The position numbers were made by a program, and so were the translations under genes. The notes beneath the pieces are model-generated. The model did no database searches. It had not been told where the DNA came from and saw only the letters and a program-made list of their open reading frames with translations. Shown one piece after another: positions 1-64,000 of a DNA stretch of 64,000 nt. Numbering within the stretch: position 1 is the stretch's first letter; each line of letters starts with the position of its first letter. The stretch lies in the NCBI RefSeq assembly GCF_007993045.1, contig NZ_VOOR01000012.1, positions 62,001 to 126,000 on the forward strand, read 5' to 3'. The stretch is from Phaeodactylibacter luteus. Lineage in GTDB: Bacteria; Bacteroidota; Bacteroidia; Chitinophagales; Saprospiraceae.

Positions 1-1
1 G

Positions 2-85
2 AAGGTGCTCCGCAATCAGCTGGACAACAAAGGTGCTCAGGAGAAACTTGTCGACGACCTCGTGAAAGAGATCGAAATGAACTAG
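2..85 (+). CDS. atpF: ATP synthase F0 subunit b, C-terminal end (partial)
   Basis: Only the last 27 codons lie in the window. They read KVLRNQLDNKGAQEKL, then VDDLVKEIEMN, then a TAG stop. This charged, helical tail with a conserved LV..L..EI pattern is what the C-terminus of the b-subunit stator stalk looks like in Bacteroidota. The peripheral stalk binds the delta subunit, and the next gene on the same strand is atpH, as expected for the order F-H-A-G. The call depends mostly on context because the fragment is short. Confidence 0.8.
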   Translation, partial: KVLRNQLDNKGAQEKLVDDLVKEIEMN

Positions 86-155
86 CCCTCCGGTAGGGCT
101 CCTGCTGCCTTTACCGGGCAGCTTCCATCTTTTAGCACATGCCCGCTCAGCGGGC
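84..155 (+). other. Three intercistronic hairpins between atpF and atpH
   Basis: Three perfect inverted repeats follow one another: AGCCCT/AGGGCT at 84-89 and 95-100, GCTGCC/GGCAGC at 104-109 and 117-122, and GCCCGCT/AGCGGGC at 141-147 and 149-155. None is followed by a T tract, so they are not typical terminators. They could tune mRNA stability or the subunit ratio in the atp operon; that role is an inference. Confidence 0.45.
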
Positions 156-176
156 AGCCAACATTAGAACTAAGTT

Positions 177-743
177 ATGTCTGTACAAAGAGTAGCTTCC
201 CGATATGCCAAGTCTCTGCTGGATTTGGCCAAAGAGCAAGGCAGGATTGATGCGGTCACGGAAGATATGCGCAGCTTCAAAACGCTGTTAGCGAACCGCG
301 ACCTCTACCTGCTGCTGAAGAGCCCGGTCATCAGCACAGATAAGAAGAAGCAAATCTTCAAAGTGCTGTTTGAGGGCAAGTTCAACGAGCTCACCTTGGC
401 GTTCCTCAACATCCTCGCTACCAAGGCCCGGGAAAGCTATATGCCGGAAATCGTAGGCGAATACCTGGCACAGTACAAAAAGTTGAACAATATCGCCACC
501 GTTCGGGTGACAACCGCAGCACCGATGAGCAGCGCGGCCCTAAAAGCTATCGAGGAGAAACTCCAAAATAGCGGTATCGCAACAGGGGCTGTCGAAATCT
601 CAGCCGAGGTCAATCAAGACCTGATCGGAGGCTTCGTACTTGAGGTGGAAGATAAAATATACGACGCGAGCATTCAGTCCAAGCTGGAAGGCCTCAAGCG
701 TCAATTCAAGGGGAACCTTTATATTTCTAAGGTCTCCCAATAG
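177..743 (+). CDS. atpH: ATP synthase F1 subunit delta
   Basis: A 188-residue protein of normal length for the delta (OSCP) subunit, which connects the b-subunit stalk to the top of the alpha3beta3 head. The N-terminal helical domain begins SVQRVASRYAKSLLDLAKEQ, the usual delta opening (R.A..YA.ALL..A.E). The C-terminal half contains DLIGGFVLEVEDKIYDASI, the conserved 'iGG..l...d...D.Si' block, followed by a short terminal tail. It sits between atpF and atpA with gaps of about 90 and 60 bases, and so belongs to one F-type ATPase operon acting at the inner membrane. No defect is seen. Confidence 0.96.
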   Translation: MSVQRVASRYAKSLLDLAKEQGRIDAVTEDMRSFKTLLANRDLYLLLKSPVISTDKKKQIFKVLFEGKFNELTLAFLNILATKARESYMPEIVGEYLAQYKKLNNIATVRVTTAAPMSSAALKAIEEKLQNSGIATGAVEISAEVNQDLIGGFVLEVEDKIYDASIQSKLEGLKRQFKGNLYISKVSQ

Positions 744-804
744 TCTTTTTGAAACGTAAAACTAGAGAACCCGCTGCACCGCGCAGTGATAAAATTTGTC
801 AGAT

Positions 805-2409
805 ATGGTTGATGTAAAACCTGATGAAATCTCCGCAATACTCAAGCAACAGCTTTCCGGCTTCAGTTCTGCTACGGAGCTGGAAGAGTACGGAACGGTA
901 CTTCAAGTCGGTGACGGTATTGCGCGTGTGTATGGTTTGACACAGGCACAGGCCGGTGAGCTTGTCGAGTTTGAAAATGGTACGCAAGCTATCGTCCTTA
1001 ACCTGGAAGAAGACAACGTAGGTGTTGTACTCATGGGCTCCGGCGACGGCATCCGCGAAGGCAGCCGTGTACACCGGACAAGCCGTATCGCCTCCATTAA
1101 AGTAGGCGAAGGCTTTGTAGGCCGTGTAGTAAACGCCCTGGGCGAGCCTATCGATGGCAAGGGCGAGATTGTAGGTACTACCTATGAAATGCCACTTGAG
1201 CGCAAAGCGCCTGGCGTTATCTACCGTCAGCCGGTAAACGAGCCGCTACAGACGGGCATCAAGTCTATCGACGCAATGATCCCCATCGGCCGTGGACAGC
1301 GGGAGCTGATCATCGGCGACCGTCAGACCGGTAAGACGGCTATCGCAATTGATACCATCATCAATCAGCGCGAATTTTACGACCGCGGCGAGCCTGTTTT
1401 CTGTATCTACGTCGCTTCTGGCCAGAAAGCCTCTACGGTGGCTAATGTAGCCAAGACGCTCGAGGAGAACGGAGCAATGGATTACACCGTAATCGTATCC
1501 GCTTCTGCTGCTGACCCGGCCCCGCTGCAGTTTTACGCGCCATTCGCAGGTGCTGCTATTGGGGAGTATTTCCGCGACACAGGCCGCCCAGCCCTCATTA
1601 TTTATGATGACCTCTCTAAGCAGGCAGTAGCCTACCGCGAGGTTTCCCTCCTGCTGCGCCGCCCTCCAGGCCGCGAGGCTTACCCTGGCGATGTATTCTA
1701 CCTGCACTCACGTTTGCTGGAGCGCGCTGCGAAAATCATCAGCAATGACGATATCGCACGCAATATGAACGACCTGCCCGAGTCTTTGGCGAATGCCAAA
1801 GGCAAAGATGGCAAGCCGCTCGTAAAAGGTGGTGGTTCGCTCACAGCGCTCCCTATCATCGAGACTCAGGCAGGCGACGTTTCCGCTTATATCCCAACCA
1901 ACGTAATTTCTATTACGGACGGGCAGATTTTCCTGGAGTCCAACCTCTTCAATGCTGGCGTGCGCCCCGCGATCAACGTAGGTATCTCCGTATCACGGGT
2001 AGGGGGGGCTGCTCAGATCAAGTCTATGAAAAAAGTATCGGGTACACTGAAGCTCGATCAGGCTCAGTACCGGGAGCTGGAAGCCTTCTCTAAGTTCGGT
2101 TCTGACCTTGACGCTGCTACAACTGCAGTCTTGGAAAAAGGCAAGCGGAACGTGGAAATCCTGAAGCAGCCGCAGTACTCGCCCGTTTCTGTAGAGAAGC
2201 AGGTTGCTATCATCTACTTGGGCACCAAAGGCTTGTTGCGCGATGTGCCTGTAGAGAAAGTGAAGGAGTTCGAAGAACTGTTCCTTACTACCCTCGAGAA
2301 GCAGCACCCACAGGTACTGCAGACGTTCAAAGCTGGCAAGCTCGACAAAGAAGCTACCGATCAGGTAGAAGCCTTGGCCAAAGAACTGTCTGCTCAGTAT
2401 AAAGCTTAA
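805..2409 (+). CDS. atpA: ATP synthase F1 subunit alpha
   Basis: The non-catalytic nucleotide-binding subunit of F1, 534 residues from the ATG at 805. A TTG nine bases upstream would add only Met-Ser-Asp; the ATG giving [13 protein letters not shown] matches the family's N-terminus better. Visible blocks are the beta-barrel domain to about residue 95, the P-loop GDRQTGKT at about 171-178, and the conserved [19 protein letters not shown] stretch near 350. The C-terminal helical domain ends with KELSAQYKA. It lies between atpH and atpG. The beta and epsilon genes (atpD, atpC) are not downstream, so they are presumably elsewhere, as in many Bacteroidota. Confidence 0.98.
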
Positions 2410-2419
2410 CGACCGTCAG

Positions 2420-2478
2420 CGCATTTTATGCGCTTGCAATAATAGCTGGCCCGGTAGCTGCCCTACAGTTACCGGGCC
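2420..2478 (+). other. Two intercistronic hairpins between atpA and atpG
   Basis: A small hairpin GCGCAT-TTT-ATGCGC lies at 2420-2434. A larger one has arms GGCCCGGTA at 2448-2456 and TACCGGGCC at 2470-2478, and its inner bases can pair further to leave about a 5-base loop. No T run follows either. They interrupt a 141-base spacer inside the atp operon and could be processing or stability elements. Confidence 0.45.
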
Positions 2479-2550
2479 CACTTCCCAAGCAGCTCAGGCT
2501 GCCGATAAAGATTACGCAATCAACAGGCATCTGTCCTAATAACAATCCTG

Positions 2551-3450
2551 ATGGCAAACTTAAAAGAGGTAAGGGACCGGATCAAGTCCGTTCAGAATAC
2601 GCAGCAGATTACCAAAGCCATGAAAATGGTTTCGGCAGCTAAACTGCGCCGTGCGCAGGACGCGATTCTGCAAATGCGCCCTTATGCAGACAAGCTCAAC
2701 CAGGTGCTTCGCAATATCCTTTCCAACCTGGAGGGGGATGCGGCTACCAGCCTGGGCGAAGAGCGGGATGCTAAGCGCGTGTGCATCGTGATCGTGACCT
2801 CTAACCGGGGGCTTTGCGGCGCCTTTAACTCCAATATCTCTAAGGCTGCTGCTCAAGCTATCGAAACCAAGTACGCAGAGCAGCTTGCCGCTGGTACACT
2901 GACCCTTCTGCCTATCGGCAAAAAAGGCTACGAGTACTTCAAAAAGCGCTATGCGAACCTCGATATCATCACTGACCACATCGCGCTGTTCGATAACTTG
3001 TCTTTTGACAACGTTTCCAAAGTGCCTAAGATGCTGATCCGTGCTTTTGAGCAGCACGATTTCGACCGCGTAGAGGTGGCTTACGGCAAATTTAAAAATG
3101 CCGCCACGCAGTTTGCCATCGTCGATCAGTTCCTGCCGGTCCCTAAGATGGAAAAGGAAGAGGGGGGCGCTACAGAAGAGTTTGTTGCTGACTATATCTT
3201 CGAGCCAGGAAAGGAAGAGCTGCTCAACTATCTTGTGCCTACTATCTTGCAGACACAATTCCAGAAATACCTTCTTGATACCCATGCTTCTGAGCACGGC
3301 GCTCGTATGACAGCCATGGACAAGGCCACGGAAAATGCCCAAGAGCTGCTCCGCGACTTGCGTATTTCTTACAACAAAGCCCGTCAGGAAGCGATTACCA
3401 ATGAAATCTTGGAGATCGTTGGTGGTGCGGCCGCCCTTGAAAATAGCTAA
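2551..3450 (+). CDS. atpG: ATP synthase F1 subunit gamma
   Basis: The 299-residue central rotor shaft of F1. The N-terminus MANLKEVRDRIKSVQNTQQI, followed by TKAMKMVSAAKLRRAQ, is the diagnostic gamma signature. The C-terminal helix contains ARMTAMDKATENAQEL and ends in the conserved 'YN.ARQ..IT.Ei.EIVGGA' block. The central Rossmann-like part includes SNRGLCGAFNS. The length is normal and no breaks are seen. It is the last gene of this atp segment and is followed 40 bases later by a strong hairpin terminator. Confidence 0.98.
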   Translation: MANLKEVRDRIKSVQNTQQITKAMKMVSAAKLRRAQDAILQMRPYADKLNQVLRNILSNLEGDAATSLGEERDAKRVCIVIVTSNRGLCGAFNSNISKAAAQAIETKYAEQLAAGTLTLLPIGKKGYEYFKKRYANLDIITDHIALFDNLSFDNVSKVPKMLIRAFEQHDFDRVEVAYGKFKNAATQFAIVDQFLPVPKMEKEEGGATEEFVADYIFEPGKEELLNYLVPTILQTQFQKYLLDTHASEHGARMTAMDKATENAQELLRDLRISYNKARQEAITNEILEIVGGAAALENS

Positions 3451-3490
3451 CGTAAGCTACAGGCAAAGGCAATCTAGTTTATTACGATAT

Positions 3491-3533
3491 AAAAATCCCC
3501 CGGGAAGCTGTAGGGCTCCTCCGGGGGATTTTT
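3491..3533 (+). terminator. Rho-independent terminator after atpG
   Basis: The arms AAAAATCCCCCGGGA and TCCTCCGGGGGATTTTT form a GC-rich stem flanked by A and T runs. The symmetry lets it serve both atpG on the plus strand and the convergent lipoprotein gene on the minus strand. Confidence 0.85.
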
Positions 3534-3555
3534 GTTTTAGGGGCTATACCCTGGG

Positions 3556-4086
3556 TTATTGATACTTTGCGAGCAACTGCCTGACCTCCTGCTGACTGTT
3601 TTTGAAGTGCAGCTCGATACTTTCCGGGGTAGGGTTGATGATGTATTTGGGCTTGCCCCCATCTTTGAGCCGCATGGCCACTTTACGTTCCGCATATACA
3701 ATAACGCCCTCCTCTTTATTGACAGAGCGCACCTTGCCTGATTTTTCCAGGGCCTTATAGCCTTCTGAATCAAGGCGGTTGTAGATCCGGCGGTTTTTTT
3801 CGTGTACCGAAATCTGGTAGAGGACGAGCTCTGCGTCGTTGGCCATCGGTTGGGTTTCTATCACCATTACCTGCCCATAGAGGGACTTTTGGTTGCCGTC
3901 GTTGGGGAGGGGGTATTCCTTTATAGCGTTGTCTGCGACTAGCAGCTGATTGGCGGTGGCGTAATCTTCATCAGAGATAGCGGAGTAGATCTTTTGCAAT
4001 TCGGACTGTACTTTACCGCTGTCCGTGCTGCTGCAGGCTGTGAGCCCGAGCAGGAATACTGCGGTCAAAAAATGGACGATTTTCAT
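3556..4086 (-). CDS. Putative lipoprotein of unknown function
   Basis: A 176-residue protein that begins with a lipoprotein signal peptide: MKIVHFLTAVFLLGLTAC, with lipobox LTAC and the lipidated cysteine at residue 18. The mature part is charged and contains no domain I recognise. Its middle (QVMVIETQPMANDAELVLY) looks like beta strands and its end like a helix. It is a single gene, convergent with atpG and sharing the terminator between them. It probably sits in the periplasm or outer membrane. A TAACTTTG -7 box lies about 75 bases upstream of the start. Function cannot be assigned from sequence. Confidence 0.75.
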   Translation of the reverse strand: MKIVHFLTAVFLLGLTACSSTDSGKVQSELQKIYSAISDEDYATANQLLVADNAIKEYPLPNDGNQKSLYGQVMVIETQPMANDAELVLYQISVHEKNRRIYNRLDSEGYKALEKSGKVRSVNKEEGVIVYAERKVAMRLKDGGKPKYIINPTPESIELHFKNSQQEVRQLLAKYQ

Positions 4087-4159
4087 GTAGTGCTACTGAG
4101 TTGTTAAAAAAGTATGAGCGGATAAGAGATGATGATCTGCCGGCATCTCTTGGCGGTGG

Positions 4160-4167
4160 CAAAGTTA
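4160..4167 (-). promoter_or_regulatory. Possible -7 promoter box (TAACTTTG) for the lipoprotein gene
   Basis: On the minus strand this reads TAACTTTG, a full match to the Bacteroidota TAnnTTTG element. No TTG at the usual 19-20 base spacing is evident, so only half of the promoter is supported. Confidence 0.4.
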
Positions 4168-4341
4168 GGGCACAGTGGCAATTGAAAGGTAGAATCAGGT
4201 AGTTTTCCGGCCTAGCTGGACCTGCTTTGCCGAATTAGCGGCTATGCCCCTGATATAGCCATTGTGGCCGATCCTGATTATAACGAAAAGGGCTATTAGT
4301 TTAGTGTATACTGAACAATAAGCCCGCTGTAGCTTGTATAT

Positions 4342-5172
4342 CTATCGGGCAGGCTCAATGCCATAGGCAGTGCGCACCGTCCGGTTTTTGCGGGTTTCCT
4401 TACGTATGGCTTCGTTGCGGTCTATACTTTCTTGAGTGGCATACCCCCGAGCGTGGTCTAAGTGTGCTAAAACTGCCCTGTGCCGGATTTGCCGGCTTTG
4501 GATGCCATAGTTGAACAGGCGTTCGCCCAATTCCCGGTCTTCCCCCCCGTACTGCATGCGCTCGTCAGCCCCGTTGACCGCCATCACATCCGCTTTCCAC
4601 ACAGAAGTATTGCATCCATTGAAGGAGGCATTGGTAGGCGTAGCCCAGTCCAGCAGAGCGGCCTTCCAGCCTTTAGCTCGCAGCTTGCGCAGTGCAGAAC
4701 GGTTTTTCAGCCCCCTTTCCTTAAGCCAGGAAGGGGAAAAGCACCGTTGTGCGGCAATATCTTCTTCAGTAATGGCTTTGCTCAGCTGCATGGGCAATTT
4801 GCAGTACCCTCCGGAAAGGAAGTAGCCCGGCTTTGCAAAATGAGCGTGCGTCGCCAAAAAGTCGGCACGGGGGATACAATCCCCATCGGTAAACAGTAGG
4901 TATTCGAAAGCTGCGGCTACTGTTGCCTTATTTAGGATCGCTGTTTTTTGGAAGCCATTGTCCTCATGCCAGACGTGGCGTATCCGGTTTTTTCCACGGC
5001 TTTGGTGGGCTTCAACTACTGCCTTCGTTTCTGGGCCAGACCCATCGTCCGCTACAAGGATCTCAAAGTGGGGGTAAGTCTGATGCTCGTACCCGCACAG
5101 CACCTTGTGCAGCCATTCGGGCTGATTGTAAGTAGAAATAATGACAGAAAACCGGAGTGCCATGGTGTTCAT
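4342..5172 (-). CDS. Family 2 glycosyltransferase
   Basis: A 276-residue GT-A fold enzyme that would transfer a sugar from a nucleotide donor. Motifs in order are FSVIISTYNQP near residue 8, the nucleotide-binding VADDGSG near 40, the metal-binding FTDGDCIPR near 95, and a GGEDRELGERL block near 210 that supplies the catalytic acid. The conserved 'FNGCN.S' precedes it. The length and the GGED form resemble chondroitin-polymerase-like and galactosyltransferase-like GT2 enzymes of surface polysaccharide synthesis. The ATG at 5172 overlaps the stop of the upstream glycosyltransferase (ATGA); an internal Met three codons later is possible. Donor and acceptor cannot be told. Confidence 0.88.
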   Translation of the reverse strand: MNTMALRFSVIISTYNQPEWLHKVLCGYEHQTYPHFEILVADDGSGPETKAVVEAHQSRGKNRIRHVWHEDNGFQKTAILNKATVAAAFEYLLFTDGDCIPRADFLATHAHFAKPGYFLSGGYCKLPMQLSKAITEEDIAAQRCFSPSWLKERGLKNRSALRKLRAKGWKAALLDWATPTNASFNGCNTSVWKADVMAVNGADERMQYGGEDRELGERLFNYGIQSRQIRHRAVLAHLDHARGYATQESIDRNEAIRKETRKNRTVRTAYGIEPAR

Positions 5173-5942
5173 TGGTTAGAGGAGCGCTTTTTTTGCAGCT
5201 CCCAGAGCTGGGCATACTTCAAAAAGTTGATGTATGCAGCCAGGGCGCAGTAAATCAGCCCATGCTTGCCATCCAGAAAACCTCTTTTCAGCACATAAAG
5301 TTTGATGAAGGTGAAGCAGGGGTTGAGCACAACCTTGGGCCAAAAGCCTGCCCGTTTTTCCGGGCGGGCCTTAAACTTAGCAAGAGCAGCTGTACGGGAG
5401 AATTTTGCAGCTTGGGCCGCATGTTCTCCAATATGTACATAAGCGTAGTGCAAAAGGTCGCCCCGGAGCTGCCTTGGCTCCCCTTCTACTACAATTTGGT
5501 CATGAGGGTTAGCCCCTTTGACCTCGCCCCGCCTGCGGTCCCAAAGACGGAGCTTGCGGTCGGGGTACCAGGCATATCGGAGCCATTTCCCGCCGTAATT
5601 GTTCAGCCGGTTAAAGGTGTACCCATTAGCCGACCAATTGCCTTTGGCTTCTAGTATAGCGTGCGCGAGCTCCGGCGTCACCCGTTCGTCGGCTTCTACA
5701 GCCAAGATGATATCGTGGGCTGCCATTTCTGCTGCATACCTCCGTTGTTCTATAAAACCCTCGAAAGCATGCTGAAGGAAACGTACGCCCAGCTCACGGC
5801 AGATGGCTTCCGTGCCATCCGTACTGAAGGAATCTACGACTAGGATTTCATCTGCTACAGGGCGAAGGCTCTCCACACAATCACGGATATTGTGCGCTTC
5901 GTTGAGCGTGAGCACCGTTGCAGATATTTTTACAGGTTCCAA
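5169..5942 (-). CDS. Family 2 glycosyltransferase, LPS-core (WaaE/KdtX) type
   Basis: A 257-residue GT2 protein with ISATVLTLNEAHNIRDC at the start, VDSFSTDGTEAI (nucleotide site) near residue 38 and VEADERVTPELA, the DXD-like site, near 82. The block YGGKWLRYAWYPDRKLRLW followed by H...V..G is typical of the WaaE-like beta-glucosyltransferases that decorate lipopolysaccharide core. The C-terminus has a hydrophobic, possibly membrane-associated stretch. It is the first gene of a translationally coupled pair with the next glycosyltransferase (4-base overlap), so both probably act on the same glycan. Confidence 0.88.
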   Translation of the reverse strand: MEPVKISATVLTLNEAHNIRDCVESLRPVADEILVVDSFSTDGTEAICRELGVRFLQHAFEGFIEQRRYAAEMAAHDIILAVEADERVTPELAHAILEAKGNWSANGYTFNRLNNYGGKWLRYAWYPDRKLRLWDRRRGEVKGANPHDQIVVEGEPRQLRGDLLHYAYVHIGEHAAQAAKFSRTAALAKFKARPEKRAGFWPKVVLNPCFTFIKLYVLKRGFLDGKHGLIYCALAAYINFLKYAQLWELQKKRSSNQ

Positions 5943-5999
5943 AGGCTTAATTGTTGTCGGTTTAGGCCTGCAAAACTAGCCTTTTTCCAGCATTTGAGG

Positions 6000-8543
6000 C
6001 TATTGTGCGATGACGAGCTTCTGCACGCGCATCTGCCCTGATTCATTTTGGATCTGTAGGGCGTATAGGCCGCCCGGCACAGCAGGCAGGCTCAACCTTG
6101 CAGTACGGCTTTGCTGCTTCCACACTTGTACGATCTGTCCGTTCTGCCCTGTGAGGGTGATGTCCCATTGCCCTTCCGGCAGTTGGACATCTACCCATTC
6201 TTGTGCAGGGTTGGGCCCAAAGCGGAAAGCAGGGGGGGCTGGTACAGCGGCTACACTCACCTCCGGGTCGAGCTGGAAATCCCATATCCCCCGTCCGTAG
6301 GTGCCAAAGCGTACGGTCTGATCCGCTTCCACGTACTCCACAGACCAGTAAGTCTGCGCAGGCGCACAGTCGCCCCCCATATAAAACCACTGCCCGGCTT
6401 CCACTGGGTAGACATAAGGCCCGGCTTCGGTAGCTGCGAAGAAGTACTGCTCATCTGGTGTGGCAGCCAAGCCGAAGACCATTGTGGGCGGCAGTCCAGC
6501 AGACATGGGCGTAAAATTGGCACCGTGGTCATCGCTCCGGTATACCGCCGGATTGGAATAGCCGCTGCCGCCAAGAAGGACCATGCCTTCCTGCGTTGTA
6601 GAGGCATGAATAGCTTGGCCATAGAGGTAGTGGCCTTCCGGCAAAAAGTTGAGGCTCTGTTCCCAGGTAAACCCTCCGTCTGCAGAGTAGAAGAAGCGGC
6701 CGTTAGAAGTGGCCGTATACCAGTAGTTGTAATCTAGGCTAGAAGCAGCTAGAGCGGTCAGCTCTCCCCCCACAGAGGCAGACTTGAAGTCGAAATCAGA
6801 TTGTGAAGCCTGTATTTCCTGGCCTGTGGGCTCTAGCCGGATCAAGTAAGAGCCTGGCCCTCCATCCGCATTGCCGCCAGCAAGGTACACGGCGTTGTCT
6901 GCAGGGAAGGGGCTGCTCAGCAAAGGGGGGAGCCAGACAGATTCATCTGCTGAGATCACCTCCCACGAGGCAGTCAGGTTGCCAGTCTTAGGCACCCGGT
7001 AGTAAGTGACCCATCCACCGGGGTAAACGGTCCACAGCTCTTCGCCCTCATTGGAGAATACAATATGCCCATAGTCGCCAGAAATGACCTGGTTGAAATT
7101 GGGTATGCCCGGCTCATCAAAGTCGCGCGAGCGTTGGAACCCTTGGTCTTGAGAGCCTGCATAGACATAGCGGCTGTTGGTCGGGTCTGTGCGCACACTG
7201 TAGTATTGGCTTACATTCAGCCCCGCCAGGCCTATATTTTGGACCGTTTCGAGGTTGTCATAGGAAACAGAAAGCCCCCCGTGGTTGCTCACCAAGGTAA
7301 ATGCCGTACTGTCCGCTTTGCGGAAAGCGCTGAACCGCATGATATCGGCATGAAGGGTATTGGCCACATCATCGTAGTAAGCCCACCAATCGTTGATTTT
7401 AGCCCAAGTGGCACCACCGTCGAGGCTGCGGTGTGCCTCTACTTCGCCCATATAGAGGTGGTCTGGGTTTTCTGGGCTGATGAACAAGCCAACCTCCCAA
7501 GGGCTTGCCGGGAGCTCGCCCCTTACTTCCCATTCGGAGCCCCCGTCAGTAGAGCGCAGCACTTGCCACCCGGCATCGGCGGGCTTAGCATAAGCATAAA
7601 GGATGAGGCTGTCCCCTATAGCATACCCTTGGAGGTTAGCACGTGCGCTCCCAAAGTTGAGCGCTCCCGCTTGTCCGGCAGGAGTTAGCTCGCCAGTGCC
7701 GGTATCTACCTGAAAAAGCTGAGCACTGCCCTGCTCTGTCTTTTCTGCTGCCCACAGGCTTTCGGTATGATGGGGCCGGGACAAAGCCAGGCGCCCAGTT
7801 TCATGAGTGGAAAAGGTGTGTATAGGCTCGTAATTTTCCCCATCTTGATCAGAGCGGTACAGCTTGAGGGCCGTCCAGTAATCAGGCTTGGCAAGGACAA
7901 ATACGGCTTGGTTTTCTCCGCTCACGAGCTTTGGTGAATAGCTCGTGCCCCAGCTGTCAGCGTGTGCAATGCCCGTTGCGGGCGTCCAAGTATGCCCGTC
8001 GTCATCAGAATAATGAGGGATGCGGCCAGCAAAGGCAAGCATCCGCCTTCCTTCCGGCCCATCTATGAACTCCAGCATACCTTGGTTGAACCGCAGGGCC
8101 TGATTGACCGGTGCCCAAGATGAGCCATCAAGATCGCCTTGGAAAAGAGAGCCGCCTGCTGAGAGCAGCCAAAGCTCATCGGTAGTAGGGTCATAGGCGA
8201 TGTCAAATACACTGCCAGCCTGATTGTTGCTGCCGCGCTCGGCCCAGCTGCCGGAAAGCCAGCCTTCTGCTACTGTGCCTTCACTACAATCATTGCGCGT
8301 TTCCAGCTGCCCTCGTTGCCGTGCCATTTGGTTTTGGTACTCTAGGCTTTTCCAATCGGTGCCCGGTGCACTCCGGTGCATGGCTTCTATCCAAGCTTCC
8401 CGGGCGTCGCTTTTGCCCTCTTCTTCCCCTTCCCGGATTTGGGTAGGGGCAGGCCTGCCATCGGATGGGGTATCGTTGTAAAGGTTAAAAAGCAAGGGTA
8501 AGGCGATAGCCGGCAGCAGTAGCCAAAGTAAGCGCTTTTTCAT
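6000..8543 (-). CDS. Secreted beta-propeller (BNR/VPS10-like) protein with T9SS C-terminal domain
   Basis: An 847-residue extracytoplasmic protein. It opens with MKKRLLWLLLPAIALPLLF, a signal or anchor segment. The body carries many repeats of the type 'S.DGG.TW' (DDGHTW, STDGGSEW, SLDGGATW, SADGGFTW), the Asp-box signature of sortilin-like and sialidase-like propellers. The last 75 residues (AFRFGPNPAQEWVDVQLPEG through LYALQIQ to the end) match the type A T9SS sorting domain: FGPNPA, a VQVWK strand, GGLYALQI and a final KLVI. It is therefore probably exported by T9SS to the cell surface. Enzyme activity cannot be inferred; no sialidase RIP/FRIP motif is obvious. Confidence 0.85.
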   Translation of the reverse strand: MKKRLLWLLLPAIALPLLFNLYNDTPSDGRPAPTQIREGEEEGKSDAREAWIEAMHRSAPGTDWKSLEYQNQMARQRGQLETRNDCSEGTVAEGWLSGSWAERGSNNQAGSVFDIAYDPTTDELWLLSAGGSLFQGDLDGSSWAPVNQALRFNQGMLEFIDGPEGRRMLAFAGRIPHYSDDDGHTWTPATGIAHADSWGTSYSPKLVSGENQAVFVLAKPDYWTALKLYRSDQDGENYEPIHTFSTHETGRLALSRPHHTESLWAAEKTEQGSAQLFQVDTGTGELTPAGQAGALNFGSARANLQGYAIGDSLILYAYAKPADAGWQVLRSTDGGSEWEVRGELPASPWEVGLFISPENPDHLYMGEVEAHRSLDGGATWAKINDWWAYYDDVANTLHADIMRFSAFRKADSTAFTLVSNHGGLSVSYDNLETVQNIGLAGLNVSQYYSVRTDPTNSRYVYAGSQDQGFQRSRDFDEPGIPNFNQVISGDYGHIVFSNEGEELWTVYPGGWVTYYRVPKTGNLTASWEVISADESVWLPPLLSSPFPADNAVYLAGGNADGGPGSYLIRLEPTGQEIQASQSDFDFKSASVGGELTALAASSLDYNYWYTATSNGRFFYSADGGFTWEQSLNFLPEGHYLYGQAIHASTTQEGMVLLGGSGYSNPAVYRSDDHGANFTPMSAGLPPTMVFGLAATPDEQYFFAATEAGPYVYPVEAGQWFYMGGDCAPAQTYWSVEYVEADQTVRFGTYGRGIWDFQLDPEVSVAAVPAPPAFRFGPNPAQEWVDVQLPEGQWDITLTGQNGQIVQVWKQQSRTARLSLPAVPGGLYALQIQNESGQMRVQKLVIAQ

Positions 8544-8625
8544 AATGAGGCAGATTGTAAGTTGATGAGGCCTACAATATACCCCAATCTGGCTAATCCT
8601 TCATGGCGGTCAGCTGACGGACAGC

Positions 8626-8633
8626 TATATTTG
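8626..8633 (+). promoter_or_regulatory. Possible -7 promoter box (TATATTTG) for the TonB-dependent receptor
   Basis: TATATTTG fits TAnnTTTG and lies about 68 bases before the ATG at 8701. It sits next to the alternative TTG start at 8644, which supports the downstream ATG. No clear -33 TTG was found. Confidence 0.4.
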
Positions 8634-8700
8634 CCCCCAACTATTGCGTTCAGTCCGCGTTAATACATCATCTTTTGAACAAGGATTGTTGAACGAGTAT

Positions 8701-10752
8701 ATGGGGATTTCGGATAAGAGGAGGAGGGGCATCATCTTGGGGCTCCTCTTGCACGCATTGTTTCTGCTGTCTTTGGGGGGTGTCGCCCAGGAAACTGCTG
8801 ATTCCTTGTGGTTAAGGGAGCTGCAGGAGGTGGTTGTCACGGCTACATTGCTGCCTACCGCTGGGCAGCAGCTGCCCTATGCAGAAGCCCGGATAGGCCC
8901 GGCATCTTTCCAGCGGGGCCAACAGCTGAGCCTGGGCGAGCCCCTTCAACAACTTCCGGGGCTGTTGGCGCTCAACCCGTATAATTTTGCACAAGATTTG
9001 CGCCTCTCCGTGCGGGGTTTCGGGGCTCGTTCGGCTTTCGGTATACGGGGCATTGCTGTATGGGTAGATGGCCTGCCCGAGTCTACGCCCGATGGCCAGG
9101 CACAGGTAGACAACCTGGATGCAGGCCTGTTGTCCCAAGCTTCTCTGTTGCGCTCGCCTGCGTCTGGCTGGTATGGCAACGCAGCTGGGGGCGTCCTTAA
9201 TTTGCAAACCGTAGCGCCGCCTGAGGAGGCTGGTGGGCGGGCGAGGCTGTCAGTGGGCAGCTTTGGGTTCCAGAAATATCAGCTGCAGGTAGGCGGCCCA
9301 GGGTGGGTAGCCTATGGCGCGCACACTCGTTTTGAGGGGTACCGGGAGCAGAGCCGTGCTGTGTCTAGCCTATTCAATGCCAAGAAGCAGTGGTCTTGGG
9401 AGGACGGGCAGAATCTAGAGCTGCTTTTCAACCTAGCGTACAGCCCTGTGGCGCAAGACCCGGGCGGGCTGCCTGAAGAGGGGTTGGAGGCCCCTGGCCA
9501 GGCTTGGGGCAGCAACCTGGCCTTCGATGCGGGAGAAACCGTATTGCAAGGCAAAGCTGGATTGAAATGGCAGCAGCGGCTAGGCCCAAAGGCTGCCCTC
9601 TCTGCTTTTGGGTTTTATCTGTTCCGTGACTTTAGCAACCGTCTGCCATTTGAAACGGGGGGCATAGTAAAGCTCTTCCGGCACTATGCAGGCGTTGGGC
9701 TCAAGCTATCTGGCAAGTATTCTCCGGCTCTGCGCGGCACTACGGGCATCACGGTATTGGGGCTGTCGGACGGGCGGCAGCGGTACGACAACCTGGAAGG
9801 CGAACAAGGTGCCCTCGCTTTGGATCAGCAGGAGGAATGGATGAATGTTGGGGTGTACCATGTACAGGAATGGAGGCCCTCTGCGCCTTGGCGCCTTCAG
9901 GCTTCCCTGCGCTACGACCTCAACGCTTTGGGCGTAAAAGACAGATGGCTGGAAGATGGCGACGATTCCGGTGGGCAGGTGTTTCACAACCTGAGCCCCG
10001 CGCTGGGGCTGTTTTGGCAGGGTTGGGAAAACATTGGGCTGTACGCCAATTATGCTTATAGTTTCGAAGCCCCCGCCCTGAGCGAGCTGTCGGCCAACCC
10101 TACGGGGGGCGGCTTCAACCCTGCGCTCCGCCCTCAGCAGGCCCACAGTACAGAGCTGGGCTTGAAAAGCTCATTGGGCAGTATGTGGGAATTTGACCTT
10201 TGCGGTTATCAAATCTTCCTGCGTTCTGAGCTGGTCCCTTACGAACTGGAAGGCCAGCCTGGCCGTACTTACTACAGCAATGCAGGAGCTTCTAGCCGTA
10301 GGGGGGTAGAGGCGCGCCTGGCCTTGAAGCCATCGGGGCCATTGAGCGGGCAAGTGGCTTACAACTATGCAGATTTTGAGTATACAGATTTTGAAACGGG
10401 CGGTACACAGCTGAGCGGCAACGCTCTGCCCGGCATCCCGCGTCATTGGTGGGCTGGGCAGTTGACCTGGGCCTTTTCGCAAGGTGCTTATCTCAAAGCG
10501 GAGGCTAGGCAGTTGGGGGCTCTGTTCGCAGACGATGCCAACGCTACGCGGGTAGAGGGCTTCCTAGAGCTTGGGCTGCACGGCGGCTATACCTTTTCGG
10601 CAGGCCCCATAACCTTACAGCTCATGGGGGGGGCGAACAACATCCTAGGGCAGGCCTATGCTCAGAACATACGCATCAATGCGTTTGGAGGGCGGCATTT
10701 TGAGCCTGCCCCGGGCCGCAATATCTACTTTGCGGTTGAGGTAGGCTGGTGA
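8701..10752 (+). CDS. TonB-dependent outer-membrane receptor
   Basis: The 683-residue form starts at the ATG at 8701, giving MGISDKRRRGIILGLLLHAL, a clean signal peptide ending near VAQ; a TTG 57 bases earlier would place extra residues before it. After the signal come LQEVVVTAT (TonB-box-like), the plug domain with LSLGEPLQQLPGLLAL, RGFGARSAFGIRGIAVWVDG and YGNAAGGVLNLQT, and then a beta-barrel ending in a terminal aromatic (FAVEVGW). The plug resembles the FecA/iron-siderophore or vitamin receptor group. No SusC-like N-terminal extension and no SusD partner are present. The substrate is unknown. No linked regulator or transporter gene suggests one. Confidence 0.9.
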   Translation: MGISDKRRRGIILGLLLHALFLLSLGGVAQETADSLWLRELQEVVVTATLLPTAGQQLPYAEARIGPASFQRGQQLSLGEPLQQLPGLLALNPYNFAQDLRLSVRGFGARSAFGIRGIAVWVDGLPESTPDGQAQVDNLDAGLLSQASLLRSPASGWYGNAAGGVLNLQTVAPPEEAGGRARLSVGSFGFQKYQLQVGGPGWVAYGAHTRFEGYREQSRAVSSLFNAKKQWSWEDGQNLELLFNLAYSPVAQDPGGLPEEGLEAPGQAWGSNLAFDAGETVLQGKAGLKWQQRLGPKAALSAFGFYLFRDFSNRLPFETGGIVKLFRHYAGVGLKLSGKYSPALRGTTGITVLGLSDGRQRYDNLEGEQGALALDQQEEWMNVGVYHVQEWRPSAPWRLQASLRYDLNALGVKDRWLEDGDDSGGQVFHNLSPALGLFWQGWENIGLYANYAYSFEAPALSELSANPTGGGFNPALRPQQAHSTELGLKSSLGSMWEFDLCGYQIFLRSELVPYELEGQPGRTYYSNAGASSRRGVEARLALKPSGPLSGQVAYNYADFEYTDFETGGTQLSGNALPGIPRHWWAGQLTWAFSQGAYLKAEARQLGALFADDANATRVEGFLELGLHGGYTFSAGPITLQLMGGANNILGQAYAQNIRINAFGGRHFEPAPGRNIYFAVEVGW

Positions 10753-10771
10753 GTTTTTAACCTTTCCTGCT

Positions 10772-11104
10772 TTACAGCAAACCGTGCAAAAGGGTATTGA
10801 CAACGGCCATAATGAGTGCTAAAAGGAAGGCCGAACCGAAGTTCTGAACCGTGAACCCCTTTAAAAAATAGGCAGCAATCAACAGCATGGCACCATCTAC
10901 CACAAAGCTGAAGAGCCCTAGGGTAAGGAAGCGCAGGGGAGTGGTGATAAAGTCTAGGATGTTGCCGAGGGTGGCATTGAGCAGTGCGAGCGCTACCGCC
11001 ACGATGAGGGCCCGGGCGAAGTCTTCCACGTCCACACCTTTGAGCAGGTGGGCACCTGCCATCAGGGCGACAGCGTTGATGAGGAGCGTAAGGATCAGGT
11101 CCAT
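10772..11104 (-). CDS. Phage holin family 4-like membrane protein (PF04020/YvlD type)
   Basis: A 110-residue protein made almost entirely of four hydrophobic segments: LILTLLINAVALMAGAHLL, ALIVAVALALLNATLGNI, LTLGLFSFVVDGAMLLIAA and FLLALIMAVVNTLL. The pattern, with TPLRFLTLGLF between helices 2 and 3, is that of the widespread small inner-membrane family related to Bacillus YvlD. Despite the family name these are chromosomal proteins and not lysis holins. It starts 2 bases after the stop of the next gene, so the two are one operon. Its molecular role is not established. Confidence 0.82.
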   Translation of the reverse strand: MDLILTLLINAVALMAGAHLLKGVDVEDFARALIVAVALALLNATLGNILDFITTPLRFLTLGLFSFVVDGAMLLIAAYFLKGFTVQNFGSAFLLALIMAVVNTLLHGLL

Positions 11105-11106
11105 GA

Positions 11107-11418
11107 TTACTGGCAGTTTTCGAGTTGTTGCTGGAGGTCCTTTATGGCTGCGTCCCGTTTGGCGACCTCTTTCTCCAAGCGCTTCACTTCTTCATCCAAA
11201 GAGGGCTTGGCTGTTTTGGCTTTGCGCACAGGGGCTGCATTGGGGGAGGCAGACGTTTCCTGAGCTGCTGGTGCTGACTGGCCCATCCCAGTCCAGTCTT
11301 TAAAGTTTTGGATGGGGTCTTCTCCGTTGATGTAGGAGGCACCGGCAAAAGCCAGGGGTACGATGAAAACCATGGCCAGCAGGAAGCGGGCAAAAGGAGT
11401 TACTTTACGCTTTGGCAT
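11107..11418 (-). CDS. Small single-pass membrane protein with C-terminal coiled coil
   Basis: A 103-residue protein: a basic start (MPKRKVTPFAR), a transmembrane helix (FLLAMVFIVPLAFAGASYI), a Pro/Ala/Ser-rich linker, and a charged heptad region, LDEEVKRLEKEVAKRDAAI followed by KDLQQQLENC, that should form a coiled coil. It is transcribed just ahead of the holin-like protein. I do not recognise a family. The topology suggests a membrane scaffold or an adaptor in the periplasm. Confidence 0.6.
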   Translation of the reverse strand: MPKRKVTPFARFLLAMVFIVPLAFAGASYINGEDPIQNFKDWTGMGQSAPAAQETSASPNAAPVRKAKTAKPSLDEEVKRLEKEVAKRDAAIKDLQQQLENCQ

Positions 11419-11662
11419 AATTTTGTGTAGGATTGAAGTCTGGGCCTTGTACGGCCCTTGTTAGCCGGCCCCGAGAGGGGCGCGCCCTTCTCTAGCCTTT
11501 TGGGTAAACACCCGGGAAATTGTCAACTGCAAAAATAAAATTATGTACAGGATTTGCGAGAATCCATATTTATCTACTTAATCCAGCGGATTTCCGATGT
11601 AGTGTCTGGAAGTCCAGCCCTAAAATGTCTTCCCATCGTTAGGGAGGGCCATTAATGGGTGC

Positions 11663-11670
11663 TATTTTTG
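11663..11670 (+). promoter_or_regulatory. -7 promoter box (TATTTTTG) for the fadA-fadJ operon
   Basis: TATTTTTG matches TAnnTTTG exactly. A TTAG, one base off the TTG consensus, lies 20 bases upstream. The start codon at 11687 follows so closely that the mRNA leader would be only about 10 bases long. Confidence 0.5.
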
Positions 11671-11686
11671 TGCACAAACCCTTACC

Positions 11687-12892
11687 ATGCCAGAAGCATA
11701 CATTTACGAAGCGCTGCGCACTCCCCGGGGCAAGGGGAAGAGCTCCGGCGCGCTTTACGAAGTCAAGCCTGTAGATTTGCTCGCTGCTTTGCTCCAGGCC
11801 TTGGGGGAGCGGCATAATATCGATCCTGCTCAAATAGATGACACGATCATCGGTTGTGTGACCCCTATTGACGATCAGGGGTACAATGTGGGGCAGGCTG
11901 CCCTGCTCAAAGCGGGTTACAGTGCCTCTGGCGGAAGCATGCAGATCAACCGCTACTGTGCTTCGGGCCTGGAGGCGGTCAATTTGGCCGCCATGAAAAT
12001 CCGTTCTGGTTGGGGGCAGCTGGCTTTAGCAGGGGGTGTGGAGAGCATGAGCCGCATTCCTATGGGCAGTGACGGCGGCGCCCTGCTGTTTGATCCGGGC
12101 CTGGTCCTTTCCACCCGCTACCTTCCTCAGGGTGTTGCTGCCGATCTGATTGCTACCCGGGAAGGGTTTACCCGGGAAATGCTGGACGCCTACGCCTATC
12201 AATCTCAGCAGCGGGCCAAGCACGCTATGGAAGAAGGCTACTTCCGCAAAGCCATAGTCCCCATTTTTGACCCCAACGGCTTGCCTATCCTTGAGGTAGA
12301 CGAGCTGCCCCGCCCACAGATTACGCAGGAGGCGCTTGCTCATCTGCCCGCCGCTTTCCGAGCGCTCGGGGAGCTTGGGTTTGACGCCCTGGCCCTAGAA
12401 AAATACCCCACACTAGAGCGCATACACCACTTGCACACGGCAGGCAATAGCTCAGGCATCGTAGACGGTGCCGCCTTGGTGCTGGTCGGCAGTAAAGAGG
12501 CGGGCGCAGCTCAGGGGCTCAAGCCGCGTGCCAAGATAAGAGCCGCTGCTACAGCAAGCGTTGACCCTACCATCATGCTGACCGGGCCCGCCCCGGCTTC
12601 AGTCAAGGCATTGGGGCAGGCTGGCATGGAAGCTAAGGATATTGACCTTTGGGAGTGCAACGAGGCTTTCGCATCTGTTGTCCTCAAGTTTCAGCGTGAC
12701 CTGGGCATCAACGACAGCCGCCTCAATGTAAACGGAGGGGCAATTGCCTTAGGGCACCCGCTGGGCGCTACCGGCGCTATGCTGCTGGGCACGCTGCTGG
12801 ATGAGCTTGAGCGGCAAGGCAAGCAGACGGGCTGTGTGACGCTCTGCGCAGGCGGGGGCATGGGGGTTGCTACCATCATTGAGCGCGTCTGA
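11687..12892 (+). CDS. fadA: Acetyl-CoA C-acyltransferase (3-ketoacyl-CoA thiolase)
   Basis: A 401-residue thiolase that cleaves 3-ketoacyl-CoA with CoA in the last step of beta-oxidation. The acylated cysteine is at residue 91 in [13 protein letters not shown]. The conserved GHPLGATGA (catalytic histidine) and CAGGGMG (second cysteine) come near residues 352 and 385. The N-terminus [18 protein letters not shown] matches the trifunctional-complex type. It is followed after 45 bases by a fadJ/fadB-like gene, so the pair encodes the two subunits of a bacterial fatty-acid oxidation complex. The length is normal and no changes at active-site residues are seen. Confidence 0.95.
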
Positions 12893-12937
12893 TTTCTATA
12901 CCTACTATTACCTTGGCCTTTCAAACTGCATCGCCTG

Positions 12938-15055
12938 ATGATCTATTATAAAAAGGATACCGACCACATCGTCACCCTAACCCTGGATATGGCCGGCCGG
13001 CCAGCTAATATTATCAACCACCACATCAGCAAAGTGCTGATGCCGGTCATAGAACACCTAAGGGAGGAGAAGAAAAAGGGCATGCTCCGAGGGGTTATCC
13101 TGACTTCCGCCAAGAAGACATTCGCGATAGGGGGCGATCTGGAGTACCTTTTTCAGGAAGAAGCTGCCGGTGAGATCTTTGAGCTGGCTGAGCAATTGAA
13201 GGATGTCTTCCGGGCCCTGGAAAGTCCCGGTGTGCCTGTAGTGGCCGCGCTGAACGGCTCAGCATTAGGCGCAGGCTTTGAATTGGCCTTGGCTTGCCAC
13301 CACCGGATTGCGGTGGAAGAGCCCCGCAGCCGTTATGGTTTCCCTGAGGCGCAGCTGGGGCTTATCCCCGGCGGAGGCAGCATTACCCGGCTGATGTGGC
13401 TATTGGGCATAGAAAAAGCCTTCCCCATTTTAAGCGAGGGCTTGAGGTATAATGCCCGGGAAGCCATTCAGGTTGGGCTTATCGATGAGCTGGCGAGTTC
13501 CCCAAGGGAGATGCGGGAGCGGGCTAAAGCTTGGATCTTGGCTACCCAAGAGGGCCGCCGGCCATGGGATCAGGAAGGCGCTGCCATCCCCGGTGGGGAC
13601 TCCCGTGGTGCGGGAGTGGAGGGGTTTTTGCGTTCGGCAGTAGCCCAGCTGGCCAGCCGGCGTTTGCACAAGACACCCGGGCAGCAGGCCATCCTTAGCA
13701 TTCTGTATGAAGGCGGGAAGGTGGACTTTGATACTTCTTGCCGCCTGGAAAGCCGCGCATTTACTGCTCTGATGAGAAGCCCGGAGACACAGAATATGAT
13801 CAAAGCTTTTTGGTTTGACCACAACTATATCCGGCAAGGAGGGAACCGCCCAAAAGGGTTTGGCAAATTCCGCCCACGGAAAATCGGCATTATTGGCGCG
13901 GGCCGTATGGGCTCTGGTATTGCTTATGTCTGCCTAGACCACGGTATGGAAGTCGTATTGAAGGATGTCTCTAAGCCAATAGCAGAGCGCGGGCGGGAGT
14001 ATGTCAGCCGGCGGTTGGATCAAATGAAGGCAGAAGGCCGTAAACAGGCGGCGCAGTGCGATGCGATGTTGAAGCGGATACACACCACGGAGTCTTCAGC
14101 TGATTTTGAAGACTGCGACTTGGTCATCGAGGCCGTTTTTGAAAATCGCATGGTCAAGCAGAAAGTCATGCGCGAGGCTGAAGAGCACCTGGATGATTAT
14201 AGCATCTTCGCGAGCAATACCATTTCCATCCCTATTACCAAACTGGCAGAAGGCTCTCTACGCCCGTACAATTACATCGGGCTCCACTTCTTTTCCCCAG
14301 CTGAGGAAGTGCCGTTGGTGGAGATTGTGCGGGGCGCCCAAACTTCCGAAGAGACGATAGCCCGTGCTTTTGATTTTGTCCGGGCAATCCACAAAACCCC
14401 CATAGTCGTTAAAGATGATTGGGGCTTTTATGCGGCAAGAGTACAGAATACTTACATCCTAGAGGGCATTACCATGCTTGCCGAAGGGCTCTCCCCCGCA
14501 CTGATTGAAAATGTAGGGCGGCAGCTTGGCATGCCTTATGGCGCTTTGGCCTTGGCAGACAGCATGGGGCTGAACATGGTGCTCCGCTACGAAAACCAGG
14601 CGGCTGAGCATTACGGGGCCAAATACATCCAACACCCGGCGGTATCTGTGCTCCGGACGATGCTGGAGGAGCTCCAACGCCCTGGGCAGCAGAAACGTGC
14701 TGGTTTTTACGATTACACAGGAGACACGGCTCAGCAGCTCTGGCCTGGCCTGGCTGATGCTTTTCCACAAAAAAAAGGTGCGCCAAAGCTGTCTGAGCTC
14801 GCAGAGCGCTTTATGTTTACTCAGGTGCTGGAAGCTGTTTGGTGCATGCAGGAACAGGTTATCCACTCTGTGGCTGCAGCCAACTTGGGGAGCATCTACG
14901 GCTGGGGCTTCCCCGCTTTCAAAGGGGGGGTGATACAGTATATACACGATTACGGCGCGGAGGCTTTCGTTGCGCGTTGTGGCGAGCTAAAGGCCAAGTA
15001 CGGGCAACGTTTCAGCGTGCCAAGCCAACTGAAAGAGATTATAGCAAAGGACTAG
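12938..15055 (+). CDS. fadJ: Bifunctional enoyl-CoA hydratase / 3-hydroxyacyl-CoA dehydrogenase
   Basis: A 705-residue two-domain enzyme that carries out hydration and NAD-linked dehydrogenation in beta-oxidation. Residues about 1-290 form the crotonase domain, with the oxyanion-hole regions [14 protein letters not shown] and [17 protein letters not shown] and the catalytic region [13 protein letters not shown]. From about 308 the Rossmann domain begins with [17 protein letters not shown], and [16 protein letters not shown] and [10 protein letters not shown] follow. Two C-terminal HAD helical domains complete it. It follows fadA in the same operon. Whether it is of the FadB or the FadJ type cannot be settled here; the shorter length favours FadJ. 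Confidence 0.94.
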
Positions 15056-15063
15056 TTTGTAGG

Positions 15064-15293
15064 CGGGCGTGAACCCAAATGCCACAGATGTTTAGCAATG
15101 CTAAGCATAGCTGGCTCTAGGCTGGCATTGGCCTAGCGCTGCGCAGGGGTGGCCGAAGGCCAGACCCGACGCCTGCAGGGCGAGGGGCCGAGCGGATAGC
15201 GAGCCCCGGAGCATAGCGGCACCTGCCTGCTGGCAGGGGCAGGCCCCATACATGCAGCAGGGGCAGGCCCAAAAACGACAATCTGGTTTGTGC
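15064..15293 (+). repeat. Interspersed structured repeat, copy 1 (long form)
   Basis: This begins GGCGTGAACC..AATGCCACAG and contains the conserved core TGGCATTGGCCTAGCGCTGC, then GAGCGGATAGCGAGCCCC, AGCATAGCGGCACCTGCC and a GGCAGGGGCAGGCCCC end, followed by an ACGACAATCTGGTTTGTGC tail. It carries an extra insert (AGGCCAGACCCGACGCCTG) that copies 3 and 4 lack. Several parts can fold on themselves (GGGGC..GCCCC, CCTGCC..GGCAGG). It fills most of the 423-base spacer between fadJ and crtY; the remainder up to 15460 is an AT-rich stretch without a gene. Confidence 0.85.
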
Positions 15294-15463
15294 TTTTTTA
15301 GCCGGGTGTCTCTTCTGTTGTTTTTAGCGGCTTTCGCCGAACTTTTGAAATTTATTGCCTGGCTGAGCAAAAAAATATTTTGCAGCCTAAACCTTTTTCT
15401 TGTTTTGCTGTCTAGCTTTTGCAAGTTTTTCCTCTCTGTATTTCCAGACAGGTGCACTTGCCA

Positions 15464-15476
15464 ATGCATTAGTAAA
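15464..15476 (+). promoter_or_regulatory. Shared 13-base word, copy A, just upstream of crtY
   Basis: ATGCATTAGTAAA, here in the form AATGCATTAGTAAAACATGG, ends 2 bases before the crtY start codon. The same word recurs at 17859 and 18719. Three exact copies within 3.3 kb are very unlikely by chance, so a shared control site is proposed. Confidence 0.45.
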
Positions 15477-15478
15477 AC

Positions 15479-16696
15479 ATGGTTAGGGAATACGATATCA
15501 TCATCGCCGGTGCTGGTGCAGCGGGCTTGTCCTTAGCGTACCACTTGTCTCAAAGCTCCCTCTGCGAGCTGGATGTTCTGTTATTGGATGCCGATCCAAA
15601 AAATACCAATGACCGTACTTGGTGCTTTTGGTCAGAAGGGGCTCCCCCTTTCCCTGAGGCTGTTTTCCATACTTGGGAGAAGCTTTATTTTCAAGATGAG
15701 ACAGGCCGTTATGGAGGGCAACTGGGGCCTTTGAAGTATCATATGATCCGCGGGCTGGACTTTTACCGTCATGTGCGGAGTGCATTAGCGAGCAGGAGCA
15801 ATTTTGAATTCCGGCAAGAGCGGATAGAGAGCATAGATGAAAAGAGCGGCAGGGCTATTGTCAAAACACAGATAGGAGCATATTCAGGCCGTCATGTTTT
15901 TAATAGCTGCCCTTTGCCTGGCGCACTGCCCGCTCTGGGCAGGTATCAGCTGTTACAGCATTTTGCAGGCTGGTGGATAGAGTTGGGCAAGCCCGTGTTC
16001 AGCTCAGCAGAGGGCACACTTATGGACTTCCGTACGGCTCAGCCTGGAGACTGCCGTTTTTTTTATGTACTGCCGGTAAGCCCGTCGCGTGCGCTGGTTG
16101 AGTTCACTGTTTTCTCGCCCTCCCGTTTGGCTGCAGAGGCGTATCAGTCTGCATTGAAGGATTATATAGAAGGCCAGCTTGGGTTCAGCCAATATGAGGT
16201 CCTTGAAAAAGAGGAAGGGGCAATCCCTATGACAGATGCGGCCTTTAAAAACCGGCTGAGCCCTCGTGTGCATCAGATAGGTACGGTAGGGGGGGCGGTG
16301 AAGCCTACGACAGGCTATGCCTTCAGCCGCATTCAAGAACAAGCCCGGCAGGTGGTGGCCCAGCTGGAAGCCGGGCAAGCTCCGGATACCCGCCTGCCTT
16401 CACAAGCGCGCTTTGCATTTTATGATCAGCTGTTGCTCGATATTCTTGAGGTGGAAGGTTTCAGAGGGAAGGGGGTTTTCCACCGTTTGTTCCGCCACAA
16501 CCGCATCGGGAAAGTGCTGAAGTTCTTGTCGGAGCGCAGCAACCCGGTGGCAGAAGCCCGTATTTTTGCCACCCTGCCGGTGCCCCTATTCCTGAAGGCG
16601 CTGTTGCGCAACCTTCAGCTCAGGGCGGGCAGTTATGCTGCTGCCTACCCAAGCACGGCCGCTGCAGCCCCTGCAACGTTGACCCCAAAACAATAG
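15479..16696 (+). CDS. crtY: Lycopene beta-cyclase
   Basis: A 405-residue FAD/NAD(P)-dependent cyclase that converts lycopene to beta-carotene, the precursor of retinal. The N-terminal dinucleotide site is YDIIIAGAGAAGLSLAYHL (glycines at 11, 13 and 16), followed by LDADPKNTNDRTWCFW, a hallmark of the CrtY/CrtL family. Near residue 280 GGAVKPTTGYAFSRI completes the family signature. The C-terminus has a hydrophobic, Ala-rich end. It is followed 3 bases later by blh and then by the rhodopsin gene. Genes for lycopene synthesis (crtE, crtB, crtI) are not in the window. The start is fixed by the ATG that directly follows the shared 13-base word. Confidence 0.93.
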   Translation: MVREYDIIIAGAGAAGLSLAYHLSQSSLCELDVLLLDADPKNTNDRTWCFWSEGAPPFPEAVFHTWEKLYFQDETGRYGGQLGPLKYHMIRGLDFYRHVRSALASRSNFEFRQERIESIDEKSGRAIVKTQIGAYSGRHVFNSCPLPGALPALGRYQLLQHFAGWWIELGKPVFSSAEGTLMDFRTAQPGDCRFFYVLPVSPSRALVEFTVFSPSRLAAEAYQSALKDYIEGQLGFSQYEVLEKEEGAIPMTDAAFKNRLSPRVHQIGTVGGAVKPTTGYAFSRIQEQARQVVAQLEAGQAPDTRLPSQARFAFYDQLLLDILEVEGFRGKGVFHRLFRHNRIGKVLKFLSERSNPVAEARIFATLPVPLFLKALLRNLQLRAGSYAAAYPSTAAAAPATLTPKQ

Positions 16697-16699
16697 CTT

Positions 16700-17629
16700 A
16701 TGACAGCCAGGTACCCTTTGCTATACCGTTCGGTTCAAGGGCTGGGGCTATTGCTAGCCCTTTTCAGCTTTTTGGCTCCCGGCCTTTTGGCCCAAATGCA
16801 GTTTTGGGCTGCCCTAGGGCTGATTGTCCTTATTGGCATCCCCCATGGGGCTACAGACTACCTGATCTTTCAGCACTTGGCCCGCCCGCTGTGGGGGAAT
16901 GGCAGCATGTTGCAATTCTACGCTTGTTATTTGGCCATAATGGGGGGGTACGCCTTGGCTTGGTATCTGTTGCCGCAGCTGTCGTTGCTCTTTTTCCTCT
17001 TCATTTCTATGTACCATTTTGGGCAGTCCAATTGGAACTATGCAGACCTGGGCGCCGGCTGGAAGAACAGGGCCGCACACTTCATCTGGGGCGCTTTCGT
17101 ATTGTCCGCACCTATATTATGGCATTATGAGGCAGCCGTGCCGATTATAACGCACATCACGGGCGAGGCCCCGCCCGCTATGGCTGCCACATGGCGAAGG
17201 GCAGTGGTAGCTGCCTTGTTCATCATCAACCTCTGGGCCAGCCTCTATTACTTCTTGGAGGGGGCGATCAGCTGGCGCGACCTGCGCAATGAGGTGTTCA
17301 ATTTGATTGTGCTGGCCATCGTGCTCACACAGCTGCCTTTGCTTTTGGGGTTCGCGGTATACTTCGTAGGCTGGCACTCTCTGAGCTCAATGATGGACCA
17401 AATCCGCTTTTTCAGAGATGAGGACCGGCAGTATGGCTGGCGGCATTATTTCAGAAATGCGCTTCCGCTCACTGCGGTGGCTATCACGGGGTTGGCAGCC
17501 TTGGCCTGGCTGCAAAATGAGATGGCGCTCGCCATGAACATTGGGCTCGTTTTCGTATTCATCTCCGTGGTTACCTTGCCGCATATGTTGTTGATCGATC
17601 AGCTCTACAAAGCGCATGATTCGCCATGA
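16700..17629 (+). CDS. blh: Beta-carotene 15,15'-dioxygenase, Brp/Blh family
   Basis: A 309-residue multi-pass membrane enzyme that splits beta-carotene into two retinals. The four iron-binding histidines of the Brp/Blh family are visible: IPHG (His49), MYHFGQSNW (His106), VGWHSLSSM (His226) and TLPHMLL (His295). About eight hydrophobic helices are spread along the chain. The start is 3 bases after the crtY stop, so the two are translated as one operon. Together with the rhodopsin gene 225 bases downstream they form the usual retinal-supply module of marine phototrophic Bacteroidota. Confidence 0.94.
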   Translation: MTARYPLLYRSVQGLGLLLALFSFLAPGLLAQMQFWAALGLIVLIGIPHGATDYLIFQHLARPLWGNGSMLQFYACYLAIMGGYALAWYLLPQLSLLFFLFISMYHFGQSNWNYADLGAGWKNRAAHFIWGAFVLSAPILWHYEAAVPIITHITGEAPPAMAATWRRAVVAALFIINLWASLYYFLEGAISWRDLRNEVFNLIVLAIVLTQLPLLLGFAVYFVGWHSLSSMMDQIRFFRDEDRQYGWRHYFRNALPLTAVAITGLAALAWLQNEMALAMNIGLVFVFISVVTLPHMLLIDQLYKAHDSP

Positions 17630-17720
17630 TATTTAGACTTGGTGCGCGGGGGCATTTCGGAGTCAGAAGGGCTATTTCCTGCCCACTGCACTGGCCCGGC
17701 GCATCAAGGCCATTGGAATG

Positions 17721-17783
17721 AAATTTCAATAATCTGCTGTACGCTTCTTATAATTTCCGTAGGTACAAAAATTATTGAAATTT
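17721..17783 (+). promoter_or_regulatory. Perfect 13-base inverted repeat upstream of the rhodopsin gene
   Basis: AAATTTCAATAAT at 17721-17733 is the exact reverse complement of ATTATTGAAATTT at 17771-17783, with 37 bases between. The right arm ends 72 bases before the rhodopsin start. The spacer contains TATAATTTCC. It is AT-rich and not followed by a T run, so a paired operator is more likely than a terminator. Confidence 0.5.
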
Positions 17784-17820
17784 TATAAACCATTTTTGAG
17801 AGGGCCTGTTTCCTTCTCGT

Positions 17821-17839
17821 CGTTAACAGTTCTTTAACG
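17821..17839 (+). promoter_or_regulatory. Second, short inverted repeat at the rhodopsin leader
   Basis: CGTTAA at 17821-17826 and TTAACG at 17834-17839 form a palindrome with a 7-base centre, 15 bases upstream of the rhodopsin ATG. It lies where a repressor or a translational control hairpin could act. Confidence 0.35.
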
Positions 17840-17854
17840 GAAAACACTTTTATC

Positions 17855-18640
17855 ATGGATGCATTAGTAAACAATTTTCAACCTTTGCTGCTTGCGCAGC
17901 TCAAGTCCGGTGACTACGTAGGGTTCACCTTCTTCATCGGCTCTATGGCTATGGCAGCTGCCACAGTCTTCTTTTTCTTCCAGTTCAGCCAAGTGAAGGG
18001 CAAATGGAAGGATTCTATGCTGGTCTCAGGGCTGATCACTTTCATCGCTGCGGTCCATTACTTCTACATGCGGGATTTCTGGGCAACCAACCAAGCTTCC
18101 CCTACGGAGTTCCGCTACATTGACTGGATCCTCACCGTGCCCCTGATGTGCGTTGAGTTTTACCTCATCCTGCGTGCGTTTGGCGCTAAGGTAGGCCTGC
18201 TGTGGAAAATGATCTTCTACTCTGTAGTGATGCTTGTAGCGGGCTACTTGGGCGAGACGGTCTTCCGCGATGCTTCTCCACTTTGGGGCTTTATTTCCAC
18301 CATTGGGTACGCTGGTATCCTGTATGAAGTATGGATGGGCTCGGCAAAGCGTTTGTCCAACAACTCAAACGATCCGATCCTGCAGAAAGGCTTCAATGCA
18401 CTGGCGTGGTTCGTATTTGCTGGCTGGGCGATTTACCCAATCGGCTACATGACCATCGAAACGGGCTGGCTCGCTGGATTGATCCCGGCAGAATCTATGG
18501 ATATCATCTACAACATTGGGGATGCTGTCAATAAGATTGGCTTTGGTCTGGTGATCTACTCGCTTGCAGTCTCCAAGTCTGCACAGGGAGCCGAGCAGCA
18601 CGTAGAAGCTGGCGCGGGCAAAGCGACAACCAACGCATAA
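17855..18640 (+). CDS. Proteorhodopsin, green-type DTE proton pump
   Basis: A 261-residue seven-helix retinal protein that should pump protons outward in light. By comparison with the well-studied proteorhodopsin, RYIDWILTVPLMCVE gives Asp90 (acceptor, D97), Thr94 (T101) and Glu101 (donor, E108), the DTE motif. The colour-tuning position (105) is Met98, which points to green absorption. His68 in AAVHYFYMR corresponds to H75. Lys227 in GDAVNKIGFG is the retinal Schiff-base lysine. A Gly in PLWGFISTIG of helix 5 could form the carotenoid-antenna opening described for related pumps, to be tested by alignment. It follows crtY-blh with a separate leader that carries inverted repeats. Confidence 0.95.
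   Translation: MDALVNNFQPLLLAQLKSGDYVGFTFFIGSMAMAAATVFFFFQFSQVKGKWKDSMLVSGLITFIAAVHYFYMRDFWATNQASPTEFRYIDWILTVPLMCVEFYLILRAFGAKVGLLWKMIFYSVVMLVAGYLGETVFRDASPLWGFISTIGYAGILYEVWMGSAKRLSNNSNDPILQKGFNALAWFVFAGWAIYPIGYMTIETGWLAGLIPAESMDIIYNIGDAVNKIGFGLVIYSLAVSKSAQGAEQHVEAGAGKATTNA
17859..17872 (+). promoter_or_regulatory. Shared 13-base word, copy B, inside the first rhodopsin codons
   Basis: ATGCATTAGTAAAC overlaps codons 2 to 6 of the rhodopsin gene (Asp-Ala-Leu-Val-Asn). It is identical over 14 bases to copy C, which lies after the gene, so the rhodopsin reading frame is flanked by direct repeats. Confidence 0.4.
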
Positions 18641-18663
18641 AAAACAAAGCAAGGTCCTCCCTT

Positions 18664-18671
18664 TACTTTTG
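18664..18671 (+). promoter_or_regulatory. Possible -7 box (TACTTTTG) between rhodopsin and the next gene
   Basis: TACTTTTG matches TAnnTTTG and would give a transcript that begins near 18678, upstream of the unknown gene at 18947. No TTG is seen at the expected spacing. The 306-base spacer after the rhodopsin gene also holds copy C of the shared word and no convincing open frame; an ATG at 18675 reads only eight codons. Confidence 0.3.
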
Positions 18672-18718
18672 CACATGAAAAAAACCTGCACCCACCAATA
18701 GGCAGGCACAGGTCGACA

Positions 18719-18732
18719 ATGCATTAGTAAAC
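18719..18732 (+). promoter_or_regulatory. Shared 13-base word, copy C, between rhodopsin and the downstream genes
   Basis: ATGCATTAGTAAAC, here AATGCATTAGTAAACTATT, lies 215 bases before the start of the 250-residue unknown gene. Both copies A and C are preceded by an ACAGGT 8-14 bases upstream. Confidence 0.4.
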
Positions 18733-18946
18733 TATTCCTGCAAAGTTAAGGGATTTACTTGTTAATAGGGTGTTAAAGCCAAAAAACTACCGGCAGTACT
18801 GCACAATCGCGCAGTGCTGCCGGTTTCGTTTACTACCTGCTGTTGCCCCTCATCCGCTGAACTTTTTCTGCCTTCCTGCCTTTAAAAACCACCATCTGCC
18901 AAGGCCAACCCTGGCAGGTTCTCAGAAAAAAATCAAAGCAAACCCA

Positions 18947-19699
18947 ATGAAAAAAGCACTGAAAATCACGGGGCTCATAGTGGCTGCCCTCTTAGCTTTA
19001 TCCGTTTTGGGCATATGGCTGGCCCATACGCCCCGCCCGGAAGCCTCTCCTTCCCCGGAAGCCGATGCGCTGGCCCGCAAAATGATGGAGGCGGTAAATG
19101 CAGAGGCTTGGGAGGCGACCCGCTATGTAGCTTGGGCTTTTCCCGGAGGGCACGAGTACATCTGGGATAAGGCCAAGGAAGTGGTGCAGGTGAAATGGGG
19201 GGATACCGAGGTTTTGATGTCGGCGAATGGCCCTAATGGCAAGGCTTGGCGTTCAGAACAGCCGTTGGGCGGAGAAGCTGCGCAACAGGCTTTAGAACAG
19301 GCTTGGGGCTTTTTCTGCAATGATGCTTTCTGGCTTTGCGCCCCCACGAAGGTGTTCGACCCTGGAACTACGCGCAGCTTAGCCACACTCCAAGACGGTA
19401 GCCGAGGGCTCCTCGTGGCCTACAGCAGTGGAGGGGTGACCCCGGGAGATGCCTACTTATGGGAGCTGGGCGAAGACGGCCGGCCGCTTTCCTACCGGAT
19501 GTGGGTTTCGGTATTGCCTATCGGCGGGCTTAAGGCCTCTTGGGAAAAATGGGAACAACTGCCGACCGGCGCCCGCCTGGCGACTGCTCACGACTTCGGG
19601 CTGATCAGCATGGAACTGGAGGGGGTCCGGGGAGGGCAGTCCCTACAAGATGTCGGGCTGTCCTTTTACCCCTTCGAGGCCTTGGGCATAAGAGAGTGA
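18947..19699 (+). CDS. Membrane-anchored exported protein of unknown function
   Basis: A 250-residue protein from the ATG at 18947. It begins MKKALKITGLIVAALLALSV, an uncleaved anchor or signal segment, then a Pro-rich linker (HTPRPEASPSPEADALA). The soluble part holds WEATRYVAWAFPGGHEYIW, a Trp-rich core, and LPIGGLKASWEKWEQLPTGARL near the end. The body, with its repeated W/Y strands, looks like a lipid-binding or YceI-like beta fold, but no family is recognised. An in-frame extension back to 18770 lies in AT-rich, non-coding sequence and was not used. The gene shares direction with the rhodopsin and PAS-UbiA genes and lies between them. Confidence 0.75.
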   Translation: MKKALKITGLIVAALLALSVLGIWLAHTPRPEASPSPEADALARKMMEAVNAEAWEATRYVAWAFPGGHEYIWDKAKEVVQVKWGDTEVLMSANGPNGKAWRSEQPLGGEAAQQALEQAWGFFCNDAFWLCAPTKVFDPGTTRSLATLQDGSRGLLVAYSSGGVTPGDAYLWELGEDGRPLSYRMWVSVLPIGGLKASWEKWEQLPTGARLATAHDFGLISMELEGVRGGQSLQDVGLSFYPFEALGIRE

Positions 19700-19740
19700 A
19701 AGCCCCTTTTGCGAACCTTTACCTCTCACGGTTGTTTTAT

Positions 19741-19758
19741 TTTCAGAAATTACTGAAA
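19741..19758 (+). promoter_or_regulatory. Palindrome just upstream of the PAS-UbiA gene
   Basis: TTTCAG-AAATTA-CTGAAA is a perfect inverted repeat with 6-base arms and a 6-base centre, 9 bases before the ATG at 19768. It could be a repressor site or a small mRNA hairpin that covers the ribosome entry region. Confidence 0.4.
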
Positions 19759-19767
19759 GTAAAAAAT

Positions 19768-21036
19768 ATGAAAAGTGTCATCACCTGTGATATGGAAGGC
19801 CGGATCGAAACCTTCAGCAAAGGAGCAGAAGAACTGTTTGGGTACTCGGCCGAAGAAGTAGTAGGGAAAGAGCGGGTTTCTGTTTTTTCCCCTGGGGAGA
19901 TCGTACTGCAGAACGTGCCCGTCTGGCTGGATACGGCTAGCCGGGAAGGCAAGTACGAAGGCGAGACCCGGTTTTTACGGAAAGACGGCTCCCCATTCAG
20001 CGCCCGCATACGGATTACGCCGACTTTTGCCAATGGCAAGGCGAATGGGCAGACCGGCTATTGCGGTGTGACAGAAGCTGTAGCCGAAGAAGTCGACCCG
20101 CCCATACGTTGGACAACCAAGCTGGTCAAAGCCTTGGCCATTACCCGGATGCCATTCCTTTCGGCTGTACTGATGCCCGCCTTCATCGGAGGGGCGTTTG
20201 CTTATCATTATGTTCTGGACAACCCTGGCACGGCTTTCAGCTGGGGGCTGTTTTTGTGGGCCGTGCTCGGCGTAGCGCTGCTGCACTTGGGCAGCAACGT
20301 CATGAATGATTATTTCGATGTAAAAGACGGGACAGACGGCGCCAACAACAATTACTTCCTACAATTTTCAGGCGGCAGCCGTGCCATTGAATTGGGGCTC
20401 ATTACCTTAGGGCAGACTAAAAAGCTTGGGCTGCTCCTCCTTGCTGCTTCGGGCCTCATCGGCGCCTATCTGGCATGGGCAACGGGCTGGCCTGCATTGA
20501 TGATAGGATTGGCAGGCTTAGCTATAGGGTATCTGTACACCGCTCCGCCTGTAAGGCTGGTTGCGCGCCGCGGGCTTGGCGAGCTGGGCATTGCGCTTGC
20601 GTTCGGGCCATTGGTCACGTTAGGCATTGTATATGTGGCCACCCTACAGTTGGTGCCAATGGCTTTTTGGATAGGCTTGCCAGCTGGGCTGCTGACTGCC
20701 AATATTTTGCTGATCAATGAATTCCCGGATGCAGAGTCTGATGCCCTTACGGGGAAAAACCACTTGGTCGTTACTTTTGGCAAGGAAAAAAGCACCTACA
20801 TCTATTTGGGCATACTTTTAGCGGCAGCTGGGCTCACGCTGGGTTTGTCCTTCGCCCTGCCTGGGGGCAACCTATGGCTTGCACTGGTAGCTGTCCTGAT
20901 ACTGGCATCGGGCTTGGCTATTTTCCGGCATATCCGCATGCATTATGAGGACCGTTCTCTGGTCTTATCCAATAAAAGGACAATAGCGCTGAGCGCATTG
21001 GGCGGGCTGTTTACAGCCATAGCGCTTATACTCTGA
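19768..21036 (+). CDS. PAS domain fused to UbiA-family prenyltransferase (MenA-like)
   Basis: A 422-residue fusion. Residues about 1-108 are a PAS sensor domain: ITCDMEGRIETFSKGAEELF, GYSAEEVVGK, RFLRKDGSPF and a final YCGVTE. No LOV cysteine motif is present. Residues about 120-422 are a UbiA-type integral-membrane prenyltransferase with both Asp-rich sites: NDYFDVKDGTD (180-190) and NEFPDAESD (317-325). The block FSGGSRAIELGLIT is that of the 1,4-dihydroxy-2-naphthoate prenyltransferase (MenA, COG1575) group. MenA proteins normally lack PAS. A lycopene-elongase-like or other role is possible. The ATG at 19768 was chosen because a longer frame overlaps the previous gene. A terminator follows. 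Confidence 0.85.
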   Translation: MKSVITCDMEGRIETFSKGAEELFGYSAEEVVGKERVSVFSPGEIVLQNVPVWLDTASREGKYEGETRFLRKDGSPFSARIRITPTFANGKANGQTGYCGVTEAVAEEVDPPIRWTTKLVKALAITRMPFLSAVLMPAFIGGAFAYHYVLDNPGTAFSWGLFLWAVLGVALLHLGSNVMNDYFDVKDGTDGANNNYFLQFSGGSRAIELGLITLGQTKKLGLLLLAASGLIGAYLAWATGWPALMIGLAGLAIGYLYTAPPVRLVARRGLGELGIALAFGPLVTLGIVYVATLQLVPMAFWIGLPAGLLTANILLINEFPDAESDALTGKNHLVVTFGKEKSTYIYLGILLAAAGLTLGLSFALPGGNLWLALVAVLILASGLAIFRHIRMHYEDRSLVLSNKRTIALSALGGLFTAIALIL

Positions 21037-21086
21037 GCTATCAAGAGCTGACTTCAGATGTGTTTAATTTGATTATTGGGTTCATT

Positions 21087-21117
21087 GGTGGGCAAGCGCC
21101 AGCTTGCCCACCTTTTT
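21087..21117 (+). terminator. Rho-independent terminator after the PAS-UbiA gene
   Basis: GGTGGGCAAGC and GCTTGCCCACC form a perfect 11-base stem with a GCCA loop, followed by five T. It closes the rightward phototrophy segment. Its end touches the last codon of the convergent DUF6702 gene. Confidence 0.9.
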
Positions 21118-21619
21118 AATGCTCCCCCAAAGCAGCAGTTTTTTTTGCCTGCCCTTTCTGGAAAAACAGCATGCCAGGTTTTTCCCCGGGAAAGTCAAGG
21201 CTGAGGATATTCTTTTGGTCGTCGTAAGTATTCAACAGTATGCTGTATTCTACTTCGAGCGACTCAGGGCGGGGCAGCCCCGTTACTTCAAGGTAGCACC
21301 ACACGGCCATAAGGTCGTCAGATATTTCCTTGCCGATGAAGTCAAAGGATAAGGGGGTGCCGTCAGCAGAAAGCTTGAAGTGCCGCTGGAGATAATCTTT
21401 GAGGTAGGCTTCCGCCTCTGTGGCCTCTTTGGGGGTACAAAGGAAAAGGTTTTCATGCCCTTCTTGTGCAAGGGCGAGCTCCAAGTCGTCGATGAAAATA
21501 TGCATGCTCATTTGTAAAGCCTGCTCTTCGGTATCGTAGTGCGCCAAGCACTTGCTGACGTGGAAATCATGCGCTGGGCGGCTCAGCCAGAGGAGGGCAG
21601 AAAGCAACAGTACAGCCAT
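21116..21619 (-). CDS. DUF6702 family exported protein
   Basis: A 167-residue protein with an N-terminal signal segment, MAVLLLSALLWLSRPAHDFH, followed by HVSKCLAHYDTEEQALQMSM and HIFIDDLELAL, the characteristic opening of DUF6702 proteins of Bacteroidota. The rest has beta strands rich in acidic residues (VEYSILLNTYDDQKNILSLDF). In other genomes members are often encoded near a HupE/UreJ membrane protein, and here such a gene lies 3.5 kb upstream across the sdh operon. Function is unknown. It is separated by 40 bases from sdhB and is probably read through from it. Confidence 0.72.
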   Translation of the reverse strand: MAVLLLSALLWLSRPAHDFHVSKCLAHYDTEEQALQMSMHIFIDDLELALAQEGHENLFLCTPKEATEAEAYLKDYLQRHFKLSADGTPLSFDFIGKEISDDLMAVWCYLEVTGLPRPESLEVEYSILLNTYDDQKNILSLDFPGEKPGMLFFQKGQAKKTAALGEH

Positions 21620-21659
21620 CTTTTTTTATGCTAAACGTGGCGGCAAGCGTTGAAGTTGC

Positions 21660-22406
21660 TCAGGGTTTTAAAATTGCGCCCCGGTTGAATTCATAATTCA
21701 TGCGAGCGATGTGCGCAATGGAAATTTCCTGTGGGCACTCTACTTCACAAGCTCCGGTCTGTGTACAATGGCCGAAGCCCTCCTCGTCCATTTGTGCTGA
21801 CATGGCCTGTGCGCGGTGTTCACGTTCGGGCTGCCCTTGTGGCAGCATAGCCAGGTGGCTTACCTTTGCAGCTGTGAACAGGGCCGCAGAAGCATTCTTG
21901 CAGGTAGCCACGCAGGCGCCGCAGCCGATACAGGCTGCCGCATCAAAAGCCTGTTCTGCAGTACGGTGCGGTACAGGAAGGGCATTGGCTTCGGGCGCAT
22001 CGCCGGTACGGGCAGAGACATACCCTCCGGCTTGTATGATGCGGTCGAATGCAGAGCGGTCGATGCGCAGGTCTTTGACAACAGGGAAAGCTGCCGCCCG
22101 GAATGGCTCAACGTAGATGGTATCGCCATCTTTAAAATGGCGCAGGTGGAGCTGGCAGGTAGTGGTAGCGGCAAGCGGGCCGTGGGCACGGCCATTGATG
22201 AACAGCCCGCACTGCCCGCAGATACCCTCTCTGCAGTCGTGGTCAAACTCTACCGGGTCTCCGCCAGCGGTGATGATCTGCTCATTGAGCACGTCAAGCA
22301 TTTCTAGGAAAGACATATCCGGGTTGAGCCCGTTCAGGGCATGCTTTTCCATATTGCCTTTGGCTTGGGCGTTGTCTTGGCGCCAGATATAGAGGGTGAT
22401 CTTCAT
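21660..22406 (-). CDS. sdhB: Succinate dehydrogenase iron-sulfur subunit
   Basis: A 248-residue electron-transfer subunit of complex II. The [2Fe-2S] site is [15 protein letters not shown] with a further Cys, the [4Fe-4S] site is [11 protein letters not shown], and the [3Fe-4S] cysteines are in [15 protein letters not shown]. It carries electrons from the flavin of SdhA to menaquinone at the membrane. Its start overlaps the sdhA stop by 4 bases (ATGA), so the subunits are translationally coupled. The order C-A-B is that of the Bacteroidota/epsilon-type enzyme, with a single cytochrome b subunit. Confidence 0.96.
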
Positions 22407-24319
22407 CGGTAATTTCTTACAGTTGGGGAAACAGTTTCAAAAAGGAGTGGCTCCTCGACGAGCTCTGGCGGGGTGTCAGGCCCTTGGTAGCTCCATACCG
22501 GAACGTATTGGAAGGCCTCGTCCCGCCTTAGGGCTTCTCCATCTCCGGTCTGGTATTCCTCTCGGAAATGGGCGCCGCAAGACTCTTCTCGGGCCAAGGC
22601 ATCCCGGCACATGAGCTCAGCGAGCTCCAGGTAATCTGCTACCCGGCCGGCTTTTTCCAGTTCACTGTTGACCGTTTCAGTGGCCCCCGGCACTTTCAGG
22701 TTTTGCCAGAAGTCAGCCCGAAGTGCTGAGATATCCTTGATAGCCTGCTGCAGCCCTTCCCGGCTCCGCAGTACCCCACACTTATCGTAAAGGAGTGCGC
22801 CGAGCGCTTTGTGGTAGCTGCCTGCCGTGCGCTGACCTTGGATATTGAGCAGGCGGCCGAGTTGTAGTGCCACGCTTTGCTCGGCTGCCGCAAAGGCTTC
22901 ATGGCTGGGGCCGATGGCCGGAGCTGTCAGCTGGCCTGCCAAGAAGTTGCTGATGGTGTTGGGGAGAATAAAATAGCCGTCCACACAGGCTTGCAGCAGG
23001 GAGTTGGCCCCGAGGCGGTTGGCCCCGTGGTCGGAGAAGTTGCATTCTCCGATAGCGAACAGCCCGGGCAGGGAGGTCATTAGTTCATAATCTACCCAAA
23101 GGCCGCCCATGGAAAAGTGGGCCGCAGGCGAGATCATCATCGGCTCTCGGTAAGCGTTCCGGCCCGTAATCTTTTCATACATGCGGAAAAGATTGCCGTA
23201 CCGCTCGCGGATGGCCCCCTCGCCATACTCCTGTATGGCATGGGCAAAATCCAGGTACACTGCATTTTTTTGGGGCCCAATCCCAAAGCCAGCGTCGATC
23301 CGTTCCTTGGCAGCCCGGCTGGCGATGTCCCTCGGGGCCAGGTTGCCAAAAGCCGGGTAGCGGCGCTCGAGATAGTAGTCGCGCTCTGCTTCTGGTATTT
23401 CATTGGGCGGGCGTTGGTCGTGAGCCCGTATAGGCACCCAGATGCGGCCGTCATTGCGCAAAGATTCTGACATTAGCGTCAGCTTGGACTGATAGCTGCC
23501 CGACTGTGGCAGACAGGTGGGGTGTATCTGAGTCCAGCTGGGCGCAGCGAACCCTGCACCTTTTTTATAGGCCCGCCAGATGGCAGATCCGTTGCAGCCC
23601 ATAGCTAGCGTGGAGAGGTAATATATTTTCCCATACCCACCGGTAGCGAGCACGACAGCATGTGCAGCATGCCTTTCCAGTTTGCCCGTATCGAGGTTGC
23701 GGGCGATGATGCCCCTGGCCTGCCCGTCAACGGTCACGAGCTCCAGCATTTCGTGCCGGGCGAAAAGCTGCACTTGCCCCTGCGCAACCTGACGGCTCAG
23801 GGCCGAATAGGCGCCGAGCAAGAGCTGTTGGCCGGTTTGCCCGCGGGCATAAAAAGTCCGCTTCACCTGTACCCCGCCGAAAGAGCGGTTGGCCAGGTAG
23901 CCGCCGTATTCGCGCGCAAAAGGCACGCCCTGTGCTACCGCCTGATCAATCAGTTGGGCAGAGCATTCTGCCAACCGGTACACATTGGCTTCCCGGGAGC
24001 GGAAGTCGCCCCCTTTGAGGGTATCGTAAAACATCCGGTAGGCGTTGTCGCCATCATTCTGATAGTTCTTTGCAGCATTTACCCCGCCCTGCGCTGCCAC
24101 TGAATGCGCCCGCCGGGGGCTGTCCTGAAAACAAAAAGCCTTGATCTGATAGCCCATTTCTGCCAAAGAGGCAGCAGCTGCACTACCCGCCAAGCCTGTG
24201 CCTACAACAATAATGGACATCTTTTTCTTGTTGGCGGGGCTCACCAGGCGGCAGGCGGCCCGGTAGCGGCCCCACTTCTCGGCCAGGGGGCCTTCGGGGA
24301 TTTTTGCGTCAAGCTTCAT
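22403..24319 (-). CDS. sdhA: Succinate dehydrogenase flavoprotein subunit
   Basis: The 638-residue catalytic subunit that oxidises succinate to fumarate. The FAD site begins [19 protein letters not shown] near residue 37. [15 protein letters not shown] contains the histidine that binds FAD covalently. [23 protein letters not shown] and [11 protein letters not shown] are conserved substrate and capping-domain blocks. The ATG at 24319 ([10 protein letters not shown]) is preferred over the TTG at 24325, which would overlap the sdhC stop. The length suits the type that pairs with a five-helix, di-heme cytochrome b. Confidence 0.96.
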
Positions 24320-24321
24320 GG

Positions 24322-25011
24322 TCAAGCAGGGTTTTGGGTGAAGTAGAGATAAATGGGGATGAGGCAGAAGCCTGCGGTCATAGCAATGGCGTAGGCGGTG
24401 CTTGCCCGCTTAGCCCACAACCGGTACCGGGGATGGTAAAGCCCCAGGCTGAAAAGTGCGCTTTTTACCCCGTGCAGCAGGTGGAAGCCTAAGGCGATCA
24501 TGGCCACGACGTAGAGCAAAACGTACCACGCTTCTTGATAGGCGGTGGCTACCACCGTGTACAAATCTTTTTGGCCGTGCTCGTCAAGGGGGATAGCCGT
24601 AAATTTATAAACGTACCAGAAGTCCTTCATGTGGACGGCCAGGAACACCAGCAGTATGCTGCCGAGCAGCCCCATGCTGCGGGCATACCAAGGGGAGGCT
24701 TGCCGCCTGTGGTCGTAGACATAAGCTTGGCCGCCCCTCGCTTTCCGGCTGCTTAGGGCAAGGAGGAGGGCGTACAGGGCGTGCAGCAGTATGCTGAGAT
24801 AAAGTCCGTAGGAAATGGCTTTGATCAATATGTTGCCAGACAAGAGCTGAGCATACAAGTTGAACTGTTCCCGTGCACGGGCTTCAGGCAGCAGCAACTG
24901 TAGGTTGCCGGCCAGGTGGATCAGAAGGAAAAACGACAGGAAACCTCCGGTCAGAGCCATGAGGTTTTTCCGGGCGATGCTGTGGCGGAAGGGCAGGTGC
25001 ATAAGCGGCAT
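24322..25011 (-). CDS. sdhC: Succinate dehydrogenase cytochrome b subunit
   Basis: A 229-residue membrane anchor of complex II with five predicted transmembrane helices, for example [37 protein letters not shown] and [17 protein letters not shown]. The histidines in these segments ([25 protein letters not shown] and [11 protein letters not shown]) are the expected axial ligands of two hemes b. It passes electrons to menaquinone. It is the first gene of the sdhCAB operon. The start could also be the Met three codons downstream. Confidence 0.92.
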
Positions 25012-25135
25012 TGGATTTTGCGGAGTTTAGCACAAAGAGGGCTTAGCCCTCCCGGCGCTTTCACTTGTCTGCAAAATTATCAGCTTTTGGCTAGGCCGGA
25101 GGTGACAATTCTCAGCGGGCCGCCTGAAAATTGTG

Positions 25136-25744
25136 CTATGCTGGAACCCGCTCCAGCGCCATGACTAGGGCAAGCCCGAAGGCCGCACCGGAAACGAAGA
25201 GGTTCCATTCCCGCTGCCTGACTTTCAGGCCTTGCATAGCGGCGAAGGAGAGCCCCAGCACTACCGCTACAATGGCCAACTGCCCCAGCTCCACACCTAT
25301 GTTGAACGCCAGTAGCTGTGTGAGCAGCTGATTTTCCTGGCCCGGCAGAAGGCTGGAGCGGAGGAAATTGGAGAACCCCATGCCGTGAATGAGGCCAAAT
25401 GCGAGCGCAAAGCCATAATTGAGCTTCATGGTAGGCCCCCAGAGCAGTTCCTCCTGCCCGCCCTGCCGGTGGGCTGTGATGTTGAAAAGCGCCGTTGCGA
25501 GGATTGTGATAGGGATGAGGAATTCTATCCAAGCCATATTGACTGGCAGCCAGCCGAGCGCGGCCATGCCGAGCGTCAGGCTGTGCCCTAGGGTGAAAGC
25601 GGTAGCCAACAGTGCAACCTGCCGCCATTGGGCAAGCCGGTAGATGGCGCAAAGGGCGACAATGAATAAAATATGGTCATAACCTGCCAGGTCAGAAATG
25701 TGCGTAAAGCCCAATTGGAGGTAAACAGAGAAGACGGATTGCAT
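25136..25744 (-). CDS. HupE/UreJ family membrane protein
   Basis: A 202-residue protein with about six transmembrane helices. It begins with an extended N-terminal segment and then GYDHILFIVALCAIYRL, the metal-binding-like 'GxDHxLF' signature of HupE/UreJ proteins. AFTLGHSLTLGMAAL and GLIHGMGFSNFLRSS are the other conserved blocks. HupE and UreJ are linked to nickel uptake in other bacteria, but no hydrogenase or urease gene is seen here, so another cation or a different role is possible. It is transcribed in the same direction as the sdh operon, 125 bases upstream of sdhC. Confidence 0.85.
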   Translation of the reverse strand: MQSVFSVYLQLGFTHISDLAGYDHILFIVALCAIYRLAQWRQVALLATAFTLGHSLTLGMAALGWLPVNMAWIEFLIPITILATALFNITAHRQGGQEELLWGPTMKLNYGFALAFGLIHGMGFSNFLRSSLLPGQENQLLTQLLAFNIGVELGQLAIVAVVLGLSFAAMQGLKVRQREWNLFVSGAAFGLALVMALERVPA

Positions 25745-25804
25745 GGAGCGTAGTTGAATTTGGTGTTTCAGGGCTTGCGCCCGTTTGGGTTGCTCTACAA
25801 AGAT

Positions 25805-25839
25805 AAAAAGCTGCCCCGGAAGAACCGGGGCAGCTTTTT
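25805..25839 (-). terminator. Strong terminator after ahcY
   Basis: AAAAAGCTGCCCCGG and CCGGGGCAGCTTTTT form a perfect 15-base stem with an AAGAA loop. It lies 26 bases beyond the ahcY stop codon. The A and T runs at both ends would let it work in either direction. Confidence 0.93.
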
Positions 25840-25864
25840 GCTAATTGGCCAAACGCCTGTTGGC

Positions 25865-27178
25865 TTAGTAACGGTAGTATTCTGGCTTGAACGGCCCTTC
25901 TACGGTCACGCCGATGTACTCTGCCTGATCCTCGGAGAGGGTCTCCAGCTCTGCGCCAATTTTGGCGAGGTGCAGGCGGGCAACTTCCTCATCGAGGTGC
26001 TTGGGCAGGGTGTACACTTTGTTCTCATACTGATCTGTGTTGGCCCACAGCTCGATTTGTGCCAGCACCTGATTGGTAAAGGAGTTGGACATCACAAAGG
26101 AAGGGTGGCCTGTAGCACAGCCCAAGTTGACCAGGCGGCCTTCTGCCAGCAGGATGATGTCTTTGCCATCTATGGTATACTTATCCACCTGTGGCTTGAT
26201 TTCCGTTTTGGTATGGCCATATTCCCGGTTCAGGAACGCAACATCAATCTCATTGTCGAAGTGGCCGATATTGCAGACGATGGTCTTGTCCTTCATCAGT
26301 CGGAAGTGGCGCTCCGCAACGATGTTTTTGTTGCCGGTAGCCGTTACCACGATATCCACACGGGGCAGGGCTTTCTCCATTTTCTGTACCTCGAAGCCGT
26401 CCATAGCAGCCTGCAGGGCACAGATAGGGTCGATTTCTGTAACGATCACCCGGCAGCCAGCACCGCGCAGAGATGCGGCAGTGCCTTTGCCCACATCACC
26501 GTAGCCAGCAACAACAGCAACTTTGCCCGCCATCATGACATCGGTAGCTCGGCGGATAGCGTCTACTGCTGATTCTTTGCAGCCGTACTTGTTATCAAAT
26601 TTAGACTTGGTGACCGAGTCGTTCACATTGATCGCCGGCATTGGCAGGGTGCCTTTTTTCATGCGCTCGTACAAGCGGTGTACGCCGGTAGTCGTTTCTT
26701 CGCTCAGCCCTTTGACGCCTTCCACCAGCTCAGGGTGCTTGTCCAGGACCATATTGGTGAGGTCGCCCCCGTCATCCAGGATCATGTTCAGCGGCTGCCC
26801 GCCTTCAAAGGCGAAGAGGGTCTGTTCAATGCACCACCAAAATTCTTCATCCGTTTGGCCTTTCCAGGCATAGACCGGCACGCCAGCTGCTGCGATGGCT
26901 GCTGCAGCGTGGTCTTGTGTGGAGAAGATGTTGCAAGAAGACCAGGTCACGTCAGCGCCCAGTTCTACGAGGGTCTCGATCAGGACAGCCGTTTGGATGG
27001 TCATGTGCAGGCAGCCCGCGATGCGCGCGCCCTTGAGCGGCTTAGATTCGCCGTACTTCTCCCGCAGGGCCATCAGGCCCGGCATTTCTGCCTCTGCCAG
27101 TTCGATTTCTTTACGGCCCCAGTCGGCCAGGTTTATATCTTTTACTTTGTACTTCAGCGTCTGATCTACTGATTGCAT
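25865..27178 (-). CDS. ahcY: Adenosylhomocysteinase
   Basis: A 437-residue NAD-dependent enzyme that hydrolyses S-adenosylhomocysteine to homocysteine and adenosine and so keeps methylation going. Motifs in order are [19 protein letters not shown] near residue 52, [17 protein letters not shown] near 80, [20 protein letters not shown] near 185, the NAD-binding [17 protein letters not shown] near 221 and the C-terminal PFKPEYYRY. It is transcribed alone from a Bacteroidota promoter, with no riboswitch visible in the short leader. Length and motifs are normal. Confidence 0.98.
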
Positions 27179-27231
27179 TGATTACTCAGTTTGAATGTGT
27201 TAGAATAAAGAAGGGGTTTAAAACCCGACTA

Positions 27232-27239
27232 CAAAAATA
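27232..27239 (-). promoter_or_regulatory. -7 promoter box (TATTTTTG) for ahcY
   Basis: On the minus strand TATTTTTG lies 53 bases before the ahcY ATG. A TTAG, one base off the -33 consensus, is found 20 bases further upstream. The rest of the 543-base spacer to 27721 holds only short frames (82 and 84 residues on the minus strand) with no recognisable features, and one large inverted repeat. Confidence 0.5.
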
Positions 27240-27536
27240 ACGGTTTTTTGGCGTATTTGCTAATGCTGCAGCAGCTTGCCTGCCGGGGCTAATAATATTG
27301 TGCAGGGCGGCTGGGAAGACAGTGCAAACCATTGGGCATGGCCGTTGTAGCCGACAATAATGTGCCAAGGCTGTTGGGCTGTGGAGGGGCTTTCCTGTGT
27401 GCTGTTTTGTAAAGCCTGTGGCACATAAAGTGTTTGCCAATAAGCGGAAAGGCGGGAAAAAATTCGTTTTTTGAGCATATCAGACTTGATTCGTCGGAAA
27501 TGGCTCAAGGGCGAGCTGGCTTTTTCCTTGCCAATA

Positions 27537-27579
27537 TCAGCTAATGAACGCTAAAGAAGCTTGAGCGTTCATTAGCTGA
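27537..27579 (+). repeat. Perfect 16-base inverted repeat (hairpin) between ahcY and the GMC gene
   Basis: TCAGCTAATGAACGCT at 27537-27552 and AGCGTTCATTAGCTGA at 27564-27579 are exact reverse complements around an 11-base loop. No T run follows. It lies between two divergent genes, where no terminator is needed, about 140 bases upstream of the GMC dehydrogenase start. Confidence 0.7.
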
Positions 27580-27721
27580 GCATAGCCCATGCCCCCCATT
27601 CCATCAGCCCGGCGCATCAAGCCTGCTCAAACGCTTTTTATGGCCGGCGATAGGATTGAGCCGTAGATGCCAGCAGGCATTTGGGCTAGCCGCTCTGGCT
27701 ACGGAAACCAACAACAAACGC

Positions 27722-29440
27722 ATGGAAATTAAAAAACCTACCAAAAAGTACGATGTCGTCATTGTCGGCTCCGGTGCAGGGGGCGGCATGGCGGCCAAAG
27801 TTCTGGCGGAAGCCGGCTTGTCCGTCGCTATCTTGGAAGCAGGCCCTTTCTTTGACCCTGCCGCCCCAGAGACCAAAACACAAATGCGGTGGCCCTGGGA
27901 GTCTCCCCGCCGTGGTGCGGGCACCACCCGTGCTTTCGGGGATTTCGATATGGCTTATGGCGGATGGGAAATAGAAGGCCAGCCTTATACGAACGACAAC
28001 GGGAGCGATTTCCGGTGGTTCCGTTCTCAAATGCTGGGCGGGCGTACCAACCACTGGGGGCGTATTTCTTTGCGTTTTGGCCCGGATGATTTCCGGCGTT
28101 ACAGCATTGATGGGCTCGGCGCCGATTGGCCAATTTCATACGAAGATGTGAAGCCCTATTACGACAAAGTCGATAAGCTCATCGGGGTGTTTGGGAGCAA
28201 AGAAGGGCTGCGCAATGAGCCCGACGGGTTTTTCCTGCCGCCGCCTAAGCCCCGCCTGCACGAGCTCTACTACATCAAAGGGGCCAGAAAGGCTGGGGTC
28301 ACGGTCATCCCCTCCCGGATGTCGGTAGTGACCAAGGCCATCAACAAAGACCGGGGCGTGTGTTTCTTCTGCCGGCAGTGCGCCAGGAGCTGTGCTGTTT
28401 ATGCGGACTTCAGCTCGGGCAGCTGCCTGATTTTCCCGGCCCAGAAAGCTGGCGGGCAGATCGACCTCTTCACCAATTGCATGGCCCGTTCCGTAGAGAC
28501 CAACGAAGAGCACGTCGCTACTGCCGTTTCTTACATCAACAAAAACGACCGCCGGGAGTATCAGATCCGGGGCCGGGTCATTGTGCTGGCTGCTTCTGCC
28601 TGCAGCACAGCACGCATTCTGCTCAATTCCAAAGCGCCCCGGCACAGCGAGGGGCTTGGCAATTCCAGCGGGCTGATAGGCAAGTACCTCCACGACAGTA
28701 CGGGCAGTTCTAGCATGGCCTTCATCCCTCAGCTGATGGGCCGTAAGATGTACAATGAAGATGGGGTAGGAGGGCTGCACATCTACTCCCCTTGGTGGCT
28801 GGACAACAAAAAACTGGACTTCCCGCGCGGTTACCATACGGAGATATGGGGCGGCCTGGGCATGCCCAGCTATGGCTTTGGCGGCATGCACCTCAAAATG
28901 CAGGAAGCGGCCCGGCAGCGCATCGGAGGCTATGGCAGAAAGCTCAAAGAAGAGGCCCGCAGGTTTTACGGCGCTGTCATAGGCATCTCCGGCCGGGGCG
29001 AGTCTGTAGCTATGAAAGACAACTATTGCGAAATTGACCCCAACGTCGTCGATGAGTTTGGGGTGCCAGTATTGCGCTTCAACTATAAGTGGTCCGATCA
29101 TGAGCGAAAGCAGGCCCAGCACATGCATCAGACCTTCCAAGAGATTTATGCAGGCATTGGGGCTATACCATTGACGGAGGTGCCCGGCGCAGACCAGGAT
29201 TTTGGGCTGAACAAGCCCGGGGAGATCATCCACGAAGTAGGTACTGCCCGCATGGGCAACGACCCTCGTGATTCGGTGACGACCGCTTACCAAAGGCTGC
29301 ACGATGTGAAAAACGTCTTCCTGGCCGATGGCGCACCTTTTGTTTCCCAAGCGGACAAAAACCCCACCTGGACCATACTCGCCCTCTCTTGGCGCATGGC
29401 CGATCACATCATTGACCAACTCAAAAAACAAGCCCTCTAA
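27722..29440 (+). CDS. GMC family oxidoreductase (gluconate/sorbosone dehydrogenase-like)
   Basis: A 572-residue flavoprotein. The N-terminal FAD site is YDVVIVGSGAGGGMAAKVLA. LGGRTNHWGRISLRF is the second GMC motif. A cysteine cluster CFFCRQCARSC (C-x2-C-x2-C-x3-C) followed by GSCLIFPAQKAG lies near residue 215 and may hold an iron-sulfur cluster, as in related FAD-dependent sugar dehydrogenases. Near the end HEVGTARMGNDP and NPTWTILALSWRM carry the catalytic region. The ATG at 27722 is used because the longer frame adds 22 residues that are not conserved in type. The next gene, overlapping by one base, encodes its small subunit. The sugar or alcohol substrate is unknown. Confidence 0.92.
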   Translation: MEIKKPTKKYDVVIVGSGAGGGMAAKVLAEAGLSVAILEAGPFFDPAAPETKTQMRWPWESPRRGAGTTRAFGDFDMAYGGWEIEGQPYTNDNGSDFRWFRSQMLGGRTNHWGRISLRFGPDDFRRYSIDGLGADWPISYEDVKPYYDKVDKLIGVFGSKEGLRNEPDGFFLPPPKPRLHELYYIKGARKAGVTVIPSRMSVVTKAINKDRGVCFFCRQCARSCAVYADFSSGSCLIFPAQKAGGQIDLFTNCMARSVETNEEHVATAVSYINKNDRREYQIRGRVIVLAASACSTARILLNSKAPRHSEGLGNSSGLIGKYLHDSTGSSSMAFIPQLMGRKMYNEDGVGGLHIYSPWWLDNKKLDFPRGYHTEIWGGLGMPSYGFGGMHLKMQEAARQRIGGYGRKLKEEARRFYGAVIGISGRGESVAMKDNYCEIDPNVVDEFGVPVLRFNYKWSDHERKQAQHMHQTFQEIYAGIGAIPLTEVPGADQDFGLNKPGEIIHEVGTARMGNDPRDSVTTAYQRLHDVKNVFLADGAPFVSQADKNPTWTILALSWRMADHIIDQLKKQAL

Positions 29441-30153
29441 TGGATAGGAGAGAACACCTTCGCACTTTATTGTTGGGCGGCCTGGCCGGCAGTGCCCTCC
29501 TGCAAAGCTGTACCCCTGAAACGGCTTCCTCAGAAACCGTTGCAATGGGGCCGGTGCCCGGCTACGGGCGCACCCCCGAAGAGCAGGCCCGCGATGCCCG
29601 CTTGATGGCGGAGTCCTTTTTCCGGGAAGATGAAATGGCCGCCCTTACCGCCCTTTGTGCACTGATCATCCCCGCCGATGAGCGTTCCGGCTCTGCTGTT
29701 GACGCAGGCGTGCCGGAGTTTATAGAATTCATAGCCAAGGATATGCCAGCGTATCAGCTGCCGCTGAGGGGGGGGCTGGCCTGGCTCAACCACGCTGCTT
29801 ACGAACAAGCTGGCCTGCCTTTTGCGGAAGCTGGGGCAGCTGCTCAAACCGCGCTGCTCGACGCTATAGCCTACCCCGACCCGGAACTGCCAGAGGAAGA
29901 GCAGCCTTACGGCGTCCAATTTTTCAATCTGATGCGCTTCCTGACCCTCACGGGCTTCTATACGGCCAAGGAAGGTGTACTGAAGGACCTGCAGTATGAT
30001 GGAAACTACCCGAATACTTGGGATGGCGTGCCGCCGGAGGTCTTGGCTGAGCACGAGGTAGATTACGACCCGGAATGGCTGGCTAAGTGCCTGAATGTAG
30101 AAACCCGGCATGAGCTGGCCAAGTGGGACGAGGATGGCAATTTGCTCACTTAA
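29440..30153 (+). CDS. Gluconate 2-dehydrogenase subunit 3 family protein, Tat lipoprotein
   Basis: A 237-residue partner of the preceding dehydrogenase. The N-terminus MDRREHLRTLLLGGLAGSAL has a twin arginine and leads to a lipobox-like LLQSC at about residue 28, so it could be exported by the Tat pathway with the flavoprotein and be anchored by lipid. The body (FFREDEMAALTALCALIIPA, GVPEFIEFIAKDM, VQFFNLMRFLTLTGFYT) is the subunit-3 fold. Its start overlaps the upstream stop (TAATG). No cytochrome c subunit is encoded next to it, so the electron acceptor is unclear. Confidence 0.88.
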   Translation: MDRREHLRTLLLGGLAGSALLQSCTPETASSETVAMGPVPGYGRTPEEQARDARLMAESFFREDEMAALTALCALIIPADERSGSAVDAGVPEFIEFIAKDMPAYQLPLRGGLAWLNHAAYEQAGLPFAEAGAAAQTALLDAIAYPDPELPEEEQPYGVQFFNLMRFLTLTGFYTAKEGVLKDLQYDGNYPNTWDGVPPEVLAEHEVDYDPEWLAKCLNVETRHELAKWDEDGNLLT

Positions 30154-30341
30154 CGGGTACGTTGCAGTATCGTAGGAGTAGCAAATTAGGTGATAAATGG
30201 CGTTTGGCTTTGCTTTGTTGGTTGTTTTTACCCTAGTGCCATTGATGGTGGTGCTGTTGTCTGCATGACTGTGGCGGGGCAGCCTGCTTTGGGGGCAGCT
30301 GCTGGAAATCAAGTGGCTGACTGCTCCCAAGGTATTGAAAA

Positions 30342-30583
30342 GGGCGTGGGCCCCAATGCCGCAGGTGCTTAAGCATTGCGGGCGCTAGCTTGGCATTGGC
30401 CTAGCGCTGCGAAGGGGTGGCCAAAGGCCAGACCCGACGCCTGTAGGGCGAGGGGCCGAGCGGATAGCGAGCCCCGTAGCATAGCGCCCCCTGCCGTTGG
30501 GCAGGGGGAGGCCCCAATCCTTGCGGAGGGGGCAGGCCCTATCCTGTTGTTCAGGCTCCAAAAACGGCAACCAAGCTTGCGCC
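30342..30583 (+). repeat. Interspersed structured repeat, copy 2 (long form)
   Basis: The same element as copy 1, with GGCGTGGGCCCCAATGCCGC, CTTGGCATTGGCCTAGCGCT, the long insert AAGGCCAGACCCGACGCCTG, GAGCGGATAGCGAGCCCC and a GC-rich hairpin end. The tail (AAAACGGCAACCAAGCTTGCGCC) is changed relative to the other copies. It occupies the 451-base spacer between two convergent genes; the first 190 bases of that spacer show no feature. Confidence 0.85.
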
Positions 30584-30604
30584 TAAAGATGCCTGCTTTC
30601 GGGC

Positions 30605-31453
30605 TTATCTGTCGTAACGGTGTAGCCCAAGGTCTTCTATCAGGTGGATGATTTTATCGGCGTACTTTTTGTCTGTCGCATAGCCTGCTTTGCTCAGCCC
30701 CCTGGCCCACCCTTTGTAGTCGGTTGAGCGCAGCCGGAACAAGGGCTGATACCGTTCGCTATTTTTCAGCAGCAAGCTGTGTGCGCGGTAGCTTTCCCAA
30801 GCGTTGCCATAGATGCGGAAAAAGTCCTTGTGGCTGTCGTCGGTATAGTTGCTGCAGTGCCCGGGCTTGCAGCTCTTTGAAAAACACTTCATCCCGAAGT
30901 GGTTGTTGTTGCGCTGCGCGAGCTTGCTCTCCCCTACATTGCTTTCCAATAGCCCCTGTGCCAGTATAATGCTCGCCGGTATACCATAGTGCTTCATTTC
31001 TGCTTGGGCTACCTTGGCGAAGCGCTTTACGTATGCTTTCTGCCGGGCTATTTTGGCAGCTTTCCGCGCGCTGTGCCCGGTTTCTTCTTTCAGCCCTTTA
31101 TTGGCAGCGGTGAGATTGGAAAGGGTATTGGCGGTATTTTCTGTTGCCCGGTTTGCTTCTGCACCTGCGGAAGGTGAGGCCTCCCGGCCGCCAACGAGGG
31201 AGGTGTTCATAGGTGGCGCTTCTGGCCGGAAAGCAGCCGCCTGAGCCGTAGCCACCTTGCCGCCGCCCCGGACCATAGCAGCAGGAGCTTGGTTCAGCTG
31301 TAGGTTAATATTAAGGTCCTTTTGCAGGGCCATGTATGCGGCGGCTCCGAGCAGGGCGGTTTTCAGCCAATGTTTCTGAAGGGTGCTGCCTGCAATTTGC
31401 CCGGCACGGTGCGCAAGCCGGTTTAAGGAGGGGATGTTGGAGTGTTGTATCAT
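30605..31453 (-). CDS. Glucosaminidase domain protein (peptidoglycan hydrolase)
   Basis: A 282-residue cell-wall enzyme that would cleave GlcNAc bonds in peptidoglycan. The C-terminal half carries the FlgJ/endo-beta-N-acetylglucosaminidase signature: GIPASIILAQGLLESNVGES with the catalytic glutamate, then KLAQRNNNHFGMKC and YGNAWESYRAHSLLLKN, and finally KKYADKIIHLIEDLGLHRYD. The N-terminus has a basic start and a hydrophobic helix (WLKTALLGAAAYMAL), followed by a low-complexity linker. The Met at 31453 is chosen because a longer frame from 31537 would begin inside the promoter found at 31508-31538. Confidence 0.88.
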   Translation of the reverse strand: MIQHSNIPSLNRLAHRAGQIAGSTLQKHWLKTALLGAAAYMALQKDLNINLQLNQAPAAMVRGGGKVATAQAAAFRPEAPPMNTSLVGGREASPSAGAEANRATENTANTLSNLTAANKGLKEETGHSARKAAKIARQKAYVKRFAKVAQAEMKHYGIPASIILAQGLLESNVGESKLAQRNNNHFGMKCFSKSCKPGHCSNYTDDSHKDFFRIYGNAWESYRAHSLLLKNSERYQPLFRLRSTDYKGWARGLSKAGYATDKKYADKIIHLIEDLGLHRYDR

Positions 31454-31507
31454 TTGAGCCCGGTTGAAAAGGTGATAGCGGTCGCTGCCAATTGGTTTTG
31501 TTTGAAA

Positions 31508-31538
31508 CAAAATTAATACTTTTTGTTTCATAGTCAAA
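31508..31538 (-). promoter_or_regulatory. Bacteroidota promoter TTTG-N19-TAATTTTG for the glucosaminidase gene
   Basis: On the minus strand TTTG (31538-31535) and TAATTTTG (31515-31508) are separated by 19 bases, the consensus layout. Transcription would begin near 31500, so the first usable codon is the Met at 31453. Confidence 0.8.
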
Positions 31539-31674
31539 TTTTAAAAACAAATTGATTGTATTTTTTTGTTGCAAGGCATTTGCTTTACCCTGGTTTAACA
31601 ATCCCTTAAGCAACGAGCGGGAGGCTGCCTGCGTCATAATAGGGGTGCAGGCAGGGAATTTGTCTGCGACAAAA

Positions 31675-31705
31675 TTGGCATAGTGCCGGGCTCAGGCTAC
31701 CTTTG
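31675..31705 (+). promoter_or_regulatory. Bacteroidota promoter TTG-N20-TACCTTTG for the OmpH-like gene
   Basis: TTG at 31675-31677 and TACCTTTG at 31698-31705 have a 20-base spacer. The start codon follows 76 bases downstream. Confidence 0.8.
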
Positions 31706-31781
31706 CAGGGCTTTTGAAAAGCAGCAGCCCGGGCTGGAAAGCCCGGCATTACCGCCACATTAAAAGATCAAACCACAGACT

Positions 31782-32282
31782 ATGAAATCTTATTTGATGA
31801 TCGCAGCCTGCCTGCTGCTTAGCCTTCCGGCCCTACAGGCACAGAAATATGGCCACCTCAACTTTGGCAACCTCGTTTCCTCATTAGATGCCACTCAGGC
31901 CGCAGACGCTGAGTTAGAAGCTTATCAGAAGCAGCTGGTCGCTAAAGGGGAGGAAATGGCCAAAGCCTGGCAGCAGAAAGCGCAGGCATTCGCCGCAAAG
32001 GTGCAGTCTGGCGACTTGGCGCCTAAAGCGCAGCAGGAGCAGCAGCAGCAGCTGGAAAAAGAGCGGGGGGATATCCTGGCTTATGAGCAGGAAGTCTCAG
32101 AAAAAGTGCAGGCCAAGCGGCAGGAGCTGCTCGGCCCAATCATTGAGAAAGCGGAAAAGGCGATTCAGGATGTGGCCAAGGAAAATGGGTATGTCATGAT
32201 TTTTGATACGAGTGTGTTCAATGCGATTTTATTCGCTGCAGAAAGCGATGATGTCATGGACAAGGTGAAGGCTAAAATGTAG
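31782..32282 (+). CDS. OmpH/Skp-family periplasmic chaperone
   Basis: A 166-residue protein with signal peptide MKSYLMIAACLLLSLPALQA ending before QKYGHLNFGNLVSSL, the usual first strand of OmpH. A long coiled-coil arm rich in Glu, Gln and Lys (residues about 45-120) is followed by KAIQDVAKENGYVMIFDTSV, the conserved OmpH end. Such trimeric chaperones hold unfolded outer-membrane proteins in the periplasm. It is a single gene with its own promoter and terminator. Confidence 0.9.
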   Translation: MKSYLMIAACLLLSLPALQAQKYGHLNFGNLVSSLDATQAADAELEAYQKQLVAKGEEMAKAWQQKAQAFAAKVQSGDLAPKAQQEQQQQLEKERGDILAYEQEVSEKVQAKRQELLGPIIEKAEKAIQDVAKENGYVMIFDTSVFNAILFAAESDDVMDKVKAKM

Positions 32283-32308
32283 CTTTGGCTACTTCTTCGC
32301 CCAGGTAC

Positions 32309-32343
32309 AGCCCTCTTTTGCTCTATTGCAGAAGAGGGCTTTG
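32309..32343 (+). terminator. Terminator after the OmpH-like gene
   Basis: AGCCCTCTT and AAGAGGGCT form a 9-base stem with a 14-base loop, followed by a short T run. The convergent ABC permease gene ends just beyond it. Confidence 0.7.
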
Positions 32344-32356
32344 CTGTGCTATGGGG

Positions 32357-33442
32357 TCAATTGGTCTTTTGGTAGTTGAGCACCGCCAGGGTATTGACAG
32401 CCCCTGCATAAACGGCCATCACCCCAAAGTGGGGCTGTACATCCTGCCATCCGCTCCCTTTGAGGAGTACCAGGCGCATGACATCTACAAAGTAGGCGAC
32501 CGGGTTCCCTTTGGTCAGCGCTTGTGCCCAAGGGGGCATGCTTTCGATAGGGGTGAACAGCCCGCTCATCAGGATGAAGATGATCAGGAAAAACCAAGCG
32601 AGGAACATGGCCTGCTGCTGTGTTTCGGTGAAGGTGCTGATCAGCAGGCCAAAGCCTAGTACGACAAACAGGTACAAGCCTGCAAAAACAAAGATGATGG
32701 CCAGGCTGCCGGCCAGTGGCAGGCCGAATACCAGCCTGCCTGCAATTAGCCCTATGGATAGCTCTGCCATGCCAATGAGCCAAAATGGCAAAAGTTTCCC
32801 TACTATGAAAGCCCCTTTCCCTATAGGGCTCACATTGATCTGCTCTATGGTCCCGATCTCCTTTTCCTTGACGATGTTCATACCAGATAGGAACATGCCT
32901 ACCAAAGTGACCAGGATGACCAGAATGCCTGGCACCATAAAGGTTTGGTAATCCTGCCCGGGGTTGTACCAGTTGGCTGTTTCAATGGAGAGCAGCCCCC
33001 TTGTTGGCCCTGAAAACTGCCGGCTAAAGCTTTGTACAATGGCATTGGCATAAGCCTGCGCCAGCCCGGCTTGTACGCCGTTGATCGCATCTGCTGCCAC
33101 CTGAACCTCCGCTCGGTTTCCCTTGGCCAGGCTGCGGTTGAACCCAAGCGGGATCTCTAGCAGCAGGTCGGCTTCTCCACGGTGGATCTGCCCTGCCCCG
33201 CCTGCCCCGTTCCCGGTAAGGGTAAAGTGGGGCGAAGCTTGGAAATGCCCCACGAGCTGACGGGAAGCCTGTGAGCGGTCTAGGTCATTGATATGGAGCC
33301 GGAGGTTGTCCACCTCATAGTCTGCGGCAAAAGAGAGCACGAGCAGCTGCAGTACCGGCATCACGAAGATGAGGGGCAGCATGATCCGGTGCCGGAAAAT
33401 CTGGAGGAACTCTTTTTGGACGATGTATGGGATAGCCCTCAT
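32357..33442 (-). CDS. ABC-2 type transporter permease (last gene of efflux operon)
   Basis: A 361-residue membrane protein of the DrrB/YhhJ-YbhR type. The N-terminus has one helix (IMLPLIFVMPVLQLLVLSFA), then a large periplasmic domain with FTLTGNGAGGAGQIHRGEAD and LLLEIPLGFNRSLA. It continues with five C-terminal helices, including MVPGILVILVTLVGMFLSGM and the conserved KEKEIGTIEQINVSPIGKGA. It overlaps the preceding permease gene by 4 bases. It should form the second half of the channel driven by the two ATPases encoded upstream. Confidence 0.92.
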   Translation of the reverse strand: MRAIPYIVQKEFLQIFRHRIMLPLIFVMPVLQLLVLSFAADYEVDNLRLHINDLDRSQASRQLVGHFQASPHFTLTGNGAGGAGQIHRGEADLLLEIPLGFNRSLAKGNRAEVQVAADAINGVQAGLAQAYANAIVQSFSRQFSGPTRGLLSIETANWYNPGQDYQTFMVPGILVILVTLVGMFLSGMNIVKEKEIGTIEQINVSPIGKGAFIVGKLLPFWLIGMAELSIGLIAGRLVFGLPLAGSLAIIFVFAGLYLFVVLGFGLLISTFTETQQQAMFLAWFFLIIFILMSGLFTPIESMPPWAQALTKGNPVAYFVDVMRLVLLKGSGWQDVQPHFGVMAVYAGAVNTLAVLNYQKTN

Positions 33443-34533
33443 GCCAATCTGGTTTTAAAGCTGCGCACGCTTAGCGCAATGAAGAATGTGGTCATGCCAA
33501 GCAATATTAGGCTTTCCTGCCAGATGAGGCTTAGCCCGCCCCCCTTGAGCATAATGTCTTTCAGGATGATGATGAACCACTTGGCTGGTATGGCATTGCT
33601 GATGACTTGCAGGGGCAACGGCATAGATGCGATGGGGAAAATGAAGCCAGAAAGTAAGATGGTCGGCAGCATGAGCACCATCAGGCTGAACAGCATGGCG
33701 ACCTGTTGGCTTGAGGTGCGGGTGGATATGAGTATGCCTAGGGAAAGCGCTGTCCCCACAAAGAGCAGGGCGCTGGCCCAAAGCAGGAGGTAGCTGCCCC
33801 GCATAGGCATATCGAAAACAGCTGTGCCCAGCCATAGGATGACCCCGGTATTCGCCAAGGCCAGCAAGATGTAAGGGATGACTTTGCCGACAATGATCAG
33901 GGCGGGCGGAAGGGGGGAGACGAGCAGCACTTCCATGGTGCCGAGCTCTTTCTCCCGGGTGATGGCGATTGAGGTCATCATAGCTGAAACAAGCATCAGG
34001 ATGACCGTCATCACGCCGGGCACAAAGAGAAAAACGCTCTTGAGCTCCCGGTTGTAGAGCATCAGTGGCTTTACTTCTACCAAAGCGCTGGCCTGCTGTC
34101 CAGTTGCGCGGCCAGCCCATTCTTGCCGAATGATGGCACTGGCATAATTGGACAAGGTGGTGGCGGTATTGGGGTCTGTGGCATCCGTTACGAGCTGAAG
34201 GGAAACCGGGGGCTCGCCGTAGCCCGGAGGGATGACGAGGGCCAGCTTTAGGCTGCCTTTGCGGAAAGCGGCTTCCATTGCGGCCTGAGTCTGTACTCCT
34301 TCTTGCATGGTGAAGTAGGGGGATGCCCTGAAACGGTCAGTAAGCTGCCGGCTTGGCTCATTCCGGGCCTGGTCTAGCACCGCAAACCCTGCTTCCCTGA
34401 TTTCATTGCTGATGGCAAAACCGAACAAGAGGACCAACACGGCTGGCATGCCTAGCAATATGATAAGCGTGCGGCGGTCGCGCAGGATGTGGAAGGCTTC
34501 TTTCCGGATGAATACGAGGAGTGGCTTGATCAT
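33439..34533 (-). CDS. ABC-2 type transporter permease
   Basis: A 364-residue permease from the ATG at 34533, which overlaps the ATPase stop (ATGA); a longer frame to 34659 has 42 further residues that overlap the ATPase gene and are not membrane-like. It begins MIKPLLVFIRKEAFHILRDR, the standard ABC-2 cytoplasmic start. The first helix is LIILLGMPAVLVLLFGFAI, and a periplasmic domain follows. C-terminal helices start at FVPGVMTVILMLVSAMMTSI, after which comes REKELGTMEVLLVSPL. It pairs with the next permease. Confidence 0.92.
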   Translation of the reverse strand: MIKPLLVFIRKEAFHILRDRRTLIILLGMPAVLVLLFGFAISNEIREAGFAVLDQARNEPSRQLTDRFRASPYFTMQEGVQTQAAMEAAFRKGSLKLALVIPPGYGEPPVSLQLVTDATDPNTATTLSNYASAIIRQEWAGRATGQQASALVEVKPLMLYNRELKSVFLFVPGVMTVILMLVSAMMTSIAITREKELGTMEVLLVSPLPPALIIVGKVIPYILLALANTGVILWLGTAVFDMPMRGSYLLLWASALLFVGTALSLGILISTRTSSQQVAMLFSLMVLMLPTILLSGFIFPIASMPLPLQVISNAIPAKWFIIILKDIMLKGGGLSLIWQESLILLGMTTFFIALSVRSFKTRLA

Positions 34534-35273
34534 GGCTTGGGGCGGGTTAGTTGAAGGAATACTTCGTGCATATTGGCAGCTTGGAATTCGCTTTTTAGCC
34601 GATCGGGCGTATCTAGGGCAGCAATTTGCCCATCTACCATGATGGATACCCTGCCGCAATACTCTGCTTCGTCCATATAATGGGTCGTGACAAATACCGT
34701 GGTGCCTGTTTCAGCTGCTTGGTAAATCATCTCCCAAAACTGCCGGCGGGTGACGGGGTCAACCCCGCCGGTCGGCTCATCGAGGAAAACAACATCAGGC
34801 TGGTGCAGCAGGGCGATGGAGAAAGACAATTTTTGCCGCCAGCCCAGAGGTATGCCGCTCACCTGCTTGCGCGCAAAGGCTTCCATGCCAAGCTGCTCAA
34901 TAAGCTGGCTGCCCGCCTGCCGGGCTTGCTTGCGGGGCAGCCCATAGATGCCGCCGTAGAACCGGATGTTTTCCATCACGGTCAGGTCTTCGTACAGGGA
35001 GAACTTCTGGCTCATGTAGCCAATGCGCTGCTTCACTTTTTCAGGATGGGCTGCTACGTCAATGCCTGCAACCCGGGCCTGCCCAGAAGTGGGGCGGGAA
35101 AGCCCGGTGAGCATGCGCATTGCCGTGGTCTTCCCTGCGCCATTGGCGCCCAGGAATCCAAATATCTCGCCACGCTCTACCTCAAATGAGATGGCGTCTA
35201 CTGCGGTGAAAGCGCCAAACTGCTTGGTAAGCTTTGAGGCTTCGATGATAGGGCTTTGGGGGCTATTCTGCAT
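34530..35273 (-). CDS. ABC transporter ATP-binding protein (canonical half)
   Basis: A 247-residue ATPase of the ABC-2 exporter. Walker A is GANGAGKTT near residue 39, the Q-loop is in YMSQKFSLYEDLTV, and the Walker B region reads FLDEPTGGVDPVTRRQFW. The switch histidine is present in FVTTHYMDEAEYCGRVSIM. The signature helix is modified to SGIPLGWRQKLSFSIALL in place of LSGGxxQ, so this chain has a good Walker site but a changed signature. The other ATPase upstream shows the opposite pattern, suggesting an asymmetric pair. It overlaps that gene's end by 11 bases. Confidence 0.92.
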   Translation of the reverse strand: MQNSPQSPIIEASKLTKQFGAFTAVDAISFEVERGEIFGFLGANGAGKTTAMRMLTGLSRPTSGQARVAGIDVAAHPEKVKQRIGYMSQKFSLYEDLTVMENIRFYGGIYGLPRKQARQAGSQLIEQLGMEAFARKQVSGIPLGWRQKLSFSIALLHQPDVVFLDEPTGGVDPVTRRQFWEMIYQAAETGTTVFVTTHYMDEAEYCGRVSIMVDGQIAALDTPDRLKSEFQAANMHEVFLQLTRPKP

Positions 35274-36156
35274 GGATGAAAACGTCTTCTATGCTTGGCG
35301 CAATGGGCGTTACCGAAACGCCCGTATGCTTGAGGTTGAGCAAATAGCTTTGGACCAGTTCTGGCCAGACCGGTGCTTTTAGGCTCAGGTGCACTGCGTG
35401 CCCGAAAGCAAAGGCGCTGTAAGTGCTTTCAAATTGGCGGAGGTCTGTGAGCATCCGGTAGGTGTCATCTGCCTGCACAGCGAGCAGGGGGCGGTCAAAT
35501 GCTTCGATGAGAGACTGCGGGCTGCCGGTGCTCAGTACTTGCCCATCTCGCATTAGTGCGACCCTGTCACACAGGCTGGCTTCGTCCATATAGGGGGTAG
35601 AAACCAGCATGGTGATGCCATGTGACTTAAGCCGCTGAAGCATGGCCCAGAATTCCTCCCGGGAGACCGGGTCCACTCCGGTGGTGGGCTCGTCAAGAAG
35701 GAGGATGCGCGGCCGGTGGATCAGGGCACAGCATAGAGCGAGCTTTTGCTTCATCCCCCCGGAAAGCTGCCCGGCCCTCCGGTTTTTAAAGGGCTCGAGC
35801 TGCACGTAAATGTCCCGGATCAGCTCGTAGTTCTCGGCTATGCTGGTGCCAAAAATGGTAGCAAAGAAATGTAGGTTCTCTTCTACAGTCAGGTCTTGGT
35901 AGAGAGAAAAAGTGCCCGGCATGTATCCTATGGCCCGCCGTATGGCCCGGTAGCTTTCTACCACCGGCTTGCCATCGAGGAAGGCCGTGCCAGCATCGGG
36001 GAGCAGTAGGGTGCCTAAAATGCGGAGGAGGGTAGTCTTGCCTGCCCCGTCTGGCCCAATGAGCCCAAATAGCTCGCCGGCCTGTATGGTAAGGCTCACC
36101 TCCTGCAGGGCAGTGGTTTTGCCATAGGCTTTACTGAGGTTTTGTGCAGTTATCAT
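35263..36156 (-). CDS. ABC transporter ATP-binding protein (H-loop variant half)
   Basis: A 297-residue ATPase with Walker A GPDGAGKTTLLR near residue 36, an intact signature LSGGMKQKLALCCALI and Walker B ILLLDEPTTGVDP. The switch region reads LVSTPYMDEASLCDRVALM, so the usual H-loop histidine is replaced by proline. A C-terminal extension of about 70 residues follows the core. This arrangement resembles the N-terminal half of YbhF/RbbA-type fused ATPases, here made as a separate protein. It overlaps the hlyD-like gene by 4 bases and would form a heterodimer with the second ATPase. Confidence 0.92.
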   Translation of the reverse strand: MITAQNLSKAYGKTTALQEVSLTIQAGELFGLIGPDGAGKTTLLRILGTLLLPDAGTAFLDGKPVVESYRAIRRAIGYMPGTFSLYQDLTVEENLHFFATIFGTSIAENYELIRDIYVQLEPFKNRRAGQLSGGMKQKLALCCALIHRPRILLLDEPTTGVDPVSREEFWAMLQRLKSHGITMLVSTPYMDEASLCDRVALMRDGQVLSTGSPQSLIEAFDRPLLAVQADDTYRMLTDLRQFESTYSAFAFGHAVHLSLKAPVWPELVQSYLLNLKHTGVSVTPIAPSIEDVFIHAE

Positions 36157-37064
36157 TGCTCTGAAGTTGTTGGCGCCCAGTATACTTCCCCGGGCATTCC
36201 GGCTTTCAGCCGGCCGTCGTTGGGCACTTTGACTTTGAAGGCGTACACTAAGTTGATGCGCTCTTCGCGGGTTTGAACGGTCTTGGGGGTGAATTCCGCT
36301 TCAGCGGCAATCCAGCTGATCTGGCCGTCAAAATAGATGAGGCTATCGCCTCCACCGTCTACGCCCACCTTTACTTTCTGCCCCAGGCTGGCCTCTGCCA
36401 GCTGTTCGCCGCTGAGGTAAGCACGCAGCTCAAGCTCGCCCAAATAGGCGATGGTGTAGAGGGGCCTGCCGGCTGGGGCAAATTCGAAAGGCTCGGCCAG
36501 TTGGAGCAGTACGGTGCCGTCTACTGGATTGTAGAGGTAGCACCTCCTGATCTGATCATCGATGATGTCAAGCTGGGCTTCCAAGGGGGCGATCTCAGAC
36601 AAGATCCCTTGGTTGGCGGTCTGATTTTGAGCCCTTAGCGCCCCCACTTCCCGGTCAATGAGCTTAATCTGGGCTTCCAGGTCGTCGAGCTGCTTGGTGG
36701 TGGCAGCGTTGGCGGCGAGGAGGGCTTGTACCCGCCTGACTTCGCGCAGGGCATGCTCCCTTTTTTCCAGAAGGACGCTCACCTGTGGCTCGGCATCTCT
36801 TGTTTTCCCGCGCACAGCTTGAATTCGGGCCTTCAGCTGTTGGCGTTGTAGGTGTAGGGCGGAGGTGTCCGTCAGGCCGATCCATTCGCCAGCTTTCAGT
36901 GTTTCCCCTTCTTTCGCATTGAGGAAGAGCAGCCTCCCGGGCTGTTCGGCAGCTACGGTAGTTTCCCGGGCTTCGAAATTGCCATAAGCATCAGCCTGCT
37001 GTGCTTCGGGCTGGCAGCTGTAGGCCAAGAGCAGGATGGCTGTAAACAGGGTATATCGGATCAT
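36153..37064 (-). CDS. HlyD-family periplasmic adaptor lipoprotein
   Basis: A 303-residue membrane-fusion protein of the YbhG type. It starts MIRYTLFTAILLLAYSCQPE with lipobox LAYSC at residue 17, so it is likely lipid-anchored. Next come the first half of the lipoyl domain (GNFEARETTVAAEQPGRLLF with EGETLKAGEWIG), a long alpha-helical hairpin (residues about 75-170, coiled coil), the second lipoyl half (YNPVDGTVLLQLAEPFEFAP) and beta-barrel parts with AYLSGEQLAEASLGQKVKVG. It should bridge the ABC permeases to the TolC-like channel made from the gene just upstream. Confidence 0.92.
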   Translation of the reverse strand: MIRYTLFTAILLLAYSCQPEAQQADAYGNFEARETTVAAEQPGRLLFLNAKEGETLKAGEWIGLTDTSALHLQRQQLKARIQAVRGKTRDAEPQVSVLLEKREHALREVRRVQALLAANAATTKQLDDLEAQIKLIDREVGALRAQNQTANQGILSEIAPLEAQLDIIDDQIRRCYLYNPVDGTVLLQLAEPFEFAPAGRPLYTIAYLGELELRAYLSGEQLAEASLGQKVKVGVDGGGDSLIYFDGQISWIAAEAEFTPKTVQTREERINLVYAFKVKVPNDGRLKAGMPGEVYWAPTTSEQ

Positions 37065-38353
37065 GGTTGAATGCCTTTAAGGGTGAGCAATTGGAGGTAG
37101 AGGGTTTGTTGTTGTACTTGGTATTGCTGCTGTAGCAGTCGTGCAGTGCGCACCCGTGTGGCTTGTTCAATGTAATCAGCAGCAAGTGCGGTGCCTTGCT
37201 GCAGCCTGGCCCCGAGCTCCTCTAGGCTGGCCGCTTCCAGCTCAATGATAGGCCCTTGCTGTTCAGCCAGCTGCCCAAAGGTTTCGATCTGCTTTTGCAA
37301 AACCGCTGCCTGCCGTTGGTTGGTGGTGAGGAAAGCGGCCGCCCGGTTGCGGGCTTGTTCTGCTTTGATGCGCGCCAAGTCGTCAGCACGGCTGGCTTGC
37401 CCCCAATCGGTGATCGGCCAGTTGAGCTGTAGCCCGCCTATGGCAAAAGGGCTTAGGGTGCGGTCAAAAAAATTGACAGGGTTGGGGGCTCCGATGCCAG
37501 CTTGCAGGAAGGCAGCTACTTTGGGCTGCAGGGCTGCGCGGGCCAGGCCGGGCTGTGCTGCAGCCTGTAGGGCCTGTTGCTCAAAGACATTGAGCTCCAA
37601 GCGCTTGGCTTCCCCTAGCCAGAGGGTATCGCTCACGATAGGGAGCTGAAAGGCTACCCCTTCGGGGATGGGGAGCCCGGTGAGGCTAGACAGCGCAGCC
37701 CGCATAGCGGCCAAAGCTCCATGCAGCTCATCCTGTTTGGCCTGCAGCCTCAAAAGCTCGGCCTGCAGCCTGCGGTGCTCACCGGGCAGGGCTGCCCCCG
37801 CTTCCACTGCCCCTGCCAGCTGGCTGGCCCGTGCGCCGAGTTGCTCTTGGCTGGCTGAAAGCTGCGCTGCCTGTGCCCGCAACAGTAGGATCTGCCCAAT
37901 ATACCGGTCTGCTTCTGCTCGCGGCTGCTGCAGCTCGGCCTCAAGCGCTGCCTCAGACAAAGCAGCGCTGGCCTCAAGTATTTTTTGTTGGGCCTTCCTG
38001 GCCCCACCGTCGTAAAGGGCATACTCTGCATTGGCGGTGGCTTGCAGCCGGTAGAGGGGCAGGTCTAGCCCGCCCCCGCCCGGTACCGGGAGGTCGAAGG
38101 GCAAGGCTGGGGCTTCACTCTGTAGAGTGGCCGCGGCCTGTGCGTACAGTTTGGGCAGCCTGCTTTGCGCGAGGCCGAGCTGTTCGGTTTGGGCAGATTG
38201 CCGGAGAAGGCTGCGCTGCCCTGAAAGGGGGTTTTGGGCTTCCATGCCTTGGTAAATCGAGGACAAAGGAAGGGGCTGTACCTGAGCACTAAGCTGAAGG
38301 GCAGTGAGCAGGCTTAGCACAGCTATGAGCGTATGATATGGATAGGGTCGCAT
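37061..38353 (-). CDS. TolC-family outer-membrane efflux protein
   Basis: A 430-residue protein with signal peptide MRPYPYHTLIAVLSLLTALQ, cleaved near LSAQ, and two long Ala/Gln/Leu-rich helical repeats of the outer-membrane efflux family (for example EAALEAELQQPRAEADRYIG and RNRAAAFLTTNQRQAAVLQK). Periplasmic coiled coils and barrel strands (PVNFFDRTLSPFAIGGLQLN) are in the expected order. It is 9 bases downstream of the cupin gene and overlaps the adaptor gene by 4 bases, so a complete tripartite exporter is encoded in one operon. Confidence 0.92.
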   Translation of the reverse strand: MRPYPYHTLIAVLSLLTALQLSAQVQPLPLSSIYQGMEAQNPLSGQRSLLRQSAQTEQLGLAQSRLPKLYAQAAATLQSEAPALPFDLPVPGGGGLDLPLYRLQATANAEYALYDGGARKAQQKILEASAALSEAALEAELQQPRAEADRYIGQILLLRAQAAQLSASQEQLGARASQLAGAVEAGAALPGEHRRLQAELLRLQAKQDELHGALAAMRAALSSLTGLPIPEGVAFQLPIVSDTLWLGEAKRLELNVFEQQALQAAAQPGLARAALQPKVAAFLQAGIGAPNPVNFFDRTLSPFAIGGLQLNWPITDWGQASRADDLARIKAEQARNRAAAFLTTNQRQAAVLQKQIETFGQLAEQQGPIIELEAASLEELGARLQQGTALAADYIEQATRVRTARLLQQQYQVQQQTLYLQLLTLKGIQP

Positions 38354-38362
38354 AGGGCAGGG

Positions 38363-38758
38363 TTATTTGATCAGGAGCAATTGGCTGTCTTCAAGTCCGT
38401 CTACCCAATGTTCTACCTGAGGCTCGATGAACAAATAGCCCCCCGGGCTCAGTGTTTGTGTCTCCCCTTGAGAAGTACCGTAGCTTACCTGCCCCGAAAG
38501 GCAGATGAGCAAGGCTTTAACATCAGACGTATGGCTTTTCAGTTGCCCCCCTTTAAGTATTTGCAGGGCGGTGGTGGTGCCTTTTGCGCCGGTGAAAAGA
38601 GGCCGGGCAGAGATGGGCTTCTCTGGGCTGTGCAGCCCCTGTAGGCTTAAATTTTGCATAGCAGAAGTGGTTGTGCCGTCATCAGGCAGTGGGCTGGACT
38701 GTGCCAAGCTGTTGCTGATGCCTAGGGCAGTGATGAAAATGAGGATTAGATATTTCAT
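38363..38758 (-). CDS. Exported cupin-domain protein
   Basis: A 131-residue protein with signal peptide MKYLILIFITALGISNSLAQ, cleaved at about residue 20. The rest is a single cupin barrel: LKGGQLKSHTSDVKALLICL, SGQVSYGTSQGETQTLSPGG and YLFIEPQVEHWVDGLEDSQL. The first motif has a histidine (HTSD) and the second a histidine (VEHW), so metal binding is reduced but possible. It lies between the TetR gene and the efflux genes and starts just after the second operator, so it is probably the first gene controlled by the repressor. It may bind the exported ligand in the periplasm; that is an inference. Confidence 0.82.
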   Translation of the reverse strand: MKYLILIFITALGISNSLAQSSPLPDDGTTTSAMQNLSLQGLHSPEKPISARPLFTGAKGTTTALQILKGGQLKSHTSDVKALLICLSGQVSYGTSQGETQTLSPGGYLFIEPQVEHWVDGLEDSQLLLIK

Positions 38759-38768
38759 AAATCAAAAT

Positions 38769-38784
38769 TTAGCCATTTGGGTAA
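38769..38784 (-). promoter_or_regulatory. TetR operator 2, upstream of the cupin-efflux operon
   Basis: TTAGCCATTTGGGTAA differs from operator 1 by a single base and falls in the 43-base gap between the tetR stop and the cupin start. A repressor bound here would stop transcription into cupin, tolC and the ABC genes. Confidence 0.65.
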
Positions 38785-38801
38785 ATGGGGGTTAAAAAAA
38801 A

Positions 38802-39407
38802 TCAGTCGAGCCGGATGGCATTGATGGTAAAGGCAGCAACCTCCTTTTTGCGCTGCTGCAGGATATTTTGGTAGAGCGCTGCATCCACCCCCATAAGCCC
38901 TTGGAACATAGGCCGGGCAAGGAAGGGGAAAACGCACATAGAAAGCAGGTTCATGACGAGGCTGATGGGGTTCACCTGCCGGATGTGCCCCGCTGCGGCC
39001 TCTGCTTGTACCTGTGCGATGAGGGGCATAGGATTGGGGCGCTGCCGGCGGCTGAGGAGGTCTTCTGCGAAAGCTCCCCCTTTTTGGTTGATCTCGCTGA
39101 TGACAAAAGCGGGCATATTGGGGTTGTCCATGAGCAGGTCCATATACCGGTCTACGAATTGTTCGATCTTCTCGAACAAAGGCAGGTCGGCTTCAAAGAC
39201 TTCGTTGATCCCGGCAGAGAATTTGGCGAAAGCCTCATCGAAAACAGCGCGGAAAAGCTTGTTCTTGCTTCGGTAGTAGTAGTGGAGCAGCCCTTTGTTG
39301 ATGGCAGCCGTGTCCGCTATCTCCTGCATGCGGGCAGCGGCGAAGCCTTTGTTCATAAAGACTTTGCGGGCGGCTTCCAATATTTTTTCTTCTGTTGTTG
39401 GCTCCAT
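38802..39407 (-). CDS. TetR/AcrR family transcriptional regulator
   Basis: A 201-residue repressor from the Met at 39407 (MEPTTEEKILEAARKVFMNK). The DNA-binding helix-turn-helix covers residues about 5-50, with GFAAARMQEIADTAAINKGL and LHYYYRSKNKLFRAVFDEAF. The rest is a helical ligand-binding domain without recognised specificity. The Met is chosen because operator 1 lies directly before it; starts at 39422 or 39536 would put the operator and promoter inside the gene. It is the first gene of a leftward run with cupin and efflux genes, so it likely represses both itself and the exporter. Confidence 0.92.
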   Translation of the reverse strand: MEPTTEEKILEAARKVFMNKGFAAARMQEIADTAAINKGLLHYYYRSKNKLFRAVFDEAFAKFSAGINEVFEADLPLFEKIEQFVDRYMDLLMDNPNMPAFVISEINQKGGAFAEDLLSRRQRPNPMPLIAQVQAEAAAGHIRQVNPISLVMNLLSMCVFPFLARPMFQGLMGVDAALYQNILQQRKKEVAAFTINAIRLD

Positions 39408-39414
39408 ATACTTT

Positions 39415-39430
39415 TTACCCATTTGGGTAA
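39415..39430 (-). promoter_or_regulatory. TetR operator 1, at the tetR promoter
   Basis: TTACCCATTTGGGTAA is a palindrome with arms TTACCCA and TGGGTAA around TT. It lies immediately downstream of the predicted transcription start of tetR and 7 bases before its ATG, a typical place for self-repression. Confidence 0.75.
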
Positions 39431-39437
39431 TTTTGAG

Positions 39438-39468
39438 CAAAGGTAAGTGGTTTGCGCTTAAGGCGCAA
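39438..39468 (-). promoter_or_regulatory. Bacteroidota promoter TTG-N20-TACCTTTG for tetR
   Basis: On the minus strand TTG (39468-39466) and TACCTTTG (39445-39438) have a 20-base spacer. Transcription would start near 39431, at the edge of operator 1. Confidence 0.78.
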
Positions 39469-39487
39469 GGGCTAATGCGATATTCTT

Positions 39488-39495
39488 TATCTTTG
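39488..39495 (+). promoter_or_regulatory. -7 promoter box (TATCTTTG) for dapD
   Basis: TATCTTTG matches TAnnTTTG and lies 32 bases before the dapD ATG. No TTG at 19-20 bases is clear. It is divergent from, and close to, the tetR promoter. Confidence 0.5.
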
Positions 39496-39527
39496 CGGCT
39501 CATTACACCACAAAAGTCGCAAGCATC

Positions 39528-40346
39528 ATGGACCAATTACGGCAAACGATAGAGCAGGCCTGGGAAGACCGCAGCCTGTTGAAGGACAAACGGGTACAGG
39601 AAGCGGTACAGCAAGTGCTCTCGCAGCTCGATCAGGGCAAGCTGCGCGTGGCTGCCCCCCTCTCCGATGGTACTTGGCAAGTAAATGACTGGGTCAAAAA
39701 AGCGGTTGTCCTGTATTTCCCTTTGCAGCAGATGGAAACGATAGAAGTGGGGCCTTTTGAGTTCCATGATAAGATACCGCTGAAGCGGAACTACAAAGCA
39801 CAAGGGGTGCGCGTAGTGCCTCACGCTATCGCCCGCTATGGCGCTTTCTTAGAAGAAGGGGTGATCATGATGCCGAGCTATGTCAACCTCGGTGCATGGG
39901 TGGGCAGCGGTACAATGGTGGATACCTGGGCGACAGTAGGCTCTTGTGCACAGATCGGCCGCAACGTACACCTCAGCGGTGGCGTGGGCATCGGCGGGGT
40001 GTTGGAGCCCCCTCAGGCGTCGCCTACTATCATTGAAGACAACTGCTTCATCGGCTCCCGCAGTATTGTGGTAGAGGGGGTGCACGTGGAGAAGGAAGCT
40101 GTGTTAGGTGCCAATGTGGTGCTTACGAAGTCGACCCGTATCATAGACGTAACGGGCAAGGAGCCGGTCACGCACAAGGGGCGGGTGCCTGCCCGGTCGG
40201 TCGTTATCCCGGGCACCTACCCCAAGGAGTTCCCGGCGGGCACTTATCAGGTAGCCTGTGCACTGATCATTGGGCAGCGGAAAGCTAGTACGGATCTAAA
40301 GACTTCCCTGAACGAAGCGCTGCGCGAATATAACGTAGCCGTGTGA
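39528..40346 (+). CDS. dapD: 2,3,4,5-tetrahydropyridine-2,6-dicarboxylate N-succinyltransferase
   Basis: A 272-residue acyltransferase of the succinylase branch of lysine and diaminopimelate synthesis. An N-terminal helical domain (residues 1-90) is followed by a left-handed beta-helix with hexapeptide repeats: GVIMMPSYVNLGAWVGSGTM, VDTWATVGSCAQIGRNVHLS and GGVGIGGVLEPPQASPTIIE. DNCFIGSRSIVVEGVHVEKE contributes to the active site, and the C-terminal part contains RSVVIPGTYPKEFPAGTYQV. Normal in length. It overlaps pth by one base (TGATG), a coupling without metabolic logic that I can see. Confidence 0.96.
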   Translation: MDQLRQTIEQAWEDRSLLKDKRVQEAVQQVLSQLDQGKLRVAAPLSDGTWQVNDWVKKAVVLYFPLQQMETIEVGPFEFHDKIPLKRNYKAQGVRVVPHAIARYGAFLEEGVIMMPSYVNLGAWVGSGTMVDTWATVGSCAQIGRNVHLSGGVGIGGVLEPPQASPTIIEDNCFIGSRSIVVEGVHVEKEAVLGANVVLTKSTRIIDVTGKEPVTHKGRVPARSVVIPGTYPKEFPAGTYQVACALIIGQRKASTDLKTSLNEALREYNVAV

Positions 40347-40969
40347 TGGGCATTGTAAAATGGCTGTCAGGCCTTTTTTCCAAAACAGAACAAACAGCAG
40401 TAGACCCCATGAAGTACCTGATTGCAGGCCTTGGGAACATAGGGCCGGAGTACGTCAATACCCGGCATAATATTGGTTTCGACGTGGTGGACGGCTTGGC
40501 TGCCCGGCATGGAGGCGAGTGGAAAACGGATAAGCTTGGCGATGTAGCCACCATCAAGCACCGTGGGCGGACGTTCGTCCTGCTCAAGCCCTCTACCTAC
40601 ATGAACCGCAGTGGGAAGGCTGTTCACTATTGGCTGCAAAAAGAGAAGATCGAAAAGTCCCGCCTATTGGTTGTCATCGACGACCTCAACCTGCCTTTTG
40701 GCAAACAGCGCCTGCGGGGCAAGGGTAGCGATGGCGGCCACAATGGGCTCAAGGACATTGATCAGGTCACTGGCGGCAACAACTATGCCCGTTTGCGCTT
40801 GGGCATCGGCAACGAATTTTCTAAAGGGCGGCAGGTAGACTATGTGCTGGGGAAATGGTCGCAGGAAGAAATGGACGGGCTGCCTGAGATTGTGAAACGG
40901 GCAGGAGAGGCCTGTATTGCTTTCGGCAGCATAGGGCTGCAGCACGCGATGAGCCAATACAATGGATAA
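40346..40969 (+). CDS. pth: Peptidyl-tRNA hydrolase
   Basis: A 207-residue enzyme that releases peptides from tRNA that dropped off the ribosome. Conserved blocks are LIAGLGNIGPEYVNTRHNIG with the catalytic histidine, LKPSTYMNRSGKAV, VVIDDLNLPFGKQRLRGKGS and DGGHNGLKDI. It has about 20 extra residues at the start (MGIVKWLSGLFSKTEQTAVD) before MKYLIAGLGN; the internal Met at 40409 would give the usual length, and both starts are possible. The ATG at 40346 is favoured by overlap with the dapD stop. Confidence 0.94.
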   Translation: MGIVKWLSGLFSKTEQTAVDPMKYLIAGLGNIGPEYVNTRHNIGFDVVDGLAARHGGEWKTDKLGDVATIKHRGRTFVLLKPSTYMNRSGKAVHYWLQKEKIEKSRLLVVIDDLNLPFGKQRLRGKGSDGGHNGLKDIDQVTGGNNYARLRLGIGNEFSKGRQVDYVLGKWSQEEMDGLPEIVKRAGEACIAFGSIGLQHAMSQYNG

Positions 40970-41010
40970 AAAAGAAGCCCCGGCATGTGCATCGTTGCTT
41001 GGCCGGGGCT
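40968..41010 (-). terminator. Terminator after the T9SS protein gene
   Basis: AGCCCCGGC and GCCGGGGCT form a 9-base stem. On the minus strand the stem is followed by TTCTTTTTT, so it serves the leftward T9SS gene; there is no T run in the plus direction behind pth. Confidence 0.78.
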
Positions 41011-41021
41011 ACGGGTCATAA

Positions 41022-43391
41022 TCATTGCTTCATGAAGCGGGAGGCCTGTACCTGCACGCCGGGTGCCACGAGCCGTGCCCAATATGGGCCGGCCGGCAGT
41101 TGCTGTATTGGCAGGTACTCAAGTGCGCTCTGCCCGTCTAGGTCTTTTTGCAGTACCACCTGCCCCAACTGATTGACAACAACAAGTTTTGCGGAGCTGC
41201 TTAAGCCAAGCCATTCTACCCATACCCCTTCCCTGGCTACTGTAGGATAGACCTTAAGGTGGGCAGCTTGGCCAGCCGTCAACTTAACAGAAACTGGGCC
41301 GTGGTAGGCCGCCGCCCCATCGTAGTCTACTTGCCGCAGCCTGTAGTAGTTGTACCCTGGCAGTGGGGAGGCGTCCGTCAGGGTATAGGACTGTGGCGAC
41401 TGAGTCGTACCTGCGCCCCGCACGCGGCCAATTTCGAAGAAAGCCCGTCCATCAGTACTGCGTTCCACTGCCATATAGTCGTTGTTCAGTTCGGTAGCGG
41501 TCTGCCATTCTACTTTTACCTGTCCGCCTTGCAGGCGGGCGGAAAAATCGAGCAGTGCAATCGGCAGTGGGCCACCTTCCGGCATGAACATTTCGTTGTT
41601 GACAACGCCAGGAGTGGACAAACGCGGGAAGAGCCAGGCCTCATCCGGGCAGCCAAGTGTGCCATTGCGCTGCACAGAATGCCCCACCGGCGTGCTGGGC
41701 GATTGGGAAGGTGAAATATAGGTAGTGCTGTAGCCGGCTGCAGGCCCATCTGCTAAGGATTGAATGGAGGTGGCCCGGTAAGTATACGCTTCGACAACCG
41801 TTTGGGTCAGGGTATTGTACAGGGCGATAGCCCCGCTGACAGAAGAGATGCCCGGCATAGGCACCCATACTGCTCCGAAGCTGCCCTCCGGCCCGGGGAT
41901 GGTGTCCTGCAGGCGGAATATGCCGCCCTCCCCGACGGAAGTGTTGAGGACGCCTCCTACGTTGGCTATGCCGGAAGGGGCATAAGCCAGCAGTTGATAG
42001 TGGCTCAGATCTGTACCTGCCGGCCCTGTCAGTTCGACCCCCTGATCGACGGGCACGCCCACATTGCGGTAATGAAACTCGCTGATAAAGACAAAATCCC
42101 CATTGAGGGAGGGGCAGCTGTAGCTTGGCGAGAGCGTGATAGCGTCGCCAGCTACCCAAGTTCCATCGAAGTTGGTGTATAGGCGGAAATGGTAATCGCC
42201 TTCTTGCAAGAGGTTGGAGATCATGGCATCCCCTTCTTGCCCTTGGTAAAGGGCATATACAGCCGAAGGGAAGTCGTCAGATTCGGGAGCCGAGCCAAAC
42301 TCAGGCATTGCCAGGTAGCTATCAGCCTGTAGCCCAGAGGGGTCAAAGGTGATAGGCTGCCCGTAGCGCCCGAGCAGGAGCACAGAGCTGGCACAGGGGG
42401 GCATCTCCCAGGAAATAATGGCTGAATCTCCAAGCAGGAAGCCCTTTATACCGGTGGCCGGCTGCGGCCCATTGCAGGGCAGGGTGGCCGTAACAGATAC
42501 GCCGCTTTGGCGGTTGAAGCAGTACTCCTGTGGGTCGTAGGTGAAGGCGGTGAAGGTATAGTTGCCGCCGGGCTTGAGGCCCGATATATTGGTGGATAAG
42601 CCATTGCCGGCGTAAACCACGTAAGTGCCCTGGCCGAGGCTTGCGCCATTGCCAAAGACCGGGCTGGGGAGCGGCATTTCTCCGCTGCAGGGCGGCAGGG
42701 CAGCCGGCAAGCCTTCCTCACGGGCAGTGATGAGCACATGCGCCCCGCTGACCGACCAAGACAAGTTGACGTTGCCGCTGCCGTAGCTGTCTACTGTAAA
42801 ACTACTGGCCACCCCAGCAGGCGGGCTGCAAACGCTTTCTACGCCACCGTAAACGCGCAAGTTGCTGATCAGCCATTTGGAGAGCAGAGTGTCTGCACCA
42901 TAGCCGTACCACCGTAGGTAAACAGTTTCCCCGTCGCAAGCGCGCAGCCCGGACGAAGGCACCACAACTGCCCGGTCAAGGGTGTCTGCGGGAAGGGTGT
43001 CCCGCTGGAGCAGGCTGCCTTCGTTGTCTAGGTTTTTGGCAAAGCGTACTTCCCGGTAGCGGATGGCGCCCGGTTCCCGTTTTTCTTCAAAACTTATGCT
43101 GTCGATGTACAGGTTGGTGCCGGGCATGGCATTGAGCGCCACCTCAATGAAGTCGAAAGCCATGGCGCTGTTTTCAGTAGTCCAAGCAAAAAAGCCTGCT
43201 TTGGATTGGCCAAATTCCGGGTTGGACACTCCGTTGCCCCTGAGCAGAGGGCTAGCCGTTACGCCGTTTGCGATAGTGCTTGGTGCCGGGGTATTGCTCA
43301 GCTCCCAGTGAGCAATAGTTTGGGAATTGCTGGCAATTGCTCCAAAGAGCAGCAAAGCCAGCGCCATAAGCCGTGTAATCGTCGTCTTCAT
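41022..43391 (-). CDS. T9SS-secreted multi-domain protein with lamin-tail-like region
   Basis: A 789-residue secreted protein from the Met at 43391 (MKTTITRLMALALLLFGAIA, signal peptide). The first 190 residues look like an all-beta adhesion or carbohydrate-binding module. A fibronectin-III-like part follows (VTATLPCNGPQPATGI). Near residue 470 GDFVFISEFHYRNVGVPVDQ and VELTGPAGTDLSHYQLLAYA resemble a lamin-tail (LTD) domain. The end, LKVYPTVAREGVWVEW through VLQKDLDG to GPYWARL, is a type A T9SS sorting domain. No catalytic motif was identified. An extracellular structural or adhesive role is an inference. Confidence 0.82.
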   Translation of the reverse strand: MKTTITRLMALALLLFGAIASNSQTIAHWELSNTPAPSTIANGVTASPLLRGNGVSNPEFGQSKAGFFAWTTENSAMAFDFIEVALNAMPGTNLYIDSISFEEKREPGAIRYREVRFAKNLDNEGSLLQRDTLPADTLDRAVVVPSSGLRACDGETVYLRWYGYGADTLLSKWLISNLRVYGGVESVCSPPAGVASSFTVDSYGSGNVNLSWSVSGAHVLITAREEGLPAALPPCSGEMPLPSPVFGNGASLGQGTYVVYAGNGLSTNISGLKPGGNYTFTAFTYDPQEYCFNRQSGVSVTATLPCNGPQPATGIKGFLLGDSAIISWEMPPCASSVLLLGRYGQPITFDPSGLQADSYLAMPEFGSAPESDDFPSAVYALYQGQEGDAMISNLLQEGDYHFRLYTNFDGTWVAGDAITLSPSYSCPSLNGDFVFISEFHYRNVGVPVDQGVELTGPAGTDLSHYQLLAYAPSGIANVGGVLNTSVGEGGIFRLQDTIPGPEGSFGAVWVPMPGISSVSGAIALYNTLTQTVVEAYTYRATSIQSLADGPAAGYSTTYISPSQSPSTPVGHSVQRNGTLGCPDEAWLFPRLSTPGVVNNEMFMPEGGPLPIALLDFSARLQGGQVKVEWQTATELNNDYMAVERSTDGRAFFEIGRVRGAGTTQSPQSYTLTDASPLPGYNYYRLRQVDYDGAAAYHGPVSVKLTAGQAAHLKVYPTVAREGVWVEWLGLSSSAKLVVVNQLGQVVLQKDLDGQSALEYLPIQQLPAGPYWARLVAPGVQVQASRFMKQ

Positions 43392-43727
43392 AGTATTTTG
43401 GTATGTATGTTCAAATATCCGGGCAAGCCCGGTGGGGGATATGTTGTTTGCGGTGCGCAGGGCATGCGCTGTGCCCTGGTACACGCTGTCACCATTTGTA
43501 AAAACAAAGAGGAAGGGTGTTGTAAAACAATAGCTGCACAAGCGCACCGAATTGCACTCGGGAGGGCATCTTTTCGCTTCAGGAGATTGTTGGCGGCCAG
43601 GCCGCTGGAGAGATTTGTGCTATCCTTATACCGCTAAAATAGGCATTCAACAGGGAATGTTCACCAAGGGGAGATACAATTTGTTTTTTATAATATTTTG
43701 TTTTTCGATAAAATAAGCATGACGGGG
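43392..43727 (-). other. 336-base spacer without a gene
   Basis: No open frame of interest and no complete promoter. A short palindrome CCGGGCAAGCCCGG lies at 43419-43432 in the leader of the T9SS gene. The rest is AT-rich next to the nhaC stop codon. Confidence 0.5.
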
Positions 43728-45218
43728 CTACCCGAGCAGCCCTACAGCCAAGTAAAGGAGGGCGGTCAGCCCGCCTGCGGTCAAGGCATAGGGCAATTGC
43801 GTGCGGACATGGTCGATATGGTCGGTAGCGGAGGCCATGGAGGAGAGGATGGTCGTATCGGAAATGGGGGAGCAGTGGTCCCCGAAAACGCCCCCGCCTA
43901 GGGCTGCGGCAATGGTCATGTGCACATCGGCCCCCATCCCTTTTGCCATAGGTACAGCTATGGATATCATGATCGCAAAAGTCCCCCAGGAAGTGCCGGT
44001 GGAAAAAGCGATAAAGCAGCTTACGAGGAATACAATAAAAGGCACCATACTGGGCGAAAGCCAGGCTTTGGCCACGTCCGCCACGTATTGCCCGGTGCCC
44101 AGCTCTTTGCATACTGCGCCTATTGCAAAAGCGAACATCATGAGCAGGGCGAGCGGCATCATGCCGCTGATGCCCTTCAGGGTTAGGTCGATCATCTCTT
44201 TCCACTTCATCAAGCCTTGGGCCCGGTAGAAGCACATGGCAAAAAGCGTGGAAGTAATGACCGCTATCAGCACTGATGTAGAGCCGGAGCCTTGCCCGAT
44301 AGCGTAAAAAAACTGTTGCCCAAAGCTGCCTTCGGGGCGGTTGGCCAGGGCAGCTTCCCAGCCGGTTGTGGCCAGCATGGCGGGCATCATGAGTACCATG
44401 ATTACAATGGGGAGCACCATATTGTAGGCTTTTGGCTTGATGCCGCTCGCGGTTTCAACGTCGGTGAGCTCGTCAGAAATCATAGGGGTGGCCCCTTCAT
44501 TCAGCAGGGCGCCCGTTTCCCGGACCCGCCTTTCCGCTTTGCGCATGGGCCCGTAGTCCTTTTGGGTGATGATGATGATCAGGGCCAGCAGCAGCGCGAG
44601 TATGGGGTAGAAGTTGAAGCCAACTGCCCGGAACAGGGTTGCGAAAGGGTCGGTAAAGCCTTCTGCGACCAGCAGCGACATGATGAAGGCGCCCCAGCCG
44701 TTGAACGGGATCAATATGCTCGAAGGGGCAGAGCTGGAGTCTGCCACATAAGCCAGCTTTTCCCTTGATATGCCCAGTTTGTCGAAGACAGGCCGGTAAA
44801 GCGCGCCCACCGTGAGGACCGAAATGCTCGACTCCACAAATATGAGCATGCCCGTAAACCAAGCCAGCAGCTGTACGATGATCCGGTTGCTGCCACTTTG
44901 CTTTTGCTCATAGTAGTGCAGCAGGCGGTTGACCCTAATAATGAACCCCTCTACGCCTCCTGACCGCTGTATGAAAATAATGAGCGCGCCGACTAAGGCA
45001 CAGAACATGATCGTCCGGGTATTGCCAGGCTCCCTAAATACATCTACCAGTGCTTCTACAGTCTGAAAGCTGCCTTCCAGAGGATTGAAATCGGACAAGA
45101 TCAGCCAACCCAGCCAGATGCCGAACAGCAAGGAGACATAAACTTGTTTGGTGCGGATGGCCAGAATAATGGCAATTACCGGGGGAAGGAGGGACAACAG
45201 ACCGTATTCGTTGGGCAT
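43728..45218 (-). CDS. nhaC: NhaC-family Na+/H+ antiporter
   Basis: A 496-residue membrane transporter with about 11-12 helices, from the Met at 45218 (MPNEYGLLSLLPPVIAIILA); 18 residues before it in the longer frame lack membrane character. The family blocks IQRSGGVEGFIIRVNRLLHY, FVESSISVLTVGALYRPVFD, LAYVADSSSAPSSILIPFNG and FSTGTSWGTFAIMISIAVP are present, and the final part contains HMTIAAALGGGVFGDHCSPI, SDTTILSSMASATDHIDHVR, the most conserved region. It exchanges sodium for protons, useful in a marine organism where a rhodopsin and respiration make proton gradients. Confidence 0.92.
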   Translation of the reverse strand: MPNEYGLLSLLPPVIAIILAIRTKQVYVSLLFGIWLGWLILSDFNPLEGSFQTVEALVDVFREPGNTRTIMFCALVGALIIFIQRSGGVEGFIIRVNRLLHYYEQKQSGSNRIIVQLLAWFTGMLIFVESSISVLTVGALYRPVFDKLGISREKLAYVADSSSAPSSILIPFNGWGAFIMSLLVAEGFTDPFATLFRAVGFNFYPILALLLALIIIITQKDYGPMRKAERRVRETGALLNEGATPMISDELTDVETASGIKPKAYNMVLPIVIMVLMMPAMLATTGWEAALANRPEGSFGQQFFYAIGQGSGSTSVLIAVITSTLFAMCFYRAQGLMKWKEMIDLTLKGISGMMPLALLMMFAFAIGAVCKELGTGQYVADVAKAWLSPSMVPFIVFLVSCFIAFSTGTSWGTFAIMISIAVPMAKGMGADVHMTIAAALGGGVFGDHCSPISDTTILSSMASATDHIDHVRTQLPYALTAGGLTALLYLAVGLLG

Positions 45219-45317
45219 CGTTTTTCCTGAAATATAAGAAGTTGAGGTGAATTGCAGGCTATGCCGAGGCAAACTCTGCTCTGTACTTATACTAAGTAGT
45301 TGGTTTTTAGTCAGTTG

Positions 45318-46649
45318 TTATAGATTACGGCGCAGGTAGCTCAAAATTTGCTCCATCGCTTTTTTGACTGGGGCAGTGCCGTTGGTGTAGTTGTTGTTCA
45401 TAAAACTGAAGATGAGCACCCGCCCGGAATCTGTAACGAGGTACCCGCTCAGGCAGTGTTTATTGCTCAGGGTACCGGTTTTGGCAAATACGTAAGGTTG
45501 GCCGCTGGGCCCGGCGTAGTCCCGCTCCAGGGTGCCAGACTGCCCGCCTGCCGGGAAAATGCGCTGCACCCAGCCCATCCCTTTTTGCTGTGCAATGAGG
45601 TGGAGCACGCTGGCCACCGACCGAGGGGTGAATAAGTTGTAGCGGGAGAGCCCTGAGCCGTCTCGCCACTGTAGCCTATCGGGGAAAGCAGCGAACAGGC
45701 TGTCTTGTGCAAACCGTATGGCGGCAGCAGTCTCTTGCCGCCCGTAGAGTTTTTCCGAGCAAGCCAGGAGCAGTTGCTCGGCGATGAAGTTATCGCTGTC
45801 TTTCATCAGCCGCTGATACAGGGTGTCGGGTATGGGCTGATGCCATGTTTTTACAGGCAAGGGCGGTAGCAGGCTGAGGTCGGTAGGCTGCACCTTGCGC
45901 CCCAATGTATCTGAAAGTAGGGCAGCGATGAGCGCCGGGCTGGCCCGGAAAGGGGCGCTGACTTGAAAAGGGAAGCCGGTCAGTGCCCGGTCGTTGTACT
46001 CGAAAATATTCTGATGCTCCTGCCTGACTACCCTCGCTCGCCGGTTGTCCAGCTTGGGGTTGTACACCAGCTTGTCCTGAAAAAAGGGCGGGTAGGCCCG
46101 AAAGCCTTCCCGTACTTTCGTACGTTCGAACCAAGCCAGATTGCCATAAATGGGGAAGGGGGATTTTTCGGCCTGATAGCTGTAGCTGTAATCGTCCCAT
46201 GCCCAGCCCGGGCCAAATCGGTCATCGTGGTAATTGTGCACGCTGAGCAACAAGTGCTGCCCTGACCGGCGCAGCAGGTTCAGCCCTGCGGTATCTGCAG
46301 GCATGCCCGGGTTCAGGAATAGGGGGTTGCCTGTGCCCCATACTACTGTGGTATCCTTGTACTGTGCATAGCGGAAAGCCGGCAGGCTGTCGCCCAAAAT
46401 CTGCAGGGCAGTATAGAGCGTGAATATCTTGGTGTTGGAAGCGGGTGTAAAGTACTTGTCTGCATCTTGCTCAAGCAGAAAGGCTTCCCGCTGAGGGTCG
46501 AAAAGGGCAAACCCGGTGAAGATAGGGCTGAAAACTTCTGACTCCTTCAGCATGCGCTGAACTACTTCTAAGTGGCCTGCTTCGGTTTCGGGCTGGGCAG
46601 ATAGGAAGGAACAAGCCAAGAGGAAAAGCCCGGTCAAAATCGGTTTCAT
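45318..46649 (-). CDS. dacB: D-alanyl-D-alanine carboxypeptidase/endopeptidase (PBP4 type)
   Basis: A 443-residue penicillin-binding protein of the S13 family. It starts with signal peptide MKPILTGLFLLACSFLSAQ. The SxxK motif is ASNTKIFTLYTAL near residue 87, the SxN motif is DSDNFIAEQLL near 285, and the KTG motif is FAKTGTLSNKH near 396. The region between the first two motifs (PIYGNLAWFERTKVREGF, YNPKLDNRRARVVR) is the extra domain of this family. It trims peptidoglycan in the periplasm. It is divergent from the next serine hydrolase. Confidence 0.92.
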   Translation of the reverse strand: MKPILTGLFLLACSFLSAQPETEAGHLEVVQRMLKESEVFSPIFTGFALFDPQREAFLLEQDADKYFTPASNTKIFTLYTALQILGDSLPAFRYAQYKDTTVVWGTGNPLFLNPGMPADTAGLNLLRRSGQHLLLSVHNYHDDRFGPGWAWDDYSYSYQAEKSPFPIYGNLAWFERTKVREGFRAYPPFFQDKLVYNPKLDNRRARVVRQEHQNIFEYNDRALTGFPFQVSAPFRASPALIAALLSDTLGRKVQPTDLSLLPPLPVKTWHQPIPDTLYQRLMKDSDNFIAEQLLLACSEKLYGRQETAAAIRFAQDSLFAAFPDRLQWRDGSGLSRYNLFTPRSVASVLHLIAQQKGMGWVQRIFPAGGQSGTLERDYAGPSGQPYVFAKTGTLSNKHCLSGYLVTDSGRVLIFSFMNNNYTNGTAPVKKAMEQILSYLRRNL

Positions 46650-46737
46650 AGGCGCGCTTTTTCGATCAATTGATTAAGTTTGGAGCAGCGGCCGCTGTTG
46701 GGGCCGCCAATGCTCCACACAAACTACAAAAATTAAT

Positions 46738-48636
46738 ATGATCTCACGGTTGATTTACGCCCTGCCCTTGCTCTTTGCAATTTCCTTCTCCCTTCCTGCT
46801 CAGGACATGGCTGATAAGCAGGCCACGCTTGGGTTCAAGCAAGCCGAACAGGCCATTACGGTACTCCGGAACGAAGGCGGGCTGTTGCCGCTTTCCCGTT
46901 TGGATACGCTGCGCATTGGGTATATGGCTTTTGGCGAGCTCCGCACGGGCCCATTCTTAGAGACGTTGCAGCAGTATGCCGATATCACTCCGGTGCCCCT
47001 TCCCGCCAAGGTGGATTCTGCCTGGCTGTCCGCTCTGCAAGCCCGGTTCAACCTCTTAATCCTGGAAGTAGAGGACATACCCGCCGGCGGGCTGCTCCCG
47101 CCTTCTTACGCTATGGCCAAAACCCTGAAAGCGGTGTTGGGCAGTTGCACTACCCTTACTTTCCTGAACGGCGATGGCAGCATTTTCCAGGTGGTGCCCG
47201 AGCTCGCCCAATCGGCCGGCCTGATCATGGCTCCGCAGCATCTCCGGATGAGCACCGTGGTAGCCCCGCAGATATTGTTTGGTGCTGTTGGGGCAAAAGG
47301 GGTGCTGCTTGGCCCTATCCGGGGCACCGCTTTCCAAGCCGGGGATGGTTATACTTATGCCGGAGGGGAAGCCCTGGCCTACACACCTTATGCCTATGCT
47401 GATATGGACGGGCAGCTCTTGGAAGACAGCATCCGGGCTATCGTCGAGGCGGGCATAAATGGCGGCGCTTACCCTGGCGCGCAGGTGCTGATCGCCCGGC
47501 ATGGGAAGGTTGTTTACCATAAGGCCTTTGGCCATCATACCTACGACGGGCAGCAGCCGGTGCTCGTTAGCGACTTGTACGATCTGGCTTCTGTGACCAA
47601 AATCAGCAGTGCCCTGCCGCTAGCCATGCAGCTGCACAGCCGGGGGCAGTTTGACCTCGATGCCCCGCTCAAGGATTATGCCCCGGCCTTCCGCGGTACC
47701 AACAAAGCGGGCCTCACTTTCCGCAGCATGCTGTCGCACAACGCCCGCCTAAGGCCTTGGGTCCCTTATTGGAAGGGCACGCTCAAAGGGCATGCCCGCT
47801 ACCCTTGGGATGACAAATGGGACGATGAGCGGGTCAATGACGGCCGTTTCCGGTGGTTTACCTTCAAAGCCGATTCTTCCCGGCGTTTCCCCACCTACGT
47901 AGCGGAAGGGCTTTGGCTGCACCGCCGTTTTAAAAATAAAATCTACAAAGCCATTGCTAAGTCGCCCCTAAATGAGGAGCCCGGCTACGTCTACTCCGGG
48001 CTGTTGTTCTATGTGCTGCCCGATATCGTTGCCCAGCGCAGCGGGCAGCCTTACCGGCAATACCTGCGCAGTGCGTTTTACGACCGCATAGGTGCGGTCA
48101 CCCTGGGGTACAACCCACTGGAGCGCTTCCCCAAAGCCCGCATTGTGCCAACCGAAAGGGATACCTTTTTCCGGATGGTGCAAATACACGGCCATGTGCA
48201 CGATGAGGGCGCAGCCATGATGGGGGGCGTTTCTGCAAATGCAGGCTTGTTTTCAAATGCCAACGACCTGGCCAAGCTGATGTACGTCTATGCGAACGGC
48301 GGCCGGTCGTTCCGGGAGCAGCTGATCGATTCTGCCTCCGTAGCGGCTTTTACCAGCCGCCACTATGCAGCAGAAGGCAACCGCCGTGGGCTCGGCTTTG
48401 ACAAGCCCCTGCTGGAGTACGATGCCGAAAAGAGCTATGTAGCCGCTGCTGCCAGCCCTTCGAGCTTCGGCCATAGCGGGTACACCGGCACTTTTACTTG
48501 GGCGGACCCCGAAAGCGGAATCCTAATCGTCTTCCTGTCCAACCGGGTTTACACCACAAGGGAAAACCGCCGGTTGTACGAGCTCAACATCCGGCCCCGG
48601 CTGCATCAGGCGGCTTACGATGCCATAAAGGAGTAG
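46738..48636 (+). CDS. GH3 C-terminal domain fused to a class C beta-lactamase-like serine hydrolase
   Basis: A 632-residue exported protein with signal peptide MISRLIYALPLLFAISFSLP. Residues about 30-215 resemble the C-terminal domain of family 3 glycoside hydrolases (FKQAEQAITVLRNEGGLLPL). Residues about 235-632 are a beta-lactamase/transpeptidase-like domain with SVTK (SxxK) in DLASVTKISSALPLAM, VYSGLLFYVLPDIVAQ at the second motif and GHSGYTGTF (HxG) near the end. Proteins of this kind in Bacteroidota usually carry an N-terminal GH3 catalytic domain (about 970-1000 residues in all); that domain is missing here, with the signal peptide joined directly to GH3-C. Likely peptidoglycan-related. 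Confidence 0.85.
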   Translation: MISRLIYALPLLFAISFSLPAQDMADKQATLGFKQAEQAITVLRNEGGLLPLSRLDTLRIGYMAFGELRTGPFLETLQQYADITPVPLPAKVDSAWLSALQARFNLLILEVEDIPAGGLLPPSYAMAKTLKAVLGSCTTLTFLNGDGSIFQVVPELAQSAGLIMAPQHLRMSTVVAPQILFGAVGAKGVLLGPIRGTAFQAGDGYTYAGGEALAYTPYAYADMDGQLLEDSIRAIVEAGINGGAYPGAQVLIARHGKVVYHKAFGHHTYDGQQPVLVSDLYDLASVTKISSALPLAMQLHSRGQFDLDAPLKDYAPAFRGTNKAGLTFRSMLSHNARLRPWVPYWKGTLKGHARYPWDDKWDDERVNDGRFRWFTFKADSSRRFPTYVAEGLWLHRRFKNKIYKAIAKSPLNEEPGYVYSGLLFYVLPDIVAQRSGQPYRQYLRSAFYDRIGAVTLGYNPLERFPKARIVPTERDTFFRMVQIHGHVHDEGAAMMGGVSANAGLFSNANDLAKLMYVYANGGRSFREQLIDSASVAAFTSRHYAAEGNRRGLGFDKPLLEYDAEKSYVAAAASPSSFGHSGYTGTFTWADPESGILIVFLSNRVYTTRENRRLYELNIRPRLHQAAYDAIKE

Positions 48637-48639
48637 GGT

Positions 48640-49845
48640 TTATCGTTCTGCCTCCCAGGCTCGTAGCAGCTGTCCGATCTGAGCGATGACGGGCAGCCCG
48701 GTCGTGTCGTATTCGTATACCCCATCGTTGTAAATGCCGTTGTCATTGGTGTGGATGGTAACAGAAAGGAAGAAGGATGTGCCCTGCTGCTCGTCCCTGA
48801 AGTAGGCTACATCCGTCAGGAAGCCATAAGCGTCGCCTACTTTGTTAAGGATCTTTACATGGGGCGGCACCGGCGTTTTTCGGTCTCCATGCCAAATGAA
48901 CTTCACGTAGTTGTCCCAATCTGCGAGGTCGGGGTAGGCCGGGTATTTGCTCTCCCTGGGCAACATGGCCATGTATTTCTTCAGGAAGGCATAATCGGCA
49001 GGCTTAAGGTGGAAACGCTGCTGGGGTGGCACGGCATCGGGCAGGATTACAGCCTGCAGCATGCGGTGGAGGTCTGACAGGGAGAGGTAGTTTTTCTGCC
49101 GGAAATCAAAAGGCGCGGGGATCAGCTGCCCGTCGGGGCCAGTATATCCCTTGCCACGCACCTGCCCCCTCAGTCGGAGCTCCCCCTCGTAATGGCTATA
49201 AGCTTGCCCCTGATGATACAGCAGCTCGTTGGCTTGGGTGAAGGAGACAGGGTTGGTATAGCGGTTGCTCTCAGGCGTATGCTCCGGGGCCGAAAGGCGG
49301 TGGATGATACGGGAGCTTCGGTAGCCTTTGGCATGGAGCTGCTCGTTGATATAGCCTTGCCCCAGCCACTCGTAGAGCCGGTTGTAGGCATCATTGTCGC
49401 TCACCAAGAAGATTTTGCGGATATAGTGCCCCACAGAAGGCACGCCCTGTTCCGCTGACGTATCCTCCCGCACAGCCGTTTGCAGCGGGTGGGCCCTGCC
49501 GGTGAACATAGGGGTGTCTTTGTCGAGCCCTTCTATGCGCAGCCGGTTAAGTTTTTCCAAGGCAAGGAAGGCCACTGGCATTTTTACCGTGCTCGCCGGG
49601 TAAAAGTATAGGTTGGTATCAAGGCCAAAGGTATAGGTGTGCAGTTGGGGCGGCCCGGAGGCGTGTTCATTGATCTGGGTATAAATCACTTGCAGCTGAT
49701 AGCGGTCAGGCTGTTGGATGACCGCCTGTAGCAAGGAATCGCCCCTTTCCAGTAGGAACTGCCGGAGCCAGGTGGTGTCATTGAGGGGTTGGGCGTTGGC
49801 TAAGCCCACCCATCCGAGGGCGAGCAGCAGCAGTAATTTTTTCAT
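48640..49845 (-). CDS. Class A beta-lactamase-like serine hydrolase, periplasmic
   Basis: A 401-residue protein with signal peptide MKKLLLLLALGWVGLANAQ. The SxxK motif lies in YPASTVKMPVAFLALEKLN near residue 87, the SDN motif in FLVSDNDAYNRLYEWLGQ near 155, and the KTG-like motif in ILNKVGDAYGFLTDVAYF near 345, where Val replaces Thr. It is much longer than antibiotic-resistance class A enzymes (about 290 residues), so a peptidase or esterase role is more probable. Its start overlaps the oxoamine-synthase-like gene by 4 bases and it ends the leftward operon with a dipeptide epimerase. Confidence 0.85.
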   Translation of the reverse strand: MKKLLLLLALGWVGLANAQPLNDTTWLRQFLLERGDSLLQAVIQQPDRYQLQVIYTQINEHASGPPQLHTYTFGLDTNLYFYPASTVKMPVAFLALEKLNRLRIEGLDKDTPMFTGRAHPLQTAVREDTSAEQGVPSVGHYIRKIFLVSDNDAYNRLYEWLGQGYINEQLHAKGYRSSRIIHRLSAPEHTPESNRYTNPVSFTQANELLYHQGQAYSHYEGELRLRGQVRGKGYTGPDGQLIPAPFDFRQKNYLSLSDLHRMLQAVILPDAVPPQQRFHLKPADYAFLKKYMAMLPRESKYPAYPDLADWDNYVKFIWHGDRKTPVPPHVKILNKVGDAYGFLTDVAYFRDEQQGTSFFLSVTIHTNDNGIYNDGVYEYDTTGLPVIAQIGQLLRAWEAER

Positions 49846-50891
49846 AGGTCCAGTTGTTGTGCGAAAGCGTGTATGCCGATCTGTAGGCGCTCAACATCCT
49901 CCAGCTCATGGTGGGCACTGACCACCATACGGGTAGCCAGCGGGCTGCTTGGTGTAGGGTAGTGGAACTGAGGGATGAGGATGCCGTGCTGCAGTAGGAA
50001 AGGGGCTATGCCCTCATGAGCTGTATACCATACCGGGTAGCCGGAGAAACTTTGGAACAGGCCTGTACTTGCAATCTTGCTCCGGAGCAGCCCTTGCAGT
50101 TGGGCCAAATGACGGCGTGCTTCCTGGTACAGGCCCTGGCCTTGCAGCAGCGCGTAGAGGTAGGGGGGCAGTATGGGCGATGCCCCGCCAAAGAAGGCCT
50201 GCTGCCATAGCCTTTGGATGAGGGCTTCGGAGCCAGCTACGAAGCCGCCTGGCACGCCCATGGCTTTTGCAAGGGAGGCCGTGAGCACCAGTTCTATCTG
50301 AGGTAGGCGGGGCACATCGGGCAAAAAACCCTTGCCTTCATCCCCGTATACACCTACCCCGTGGGCATCGTCGAGGATGAGGGTAAATGGCCGGTTGGCA
50401 GGCAGGCTGTGCAGCCACTCAAAGCCGTAGCGCCTGCTGTGTATGGCATCTACGGTACTGGCCATGATAAAAACCGGGCGTGCTGCTTTTTCCAAAATAG
50501 CCGGCACTTTTTGGCTCCAGGCGTCGAAGTCTTCTGTATAAGCTTGCCCGGGGCCGAGCAGGGCGGGGTGGGTGCCCGGTGCATAATGGCACTCGCCCAC
50601 CGTTGCGCAGTATTTCATGAGCAGCTGCCCGGCCAGCGAGCCGGAGCTGACGGTGAGGGCAGCCGGCAGCCCCACCCATTGTGCGATCCAGGCTTCCGCT
50701 TCTTCAAAAATGCGGATACGGGGCGAGCTCAGCCGAGAGCCCCCGTAGTTGCTGCCATAGCGGTCGATGCCAGCTTTGATCAGCTCGGCAAAATCGGGGC
50801 TTGTAGCCAGGCCTAGGTAGGAAGTGCCGCCAAAATAATTCAGGCGCTGCCCTTGCCATTTGGCAAAGCGCCCGGGGATGTGGTCCAGCAT
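49842..50891 (-). CDS. PLP-dependent alpha-oxoamine synthase-like enzyme (KBL/BioF family)
   Basis: A 349-residue fold-type I PLP enzyme. FGGTSYLGLATSPDFAELIK is the family N-terminal block, followed by GSNYGGSRLSSPRIRIFEEA. The PLP aspartate is in TLILDDAHGVGVYGDEGKG, and the Schiff-base lysine is in LTASLAKAMGVPGGFVAG near residue 210. It is some 40 residues shorter than BioF and KBL. No other biotin gene is near. Its partners are a dipeptide epimerase upstream (3-base gap) and a serine hydrolase downstream (4-base overlap), so a role on peptidoglycan-derived amino acids is more likely than biotin synthesis. Substrates unknown. Confidence 0.85.
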   Translation of the reverse strand: MLDHIPGRFAKWQGQRLNYFGGTSYLGLATSPDFAELIKAGIDRYGSNYGGSRLSSPRIRIFEEAEAWIAQWVGLPAALTVSSGSLAGQLLMKYCATVGECHYAPGTHPALLGPGQAYTEDFDAWSQKVPAILEKAARPVFIMASTVDAIHSRRYGFEWLHSLPANRPFTLILDDAHGVGVYGDEGKGFLPDVPRLPQIELVLTASLAKAMGVPGGFVAGSEALIQRLWQQAFFGGASPILPPYLYALLQGQGLYQEARRHLAQLQGLLRSKIASTGLFQSFSGYPVWYTAHEGIAPFLLQHGILIPQFHYPTPSSPLATRMVVSAHHELEDVERLQIGIHAFAQQLDL

Positions 50892-50894
50892 AGC

Positions 50895-51917
50895 CTAAGC
50901 CAGTTTTTTGAGCTGAGCGCCAGTACCTTTCCGGGCAGAGAAGCTGGCGTAGCCGTTGGCGTCCAGAGAAACGCCCTCGGCGGGGTCTTCGCTAAGCAGC
51001 ATAGCGCCATCCATATCTACATAGTCGAGCAGGGGGAGCAGCTGTGCAATGGCAGAAATGCCAACCGAGGACTCGGTCATACAGCCGGCCATGACTTTGA
51101 GCCCCAGCTTTTTGGCGTGCTCTGCCATACGGCGGGCGGGGGTCAGTCCGCCGCACTTCATCAGTTTGATATTGATGCCGTGAAAGAAGCCATAACAACG
51201 GGCTACATCGGCTTCCACATGGCAGCTTTCGTCTGCGATGACGGGCAAGGCACAGTTGGCATAAACTTGCTTCATGCCTTCCCAGTCGTTGGCTTTAAGG
51301 GGCTGCTCGATAAATTCTACCCCCAGTTCTTTTAGGCGGGGCGCGTACTCCAGGGTCTGCTCAGCAGTCCACGCCGTATTGGCGTCAATGCGGAAAACAG
51401 CATCGGTTTTTGCCCGTAGGGCTTTGATGATTTCCAGGTCATGGCTGGTGCCCAGCTTGATTTTGTACAAGGGCCAGGGCTGATCCTCCATTTTGCTGAC
51501 CATTTCCGGTATGCTGGCCATCCCAATGGTATAGTTAGACCGGGGCACCTGCTCCATGGAAAGCCCCCAGCGCTCGTACACCGTAGTGTTGTGCAGCTTC
51601 CCGTAGAGGTCGTGCGCAGCCTGGTCCAGGGCGCACAAGATGAAAGGCGCATCGGCCAGGTGGGCCCGCATGTGCTCCCAAAATGCTTCCGGCGCATCGA
51701 GGCGGGCGGTCTCAATGACAGGGCGCAGGGCTTCTAGTCGTTGAGACATGTTTTCTAGCGTTATGCCATAGTAGCGGGTTTCTGTAGCCTCCCCAAAGCC
51801 TGATAGCCCGTCTTGCGAAAGCTCTACAATCAGGCTGGGCATCACATCCCTTGATTCGTGGGTGATGGAGAAAGTGTGCCTCAGGGGCAGCTGAAAGGTA
51901 TGAATGGTCAGCTTCAT
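50895..51917 (-). CDS. Dipeptide epimerase (L-Ala-D/L-Glu type), enolase superfamily
   Basis: A 340-residue enzyme of the enolase superfamily that in close relatives epimerises L-Ala-D-Glu released from peptidoglycan. The KxK acid/base motif is in LYKIKLGTSHDLEIIKAL near residue 151, metal ligands are in FRIDANTAW, EFIEQPLKAN and VIADESC, a second lysine is in INIKLMKCGGLTPARRM, and the DxD motif that binds the dipeptide amino group is YVDMDGAMLL near 305. It is the first gene of a three-gene leftward operon. The real dipeptide specificity cannot be read from the sequence alone. Confidence 0.92.
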   Translation of the reverse strand: MKLTIHTFQLPLRHTFSITHESRDVMPSLIVELSQDGLSGFGEATETRYYGITLENMSQRLEALRPVIETARLDAPEAFWEHMRAHLADAPFILCALDQAAHDLYGKLHNTTVYERWGLSMEQVPRSNYTIGMASIPEMVSKMEDQPWPLYKIKLGTSHDLEIIKALRAKTDAVFRIDANTAWTAEQTLEYAPRLKELGVEFIEQPLKANDWEGMKQVYANCALPVIADESCHVEADVARCYGFFHGINIKLMKCGGLTPARRMAEHAKKLGLKVMAGCMTESSVGISAIAQLLPLLDYVDMDGAMLLSEDPAEGVSLDANGYASFSARKGTGAQLKKLA

Positions 51918-52036
51918 ATGCGTATGGTTTTCCTGTAAAAGGGCGCTGCTGCTGGCACAGGCCCTGTAAAGCGCAATAATGGATACGGTTTATGAAGGTA
52001 CGGAATCCCTGCCAATCTGATCCGTATCGGCAAATT

Positions 52037-52190
52037 GGCACAAACCAGATGGTCGTTTTTTTTGAGGGGGCCTGCCCCTGCCGTGAGGGCAGGTGCCGCT
52101 ATGCTGCGGGGCTCGCTATCCGCTCGGCCCTGTCGGGCTTGCCACCCCTTCGCAGCGCTAGGCCAATGCCAGGCAAGTGCCTTAAGCCAT
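52037..52190 (-). repeat. Interspersed structured repeat, copy 3 (short form, inverted)
   Basis: On the minus strand this has TGGCATTGGCCTAGCGCTGC, AAGGGGTGGCAAGCCCGACA, GCCGAGCGGATAGCGAGCCC, CGGCACCTGCC, a GGCAGGGGCAGGCCCC end and an ACGACCATCTGGTTTGTGCC tail. The central insert found in copies 1 and 2 is missing. It lies between two divergently transcribed genes. Confidence 0.85.
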
Positions 52191-52562
52191 AAATCTCTGA
52201 TACTTAAGTTGAAGTTATTTTCCGGCTAATCCAGGCGAAGGTTCGCGGCTTTAGCCCGAGCTAAAGGAGCGGTTCTTTAACGAAGAGTAGGCGGAAAAGA
52301 ACGAAACTTGGGGTGGCAAGGATTTATGGTTTGAGGCACTAGAGCCCGAAAAGCACAAACGCCTCCGAGATTTTGGCTTTCGCCTCGTCAAATATAGGAT
52401 TTACGAGGGGCTGTGCAAGCCCTTGCGCACACCTGCTGCCTTCCTTCTTGGCTATTCCCCCGAATTGTGCGACTTTTGCTGACGGCGCGGCCTGATAGGA
52501 GCCTAACCACTTCCTGCCGCCTTTACCGGAAAACCTGTTACTGTCCCTAACCAAAACTGACC
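52191..52562 (+). other. Spacer upstream of sdaA without a supported gene
   Basis: It contains a perfect hairpin CTTTAGC-CCGA-GCTAAAG at 52249-52266. The only longer frame (71 residues, minus strand, 52339-52554) has no recognised features. No full promoter is evident. The purpose of the hairpin is unknown. Confidence 0.4.
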
Positions 52563-53981
52563 ATGGAAGCCATTAGTGTTTTCGATATGCTGAAGATAGG
52601 CGTAGGCCCGTCCAGCTCCCATACCCTAGGCCCTTGGCGCGCAGCCGAGCGCTTTTGCCACTCCCTCTCACACCACCTCCACGCTGTAGCCCGCGTAGAA
52701 GCCCACCTCTACGGTTCCCTAGCCCTTACGGGTAAAGGCCATGGTACAGATATAGCTGTACTGCTCGGGCTGAGCGGGCAAGACCCGGAGACCATCCCAA
52801 TACCCGATGTGCTGGCCATCCCGGAACAAGTCAGCGCATCCCACTTGCTTCATTTGTCTGGGGCGCATACCATTGCTTTCCAGCCAGACCGCCACCTGGC
52901 CTTTCATTATTCCGAACGCTTGCCCGGCCATGCCAATGGGTTGATTTTTAAAGCCTTTGATGAGGAGGGCCAATTGCTTACTGCCCAGACCTACTACTCT
53001 GTGGGCGGGGGCTTTGTGGTACGGGAAGGCGAATCGCTTGATGAGCTGCAGCAGGCCTTGCCCTGCCCTATCGGCACTGCCCGTGAGCTGAGCGCTTATT
53101 GCGAGGCCCGCGCTGCGGGCATTTGGGAGGTGGTCATGGAGAACGAACAGTCTTGGCGCACCGAGGCCGAGATCAAATCGGGGCTGCTGCGCATCTGGGG
53201 GGTGATGAAGAACAGCATGTACCGTGGCTGCCATACCGAAGGGACACTGCCCGGTGGGCTAGGCGTTAGCCGAAGGGCAGCTGCTTTGCACCAAAAACTG
53301 GTCTTGCCCTGTGAGTACAGCAATGCAGACGAGTGGCTGCGCTGCCTGGTCCGCTGCGATTTCCAGTTTTCCAAAATCCTGAAGTGGATTGGCTGCTTCG
53401 CTATGGCCGTCAATGAAGAGAACGCAAGCTTTGGCCGCATTGTGACAGCCCCCACCAATGGGGCGGCGGGCGTGATACCTGCGGTGCTAATGTATTACAT
53501 CTGCTTCTCTGAAAAAGATGTAACCGATGAAGATATAGTACGTTTCCTGCTCGTAGCCGGCGAGATTGGCAGCATTTTTAAAAAAGGCGCTACCATCTCT
53601 GCTGCTATGGGCGGTTGCCAGGCTGAAATCGGGGTGTCTTCTGCTATGGCAGCCGCAGCCCTGACGGAAGGCTTGGGCGGCAGTGTGGAGCAAGCCCTAA
53701 TGGCTGCTGAAATTGCCATGGAGCATCATTTGGGCCTGACTTGCGACCCCATAGGCGGGCTGGTACAGGTGCCTTGTATTGAGCGCAACAGTATGGGCGC
53801 TATCAAAGCGATTACGGCGGCAAACATTGCTTTGGAAGGCGACCCGGCCAAGGCTCGTGTCCATCTGGATGAAGTCGTGAAGACCATGTGGGAAACCGCT
53901 CAGGATATGAACCACAAGTACAAAGAGACTTCACAGGGCGGGCTGGCTGTGAATATTTCCATTAAAGTGCCAGAGTGCTGA
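52563..53981 (+). CDS. sdaA: L-serine ammonia-lyase
   Basis: A 472-residue single-chain, iron-sulfur serine dehydratase that turns L-serine into pyruvate and ammonia. The N-terminal beta domain begins [20 protein letters not shown], the diagnostic SdaA/SdaB opening. The catalytic alpha domain has [40 protein letters not shown] and [20 protein letters not shown]; these cysteines bind the [4Fe-4S] cluster. Length is typical of the single-chain form. It is followed at a distance of about 95 bases by the bifunctional nuclease gene. Confidence 0.96.
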
Positions 53982-54076
53982 GAATGGCTGAACAATTTAC
54001 GGGCAATGCACCGTTATAACGGAAACAACTTTCCGGACGGCAGATTCCCCTGCACCGGCACAACGCTAAACTGTGT

Positions 54077-54661
54077 ATGGAAAAAATACCTCTTCGCATA
54101 TTGGGCCAGGCTAAAAGTGAGTCTACCCCTGAGCATTTTATCATTATACTGGAGGATGTGGGCGCTACGCGCCGCCTCCCTATCGTTATCGGGCCTTACG
54201 AAGCTCAGGCTATTGCGATCGGGCTGGAAGGGCTCAATGTGGGCCGGCCGATGACCCACGATTTGCTCAAAAATACCATCGCTGCTTTCCATGGCGCACT
54301 TCAGGAAGTCGTGATCGACCGCATAGAGGATGGTATTTTCCACGCCAAGCTGGAGTGCGTTGATGCCGGGCAGGAGCGGTTCACCATAGATGCCCGCTCC
54401 TCTGATGCATTGGCCATGGCCGTTCGTTTTGATTGCCCTATCTTCACCTTTCAGCATGTGATGGACGAGGCCAGCCTGCCGGCCGAGGATACCGATATAG
54501 AGTATGTGGATGATGAGGAGCAGGAGCCTCGTCAGGAGCAGCCGACTAAGCCGCTGCAGGAGTATTCTGTGCCGGAGCTGAAAGCCTTTCTGGAAAAAGC
54601 TTTGGCCCGGGAAGATTATGAAAGTGCTGCCCGGCTAAGGGATGAGATCGCGCAAAGGTAA
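54077..54661 (+). CDS. Bifunctional nuclease family protein (DUF151) with UvrB/UvrC motif
   Basis: A 194-residue protein. Residues 1-140 are the DUF151/bifunctional nuclease domain: HFIIILEDVGATRRLPIVIG, PYEAQAIAIGLEGLNVGRPM, THDLLKNTIAAF and SSDALAMAVRFDCPIF. An acidic linker (DTDIEYVDDEEQEPRQEQ) leads to a UVR motif at the end, LKAFLEKALAREDYESAARL, known from UvrB, UvrC and ClpC. The combination is common in Bacteroidota. The exact role is uncertain. An upstream Met at 54006 in another frame is not part of it. Confidence 0.9.
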   Translation: MEKIPLRILGQAKSESTPEHFIIILEDVGATRRLPIVIGPYEAQAIAIGLEGLNVGRPMTHDLLKNTIAAFHGALQEVVIDRIEDGIFHAKLECVDAGQERFTIDARSSDALAMAVRFDCPIFTFQHVMDEASLPAEDTDIEYVDDEEQEPRQEQPTKPLQEYSVPELKAFLEKALAREDYESAARLRDEIAQR

Positions 54662-54681
54662 GCAGCTCCCTCTCTGTGCAC

Positions 54682-55350
54682 TCATACGCGGAGCACGGCC
54701 TGCCCGGCAATGACAAAAACCTCGTCTTTTTCTTTGGGGCGCACCGGGGCCATGCCTGTGAATGCCCCGAAAGCTGGCAGTACGCCTTGTTGTTCTCCAA
54801 ACCAAAAGCAGGGCAGCCGCTCGCGCTGACGCCCTGCCCCTTGTAGGTGCACGCAGGGGTGTACATGCCCGGCTAGCGCATAGCCCTGCTGCCCGTCCCA
54901 ATCTGCCGGCGGGTGGTGGAAAAGGGCAAATGGCCCAACGCAATAAGGCTCGGCATGTACCTTTAGGCCGGCTGCCTCGTACATTTCGGGGTGGAGTATA
55001 TCGTGGTTCCCTGCCACGAGTTCAAATTCGATATGGCTGAACTGCTCTACCAAGGCACGGAAAGACTCCCACTCCCGGTTGTAGTCGCTGTGGAAAAGAT
55101 CGCCGAGCAACAGGGCCCGCTTGGGCTGACAGTCGAGCAAGACCGCAATCAGCCGGTCTTCGTTTTCCTGGTCCACCTCGAAGGGCACAGCAATGCCCGA
55201 CCTCCGGAAATGTGCAGCTTTGCCCAAGTGGAGGTCGGACAGCAGGAGGGTGTCTTCCGCTTCCCAATATAGGGCACGAAGCGGGTGCAGCCAACAGCGC
55301 TGCCCCCGTATCATGGCCAAGCTACAGCCCTGAGCTTCCAAAGCGTTCAT
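54682..55350 (-). CDS. pdeM: Ligase-associated DNA damage response endonuclease PdeM
   Basis: A 222-residue metallophosphoesterase. The five motifs are seen in order: LLLSDLHLGKAAHFRR, LLLGDLFHSDYNREW, LVAGNHDILHPEMY, FALFHHPP and YALAGHVHPCVHLQG. RRSGIAVPFE is typical of PdeM. The start at 55350 (MNALEAQGCSLAMIRG) lies 5 bases after the esterase stop; an upstream Met at 55410 would overlap it. In other genomes pdeM occurs with the ligase-associated helicase, an ATP-dependent DNA ligase and an exonuclease. Here only the helicase is present, 1.4 kb upstream, and the esterase lies between. Confidence 0.9.
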   Translation of the reverse strand: MNALEAQGCSLAMIRGQRCWLHPLRALYWEAEDTLLLSDLHLGKAAHFRRSGIAVPFEVDQENEDRLIAVLLDCQPKRALLLGDLFHSDYNREWESFRALVEQFSHIEFELVAGNHDILHPEMYEAAGLKVHAEPYCVGPFALFHHPPADWDGQQGYALAGHVHPCVHLQGAGRQRERLPCFWFGEQQGVLPAFGAFTGMAPVRPKEKDEVFVIAGQAVLRV

Positions 55351-55355
55351 GTGGC

Positions 55356-56609
55356 TTAGCGTATGATGATGCGCTGTGCCGCAAATTGGCCGCCCCCAGA
55401 TGGGGCCCACTCCAACAAGTACATCCCCGCTGGCAGTGTCTGTGCAGGCAGCTCAATGGCCTGCCCCCCACGAGCGGCCACTTGGAAGAGGGGCTGCCCC
55501 TGTATATTGCGCAGCACAAGCTGCCCCTCGCCAGCTGAAGGCGGGAGCACTGCATGCAGCCCGCTGCCAGATGTGGCCGGGTTGGGGAAGGCTTTGCCCG
55601 GGAAAGGCGAGGCCGCTTCCGCTAAACCGTTGACCAGCCCGCATACCTGATTGGCCAGGAAGTGGGCTGTACGCTCTTCTACTTCTGCCTCATATTGGGC
55701 CGCGTTGTTGGTGAAGTAGCTGACATGCCCCCCGCCGGGTATGGTCATGAGCTCGCTGCTGACTCCAGCTTCTAATGCCCGGTTGTGCATAGCCAGGCTG
55801 CCTTCTAGATAAACAAAAACGATGGGGCCGGCTGAAACAAGCCCTTTGTTGTAAACGACCACGTCGTCCCCCTCATCGTGCACACTGAACTGCGGCGGGT
55901 CGTTTTCATCGATGAAGGCAGACTGCTTCAGGGCTCCAGAATAATTGACCAGGCCTGCAACAGCGGAGCTGTATTGGTAATTATCGCTGCTGTTGCCTTC
56001 CATCCCCCCATTGTTTTCTATGATATTGGCGAGGTAGCCGGGGATGTCATCTTCTGCATCGAGGTGGGCAACATGGGCAGCAGTGATGGCACCGGCTGAA
56101 ATGCCGCCAGCAAAGATGAGGCTGGTGTCAATGCGGAAGAGGTTGTCTGTGGCCGCATCTTGGCGCAAGTACCGGATACTGGCTTTCATATCGCCAATGG
56201 CTTTGACTACCACATCGTGCATTTGGTTGGAGTCTAGCGGGAGCAAAAAATCAAAGAGGCGGTAGTCGATGGTAGCCGCCACATAACCTTTACGGGCCAA
56301 GGACCTGCACAGGCCATCGAGGTCCTGCCGTTCTCCAGCAACAAAGGCGCCGCCAAAGGCCATGACGACGGCAGGGCGGCTTTCCGCTTCGTCCCCCGCA
56401 GGTTCATACACATCCATGAAAAGGGCTTGGGTGTTGCCGGCAATGGTAGTGTTCTCTCCAAATTGGATGTTGGTGGTCACCACCACGTCATCGAATATAT
56501 CTGCCCGGTAGCGGTCGCCCTCACAGGAAGGGTGAGGGTCTTGAGCAAAAGCTATAGCGGCTGCACTGCAGAGCGCCAGGCACACAAGGGTAAAGTTCTT
56601 TAGTTGCAT
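55356..56609 (-). CDS. T9SS-secreted alpha/beta hydrolase (carboxylesterase-like)
   Basis: A 417-residue secreted enzyme with signal peptide MQLKNFTLVCLALCSAAAIA, cleaved near FAQ. The alpha/beta hydrolase domain has VVMAFGGAFVAGERQDLDGL (oxyanion hole), the nucleophile elbow GGISAGAITAAHVA with the catalytic serine near residue 172, and IPGGGHVSYFTNNAAQYEAE with the histidine near 310. The last 80 residues (AFPNPATSGSGLHAVLPPSA through LPAGMYLLEWA to AAQRIIIR) are a type A T9SS sorting domain. It sits between two DNA-repair genes, 5 bases before pdeM, with no obvious link to their role. Confidence 0.88.
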   Translation of the reverse strand: MQLKNFTLVCLALCSAAAIAFAQDPHPSCEGDRYRADIFDDVVVTTNIQFGENTTIAGNTQALFMDVYEPAGDEAESRPAVVMAFGGAFVAGERQDLDGLCRSLARKGYVAATIDYRLFDFLLPLDSNQMHDVVVKAIGDMKASIRYLRQDAATDNLFRIDTSLIFAGGISAGAITAAHVAHLDAEDDIPGYLANIIENNGGMEGNSSDNYQYSSAVAGLVNYSGALKQSAFIDENDPPQFSVHDEGDDVVVYNKGLVSAGPIVFVYLEGSLAMHNRALEAGVSSELMTIPGGGHVSYFTNNAAQYEAEVEERTAHFLANQVCGLVNGLAEAASPFPGKAFPNPATSGSGLHAVLPPSAGEGQLVLRNIQGQPLFQVAARGGQAIELPAQTLPAGMYLLEWAPSGGGQFAAQRIIIR

Positions 56610-56729
56610 AATTATGGTTTTAAAGTCGCTCAGTAAGGAGTTTTGATGTTATGGAACAGGCCTAGACCTATTTGGTTGGCGAAGGCCTAAATTACGGAAA
56701 AGGAGGCTGCTGAGGTACGGCTTTATGGG

Positions 56730-59171
56730 TTAATCCCTGACCAATTGCAGTTTCATTTTCCGGATCCGGTCTTCTAGTTTTTCGCTGCTCAGTTTTTCGC
56801 GCAAGCGGTCTACCATGATCGGGAAAGCGAAAGGGGTAGCCCTTTCGGGGGTTTTCAGCACGCACTTCTGCCCTTGGATGCGCTGCAGGGCCATGCGCAG
56901 CCGGGCCTCCTCAAGCTGGAAAGCCATGACCTCATCGTAAGCCTGCAAGAGCAAGAGGTTGCTGGGGTCATAATCCGTGAAGACTTCAAAAAAGAGCTGT
57001 GCGCTAGACTGCAGGTGCCGGTCTTTTTTGGCCTTGCCGGGAAACCCCTTGAACACAAGCCCGGCTATGCTCGCAATGTCCCGGAACCGCCGCCGCGCCA
57101 GCTCAGCGGCATTGATGCTGGCCTGTATGTCTTCCCGTAGCCCCTGGCTTCGGAACAAGCCCTCTTCCAAAGCTTTTTCTATAGGGATAGGGCGGTCAGA
57201 AAGCAGTTCAAACCCGTAGTCGTTCATAGCAATGGTAAAGCTGATGGGGAGCATTTTGGAAATGCGGTAGGCGATAAGGGCAGAAAGCCCTTCGTGCACC
57301 GCCCTGCCTTCAAAAGGGTAGGCCAACAGATGGTAGCCTTCCCGGCTGTGGAAGTATTCGATAAGCAGCTCGTGGCTGGCTGGCACATGGGAGCGCTCGC
57401 GCTGCACACTGATGAGGGGGCGAAGGTTGTCGAGCTCTGGCTCAGTCAGCTCTGCCCGGCTGATCTGGTCCATCTTATAGCGCAAGGAAGCAGACAACTG
57501 TGAGGACAAGGGCAGCCTCCCCCCCAGCCAGCTGGGTATTTTGCCAGTCTTCCGCTGGGTTCTCTTCACCTGTACCACCATTTCTTTGATACGGACGAGC
57601 TCCAGGCTCCGCCCGGCAAACCAAAAGTTGTCTCCGGGCTTGAGCTGTGCAATGAACCACTCTTCTATGGTGCCAATGTATTTGCCGCCCACATATTTGA
57701 CCTGCATAGCGGCATCGCTGACGATGGTGCCGATCTGTAGGCGGTGGCGCATGGCTACCCTGCGGCTGTCTACCTGGTAGCGCCCGTCTGTTACCACTAC
57801 TTTGTTGTACTCATCGTAGGCCAGCAGTGCTTTCCCGCCGGAGCGGATGAAGTCTAGGCACCAAGCCCATTCTTCGGAGGTGATGGAGCTGAAGGCAAAA
57901 GTGTTTTTGACTTCGGGGAAAATCTCTTCCGGCCGGAAGCCCTCAGATACAGCAAGGGTGACCAAGTATTGTGCCAGCACATCGAAAGAGCGTAGGTAAG
58001 GCAGCCGGCTTTCCAGCTCTCCTTTGGCAACGGCCCGCCTCAGCGCCGCTGCTTCCACCAGTTCGAGGGCATGGGTTGGCACAAAATAGATTTTGCTCGG
58101 CAAGCCCGGCTGATGCCCGCTCCTGCCAGCACGCTGTACAAAACGGGCTACCCCTTTGGGGCTGCCAATTTGGATGACGGTCTCTACCGGGCGGAAGTCC
58201 ACGCCCAGGTCGAGGCTGGAAGTGCAGACAACCGCTTTGAGGCGGGCTTCGTGCAGGGCTTCTTCTACCCAATCACGCAGCTCGCGGCTGATAGACCCGT
58301 GGTGCATGGCGATGGCGCCGGCCAGTTCCGGGGCTACGTCGAGCAGTTTTTGATACCAGATTTCGCACTGTGCCCGCGTATTGGTGAAAATCAGGGTGGT
58401 GGTGCTCTTGTCCAATATCGGCAAGAGCTTATGGATGAGTTTGGTGCCCAGGTGCCCTGCCCAAGGGAATTGTTCTGCCTCATCGGGCAGTATAGATTCA
58501 ATGATGATTTCTTTTGGTATTGCTGCTTTGACCAAGGCATAGCGGCCTGAGGCATAGGCCTGCCCAAGCAGAGCATGCAGGGCATCGTCCATATTGCCGA
58601 TGGTAGCGGAAATGCCCCATACCTGCAGGCTTGGCTGCAAGCCTTTGAGGCGGGAAAGGGCCAGCTCCATTTGTACGCCCCGTTTGGAGCCCATCATTTC
58701 GTGCCATTCGTCGACAACGACCGCGCTGAGCTGGCCGAAGTAGCTGGGGTAGCCTTTGCTGGCCAGCAGGAGGTGGAGGCTCTCGGGAGTGGTGATGAGG
58801 ATTTCCGGCGGTTTGCGCTTTTGCTTTTGCCGGTCGGCGCTGCTCGTATCCCCGCTGCGTATTTCAACCCGCCAGCCGAGCCCCAACCCGGCTGCTGCCC
58901 GTTGGATAGCGCCCTGTATCTCCTTGGCCAGTGCACGGATGGGGGTGACCCAGATGGCTTGCAGCCCTTTGGCAGCCTCCTGTGCCTGCAGCCCTTGCAG
59001 CAAGATAGGCATAGCAAGGGCGTACGTTTTTCCGCTGCCGGTGGGGGCATTGACCAGCCCGCTCCGCCCTTGGGCATATTGTGCCCATGCTTCTTCCTGA
59101 AACGGGAACGGTGCCCAGCCTTGAGCGGAGAACCAGTCATGTGCAGGGCTTGTCTGTATGGATAGCGGCAT
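56730..59171 (-). CDS. Ligase-associated DNA damage response DEXH-box helicase
   Basis: An 813-residue Lhr-like superfamily 2 helicase. Motif I is NAPTGSGKTYALAMPILLQ near residue 39, motif II is VVVDEWHEMMGSKRG (DEWH), motif III SATIGNMDD, and motif VI RFVQRAGRSGHQPGLPSKIY. The winged-helix and Lhr-like core parts follow, with FWFAGRSLELVRIKEMVVQV and the C-terminal GLVFKGFPGKAKKDRHLQSS. Length and motifs match the helicase of the ligase-associated repair set. The partner pdeM is downstream; no ligase or exonuclease gene is in the window. Confidence 0.93.
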   Translation of the reverse strand: MPLSIQTSPAHDWFSAQGWAPFPFQEEAWAQYAQGRSGLVNAPTGSGKTYALAMPILLQGLQAQEAAKGLQAIWVTPIRALAKEIQGAIQRAAAGLGLGWRVEIRSGDTSSADRQKQKRKPPEILITTPESLHLLLASKGYPSYFGQLSAVVVDEWHEMMGSKRGVQMELALSRLKGLQPSLQVWGISATIGNMDDALHALLGQAYASGRYALVKAAIPKEIIIESILPDEAEQFPWAGHLGTKLIHKLLPILDKSTTTLIFTNTRAQCEIWYQKLLDVAPELAGAIAMHHGSISRELRDWVEEALHEARLKAVVCTSSLDLGVDFRPVETVIQIGSPKGVARFVQRAGRSGHQPGLPSKIYFVPTHALELVEAAALRRAVAKGELESRLPYLRSFDVLAQYLVTLAVSEGFRPEEIFPEVKNTFAFSSITSEEWAWCLDFIRSGGKALLAYDEYNKVVVTDGRYQVDSRRVAMRHRLQIGTIVSDAAMQVKYVGGKYIGTIEEWFIAQLKPGDNFWFAGRSLELVRIKEMVVQVKRTQRKTGKIPSWLGGRLPLSSQLSASLRYKMDQISRAELTEPELDNLRPLISVQRERSHVPASHELLIEYFHSREGYHLLAYPFEGRAVHEGLSALIAYRISKMLPISFTIAMNDYGFELLSDRPIPIEKALEEGLFRSQGLREDIQASINAAELARRRFRDIASIAGLVFKGFPGKAKKDRHLQSSAQLFFEVFTDYDPSNLLLLQAYDEVMAFQLEEARLRMALQRIQGQKCVLKTPERATPFAFPIMVDRLREKLSSEKLEDRIRKMKLQLVRD

Positions 59172-59235
59172 GTCGTTGTTGCATTGGCCCGAGCATCGCC
59201 CGGGCCAACCTAACAGGGCAAACCGGCTTAAGGTT

Positions 59236-59982
59236 TTAGTCCGCCGGTTGTAATTGGGGGGCTGCTTTTTGCCGGCGCACCGTCCATATCACCGTGATGG
59301 CGATGGTGGCAGCCCGGAAAACATTGGGCCAAACCCCGCCCAAAGCATTGGTGCCGCTTTCAAAAACCATCCAGTAGAAATTCATCAGGAAGTGCAGCCC
59401 GATGGGCACCCAAAGGTTGTACCCCCAGGCTTTGTACAGCCAGGCAAACCAAAGCCCTCCGGCGAAGGTGACGGCAAAGATGCCGAAGGTGTCCCAGAAG
59501 CCATGCCCCTGATACAGGTGCCCAAGCCCAAAGACAACAGCCCCAAAGCCAGCTGCTAGGGCAAACGGCCAACCGGCTTGGCGGTGGAGCTGCCCGAAGA
59601 GGAAACCGCGGTAGAGGATCTCTTCGCTAAAGGCTGCGAGGGCTACGGAGAGGATAAAGGGCTCCCACTGCCAGGTTGCATTGAAGTTGGCCAAGCCGCC
59701 CAGCCCTAGCAGCATAGGCAGGGTAGAAAGGAAGGCCATCTGAAGCCCTTCCCGAGCCCCTTTTTGAAGCCCCAGCATGTTGCCCGGTTGAGGGCTGCCC
59801 CGGTACAGCAGGGCGAGTGCAGCTATGGGCAGGAGGATGTACCAAAAGCTGCGGTTGAGCAGTTTCACGGCTACGTACAACAGCCCTTCCTGTCCCCCGG
59901 AGTAGCCAATGAGGGGCCAGCCGTAGTCGGCCAGGAAAAATAAGGCGATGGTGAAGGCGGCAATAAGGGTTTTCTTTTCCAT
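59236..59982 (-). CDS. CPBP family intramembrane metalloprotease
   Basis: A 248-residue membrane protein with about seven helices from the Met at 59982 (MEKKTLIAAFTIALFFLADY). Family motifs are AFSEEILYRGFLFGQL (EExxxR) near residue 141, GAVVFGLGHLYQGHG (FxxxH) near 175 and HFLMNFYW (HxxxN/D) near 218, the glutamic/CAAX-like protease signature. The frame open to 60162 runs into the interspersed repeat and was cut. Such proteases process prenylated or other membrane peptides; the substrate is unknown. Confidence 0.9.
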   Translation of the reverse strand: MEKKTLIAAFTIALFFLADYGWPLIGYSGGQEGLLYVAVKLLNRSFWYILLPIAALALLYRGSPQPGNMLGLQKGAREGLQMAFLSTLPMLLGLGGLANFNATWQWEPFILSVALAAFSEEILYRGFLFGQLHRQAGWPFALAAGFGAVVFGLGHLYQGHGFWDTFGIFAVTFAGGLWFAWLYKAWGYNLWVPIGLHFLMNFYWMVFESGTNALGGVWPNVFRAATIAITVIWTVRRQKAAPQLQPAD

Positions 59983-60023
59983 AAGGTAAGACCAAGTTGA
60001 AATGAAATGTGTAAATATTGATG

Positions 60024-60234
60024 GGGCGTGAACCAAGATGTCGCAGGCGTTTAAGAGCGCTTTAGAGCACTTGCCTGGCATTGGCCTAGCGCTGCGAAGG
60101 GGTGGCAAGCCCGACAGGGCCGAGCGGACAGCGAGCCCCGGAGCATAGCGGCACCTGCCCACTGGCAGGGGCAGGCTCCTATCCTTACGGAGGGGGCAGG
60201 CCCACCAAAAAAAAGCGACAATCTGGTTTGCGCC
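60024..60234 (+). repeat. Interspersed structured repeat, copy 4 (short form)
   Basis: This begins GGGCGTGAACCAAGATGTCG and contains CCTGGCATTGGCCTAGCGCT, AAGGGGTGGCAAGCCCGACA, GGCCGAGCGGACAGCGAGCC, CATAGCGGCACCTGCC, a GGCAGGGGCAGG stretch and a GCGACAATCTGGTTTGCGCC tail. It lacks the insert present in copies 1 and 2, like copy 3. It lies in a divergent spacer between the CPBP gene and rplM. Confidence 0.85.
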
Positions 60235-60565
60235 TGTTGATGTGCCAAAGGTAGGCGCTCGGCCCTTGCTGTGCTTGGCTTAGGGGCGAATGGCAAAGCG
60301 TCAGGGCCGGTGGCTGGCTTTAGGGGCCGGGCGCAAAGCACAGGGGGGGGGCGGCAAGGCTCGGCGTGATATTCGGCGTAAAAGGGGCTTATGGGGTGTT
60401 TGTGCTGTGCTTTGGCGCTGCGGCAGTTTTTTCAGTGGCAAAACCTTGGCACAGCAGGTGCAGGCCGTGCCGGTCAGTAGCAAGGTGTTGAAAACAGCTG
60501 TGCGATATTTTCACTGTTTTTCAGGGAGTTATAAAATCGAGAAAGCAATTTTTTCAAATAATTGC
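60235..60565 (+). other. 331-base spacer without a gene
   Basis: It has GC-rich sequence with runs of G (GGGGGGGG at about 60343) and no convincing open frame; a 124-residue frame over 60290-60664 shows a low-complexity, basic composition and overlaps the rplM promoter. Nothing further is supported. Confidence 0.4.
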
Positions 60566-60596
60566 TTGTTTATTGGGCAAAAGAGATTTACCTTTG
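60566..60596 (+). promoter_or_regulatory. Bacteroidota promoter TTG-N20-TACCTTTG for the rplM operon
   Basis: TTG at 60566-60568 and TACCTTTG at 60589-60596 have a 20-base spacer. Transcription would begin near 60603 and drive rplM, rpsI, rpsB and tsf. Confidence 0.8.
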
Positions 60597-60602
60597 CACC
60601 TG

Positions 60603-60755
60603 CCTTGAAAAGGGCAGCCCGATCAGCATTATTTCAGGGTTTGGGAAGATGCTCCAGGCCCTAGTTTTTCAAGCACCCGGGCAAAAGCGACAGCAGTAAG
60701 CTGAGCCGCCAACTTCTCCGGGGTCATTTGATCACAATTTTAAATCCTTATCAAA
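60603..60755 (+). promoter_or_regulatory. Long leader of the rplM operon, possible ribosomal-protein leader RNA
   Basis: The leader is about 150 bases long and contains short complementary segments (for example GCCTTGAAAAGGGC). Leader RNAs bound by L13 have been described in Bacteroidia, and this is where one would be expected. Whether it matches the known consensus cannot be judged by eye. Confidence 0.3.
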
Positions 60756-61199
60756 GTGGATACGCTAAGCTATAAGACGCAATCAGCGAAAAAAGAGGAA
60801 GTAGAGCGTAAGTGGTTCGTTATCGACGCCGAAGGAGAAGTAGTTGGCCGCATGTGCAGCAAGATCGCTTCTGTCCTGCGCGGTAAGCACAAAGCTTCTT
60901 ACACCCCTCACGTTGATACTGGCGATTACGTAATCGTTATCAACGCCGATAAAATCCGTTTTACCGGCAACAAGCTCGACGACAAAGTTTATCAGCGCTA
61001 TTCTGGCTACCCCGGTGGGCAGAAGTCACGCACCGCACGCGAAATGCTGGCTAAGAAGCCGATCGGTGTAGTAGAGCTGGCTGTGCGGGGCATGCTGCCA
61101 AAGAACCGCCTGGGCCGCGCGATGTACAAGAAGCTCTTCGTTTATGAAGGGGCAGAGCATCCGCACGAAGCACAGAAGCCGGAAAAGCTGGAACTTTAA
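60756..61199 (+). CDS. rplM: 50S ribosomal protein L13
   Basis: A 147-residue ribosomal protein starting with GTG at 60756, which gives [20 protein letters not shown]; this matches the Bacteroidota L13 N-terminus, and no upstream ATG is in frame. [40 protein letters not shown] and the [20 protein letters not shown] signature near residue 110 are all intact. It is the first gene of the L13-S9-S2-EF-Ts operon and may regulate it through the leader. Confidence 0.98.
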
Positions 61200-61231
61200 T
61201 TAACTAACCAGACAGGACAATCTCGATAAAT

Positions 61232-61618
61232 ATGGAAATGATCAATGCCATAGGGAGAAGGAAAGCCTCTGTTGCCCGCGTTTACCTCAAAAAAGGTGAA
61301 GGCAAGATCTTGATCAACGGCAAAGACTACAAGGAATACTTCCCCCAGACTCACATCCAATATAATATTACGGACCCGTTTTCAACGGTAGAAGTGGAGA
61401 ACATCTACGATCTGAAGATCAACGTTAACGGTGGCGGTTTCAAAGGGCAGGCCGAGGCCATCCGCATGGGCATTGCCCGCGCGCTGGTGAAGCTCAACGA
61501 AGACTTCCGCAAGCCGCTTAAGGCCAAAAAGTACCTCACTCGTGATTCCCGCGCGGTTGAGCGTAAGAAGTACGGTAAGCCGAAAGCACGTAAGAGCTTC
61601 CAGTTCTCTAAGCGTTAA
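61232..61618 (+). CDS. rpsI: 30S ribosomal protein S9
   Basis: A 128-residue protein with the S9 signature: INAIGRRKASVARVYLKKGE at the start, GGGFKGQAEAIRMGIARAL in the middle and the basic C-terminal tail RDSRAVERKKYGKPKARKSF, QFSKR, which reaches the tRNA site of the ribosome. The start may also be the Met two codons on. It follows rplM after 32 bases. A CAGGGC-TTT-GCCCTG hairpin comes between it and rpsB. Confidence 0.98.
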   Translation: MEMINAIGRRKASVARVYLKKGEGKILINGKDYKEYFPQTHIQYNITDPFSTVEVENIYDLKINVNGGGFKGQAEAIRMGIARALVKLNEDFRKPLKAKKYLTRDSRAVERKKYGKPKARKSFQFSKR

Positions 61619-61672
61619 TCATTGTTTTTCAGCAGGGCTTTGCCCTGTGACACTCAAATTCAGATTAAGAAA

Positions 61673-62395
61673 ATGGAAAAGCCCACCTATAAAGATTTGT
61701 TGGATGCGGGTGTGCACTTTGGCCACCTCAAAAGAAAGTGGAACCCCAAAATGGCACCATACATCTTCATGGAGCGTAAAGGGATCCACATCATCGACCT
61801 CAACCGCACCTTGGAAGGACTCGAGCGTGCAGGCAACGCAGCCCGCAATATGGCCCGCAAAGGCCAGAAAATTATGTTCGTAGCGACCAAAAAGCAAGCG
61901 CGCGAAATCGTAGCAGACGCTGCACGCAGCGTAGGCATGCCTTTTGTCACCGACCGCTGGCTGGGAGGTATGATGACGAACTTCTCCACCATCCGCCGTT
62001 CTATCAAAAAGATGAACAACATCGACCGGATGTTCCAAGATGGCACACTGGAAAATGTGACCAAGAAGGAGCGCCTCACCCTTACCCGGGAGCGCAACAA
62101 GCTGGAGCGCGTACTCGGTGGTATCGCCAACCTCAACCGCCTGCCTTCTGCTGTGTTTATCGTTGACATTCACCACGAGCACATTGCCGTGGCTGAGTCG
62201 CACAAGCTCGGCTTGAAGACTTTCGGCATGGTCGATACCAATTCCGACCCCTCCCAGGTTGATTTTGCAATCCCGGCCAACGACGATGCTTCTAAATCTA
62301 TCGCCATTATCACCAATTATATGGCTGAGTGCATCCGTCAGGGGCTCAAGGAGCGTGAGTCTTCCAAATCAGAGAAAGAAGCCAGCACGAAGTAA
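61673..62395 (+). CDS. rpsB: 30S ribosomal protein S2
   Basis: A 240-residue protein from the ATG at 61673 (MEKPTYKDLLDAGVHFGHLK); a longer frame from 61622 would add 17 residues that cover the intercistronic hairpin and was rejected. Family blocks include RKWNPKMAPYIFMERKGIHI, DLNRTLEGLERA, PFVTDRWLGGMMTNFSTIR and VDTNSDPSQVDFAIPANDDA. The C-terminus is an acidic tail (ESSKSEKEASTK). It precedes tsf, as in most bacteria. Confidence 0.98.
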   Translation: MEKPTYKDLLDAGVHFGHLKRKWNPKMAPYIFMERKGIHIIDLNRTLEGLERAGNAARNMARKGQKIMFVATKKQAREIVADAARSVGMPFVTDRWLGGMMTNFSTIRRSIKKMNNIDRMFQDGTLENVTKKERLTLTRERNKLERVLGGIANLNRLPSAVFIVDIHHEHIAVAESHKLGLKTFGMVDTNSDPSQVDFAIPANDDASKSIAIITNYMAECIRQGLKERESSKSEKEASTK

Positions 62396-62405
62396 ATTCA
62401 TCATA

Positions 62406-62436
62406 CTGCCGGAGCGCTACATAAGCACTCCGGCAG
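62406..62436 (+). promoter_or_regulatory. Hairpin between rpsB and tsf
   Basis: CTGCCGGAG and CTCCGGCAG form a perfect 9-base stem without a T run. It could lower tsf transcription or mark processing, as has been described for the rpsB-tsf junction in other bacteria; here it is an inference. Confidence 0.4.
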
Positions 62437-62490
62437 TTGACTGATACAAGCTGTCTGCTGTATTTTTCACCACCTACAATATAACTACCG

Positions 62491-63324
62491 ATGAGTGCAA
62501 ACATTTCTGCTGCCGACGTCAAAAAACTGCGTGAGATGACGGGGGCTGGTATGATGGATTGTAAGAAAGCCCTCGCTGAAGCGGAGGGCGATTTCGATAA
62601 AGCCATCGAGCTGCTTCGGAAAAAAGGCCAAAAGGTTTCTGCAAAGCGTGCAGACCGCGAAGCCAACGAAGGAGTAGTCGTGGCACTGGTATCTGATGAC
62701 AAAACCAAGGGCATCATCGTCAAATTGAGCTGCGAAACCGATTTCGTGGCCAAAGGCGAAGACTTCAGCGGTTTTGCCCACAAAGCGGCTGAGCTGGCTC
62801 TGGCTAACTTCCCGGATACTCTGGAAGACCTCCTCAAAATTGATATGGGCGGGCTCCCATTGGCTGACCGCGTCACGGAGCTGGTCGGTAAGATCAACGA
62901 GAAGATCGAACTGGCGGCTTACGAAAAGCTCGAAGCCACTATGATCAGCCCTTATATCCACATGGGCAACAAAGCAGCTGTACTCGTAGGCCTGAACCAA
63001 GCTAGCGAGGCGGCCTACGATGCTGGCCGCGATGTGGCCATGCAGGTAGCTGCCATGAAGCCGGTTGCACTGGACAAAGACGGTGTCGATCAGGATACGA
63101 TCGCCAAGGAAATCGAAATCGGCAAGGATCAGGCGCGCCAAGAAGGCAAGCCGGAGCAGATTGTCGAGAAGATCGCCCTGGGCAAGCTCAACAAGTTCTT
63201 CAAAGAGAATACCCTGCTCAATCAGCAGTTTGTTAAAGACAACAGCCTGTCTGTTGCGGGTTTCCTGCAGAGCATCGATAAAGAACTGACGGTTACGGAC
63301 TTCAAGCACGTAGCACTCGGTTAA
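62491..63324 (+). CDS. tsf: Elongation factor Ts
   Basis: A 277-residue nucleotide exchange factor for EF-Tu. The N-terminus MSANISAADVKKLREMTGAG, MMDCKKALAEAEGDFDKAI is the diagnostic EF-Ts opening, followed by IKLSCETDFVAKGEDFSGF (TDFVA motif, residues about 75-85) and the core HMGNKAAVLVGLNQ. The C-terminal coiled-coil and subdomain include KLNKFFKENTLLNQQFVKDN. Length is normal. A strong terminator follows, ending the ribosomal operon before pyrH. Confidence 0.98.
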   Translation: MSANISAADVKKLREMTGAGMMDCKKALAEAEGDFDKAIELLRKKGQKVSAKRADREANEGVVVALVSDDKTKGIIVKLSCETDFVAKGEDFSGFAHKAAELALANFPDTLEDLLKIDMGGLPLADRVTELVGKINEKIELAAYEKLEATMISPYIHMGNKAAVLVGLNQASEAAYDAGRDVAMQVAAMKPVALDKDGVDQDTIAKEIEIGKDQARQEGKPEQIVEKIALGKLNKFFKENTLLNQQFVKDNSLSVAGFLQSIDKELTVTDFKHVALG

Positions 63325-63332
63325 GCGCTTTG

Positions 63333-63366
63333 AAAAAGGCGAATTAGCTTGCTAATTCGCCTTTTT
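63333..63366 (+). terminator. Strong terminator after tsf
   Basis: AAAAAGGCGAATTAGC and GCTAATTCGCCTTTTT form a perfect 16-base stem with a tight loop. A and T runs at both ends make it a clear intrinsic terminator. Confidence 0.93.
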
Positions 63367-63457
63367 CTTTGCCCTTCCCTCTCGGTTTCCACACCGGAAA
63401 TCGCTTATCTTTCGCCCCGGCTGCCAGCCGCCTTTCCAACCGAATAAACTATACGTC

Positions 63458-64000
63458 ATGCCAACGCTAAAATACCGCCGTATCTTACTTAAGCTCAGTG
63501 GTGAATCCCTCATGGGCGATCAGGGGTTTGGGATAGATTCCAATATGCTCAGCCACTACGCTCATCAGATCCAAGAGCTCCTCGGCCTCGGCGTTCAGGT
63601 CGCGGTCGTCATTGGCGGCGGCAATATCTACCGTGGGCTTCAGGCTGCAGAGTCGGGCATCGAGCGGGTGCAGGGCGATTATATGGGCATGATGGCTACT
63701 GTCATCAATGGCATGGCCCTACAGAGTGCCCTCGAAGGTTTAGGCGTTTATACCCGCCTCATCTCTGCTATAGAAATGAAGCAGATCGCTGAGCCTTACA
63801 TCCGCCGCAGGGCTACCCGCCACCTTGAAAAAGGCAGGGTGGTCATCTTTTCCGCAGGCACCGGAAGCCCTTACTTCACCACAGACTCCGCCGCTGCGCT
63901 GCGGGCCAATGAGATCAATGCCGATGTCATCCTCAAAGGGACTCGCGTCGATGGCATTTATAGCGCAGACCCCGAGAAGGACCCTACCGCTACCAAATTT
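63458..64000 (+). CDS. pyrH: UMP kinase (partial, runs off the window)
   Basis: The first 181 residues of a UMP kinase from the ATG at 63458. [20 protein letters not shown] is the family N-terminus with the phosphate-binding KLSGE motif. [14 protein letters not shown] and [20 protein letters not shown] come next, and [40 protein letters not shown] forms the nucleotide and UMP sites. The frame is open to the last base. It phosphorylates UMP to UDP for nucleotide and cell-wall precursors. It follows tsf after a terminator, the usual neighbour order (tsf-pyrH-frr). Confidence 0.97.

Follow-up and report, generated by a model that had tools for sequence, protein, structure and literature searches.

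The window, a stretch of 64,000 nt from the Phaeodactylibacter luteus genome, very probably encodes a small trans-acting RNA (sRNA) that pairs with the start regions of crtY and rhodopsin and lowers opsin and retinal synthesis together. The RNA would be encoded on the minus strand (18736-18678), convergent to rhodopsin, and its unpaired 5′ seed (GUUUACUAAUGCAU) would pair with the crtY translation start region and likewise with the first rhodopsin codons. Pairing is predicted to block ribosome entry, so that opsin and retinal synthesis would drop together, blh following crtY as part of one operon; light or energy state presumably controls the system. The proposal draws on a promoter box, a seed, a terminator, complementarity, conservation and coordinated seed-target change, all read from the DNA. 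The elements in the window are the following:

15462..15476, plus strand: predicted target site 3-17 nt upstream of the start codon, in the crtY leader; 15 contiguous pairs, duplex −21.0 kcal/mol
15479..16696, plus strand: crtY, lycopene cyclase (Pfam PF05834, E 1.5e-60)
16700..17629, plus strand: blh, beta-carotene dioxygenase, which makes retinal (TIGR03753 above cut-off; PF15461)
17855..18640, plus strand: rhodopsin (bacteriorhodopsin-like protein; PF01036, E 1.2e-41)
17859..17872, plus strand: predicted target site within codons 2-6 of rhodopsin; 14 contiguous pairs (duplex −21.1 kcal/mol); synonymous invariance
18678..18736, minus strand: proposed sRNA gene, ~59 nt, 5′-AAUAGUUUACUAAUGCAUUGUCGACCUGUGCC...GGUUUUUUU; start placed from the promoter box
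18683..18714, minus strand: intrinsic terminator hairpin of 14 pairs, then seven T (18684-18678)
18719..18732, minus strand: seed GUUUACUAAUGCAU, sRNA nt 5-18, unpaired in the predicted fold
18741..18748, minus strand: promoter −7 box TAACTTTG, by sequence (Bacteroidota consensus TAnnTTTG)
18789..18824, plus strand: possible terminator of rhodopsin, past the sRNA promoter; weak tail TTCGTTT, missed by a stricter scan

The blh frame starts 4 nt past the crtY stop, and the two genes probably form one operon.

A repeated word at the phototrophy locus

An earlier note had drawn attention to the same 13-base word at three sites, and plus-strand copies of ATGCATTAGTAAA are indeed exact at 15464-15476, 17859-17871 and 18719-18731, the only three in the whole window. 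Copies 2 and 3 have 14 bases in common, as the note had it, while copies 1 and 3 have 15 (CAATGCATTAGTAAA). The note held that scatter of the word over the genome, or its absence from the corresponding places in close relatives, would speak against its reading; the genome (6,011,527 bases, 301 contigs) contains three exact copies, all within 3.3 kb, and close relatives carry the word at the same positions. Allowing up to two mismatches, the window has 4 matches; 100 dinucleotide shuffles gave 1.12 on average, and 3 of them reached 4. Three copies with one mismatch lie elsewhere in the genome; a control search with the backwards pattern yielded 4 hits at 0-1 mismatch, so the exact copies stand out, unlike those with one mismatch. 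The latter lie mostly within, or antisense to, open frames. Four 12-mer sites were seen elsewhere in the genus (L131, L132, L143 and L144).

Copy 1 ends 2 bases upstream of the crtY ATG (15479) and copy 2 covers rhodopsin codons 2-6 (ATG at 17855). Copy 3, which the note had suggested as a possible site serving the downstream genes, ends 215 bases before the next plus-strand gene (18947); this is too far for a leader site of that gene, and the copy is part of a predicted minus-strand transcription unit. We read the three copies as non-equivalent, one being the putative seed of an sRNA and the other two its complementary target sites.

The candidate sRNA gene and its family

The window sRNA has a predicted fold of −23.2 kcal/mol (56 nt folded; z −5.4 relative to mononucleotide shuffles) and matches, with an E value of 1.8e-11, a covariance model built from 8 sequences, among them the window itself. 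Its +1 was placed at 18736 because the −7 box is described as spanning −12 to −5 in Flavobacterium psychrophilum (PMC9723704), and the gene is presumably transcribed from there. Promoters were called by consensus match only: TAnnTTTG with at most one mismatch occurs in 41 of 53 sRNA 5′ regions (20 exact) against 365 of 5000 in the null, and box and seed lie 7-8 nt apart in 39 of the 41 box-bearing regions. Rfam 15 gave 0 matches above the gathering threshold in the window, and between 18600 and 18850 only one chance-level match (16.1 bits vs 76). That the locus encodes a conserved peptide rather than an RNA was considered and rejected, the frame that begins in the seed (18724) being a chance ORF that is lost in relatives (at L049, for example, it stops after three codons).

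At least 40 of 398 Saprospiraceae genomes carry the sRNA, and in 16 of these no rhodopsin was detected. The model matched 47 genomes of the family, and 40 show seed, hairpin and T run on reading; G343, G409 and G413 are model matches outside these 40, those in G126, G377, G429 and G406 look false when read, and the sole order-level match outside the family (G535) lacks the seed. A linked sRNA was found at 16 of the 30 rhodopsin loci scanned, in several genera, and all 16 fold as a 5′ tail followed by a hairpin (z −2.6 to −6.7), with a weak terminator T run in L051 and L109 and a partly paired seed in L050, L051 and L088. A seed core of 10-11 bases is invariant in 14-15 aligned loci. Minus-strand matches to GCATTATTAAAC upstream of crtY at L070-L079 were considered as a second sRNA and dismissed, as they appear to fall within the end of the preceding coding sequence.

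Pairing of seed and targets across loci

Cognate duplexes range from −13.0 to −25.5 for rhodopsin (17/17) and from −13.5 to −25.5 for crtY (14/14), while random 50-mers of the window have a mean of −9.4 and reach −15 or lower in 70 of 3000 cases. When cognate pairs were compared with permuted ones, only 3 of 20000 permutations matched them for rhodopsin and 4 of 20000 for crtY, in a comparison that ignores shared ancestry. The cognate duplex was weaker than the non-cognate mean in 2 of 17 rhodopsin and 2 of 14 crtY cases, most clearly for crtY of L054. At L093 and L094 the seed and both targets depart from the norm and yet pair, and changes that preserve pairing through G-U are found in L054 rhodopsin and L110 crtY.

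Among 95 conserved degenerate rhodopsin codons only codons 3 (GCA, 15/15) and 4 (TTA, 16/16) are invariant, TTA having a share of 34 in 398 Leu codons. Common descent or AT-rich codon use may account for part of this constancy, because GCA TTA is also present in seven rhodopsin loci with no sRNA found nearby (L065, L070, L073-L075, L077 and L079). Locus L081 keeps both target sites with no recognisable linked sRNA, and G198 has the site at crtY though its intact sRNA lies on another contig. In G304, from another genus, a distant, independent rhodopsin cassette (59% identity) adjoins the sRNA in a different gene neighbourhood, with both sites present and complementary at the corresponding positions.

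Neolewinella/Lewinella proteorhodopsins have no site despite an sRNA in the genome (4 checked, −3.1 to −7.5), and lycopene cyclases outside rhodopsin cassettes mostly lack one, a scripted scan detecting it at 1 of 18 loci. Lewinella sp. W8 (G317) has a divergent rhodopsin with an exact site 12 nt upstream of its ATG; such rhodopsins were rejected as a conserved target, given that 7 further loci had no strong site at the first start, and three more in the same scan (L351-L353) gave no rhodopsin frame.

Alternative explanations

The earlier note proposed a regulatory link common to crtY-blh and rhodopsin, for which the present data provide support, and a common regulator, which appears right in kind, though most likely an RNA and not a DNA-binding protein. 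A DNA operator of a transcription factor common to crtY-blh, rhodopsin and a third promoter would fit three exact copies within one phototrophy locus, the palindromic ATGCAT core and the retention of the sites in relatives. We nevertheless consider it very unlikely. The conserved part (GCATTAGTAAAC) is asymmetric, without dyad symmetry, and always sense in the targets, and its place relative to promoters is inconsistent (the crtY leader by the start codon, rhodopsin coding bases and the 5′ end of a minus-strand unit, where promoter box and terminator would make copy 3 part of an antisense RNA). An operator also leaves unexplained both the hairpin and T run after copy 3 and the G-U preserving changes mentioned above. 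The note's other suggestion, that the words are direct repeats left by recombinational insertion of the crtY-blh-rhodopsin cassette, is barely credible as their origin, even though the cassette is flanked by copies 1 and 3 and looks inserted: the g91 genomes have thiolase-HADH-sRNA, and G106 and G261 the G304 neighbourhood, without it. Yet copy 2 lies inside rhodopsin, the right copy retains its entire hairpin and its promoter box, neither of which the left copy has, the sites look selected, persisting under synonymous constraint, and similar ones occur at unlinked genes. Persistence of seed-target pairing after further divergence, which would also speak against such an origin, is already partly seen.

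The minus-strand RNA could also be real and act mainly in cis, either as an antisense RNA opposing the 3′ end of rhodopsin or by being bound by a sponge within the rhodopsin 3′ UTR. At the linked loci the sRNA gene and rhodopsin are convergent, and at 4 of 16 a strict scan places plus-strand terminators past the sRNA; if the terminator at 18789..18824 is used in the window, the rhodopsin 3′ UTR would be antisense to the whole sRNA. However, at 3 of the 16 loci the same scan places a rhodopsin terminator before the sRNA. The sRNA also lies apart from rhodopsin in many genomes, and conservation is located in the 5′ seed. We regard a mainly cis role as highly improbable.

Relation to known sRNAs and further targets

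A trans-acting sRNA of this kind would resemble GibS of Bacteroides thetaiotaomicron, a Bacteroidota with no obvious Hfq (PMC7366714). By its described features GibS likewise has a conserved unpaired 5′ seed and a terminator structure, pairs over the start codons of its target mRNAs and has one target operon adjoining its own gene (PMC7366714); it differs in length (~145 nt vs ~59 nt here) and in controlling metabolic genes. GibS represses, and we infer repression rather than activation for the window sRNA as well. As far as sequence can tell, the candidate has the features of a stand-alone trans-acting 5′-seed sRNA of the GibS type, namely a housekeeping-type promoter of its own by consensus, an intrinsic terminator, a conserved single-stranded 5′ seed and complementarity to several mRNAs. 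It may act without Hfq, which was found in 0 of 7 genomes, the window's own included, by a search that detected Hfq in 5 of 14 control genomes. Rfp18 of F. psychrophilum is also a conserved Bacteroidota sRNA with several mRNA targets, but its predicted pairing involves the third stem-loop and its targets are proteases (PMC9723704). PcrZ, PcrX and asPcrL of Rhodobacter sphaeroides likewise adjust phototrophy genes post-transcriptionally, but in a proteobacterium and on genes of bacteriochlorophyll-based photosynthesis; Hfq affects PcrX function, and the portion of that account available to us names no rhodopsin target (PMC8307010).

If real, an RNA of ~59 nt able to pair with both mRNAs would keep opsin and retinal in step by simple means, and would place a light-driven pump and its pigment under joint control in marine bacteria. 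To our knowledge the balance between opsin and retinal chromophore in bacteria is largely open, and no small RNA linked with rhodopsin phototrophy is known to us, the literature searched having given none. For an Hfq-less lineage it would also offer a compact sRNA regulon in which a single seed serves defined targets and compensatory variants occur naturally in different genera.

A broader proposal seems to us about evenly balanced between true and false: that this is a Saprospiraceae-wide, Hfq-independent sRNA with a nearly fixed 14-nt seed and a regulon of light-related and surface genes, that rhodopsin cassettes, having settled at least twice, were captured through seed-complementary start regions in opsin and retinal-pathway genes, and that it would be the first RNA regulator of rhodopsin-based phototrophy. 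The family is likely to have a broader function in Saprospiraceae, given the start-site matches that stand before a conserved 66-aa protein (3 of 11 orthologues lack the site in the leader and 8 of 11 have it) and several fasciclin-type proteins; complementarity at start regions thus extends over the mRNAs of crtY, rhodopsin, the 66-aa protein and fasciclins.

The repeated word probably marks a small RNA gene and two candidate targets

The earlier note's claim that the 13-nt word ATGCATTAGTAAA recurs at three sites holds, and these are its only exact copies in the 6.01 Mb genome, all inside the window. The genes run in the order thiolase, FadJ/FadB-like protein (HADH), crtY (lycopene cyclase), blh (beta-carotene dioxygenase, which makes retinal) and rhodopsin, followed by a 250-aa protein without Pfam match and a PAS-UbiA protein. 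Genomes of the same genus, Phaeodactylibacter (Saprospiraceae), include P. xiamenensis KD52. The third copy belongs to a proposed small RNA (sRNA) convergent to rhodopsin.

15464, word in the crtY leader
17859, word in rhodopsin codons 2-6
18719, minus strand, word at the 5′ end of the sRNA
18748-18741, minus strand, TAnnTTTG box
18736, minus strand, predicted sRNA start (length ~59 nt)

Along the minus strand, this copy lies between the TAnnTTTG box and a hairpin of 14 pairs that leads into a run of seven T. The predicted start and length follow from the position of this box in Flavobacterium psychrophilum, where it spans −12 to −5 (PMC9723704). In the predicted fold the first ~20 nt are unpaired and contain the seed, the part complementary to the target sites, while the remainder forms the terminator. 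Among 53 distinct 5′ regions from all loci collected for this comparison, the box was present with at most one mismatch in 41 (20 exact), compared with 365 of 5000 random positions, and it lay 7-8 nt from the seed in 39 of the 41.

No Rfam family matches the sRNA, and the literature searched on small or antisense RNAs in connection with proteorhodopsin, Bacteroidetes carotenoids or rhodopsin, lycopene cyclase translation and Lewinella yielded no description of such an RNA. It is a new family of a known kind of sRNA; for its candidate target pair, crtY and rhodopsin, sRNA control is not known to us from elsewhere.

Conservation and pairing at rhodopsin loci

The word scan covered 54 of the 80 named rhodopsin loci, and 29 of these 54 together with the window (n = 30) were scanned for a downstream minus-strand terminator. 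A seed-plus-hairpin unit lies 3′ of rhodopsin in 16 of the 30; the hairpin sequences diverge strongly, and all 16 fold with z values of −2.6 to −6.7 against mononucleotide shuffles. The local sRNA pairs with the crtY leader or start region in all 14 linked loci where the crtY start was available (−13.5 to −25.5 kcal/mol) and with the rhodopsin start in 17 of 17 (−13.0 to −25.5 kcal/mol). When the window sRNA was paired with 18 rhodopsin starts from loci in which no sRNA was seen, the values ranged from −3.1 to −13.0.

Seed and sites also appear to change together. In the related loci L093 and L094 the sRNA complement is AATTGCATTAGTAATAAA. With ATGCATTAGTAATAAA in the L094 rhodopsin and AATTGCATTAGTAA in crtY, both sites depart from the usual form in a way that parallels the change in the seed. 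Core-position changes in the rhodopsin site of L054 and the crtY site of L110 preserve G-U pairs. When sRNAs were assigned to targets at random, an equally good mean arose in 3 of 20000 permutations for rhodopsin and 4 of 20000 for crtY, figures not corrected for shared ancestry. In a set of 16 rhodopsins with 95 conserved degenerate codons, invariance is confined to codons 3 and 4; GTA stands at codon 5 in 14 of 15, and the single TTA among the 24 leucine codons of the window rhodopsin is codon 4. However, GCA TTA also occurs in seven rhodopsin loci where no sRNA was seen (L065, L070, L073-L075, L077, L079).

In several relatives (L051, L054, L055, L061, L085, L109, L110, L081) we infer crtY starts at TTG or GTG codons that appear directly behind the sRNA site.

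A model for regulation by the sRNA

By analogy, the sRNA would block ribosome entry on the crtY and rhodopsin mRNAs, and blh, which starts 4 nt after crtY, would fall together with it. Since Bacteroidota seldom use Shine–Dalgarno pairing (PMC6847099), the effect would depend on covering the start region itself. The proposed mode of action resembles that of GibS, a Bacteroides thetaiotaomicron sRNA with a 5′ seed, which blocks ribosome entry at start-codon regions without Hfq (PMC7366714); Hfq was not found in any of the seven genomes searched here. Transcription of rhodopsin may possibly read through the sRNA gene. Such read-through is not general, because terminators lie on either side of the sRNA gene in different species (before it in three and beyond it in four of 16 loci).

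Distribution in the Saprospiraceae

At E ≤ 0.05, a covariance model built from eight loci gave matches in 47 of the 398 family genomes; of the 44 matches that were read, 40 were judged true and four false. Rhodopsin was detected in 98 of the 398 genomes, and 16 of the 40 with a true sRNA gave no rhodopsin match. At the order level (E ≤ 0.01), 21 of 396 genomes matched, 20 of them Saprospiraceae; the sole match outside the family looks false on reading.

The neighbourhoods of the sRNA gene vary between genome groups. In group g91 it follows the thiolase-HADH pair, which in the window lies 5′ of crtY, with no rhodopsin cassette between, and in g7 and g95 it is surrounded by unrelated, mostly envelope-type genes. 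Within g95, a distant crtY-blh-rhodopsin cassette adjoins the sRNA in genome G304, while G106 and G261 have the same neighbourhood without it; the G304 crtY carries TGCATTAGTAAA 11 nt upstream of a TTG start, and the rhodopsin of this cassette begins with ATGGGTGCATTAG. In genome G198, crtY of the cassette has a site and the intact sRNA is on a different contig from the cassette. The simplest reading would be that the sRNA is older and that rhodopsin cassettes were recruited onto it at least twice. Behind the G198 rhodopsin (L338 4945, contig C50) we also noted a degenerate-looking second seed-hairpin copy that lacks both a T run and a promoter box.

Other candidate targets

Judging from their sites, two further kinds of protein are likely targets. 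A 66-aa protein without family match has a leader site in 8 of 11 orthologues examined (g1, g21, g7, g95), and fasciclin-type proteins have near-start sites in genomes G236, G317, G361 and G099, with two more in G001. Most of the 30 fasciclin loci scanned, several of which are parts of one gene, had no site within one mismatch, nor did the three fasciclin genes examined in the window's own genome. Candidate sites were also seen in single cases: a PPOX-like protein (G099), a radical-SAM DNA repair protein (G417), a DUF4397 protein (G106) and what we take, from our own reading, to be a thioesterase-like protein (G236). A divergent rhodopsin (PF01036, E 6e-46) of Lewinella sp. W8 (G317; L294 1200, contig C88) is a further single case, matching the seed exactly at a site 12 nt upstream of its ATG; its gene lies close to that of the 66-aa protein.

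Other features of the window

Two genes past rhodopsin, one frame joins a PAS domain (PF13426) N-terminally to a UbiA prenyltransferase (PF01040), a fusion of which we know no earlier example.

19768-21036, plus strand, PAS-UbiA protein

About 18-19 bases (AAACGACAATCTGGTTTG) of a GC-rich stretch 5′ of crtY (~15265-15290) are common to locus L246 (near 1460-1490), where they precede another gene of the same genome; the stretch is perhaps a dispersed repeat.

Follow-up and report, generated by a model that had tools for sequence, protein, structure and literature searches.

The analysed stretch of Phaeodactylibacter luteus DNA (64 kb, referred to as the window) carries on its plus strand an open reading frame of 422 residues with an ATG start (19768–21036), in which an N-terminal PAS domain was found by profile searching to be joined to a UbiA prenyltransferase; the gene is called PAS-UbiA here. 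It is adjoined by crtY, blh and a proteorhodopsin gene (17855–18640, plus strand; PF01036, 1.2e-41; best PDB match proteorhodopsin). A terminator-like hairpin of 14 pairs (18789–18824, plus strand) lies behind the rhodopsin gene and parts it from PAS-UbiA, and a protein of 250 residues, hydrophobic at its N terminus and without Pfam match, is encoded between the two genes (18947–19696). An 18-bp palindrome, TTTCAGAAATTACTGAAA (19741–19758, plus strand), stops 9 bp short of the PAS-UbiA start codon and is a candidate operator. On the 3′ side the gene is followed by a hairpin resembling an intrinsic terminator (11 pairs, then TTTTT; 21087–21112, plus strand). An Rfam search of the 64-kb window gave no match.

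The PAS domain (residues 1–104; 19768–20079) was delimited by Pfam and NCBIfam profiles, a predicted structure and Foldseek, and has the complete Aβ to Iβ topology. A linker (residues 105–114; 20080–20109), placed by the secondary structure of the model, enters the first membrane helix of the UbiA domain (residues 115–422; 20110–21033; PF01040 and Foldseek); these and all following features of the window are on the plus strand. When residues 1–115 were scanned alone, PAS_9 (4.1e-12; 46.7 bits, cut-off 27), PAS_3 and PAS were matched above the Pfam cut-offs, as was the NCBIfam family sensory_box TIGR00229 (1.2e-12). Residues 116–422, scanned alone, matched UbiA PF01040 (3.3e-31; 107.5–108.9 bits, cut-off 34.2). 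Both Asp-rich motifs (Mg2+-diphosphate) are present, namely NDYFDVKDGTD (residues 180–190; 20305–20337; D181, D184 and D190 invariant) and NEFPDAESD (residues 317–325; 20716–20742; N317, P320, D321 and D325 invariant), and their Asp residues are invariant or nearly so among 42 homologues. The start codon is backed by the N-terminal sequence MKS[VT]ITCD, which is shared by the homologues; the 76 further open codons upstream of it are unconserved. The original prediction, made from the sequence alone, had given the same reading frame, a PAS domain in the N-terminal part with a UbiA enzyme in the rest, both Asp-rich sites and a strong terminator at the end of the gene; the searches agree with it on each of these points.

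Predicted structure and conservation of the two halves

An AlphaFold2 model (mean pLDDT 87.9, pTM 0.82), for which 42 sequences were aligned, comprises a complete PAS fold, its strands and helices following the order usual for PAS domains, together with the helical fold of UbiA. By using Foldseek on the model, the PAS part was matched to 3lyx (TMt 0.83, rmsd 1.5) and the UbiA part to AfUbiA (4tq3; TMt 0.71) and UBIAD1 (8djk; TMt 0.75). The solved proteins share the fold of the membrane domain at about 20% identity, but consist of the UbiA domain only, without PAS. The PAS fold is likewise common to the sensory-box domains of 3lyx, NifL (2gj3), Aer (8dik) and EcDOS (1vb6), with TMt values of 0.69–0.83; unlike these, the PAS domain of PAS-UbiA is joined to a membrane biosynthetic enzyme, has a conserved C7/C99 pair and lacks a conserved histidine.

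Among the 42 aligned proteins, mean pairwise identity was 66% in the PAS part and 53% in the UbiA part. The PAS part was the more conserved in 97.6% of all pairs, and among the 557 divergent pairs without exception; since it outdoes the enzyme part in this way, it is under strong selection. Cys7 in strand Aβ (19786–19788) and Cys99 in strand Iβ (20062–20064) are invariant (42/42 each) and are the only invariant cysteines. From the order of strands in PAS domains the two would be expected to lie near each other on the adjacent Aβ and Iβ strands, where they might form a thiol switch.

Known classes of PAS cofactor were compared with these features. The photoactive cysteine of LOV domains (helix motif NCRFLQ) is absent, residues 33–45 reading GKERVSVFSPGEI, and C7 and C99 are the only conserved cysteines, so that a LOV photoreceptor was rejected. 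A heme PAS of the FixL or DosP kind was rejected because there is no conserved axial histidine: none is conserved in the PAS part among the aligned homologues, and the conserved histidines H173 and H332 are both in the UbiA part. The resemblance to flavin-binding PAS domains (NifL, Aer) is structural only (Foldseek); W53 is invariant.

Distribution of the fusion, its neighbours and the upstream palindrome

Among 149 genomes surveyed in the bacterial family to which P. luteus belongs, four close homologues were found (73–75% identity in the UbiA part), all of them with the PAS domain. A wide scan of 84,980 species genomes was carried out with two patterns, one of them being MKS[VT]ITCD, and yielded 57 loci; the fusion is present in about 45 of them, nearly all at full length, a proportion that is biased towards PAS carriers by the choice of patterns. 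The carriers span Bacteroidota, Marinimicrobia and, with a single locus, Myxococcota; those in Bacteroidota belong to Phaeodactylibacter (including Phaeodactylibacter xiamenensis strain KD52, L092), other Saprospirales, marine Flavobacteriales, and Marinoscillum-like and other single-cell genomes. One contig (L110), filed under a Candidatus Methanomethylicia MAG, has a PAS-UbiA gene closely resembling that of Flammeovirgaceae contigs and is probably misbinned. That the fusion arose by chance or in assembly has a negligible probability and was ruled out, the identical junction being shared by about 45 separate assemblies from three phyla. A plasmid search gave no match that spanned 80% of the query. 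No PAS–UbiA fusion is described in the papers searched, which returned one irrelevant fungal paper; as far as these papers show, the fusion is previously undescribed.

The gene had been placed in a phototrophy island. By position this holds in P. luteus, but the 14-pair terminator-like stem stands between the rhodopsin gene and PAS-UbiA. No rhodopsin, blh or crtY gene was found near any of the roughly 45 related loci, within up to 10 kb of flank, so that the survey of other genomes did not sustain the proposed link to rhodopsin; the two genes form no conserved unit, and membership of a conserved rhodopsin cassette was rejected on the same ground. In the nearest relatives with enough flank, the downstream neighbour is fadE.

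The strict pattern of the palindrome, TTTCARNNATNNYTGAAA, occurs at a single site in the P. luteus genome, which is the one before PAS-UbiA; with one mismatch allowed, 0.16 occurrences are expected in the window. Exact TTTCA/TGAAA arms lie 12–32 bp before the start codon in eight Phaeodactylibacter-type homologues (L090–L095, L097 and L100; shuffle p about 0.002 or less), and the palindrome was not found before PAS-UbiA in other lineages. Since it is confined to the Phaeodactylibacter-type lineage, this co-regulation is not general to PAS-UbiA.

The relaxed pattern TTTCA-N8-TGAAA gave 8–21 hits per genome, as compared with 2–11 for a reversed control pattern; isolated relaxed sites were distrusted, and a site was considered only if it recurred ahead of one and the same gene in several genera. 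Such sites precede ECF sigma genes in five genomes and mqnE in four (both including P. luteus), cryptochrome-DASH/photolyase genes in four related genomes other than P. luteus, and the gene of a small membrane protein in three genomes including P. luteus, with a divergent nitroreductase gene in two. In one genome the relaxed palindrome precedes a rhodopsin gene. The sequences suggest that these sites belong to one regulon with a light, oxidative/stress or redox signal, light or redox being proposed because cryptochrome and rhodopsin genes are among the targets. The palindrome shared with cryptochrome/photolyase genes and one rhodopsin gene would give PAS-UbiA an indirect and weaker link to light. 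Beside the site in the window, the palindrome loci are L055, L060, L077, L068, L061, L085, L039, L058 and L076; further ones are L072, L078, L065, L057, L054, L066, L083 and L064.

Place among UbiA enzymes and the quinone genes of the carriers

The curated NCBIfam match that scored best was of MenA type. PAS-UbiA shares with MenA (NF004751, TIGR00751) two Asp motifs of the same kind, but its best MenA equivalog score was 114 bits against a cut-off of 264, and TIGR00751 gave 70.6 bits (cut-off 102); genuine MenA proteins from the bacterial family of P. luteus reached 367–371 bits with NF004750 (cut-off 346). It further differs from MenA by its N-terminal PAS domain, a separate clade and a host without MenD. 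In a tree of 34 UbiA domains, none of them from an elongase, PAS-UbiA was placed inside a MenA-like superclade (support 98/98) and apart from canonical MenA (100/100); the MenA proteins L029, L030 and L204 form a clade of their own. Support for the PAS-UbiA clade was modest (84/92), and its lone Myxococcota member is a long branch. The comparison with the lycopene elongases of haloarchaea, which had been drawn at the outset, is not supported by the profile scores, the best hits being of MenA type.

PAS-UbiA was grouped (92/94) with UbiA proteins that bear an N-terminal PNPOx domain or a third kind of domain. The former were found in Saprospirales, Dehalococcoidia and Marinimicrobia (L025:398-1921, L139:6442-7983 and L143:8965-10392), and PNPOx and UbiA occur in split form at L137:3989-5518. 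The latter are Chloroflexi proteins with an N-terminal domain of 190 residues without Pfam match (L136:9491-10969, L138:1-1452 and L140:9527-10681), the weak model of which (pLDDT 64) had H-NOX as its best, tentative match (E 0.0098, TM 0.37). Both kinds, the H-NOX-like one tentatively, resemble PAS-UbiA in belonging to the same UbiA clade and in having an N-terminal fold of cofactor-binding type, and differ from it in the kind of that domain. Within this clade, ligand-binding folds thus seem to be a recurrent feature of the N terminus, and the sister proteins suggest that fusion to a sensor-type domain arose repeatedly.

Six UbiA-family genes were found in the P. luteus genome: CyoE, an MqnP-like gene, one of homogentisate-phytyltransferase type beside a methyltransferase gene, one of GGGP-synthase type, a weak sixth and PAS-UbiA. 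Genome profile searches identified the futalosine route by MqnA/MqnD, MqnE above its equivalog cut-off and the MqnP-like UbiA (L002); no MenD above cut-off was found in this genome. The MqnP or futalosine-pathway enzyme is, like PAS-UbiA, a UbiA protein of quinone type, but it is far from PAS-UbiA in the tree, and the genome has both. For Haliscomenobacteraceae, including Phaeodactylibacter, MK-7 is described as the respiratory quinone (PMC5167729). Since futalosine genes are present, MenD is absent and the family contains MK-7, PAS-UbiA is an extra beside the main route by which P. luteus makes menaquinone.

The cut-offs, the tree, the futalosine genes and the absence of MenD led to the rejection of PAS-UbiA as the menaquinone MenA of this genome. 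It had been proposed to be either the only MenA or a second copy with a new role. The former fails, menaquinone being made by the futalosine route in a genome without MenD and the score being 114 bits where 264 are needed; the latter fits the genome better. The homogentisate phytyltransferase gene (341 bits, cut-off 226) lies beside its methyltransferase gene at L003:1456-3191 on contig C247; P. luteus also has HPPD, and the two would be compatible with a tocopherol- or plastoquinone-like route.

Among 34 carrier genomes, PF02621 (MqnA/D) was matched in six and MenD above cut-off in one. Two weak MenD hits were checked in context and are ilvB within ilvD-ilvB-ilvN-ilvC clusters; the remaining weak hits are probably acetolactate synthases too. 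One carrier (G152) has a full Men operon including MenA. In 18 genomes (G157–161, 163, 164, 167–174, 176, 180 and 182), which are small and mostly marine, PAS-UbiA is the only UbiA-family protein above cut-off besides CyoE (heme-O synthase), and neither MqnA/D nor MenD was found above cut-off in any of them; these are MAGs or single-cell genomes for which no completeness was reported, and the absence rests on its repetition across genomes. A chimera query, the UbiE part of which was taken from G182, was run in 22 genomes and gave true MenB only in the Men control, and MqnE with MqnP only in P. luteus; neither MenB nor MqnP was found in the further-searched subset of the 18 small genomes. UbiE was found in G157, G163, G169–173, G175, G176 and G182 (45–96% identity to the G182 query); of the 18 small genomes about half retain it, and five gave no match (G160, G161, G164, G168 and G174). 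HPPD was not found in many of the streamlined carriers, and homogentisate was rejected as a universal precursor on this account. Respiratory complexes of the NQR or NDH kind, for which a quinone is required, have been reported in Marinimicrobia (PMC6143742). The most economical reading is that PAS-UbiA acts in the streamlined carriers as a quinone prenyltransferase, with its substrate obtained by salvage or through an unknown pathway, because it is their sole UbiA protein other than CyoE, Men and futalosine markers are missing, UbiE is retained in about half and Marinimicrobia are reported with NQR or NDH.

Proposed role and competing explanations

We give an even chance to the reading that PAS-UbiA is a MenA-like prenyltransferase of quinone type gated by its PAS domain, and that it forms a second, conditional branch in P. 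luteus and the sole branch in streamlined carriers. By analogy with related enzymes, the UbiA part would prenylate an aromatic quinone head group from a polyprenyl diphosphate, relying on Mg2+ and both Asp motifs, and a UbiE-type methyltransferase, for which a gene directly precedes PAS-UbiA in four carriers, could then complete the quinone. The PAS domain may bind a small ligand or sense redox, possibly through Cys7 and Cys99, and so set the activity of the enzyme. In the Saprospirales genome of P. luteus the branch would be used conditionally beside the futalosine/MqnP route, under its own operator and within the light, stress or redox regulon. The protein would be the only quinone prenyltransferase of the streamlined marine Bacteroidota and Marinimicrobia, acting on a scavenged precursor (DHNA, for example) or within an undescribed head-group pathway. 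Against a second quinone stands the description of MK-7 as the respiratory quinone of Haliscomenobacteraceae, for which no second quinone is reported.

Several features of the carriers would also suit a salvage-type MenA that prenylates scavenged DHNA or a related naphthoate, UbiE then giving ordinary menaquinone and the PAS domain sensing the head group. About half of the 18 small genomes have no recognisable quinone genes other than those of PAS-UbiA and UbiE, ubiE lies directly upstream of PAS-UbiA in four carrier loci, and the closest curated families are those of MenA. Its carriers could be likened to the quinone-precursor auxotrophs among host-associated bacteria, and DHNA is documented as a growth factor for other bacteria. 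We nevertheless regard this explanation as rather unlikely: the protein lies outside the clade of canonical MenA and scores below the MenA cut-offs, and it is kept where MqnP, or in G152 a full Men operon with MenA, makes salvage needless. Similar doubt attaches to the proposal that the PAS domain is structural, serving in dimerisation or in the recruitment of a partner, for example, and does not gate catalysis. Many PAS domains merely dimerise, and neither a conserved histidine nor a LOV cysteine is present here to hold a known PAS cofactor; a purely structural part is at odds with a PAS domain conserved more strongly than the catalytic half, with its two invariant cysteines and with sister proteins that bear other ligand-binding folds at the same position. 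It is very unlikely that the enzyme makes a prenylated carotenoid or another light-related lipid tied to rhodopsin phototrophy. The adjacency of crtY, blh and the proteorhodopsin gene in P. luteus and the candidate operator common to cryptochrome-DASH genes and one rhodopsin gene are in its favour, but the related loci lack all three neighbours within up to 10 kb of flank, a terminator-like stem separates the rhodopsin gene, and the best profile matches are of MenA type.

If the gated quinone prenyltransferase that we prefer is real, it would be, to judge from the papers searched, the first prenyltransferase of quinone type to contain its own sensor, and a sensor-fused family of this kind is of more interest than an accessory of phototrophy. 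A bolder and rather unlikely reading is that PAS-UbiA marks an undescribed quinone route with post-translational sensor control in those streamlined marine Bacteroidota and Marinimicrobia from which the Men and futalosine routes are missing; what is undescribed may be a new head group or a new way of obtaining one. In 2026 a survey covering 26,264 bacterial genomes reported many lineages apparently without quinone pathways and suggested undiscovered quinones (PMC13386864). The PAS-UbiA family may explain part of these lineages and offers a concrete candidate gene.

At two further loci (L027:2236-4081 and L028:4136-5970), a protein of 302–307 residues without Pfam match is encoded directly before a MenA-like UbiA gene. 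The protein of L027 is 26% identical to PAS-UbiA across the UbiA part, and the arrangement is possibly a tandem UbiA pair.
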